Positions 1 to 5,198 of a DNA stretch of 5,198 nucleotides are shown here, one piece after another. This DNA is from an uncultured Verrucomicrobia subdivision 3 bacterium. GTDB taxonomy: Bacteria; Verrucomicrobiota; Verrucomicrobiae; Limisphaerales; CAMLLE01. The notes below the pieces were generated by a model. It made no database searches and had not been told where the DNA came from. It worked only from the letters and a program-made list of their open reading frames with translations. The stretch is taken from NCBI GenBank assembly GCA_946480555.1, contig CAMLLE010000284.1, positions 1 to 5,198 on the forward strand. The letters run 5' to 3'. Numbering within the stretch: the stretch's first letter is position 1; the number at the start of each line of letters is the position of its first letter. The position numbers and the translations under genes were made by a program.

Positions 1-2138
1 CGGTGCAGCACCCAATGACTGTTCACGTAAAGCAGCCGGCCATCCTTGCGCGTGTGGACCACCTCACCCTCCCAATGCCCTTCCTTGAATAGCACCTCGC
101 GCATCTCCTGGAGCGGCAGCGGGAACTTCGCCTTCAGCATCTCGTGCGAAACTTTGCCCATCATGTCCGTCCGCAGCCAGCCATACATGTTCTCCATGCC
201 GGAGTTCCACAGGATCACCCGGTCGTTCAAATCGCGCGCCATCACGTTCGCGAGATCCAGCATCTGCGCCTGCTCGCTCAAGACACGCGCCTGCCGCTGC
301 AGCGACGCCTCGGCGTTCATACGCTCGGTGATGTCGCGCAAGATGACTGTGAAGATCTGCTGTTTGCCGACCTCGATGTGCGAGATGGAGGCTTCAATCG
401 GGAATTCCTCACCGTCGAAGCGCAATCCGGAAAGCGGCCGCAGATGGCCCATTGCCCGCGCGGTTGTTCCCGTCTTTGCAAACTCGGCCACATGCTTCCG
501 ATGGTCGCGGCGAAAACGTTCCGGAATGAATTTGTCCAATGGCTGCCCGAGAGCGTCGGCTGCCTTGCAATGGAACATCCGTTCCGCCGCCGCATTGAAC
601 AGCGTGACACGTTGATTGGAATCCACGCTGATGATGGCGTCCATGGCGGAACCGATGATGCCCGACAAACGTGCACGGCTTTCTTGAAGCTCGATTTCAG
701 CGCGTTTGCGTTCGGTGATGTCGCGGGAGATCGAGGACACGCCGATGATGGCGCCCTGTGAACTGCGCACGGGCGAAGTCGTGAGCGAAACGGTAACGCG
801 CTGACCGTCCTTGCGGATGCGTTCCACTTCGTACTGGCGCGTTTCGCCGCGTCTGATTCCTTCGAGCAGCCGCTCCTCGAAGCCGACATCGTTCGGCAGC
901 AGCAGCCTGTCGATGCTCTGCCCCACCATTTCCTCCGCAGTGTAACCGTAGATGCGTTCGGCGCCCCGGTTCCAGCTGGTCACGACACCGTCCAAATTCT
1001 TCCCGATGATCGCATCGTCGGTCGAGGTGACGAGCGCCGCGAGCCAGCGGCTGGCTTCCTCCGCCTTCCGGCGTTCGGTCACGTTCTGGTTGACGCCGCT
1101 CATGCGGATGGGCTTGCCCGAGTCATCGTAAAAGCCGCTCCCGAGCGCCATGATGATGTGCCGCGAACCGTCCGGCCAGATGACCGGGAACTCCATCTCG
1201 AAATTGGACTTGCCGCGCAAAGCGTTTTGGACGGTTTGATTCACCGCGTCACGCCAGCCTTCGTCTATCAGGCTCAGGAAATGTTCGTACGTGCCGCGGA
1301 ATTCGCCGGGCTTCAATCCAAAGTTTGCGGCGTTGCGGTCGTCCCAAATCACTTTGCCCGTGGCCACATTCCAATCCCACGTGCCCGTGCGGGAGGCTTC
1401 CAGCGCCAGTCGCAAGCGCGAACCGCTTTCGTTCAAGGCAACCGTCTGTTCCTGGATGCGCGTCAGCATCTGATTGAACGCATCGGTCAACAGCCCGATT
1501 TCGTCATTGCTCACCTTCGACGCCCGAACCGAATAATCGCCTTTCTCAGAAACGTGCCGCGCGACTTCAGCGAGCATCAGGATGGGGCCGGAAACATGTT
1601 TTTGCAGCCGGTTTGACAGCAGGAGCGCCACGGCCAGCGCGCTCAACGTGATGATGCCGGAAATGACGCCATACAGCTTCATGCGCGCGTAAAACATGCG
1701 CAGATCGGCTTTGATGAAGACGGTGCCGTTCTTTCGCCCACTTTGCATCGCGGGCTCGAAGATCGCGATTGTTCCAGAGGCGAATTCGCGTCCCGGCTCG
1801 CCCGCCTTGGCCGGGAACTGGTTCGTCGGCGCATCGAATGGGTAAGTAAGGAACAGCTTGCCGTCCTCATCGTAAAGCGCGGCAGCGAGCACCTGGGGTT
1901 CGGCTGTCAGGGAACTCATGACGTCGCGCGCGTCCAGCTCATTCCGGAAGGCAAGCGCGGCGCCGCTGTTGTTGCCAATGACCTTGGCCAGCGTGGTGAA
2001 ATCGCGGACGACCTGGCTGCGGATGGTGTTCAGGTCGTAGATCATGAACGCCGAGACCGCCACCAGGACGGCGGTCATGCTCGTGATCATGATGGCCGCC
2101 ATGATCCGGCGGCGAATCGGCATCTCCCGCAACCTCAT
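1..2138 (-). CDS. Membrane sensor with CHASE8-like periplasmic domain, HAMP and at least four PAS domains (C-terminus beyond window)
   Basis: The frame is open from the ATG at 2138-2136 to the left edge, giving 712 complete residues with no stop. Visible order: basic N-terminus (PIRRRI), membrane segment about 12-35, periplasmic region about 36-154, second membrane segment about 155-176, HAMP about 177-230, then PAS domains at about 240-360 (PAS_3 type, TWDWN), 364-480, 490-608 and 620 onward. The first three end in the usual NVTERRKAE, DITERKRAE and DITERMNAE junctions. The periplasmic part matches the CHASE8 pattern of YfiN-type proteins: NNSGAALAFRNELDARDV, then PQVLAAALYDEDGKLFLTY. The fourth PAS is cut after about 93 residues. 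The output module (histidine kinase or GGDEF) would lie to the left, so the class of enzyme is undetermined. The start is firm: the ATG overlaps the upstream stop as ATGA and follows a GGAGGT ribosome site. CHASE8 next to a YfiR-family gene suggests that the YfiR-like protein binds this periplasmic domain. Confidence 0.93.
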   Translation of the reverse strand, partial: MRLREMPIRRRIMAAIMITSMTAVLVAVSAFMIYDLNTIRSQVVRDFTTLAKVIGNNSGAALAFRNELDARDVMSSLTAEPQVLAAALYDEDGKLFLTYPFDAPTNQFPAKAGEPGREFASGTIAIFEPAMQSGRKNGTVFIKADLRMFYARMKLYGVISGIITLSALAVALLLSNRLQKHVSGPILMLAEVARHVSEKGDYSVRASKVSNDEIGLLTDAFNQMLTRIQEQTVALNESGSRLRLALEASRTGTWDWNVATGKVIWDDRNAANFGLKPGEFRGTYEHFLSLIDEGWRDAVNQTVQNALRGKSNFEMEFPVIWPDGSRHIIMALGSGFYDDSGKPIRMSGVNQNVTERRKAEEASRWLAALVTSTDDAIIGKNLDGVVTSWNRGAERIYGYTAEEMVGQSIDRLLLPNDVGFEERLLEGIRRGETRQYEVERIRKDGQRVTVSLTTSPVRSSQGAIIGVSSISRDITERKRAEIELQESRARLSGIIGSAMDAIISVDSNQRVTLFNAAAERMFHCKAADALGQPLDKFIPERFRRDHRKHVAEFAKTGTTARAMGHLRPLSGLRFDGEEFPIEASISHIEVGKQQIFTVILRDITERMNAEASLQRQARVLSEQAQMLDLANVMARDLNDRVILWNSGMENMYGWLRTDMMGKVSHEMLKAKFPLPLQEMREVLFKEGHWEGEVVHTRKDGRLLYVNSHWVLH

Positions 2139-2148
2139 GGAGACCTCC
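2135..2148 (-). promoter_or_regulatory. Ribosome binding site and ATGA overlap that set the sensor start
   Basis: On the minus strand GGAGGT (2148-2143) lies four bases before the ATG at 2138-2136, inside the last codons of the yfiR-like gene. The ATG overlaps that gene's TGA (2137-2135) as ATGA. This is the best Shine-Dalgarno match in the operon. It fixes the start of the sensor and suggests that the sensor can be translated efficiently in its own right. Confidence 0.8.
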
Positions 2149-2755
2149 CCGCCGACACCAGCTCCGCCGCCCGCAGCAATTTCGAACTGAGGGTCAGGTC
2201 CGCCTCGGACACCGCTTCGAGATTGATGCGCACGCGCAGCTTGTTGCTGCGCTCCACGAAGCGGATCATCACCTCACGGCCTTCTTCGGTTTCCGCGTCC
2301 GCGACCGTTAGGATGGGCCGGTTTGCCAGCGCTTCAACCACGCGGTGGCTGCGGCGATTCTCCGAGGGCGCGATGAAAAGAATGTGACATTCCTTGATTT
2401 CCTCCACGCGGTCGTAGTGCTGCAGCGCCAGCGGCCGGCCGTTGATGAATTCCCCCTTCACCGTTTCCTGCAGCGCCTGTCCGAACGGATCGCGTCCGAG
2501 AACGCCGATCACGATGGGTGAATGGCTGTTCGTGAAAGCGTTGGTGGGCCATTGCGTGAACTGGGCGAAGTTGAAGAGAAATGCCGCCTTGAGCTGGTAC
2601 TCCCGGGAGCTGGATTGCGCGAACGCCGCTGGCAGGAACGCGAGCAGCAGGATCGACAAAAATGCGCCCGCATTGGGGGTGCGGCCTGGGCGAATCCAAG
2701 CAGGCCGGGTGAACTGCCCGGCTGTCCTCGCGAATCTGTTCACCGCCTGCCGCAT
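2135..2755 (-). CDS. YfiR/DUF4154-family periplasmic protein
   Basis: This encodes 206 residues from the ATG at 2755-2753, which shares its A with the receptor's TAA (TAATG). The frame is open further upstream to an ATG at 2893, but that start would place 46 extra residues inside the receptor gene and far from a signal peptide, so the coupled ATG is preferred. Residues 1-30 are a long basic N-region, 31-45 a hydrophobic core (SILLLAFLPAAFA), with likely signal peptidase cleavage after AFA46. The mature part shows DUF4154 hallmarks: EYQLKAAFLFNFAQFTQWP at 52-70, VIGVLGRDPFG at 82-92, NGRPL at 105-109, CHILFIAPSE at 123-132, ILTVADA at 148-154, a glycine-containing strand (EEGREVMIRF) and NKLRVRINLEA near 171-181, then SSKLLRAAELV. 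In Pseudomonas, YfiR is a periplasmic inhibitor of the CHASE8 diguanylate cyclase YfiN; a similar partner role with the downstream sensor is inferred. The mature protein has one cysteine (Cys123), so it cannot form the intramolecular disulfides described for Pseudomonas YfiR. Confidence 0.93.
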   Translation of the reverse strand: MRQAVNRFARTAGQFTRPAWIRPGRTPNAGAFLSILLLAFLPAAFAQSSSREYQLKAAFLFNFAQFTQWPTNAFTNSHSPIVIGVLGRDPFGQALQETVKGEFINGRPLALQHYDRVEEIKECHILFIAPSENRRSHRVVEALANRPILTVADAETEEGREVMIRFVERSNKLRVRINLEAVSEADLTLSSKLLRAAELVSAGRSP

Positions 2756-2757
2756 TA
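2753..2757 (-). promoter_or_regulatory. TAATG stop-start overlap (receptor to yfiR-like gene)
   Basis: The receptor stop TAA (2757-2755) and the ATG of the YfiR-family gene (2755-2753) share one base. The upstream bases (CGTTGCGTTTT) contain no purine-rich ribosome site at normal spacing, so translation of the second gene probably depends on terminating ribosomes from the receptor gene. Coupling itself is inferred. Confidence 0.7.
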
Positions 2758-4728
2758 AAAACGCAACGTCACTTTCCCAAATACGCTTCGCGGAACTTCC
2801 TGCCGGCTCGTTGCACTCCCGAATTCCGGATGTTGTTCGTCCCATAAGTTTTGCCCTACAACCGAAAACTCGACGTGCTCCGTCGGACGCCACCCGAGGC
2901 GCGCATCAAACGTAAAGTAACTGGGAACGTTCGGCGAGGGAAGTGTGTCCACAAAACGCCCCACCAGGTCGATTTCCACATTGCGCGGCAAATTGAACAT
3001 CGATTGCAGCAGCACCTGATGCCGCGGATCATTGCCCTCCGCGCGGCCGCGGTTCAGGTCCAGCCCGCCTTCCTCGCGCGCCACACGCCGTTCCAGGAAG
3101 GTGTAGCCGCCACGCACGCGCCACCATTCGCGAATCTGCCATGTGCCCAAAAGCTCCACACCCCAAGATTCCGCATGATTCCGGTTCCGAATGAGAAACT
3201 GATTGGTGGACACAGGCTCAAGGCTGCGGATGTTGTCGTAGAGATTGAAAAACGTGGCGGCCGACAGTGTAACCCGCCGGTGCGGCTGAATCCGGTAACC
3301 CAGTTCAAACGCCAGCACATCCTCCGAGACGAAATCGTCATTGGAAACCACATCCCCGAGCGGGCTTGGAATCAGGACGTCCGAATCGATCCGGCTTGGC
3401 GACCGCACGGCACGCGACACCGCCGACCATAGCAGTTGGTTGGGGGTCACCTGCCACGCAAGCCGGCCGCTCGGTTCGTACTCGAACCCGGAATAGTCGT
3501 TATGTTCCAGCTTGGTTCCAAAAGTTAACCGCAACCGGTCCGGCACCAGGGTGACTTCGTCCTGAACAAAGAAGCTGAACAAATGCAGGTTCCGCTTTCC
3601 CGGCAAAAAGGAAATCACTCCGGCATTCCCCACGTCATCCTCCATCAGCCGATAACCGCCGCCCCAGGTGATGGACTGACGTTCGCCGAGCGGAAACCGA
3701 TGTTGCAGGTCGAGATCGTACGTCCGCAGATCTTCGCTGAAAACGCCCGGCACCCGGCGCCACGTGCGGTCCACGTAAAGCTGAACGGAAAGGTCCGACT
3801 CATCGGAAATCACCCTCGTCCAACGGCCCAGCACATTCTGACCGTCCACCGTGGTGTCATTCCCGATACCTTCAATCGTGCCGCTGTAGAAATCGCCCTG
3901 CACCGTGAGGATGTTCTCAGATGAAGGCAGCCAGTCGGCCCGGAAACCACCTTGTGACATGTCCCAGGCGTTCGTCACTTCGCGCTTGTTCGCCAGGAGC
4001 ATCGGTTCACGATCGAACCGGAACCCATAAACGCGATAGAAGAAGTTCGATCCCACGCTGCCGCCGTAACGTACCGCGCCGTAATCCTGAAGGAACGAAC
4101 CGCCGCCGCCTTCAATCAATGTGCCCTGTGTGTCGCGGGCATTCTTGCTGACGATGTTGATCACGCCATTCACGGCATTGGCGCCCCACAGCGTTGCGCC
4201 CGGCCCGCTGACGACTTCGATGCGGTCCACGTCCGCCAGCAAGGTGTTTTGCACGTCCCAGAACACGCCCGCAAACAGCGGCGTGTAAACGGTGCGGCCA
4301 TCGATCATCACCAGCAATTTATTCGCGAGCGTGTTGTTGAACCCGCGAGAACTGATCGCCCACCCCGATGAACTCGTCTGGGCCACATTCAAGTTCGGCG
4401 CGAGCCGCAGGGCTTCCGGCAAACTCGTTGCGCCCGAACGGCGGATGTCTTCGCCCGTGACCACCTGGATGGCCGAGGGGGAACGGATCAGCTGCTCCGG
4501 TGTGCGGCTGACGAGGGTCACCTCCTGCTCCATCAATTCTTCCAGGCTGAGGCGCTTCAACGAGCTTCCGCTCGCAACGGAATCATTCGTTTGCGCCACC
4601 GTCGGCGTGGCCCCCAGACAGACGGCAGCCAGAAGGACCCGCGACAGAACTGGGCGATACGTCGGCGGTTGAGGACGAACGTTGGATTTCCGCGCAGAGG
4701 TGGAGATCGATTCAACCGCGATGCTCAT
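2755..4728 (-). CDS. TonB-dependent outer-membrane receptor (plug plus beta-barrel)
   Basis: This encodes 657 residues, complete and typical in length for a TonB-dependent receptor without extra N-terminal domains. A signal peptide is visible: basic N-region to Arg30, hydrophobic VLLAAVCLGATPTVA, cleavage likely after Ala45. A stretch LSLEELMEQEVTLVSRT (60-76) precedes the plug and may include the TonB box. The plug spans about 78-197, with SAIQVVTGEDIRRSGATSLP, LAPNLNVAQ, SSRGFNN, KLLVMIDGRTVYTPLF, VDRIEVVSGPGATLWGANA and VNGVINIVSK. The barrel follows, with alternating aromatic strands, SRAVRSPSRID at 438-448, a NLYDNIRSLEP segment near 495-505, and a C-terminal strand GKVTLRF ending in Phe, the usual BAM recognition signal. 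No STN domain is present, so FecA-type signalling to an anti-sigma factor is not expected. The substrate cannot be read from sequence. An in-frame TGA lies two codons before the ATG, so no longer start exists; no Shine-Dalgarno sequence is apparent. Confidence 0.96.
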   Translation of the reverse strand: MSIAVESISTSARKSNVRPQPPTYRPVLSRVLLAAVCLGATPTVAQTNDSVASGSSLKRLSLEELMEQEVTLVSRTPEQLIRSPSAIQVVTGEDIRRSGATSLPEALRLAPNLNVAQTSSSGWAISSRGFNNTLANKLLVMIDGRTVYTPLFAGVFWDVQNTLLADVDRIEVVSGPGATLWGANAVNGVINIVSKNARDTQGTLIEGGGGSFLQDYGAVRYGGSVGSNFFYRVYGFRFDREPMLLANKREVTNAWDMSQGGFRADWLPSSENILTVQGDFYSGTIEGIGNDTTVDGQNVLGRWTRVISDESDLSVQLYVDRTWRRVPGVFSEDLRTYDLDLQHRFPLGERQSITWGGGYRLMEDDVGNAGVISFLPGKRNLHLFSFFVQDEVTLVPDRLRLTFGTKLEHNDYSGFEYEPSGRLAWQVTPNQLLWSAVSRAVRSPSRIDSDVLIPSPLGDVVSNDDFVSEDVLAFELGYRIQPHRRVTLSAATFFNLYDNIRSLEPVSTNQFLIRNRNHAESWGVELLGTWQIREWWRVRGGYTFLERRVAREEGGLDLNRGRAEGNDPRHQVLLQSMFNLPRNVEIDLVGRFVDTLPSPNVPSYFTFDARLGWRPTEHVEFSVVGQNLWDEQHPEFGSATSRQEVPRSVFGKVTLRF

Positions 4729-4741
4729 GAGTCAAAGAATT

Positions 4742-4768
4742 TGCCGGAGAACCGCCTGCGGGACGGCA
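4742..4768 (-). promoter_or_regulatory. Nested inverted repeat just upstream of the receptor start
   Basis: TGCCG (4742-4746) pairs with CGGCA (4764-4768), enclosing a smaller CCGC/GCGG pair (4752-4755 and 4758-4761). It lies 14-40 bases before the receptor ATG, where folding would affect ribosome access on a message that has no visible Shine-Dalgarno sequence. The arms are short, so chance is possible in GC-rich DNA. Confidence 0.25.
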
Positions 4769-4796
4769 TTGGCACGCCGCCAGCCGATAGGAAGAT

Positions 4797-4822
4797 GAGC
4801 GGAAACACCCACGTTTCCGTTC
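4797..4822 (-). promoter_or_regulatory. Hairpin or operator-like inverted repeat in the receptor leader
   Basis: GGAAAC and GTTTCC form a perfect inverted repeat around a 6-base centre (4801-4818). The adjacent C-G pair extends it, and after one mismatch in the minus-strand RNA (a G-T pair in the plus strand) two more pairs follow, giving a stem of about 10 positions. It sits 69-94 bases upstream of the receptor ATG. No T-run follows, so it is not a classical terminator. It could be a leader RNA structure, a protein operator or part of a repeat. Confidence 0.45.
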
Positions 4823-4956
4823 CGGTCCGTCAAACGCAGCGACGATTGGATTCCACGAAGTTTGCGCCAACATCTTATGCGGGTGATTTGCCCGGAGTAT
4901 CGGCTGCGTTCTCCGAGGGGAGACATGGGGTGATGACCTACGCTATCCTCGGCAGG

Positions 4957-4994
4957 GAACATTCGATGCCGAACATTCAATATTGAGCGCTCAA
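4957..4994. repeat. GAACATTC direct repeat followed by two palindromes
   Basis: GAACATTC occurs at 4957-4964 and again at 4971-4978 (14-base period). It is followed by the perfect 8-base palindrome CAATATTG (4978-4985) and the perfect 12-base palindrome TTGAGCGCTCAA (4983-4994), which overlap by three bases. The pattern is read directly. It may be a remnant of a dispersed intergenic repeat rich in AACATTC/TTGAA words, or a regulator binding site upstream of the operon. Confidence 0.4.
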
Positions 4995-5039
4995 CACGGA
5001 CGCATCTCAACTTTTTGAATCGACCGCAGAGAGCCCAGA

Positions 5040-5198
5040 ATGCACGAATTGGGAGAGCTGGGAATCCTGCCTCCAGGCAGACGGCCAGCTACTTCACCGC
5101 TATCATTCGTCTCGAAGAACTGGGAATTCAGCTGCCGAGCGGCGTCAGAGCATCTCTGAAAAAAGGGAGCGCGGCTGTGTCGGAGATCAGCCGCAGCA
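5040..5198. repeat. Possible dispersed intergenic repeat segment, cut by the window edge
   Basis: Two related stretches, GAGCTGGGAATCCTGCC from 5055 and GAACTGGGAATTCAGCTGCC from 5117, share a core. The first runs into a CTGCCTCCAGGCAG inverted repeat (5067-5080). The 3' part (about 5160-5198) resembles repeats I recall scattered between genes in Verrucomicrobia, which read in translation like RERGC..DQPQ. The family identity is from memory and unverified. Confidence 0.3.
5159..5194 (-). terminator. Terminator-like hairpin with T-run (minus strand)
   Basis: On the minus strand GCGGCTG (5194-5188), a 10-base loop and CAGCCGC (5177-5171) form a perfect 7-base GC-rich stem. GCTCCC follows, then six T's (5164-5159). 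The six-base gap between stem and T-run is longer than in a classical rho-independent terminator. It could end an upstream minus-strand transcript entering from the right, or it may simply be part of a repeat. Confidence 0.25.

Follow-up and report, generated by a model that had tools for sequence, protein, structure and literature searches.

In signal transducers of the FecA-FecR type, a TonB-dependent receptor starts an outside-in signal. The systems most similar to the locus described here are the Yfi systems. In Pseudomonas aeruginosa, YfiB pulls YfiR off YfiN, and the C-terminus of YfiR has been proposed to bind the AAVVF motif of YfiN (PMC3375315). The latter paper, from 2012, also describes divergent YfiR-YfiN[PAS] pairs, many with kinase, Hpt or GGDEF-EAL outputs and almost all without YfiB, and aligns distant homologues from Opitutus, Ellin345, Geobacter, Rhodothermus and Desulfobacterium. 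A YfiR-YfiN[PAS] core coupled to kinase outputs is already known from this work (PMC3375315), and each of the three proteins already has a model in NCBIfam. Since these systems are described in PMC3375315 as mostly without YfiB, their outer-membrane input was left open, and it is here that a TonB receptor, recurring as a third member across eight phyla, is of interest. Neither PMC3375315 nor PMC2837407 mentions TonB in its main text, and no paper with a TonB receptor as a partner of YfiR was found in open-access full text.

Anatomy of the locus

The window, meaning the whole stretch of 5,198 nucleotides analysed here, carries three main genes, all on the reverse strand. They encode a TonB-dependent receptor (2755..4728, ORF 4728-2755, 657 aa, TOL_0244 family), a YfiR-like periplasmic protein (2135..2755, ATG at 2755 and stop at 2135, 206 aa, TOL_0243 family) and a sensor with a CHASE8-HAMP-PAS repeat organisation (3..2138), whose ORF is cut by the window end so that 712 aa are visible. 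The receptor stop and the YfiR start share one base, 2755 (TAATG), while the YfiR stop and the sensor start share four, 2135-2138 (ATGA); the ORF coordinates thus bear out the overlaps of the sequence-only reading. All three proteins score above the curated cut-offs of three consecutive NCBIfam models, NF053590, NF053591 and NF053592. A search for sigma-70-like promoters in the window gave none, against a mean of 1.2 in shuffled sequences, which is weakly informative, and an Rfam scan gave no match at gathering thresholds. No FecR-like or sigma-factor gene is apparent among the window ORFs, of which the three main ones were scanned for domains, and no gene for a YfiB-type OmpA/Pal-like lipoprotein is apparent in the window; the TonB receptor occupies that position.

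The receptor matches NF053590 (TonB_dep_TOL0244) with 789.6 bits against a cut-off of 645. It has a Plug domain at residues 81-189 (4162..4488, reverse strand; PF07715, 3.6e-20) and a β-barrel at residues 214-628 (2845..4089, reverse strand; PF00593, 5.5e-28). A Pfam scan at E 0.001 gave no match to an STN domain, in agreement with the sequence-only reading. The AlphaFold2 model has a mean pLDDT of 84, falling below 50 across most of residues 39-68, with a short helix at 62-66. This region includes a segment common to YfiR-linked receptors, at residues 57-68 (LKRLSLEELMEQ; 4525..4560, reverse strand). It is followed by EVTLVS at residues 69-74 (4507..4524, reverse strand), a stretch which we take to be TonB-box-like from its resemblance to TonB boxes, and in which V73 and S74 are at least 90% conserved (alignment A3, 33 receptors).

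The YfiR-like protein is assigned by Pfam to DUF4154 (YfiR/HmsC-like, 2.6e-43). It matches NF053591 (YfiR_like_TOL0243) with 154.6 bits against a cut-off of 125, and scores 30.1 bits with the YfiR equivalog NF053586, below the 85-bit cut-off. Its best named relative is from a Verrucomicrobiae bacterium, at 68% identity. The AlphaFold2 model has a mean pLDDT of 84, and the 15 best Foldseek matches to this model in the PDB are all YfiR chains (best E 4.4e-8). Together with the NCBIfam matches, this supports the Yfi-like core that had been proposed. Residues 190-200 (SSKLLRAAELV; 2156..2188, reverse strand) form the C-terminal region proposed to dock on CHASE8.

The sensor aligns with NF053592 (HK_near_YfiR_like) over residues 7-229, with 240.8 bits against a cut-off of 194. 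A CHASE8 periplasmic domain at residues 42-140 (1719..2015; PF17152, 1.7e-11) is followed by a HAMP domain at residues 180-230 (1449..1601; PF00672, 3.2e-10) and, from residue 263, by PAS repeats (3..1352), which match PAS families and contain four sensory-box stretches, with the output domain lying beyond the window; all of these are on the reverse strand. Within CHASE8, the AALAF motif at residues 60-64 (1947..1961, reverse strand) resembles AAVVF of YfiN and is equated with it on that ground, which would make it the patch proposed to bind YfiR. The column of F64 holds Phe in 301 of 305 sensors.

Recurrence, gene order and output in relatives

The gene neighbourhood was surveyed at two levels. 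Among the 80 loci that carry the closest relatives of YfiR, the order receptor-YfiR-CHASE8 is found in 68 (65 under a stricter rule), and CHASE8 is downstream of YfiR in 77. The wide survey used profiles built in this analysis on 1,535 genomes in eight phyla, with phyla assigned from the genome on which each survey was centred. A YfiR-like match at E 1e-12 was present in 211 of these genomes, 114 being above the family cut-off. The counts below refer to 263 of 277 YfiR-like places, leaving out 2 from Pseudomonadota, 10 from Acidobacteria and 2 from Desulfobacterota; they include one tandem YfiR gene entered twice (L152, L163) and 14 places that share their YfiR with the 80 close loci.

A CHASE8 sensor is directly downstream of YfiR at 224 of the 263 places, and a kinase is downstream of YfiR or fused to it at 230. 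The TonB receptor is directly upstream of YfiR at 171, and at a further 41 it lies elsewhere on either strand, no more than 7 kb away, giving 212 places with a receptor beside YfiR or within 7 kb; these receptor counts are lower bounds, as many loci span only about 1.5 kb per side. At 183 places a CHASE8 directly downstream is combined with a receptor that is adjacent or at most 7 kb away, and the exact gene order of the window is present at 154. The recurrent co-occurrence anticipated by the sequence-only reading, and with it the three-layer module, is therefore upheld by the close loci, the eight-phylum survey and a separate survey of Desulfobacterota. In the last of these, covering 198 genomes, YfiR is present in 19 of 20 genomes with the receptor (hypergeometric P 2e-20). 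It lies less than 5 kb from 21 of 26 receptor genes and 27 of 34 CHASE8 genes, the other 7 CHASE8 genes having no YfiR within 5 kb. Chance adjacency of the genes was also considered, and is ruled out by the 80-locus, 263-place and Desulfobacterota counts.

Gene order varies while the members of the module stay. One locus has the order YfiR-receptor-CHASE8 (L365), another CHASE8-GGDEF, receptor, YfiR (L363), a third GGDEF, YfiR, receptor (L331), and in two (L243 and L245) the sensor is followed by the receptor. There are also several receptor-YfiR pairs without an adjacent sensor. No receptor was seen at 51 of the 263 places, 33 of which have at least 3 kb on both sides.

That some YfiR-CHASE8 pairs are without a receptor in the flanks examined would fit a scheme in which the receptor is the output: YfiR and CHASE8 would sense the state of the envelope or its redox balance, and the kinase would regulate the receptor gene in its own operon. 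Co-regulation is frequent among operon mates, and a YfiB-independent role of YfiR in periplasmic redox sensing is cited in PMC4887326. We nevertheless regard this as unlikely, given that the receptor is found beside YfiR or nearby at most of the places surveyed, that it is retained despite reordering or YfiR-kinase fusion, and that the receptors have a periplasm-facing segment in common.

The output of the sensors in relatives is, on their domain matches, a histidine kinase. Among the 67 full-length sensors from the 80 close loci, HATPase_c and CHASE8 were each found in all 67, HisKA in 66, HAMP in 64 and a receiver domain in 19, and GGDEF is absent from the 25 commonest families of these sensors. 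A c-di-GMP output, as in Pseudomonas, is ruled out as a general rule by the presence of HATPase_c in every one of these relatives. The expectation carried by the comparison with the Pseudomonas module is corrected accordingly, although a CHASE8-GGDEF variant exists (L363). A response regulator gene, chosen by eye from N-termini, begins less than 250 bases downstream in 31 of 67 loci. In an alignment of these regulators two aspartates and one lysine are invariant, which we take to be the usual response regulator signature.

Contacts between the three proteins

Covariation between YfiR and the sensor was analysed in 281 operon pairs, 24 of 305 having been dropped beforehand as duplicates or for gaps, and compared with seven nulls made by swaps between near neighbours, in which 30-36 rows per swap retained their own partner. 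The top 100 couplings include 25 between the two proteins, as against 2-7 in the nulls, and the maximum z is 6.2, as against 4.1-5.0. The strongest are R195-L88 (rank 19 overall), K192-G59 (31) and K192-D72 (38), and it is of interest that these three sit in the C-terminal region of YfiR and around the sensor AALAF motif. The couplings ranked 39, 42 and 47 link YfiR to TM1, HAMP and the cytoplasmic N-terminus, where contact is impossible. Divided by sensor region, 16 of the top-100 couplings fall in the periplasmic domain (0-3 in the nulls), 3 in HAMP (0-2), 1 in TM2 (0-3) and 5 in TM1 plus the N-terminus (0-4). The largest single coupling is 0.157, one null reaching 0.172; the interface patch defined from PMC3375315 holds 6 of the top 50 couplings, with 1-6 in the nulls, one of the seven being equal; and of the 100 strongest couplings between the proteins 52 are periplasmic, a proportion no higher than expected from the number of columns. 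Taken together, the couplings give moderate support to a contact between YfiR and CHASE8. The pattern is consistent with the hold of YfiR on CHASE8 suggested earlier, such a contact being supported but not proven.

For the receptor, covariation of the whole protein with YfiR (212 pairs) was not above seven nulls. When the N-terminus and plug were taken alone (210 pairs), 26 couplings with YfiR were in the top 100, where ten nulls gave 4-11; receptor residues 58-84 contain all of the eight strongest. The N-terminal share of the top 30 receptor-YfiR couplings is 11, near the nulls (6-10). In 175 triples, the receptor gave 29 couplings with YfiR against 9-15 in three nulls, and 17 with the sensor, where contact is hardly expected, against 6-13 in four nulls. 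Covariation between receptor and YfiR is suggestive, and argues weakly for direct contact. In the sequence-only reading, a bound ligand or the action of TonB on the receptor could alter the hold of YfiR on CHASE8; the covariation seen here is too weak to show this step.

Further information comes from the N-terminal segment. A matrix for it (LxxLSLEELMxI) was trained on 131 receptors scoring >300 bits, and receptors at most 6 kb from YfiR were counted as near. The controls were 25 receptors from module-carrying genomes, 5 of 30 having been dropped (four beside YfiR, one unclear). Among divergent receptors near YfiR, 75 of 81 exceed the 95th percentile of the 25 controls (AUC 0.959), and 54 of 81 do so when the matrix is restricted to its first ten columns (AUC 0.909); the test is post hoc, since the matrix and the 6 kb rule were adopted after the results of an earlier motif expression had been seen. 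Among close receptors, that expression matched 76 of 126 that were adjacent and 7 of 10 that were not; for divergent receptors the corresponding figures were 22 of 58 and 15 of 56. Only one control, L488, clearly has the segment; it reaches 687 bits against the receptor profile, and its contig carries a YfiR gene about 13 kb from the receptor. The plugs of receptors near YfiR are more closely related overall, with a median of 108 bits versus 65 in controls, and shared descent therefore accounts for part of the sharing of the segment. Thirteen receptors near YfiR have plugs no more similar than that of the median control, and 10 of these 13 keep the segment.

Two receptors linked to YfiR-kinase fusions align to the TOL_0244 model over the N-terminus and plug only. 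Such barrels, unlike that of TOL_0244, fit varied cargo, and so bear on what we rank as the main and a serious rival, namely import followed by sensing. Here the receptor would transport a cargo that the YfiR-like protein binds as co-sensor for the kinase, and receptor-YfiR contact would be unneeded. A single hydrophobic pocket of P. aeruginosa YfiR is reported to accommodate both vitamin B6 and L-Trp (PMC4887326), and the next fold matches after YfiR are R. marinus proteins titled substrate-binding protein. TOL_0244 itself, the protein of Thalassolituus oleivorans MIL-1 after which the family is named, has been proposed as a long-chain alkane importer, and is up sevenfold on n-C28 versus Tween 80 (PMC6304351). 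By itself, however, import leaves unexplained both the N-terminal segment shared by receptors with different barrels and the stalk of about 20 nm that carries the fused YfiR (discussed below), although such a stalk could still reach the exit of the receptor. On this evidence we consider import followed by sensing somewhat unlikely, and prefer a signalling role for the receptor.

YfiR-kinase fusions and a possible route across the envelope

At five loci a single protein is predicted to consist of YfiR, a long coiled coil, one TM segment and a histidine kinase; one of these (L234) ends at the contig end. In four of the five, a TonB receptor, identified as such by Pfam, lies immediately upstream of the fusion; at the fifth, L234, 8 kb of sequence showed no receptor. 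CHASE8 gave no Pfam match in the five fusions, and NF053590, NF053591 and NF053592 are not among the 25 best matches of the three fusions scanned. A protein search limited to long proteins gave 188 YfiR matches at E 1e-8 or better. Among the 120 of these that were listed, the kinase core is present in 106 and a CHASE8 profile match in 0, and by simple hydropathy 138-160 residues (5th-95th percentile) separate the end of YfiR from the membrane. The coil start could be set in 116 of the listed proteins. Coil length in these has a median of 138 residues, and its distribution peaks at 131, 138 and 145; one heptad phase holds 78 of the 116, at a median coil identity of about 36%. Common descent also keeps coil lengths alike. 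A coiled coil rises by 0.1485 nm per residue, and the periplasm is near 20 nm wide. At this rise a coil of median length comes to about 20 nm, which suggests that the fused YfiR would be held at the outer membrane.

The fusions also bear on how YfiR might be controlled. In a variant of the signalling scheme that we scored apart, the activated receptor would act as YfiB does, and pull soluble YfiR off CHASE8. YfiB grips YfiR partly via the surface proposed for YfiN (PMC4887326), and in the pocket of five YfiR residues that takes up F57 of YfiB, the positions equivalent to V176 and L181 are strongly hydrophobic here (P0001 L189, L194). The three remaining positions of the pocket hold mixed or small residues (L179, Leu in 117/305; V182, Ala in 182/305; S191, Ser/Ala in 283/305), and a fused YfiR is tied to its kinase and cannot be removed, so that sequestration cannot be the sole mode. 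This variant, too, we consider somewhat unlikely.

The reading that we prefer, to which we would give slightly better than an even chance, is that the trio works as a single sensory module across the envelope, in which YfiR reads the state of the receptor and gates the kinase via CHASE8. It builds on features that are established at the level of sequence, namely the anatomy of the locus, the conserved co-occurrence, the predicted kinase output in relatives and the YfiR-kinase fusions. To these we add, as inferred elements, the receptor-YfiR contact, the direction of regulation and the receptor as input. The TonB receptor, in the place of YfiB, would bind a ligand at the outer membrane. The YfiR-like protein would then read the state of the receptor in the periplasm, probably via the flexible N-terminal segment and plug of that receptor. 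The C-terminal region of the YfiR-like protein would dock on the AALAF patch of CHASE8 and so gate the sensor. In relatives this sensor is predicted to be a histidine kinase, and a gene for a response regulator often comes next. Our confidence in this mechanism is slightly lower because one null has a larger maximum and the periplasmic share of couplings is unenriched. A more specific proposal, plausible though short of an even chance, is an STN-independent transducer in which the LxxLSLEEL segment and plug dock on YfiR and relay to the histidine kinase, and in which the heptad-stepped coil of about 20 nm allows the fused YfiR to span the periplasm and touch the receptor.

Since the trio recurs in very distant bacteria, it is probably a route, as yet little studied, by which an outside signal passes through the whole envelope. 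If the receptor is the input, TonB receptors without STN would have a widespread means of controlling two-component kinases, and the fusions would be a compact system for signalling from receptor to kinase across the periplasm.

As in FecA-FecR-type transducers, a TonB receptor would stand at the start of the signal; unlike them, the receptor in the window is without an STN domain and is not accompanied by any apparent FecR-like or sigma-factor gene in the window. The NCBIfam trio, whose kinase model NF053592 is described as 'sensor histidine kinase, YfiR-like protein-associated', supplies names and not a mechanism. With the divergent Yfi systems, as presented in PMC3375315, the locus has in common YfiR and a YfiN-like PAS domain, with kinase outputs predicted in its relatives and no YfiB gene apparent in the window, and the TonB receptor is the third member added here. 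The likeness to YfiBNR of P. aeruginosa, on the published accounts drawn on here (PMC3375315, PMC4887326, PMC2837407), extends to the YfiR fold, one protein per envelope layer, a CHASE8/PAS periplasmic domain with an AAVVF-like motif (AALAF here) and HAMP, and the position of the strongest couplings near the proposed YfiR-YfiN docking surface. It differs in that the outer-membrane member is a TonB receptor rather than the OmpA/Pal-like lipoprotein YfiB, and that the output predicted in relatives is a kinase rather than GGDEF.

Fusions of YfiR with a histidine kinase

At five loci around YfiR-like genes, a YfiR domain, a coil of around 130–190 residues, one transmembrane segment and a histidine kinase are found in a single protein (L258:5612-7744, L259:5668-8049, L260:6079-8409, L262:4232-6514 and L234:1-1881). 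A TonB receptor adjoins the fusion gene in four of the five; at L234, which is cut by a contig end, none was seen in 8 kb. A protein search for long YfiR proteins gave 188 matches, and of the 120 listed, 106 have a kinase core.

An open reading frame at L026:5925-8468 contains both receptor and YfiR matches. A receptor piece is found in a different frame, and an assembly frameshift is more probable than a true receptor-YfiR fusion.

Variation in receptor and downstream partner

At L246, the gene upstream of the YfiR-CHASE8 pair encodes an 875-residue protein (L246:7186-9813) that combines a TonB barrel and a carboxypeptidase-like regulatory domain. Its N-terminus looks STN-like by eye, and a Pfam scan of the protein gave no STN match.

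Elsewhere, other proteins are encoded downstream of the YfiR-like gene: a HAMP-GAF hybrid kinase that lacks CHASE8 (L261:2940-6650), a GAF-PAS protein (L263:6568-9081), or a 305-residue protein with no Pfam match and then a HAMP-SpoIIE protein (L253:3628-6865). No TonB receptor was seen across the 13 kb of L253.

The window's receptor upstream region and YfiR-like protein

Upstream of the receptor gene (window 4729-5198), no convincing gene, sigma-70-like promoter or Rfam match was found. For the AlphaFold2 model of the YfiR-like protein (P0001, model mf1a159e8bde2), the best fold matches after YfiR are small R. marinus proteins (8wgl, 6k1x and 5z6v). These entries are titled substrate-binding protein, and are possibly unrecognised YfiR-like proteins.

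Genomes with several YfiR-like genes

One genome, G310, carries six YfiR-like genes (loci L285, L331, L332, L333, L343 and L349). Five are directly adjoined by a same-strand TonB receptor, and the sixth has one on the opposite strand. Four of the six have no CHASE8 sensor or kinase downstream, and one is preceded by an HDOD-receiver-GGDEF gene.

A tandem pair of YfiR-like genes occurs at L254 (the same place as L163). Two YfiR homologues are also described for a Thauera system (PMC3375315).
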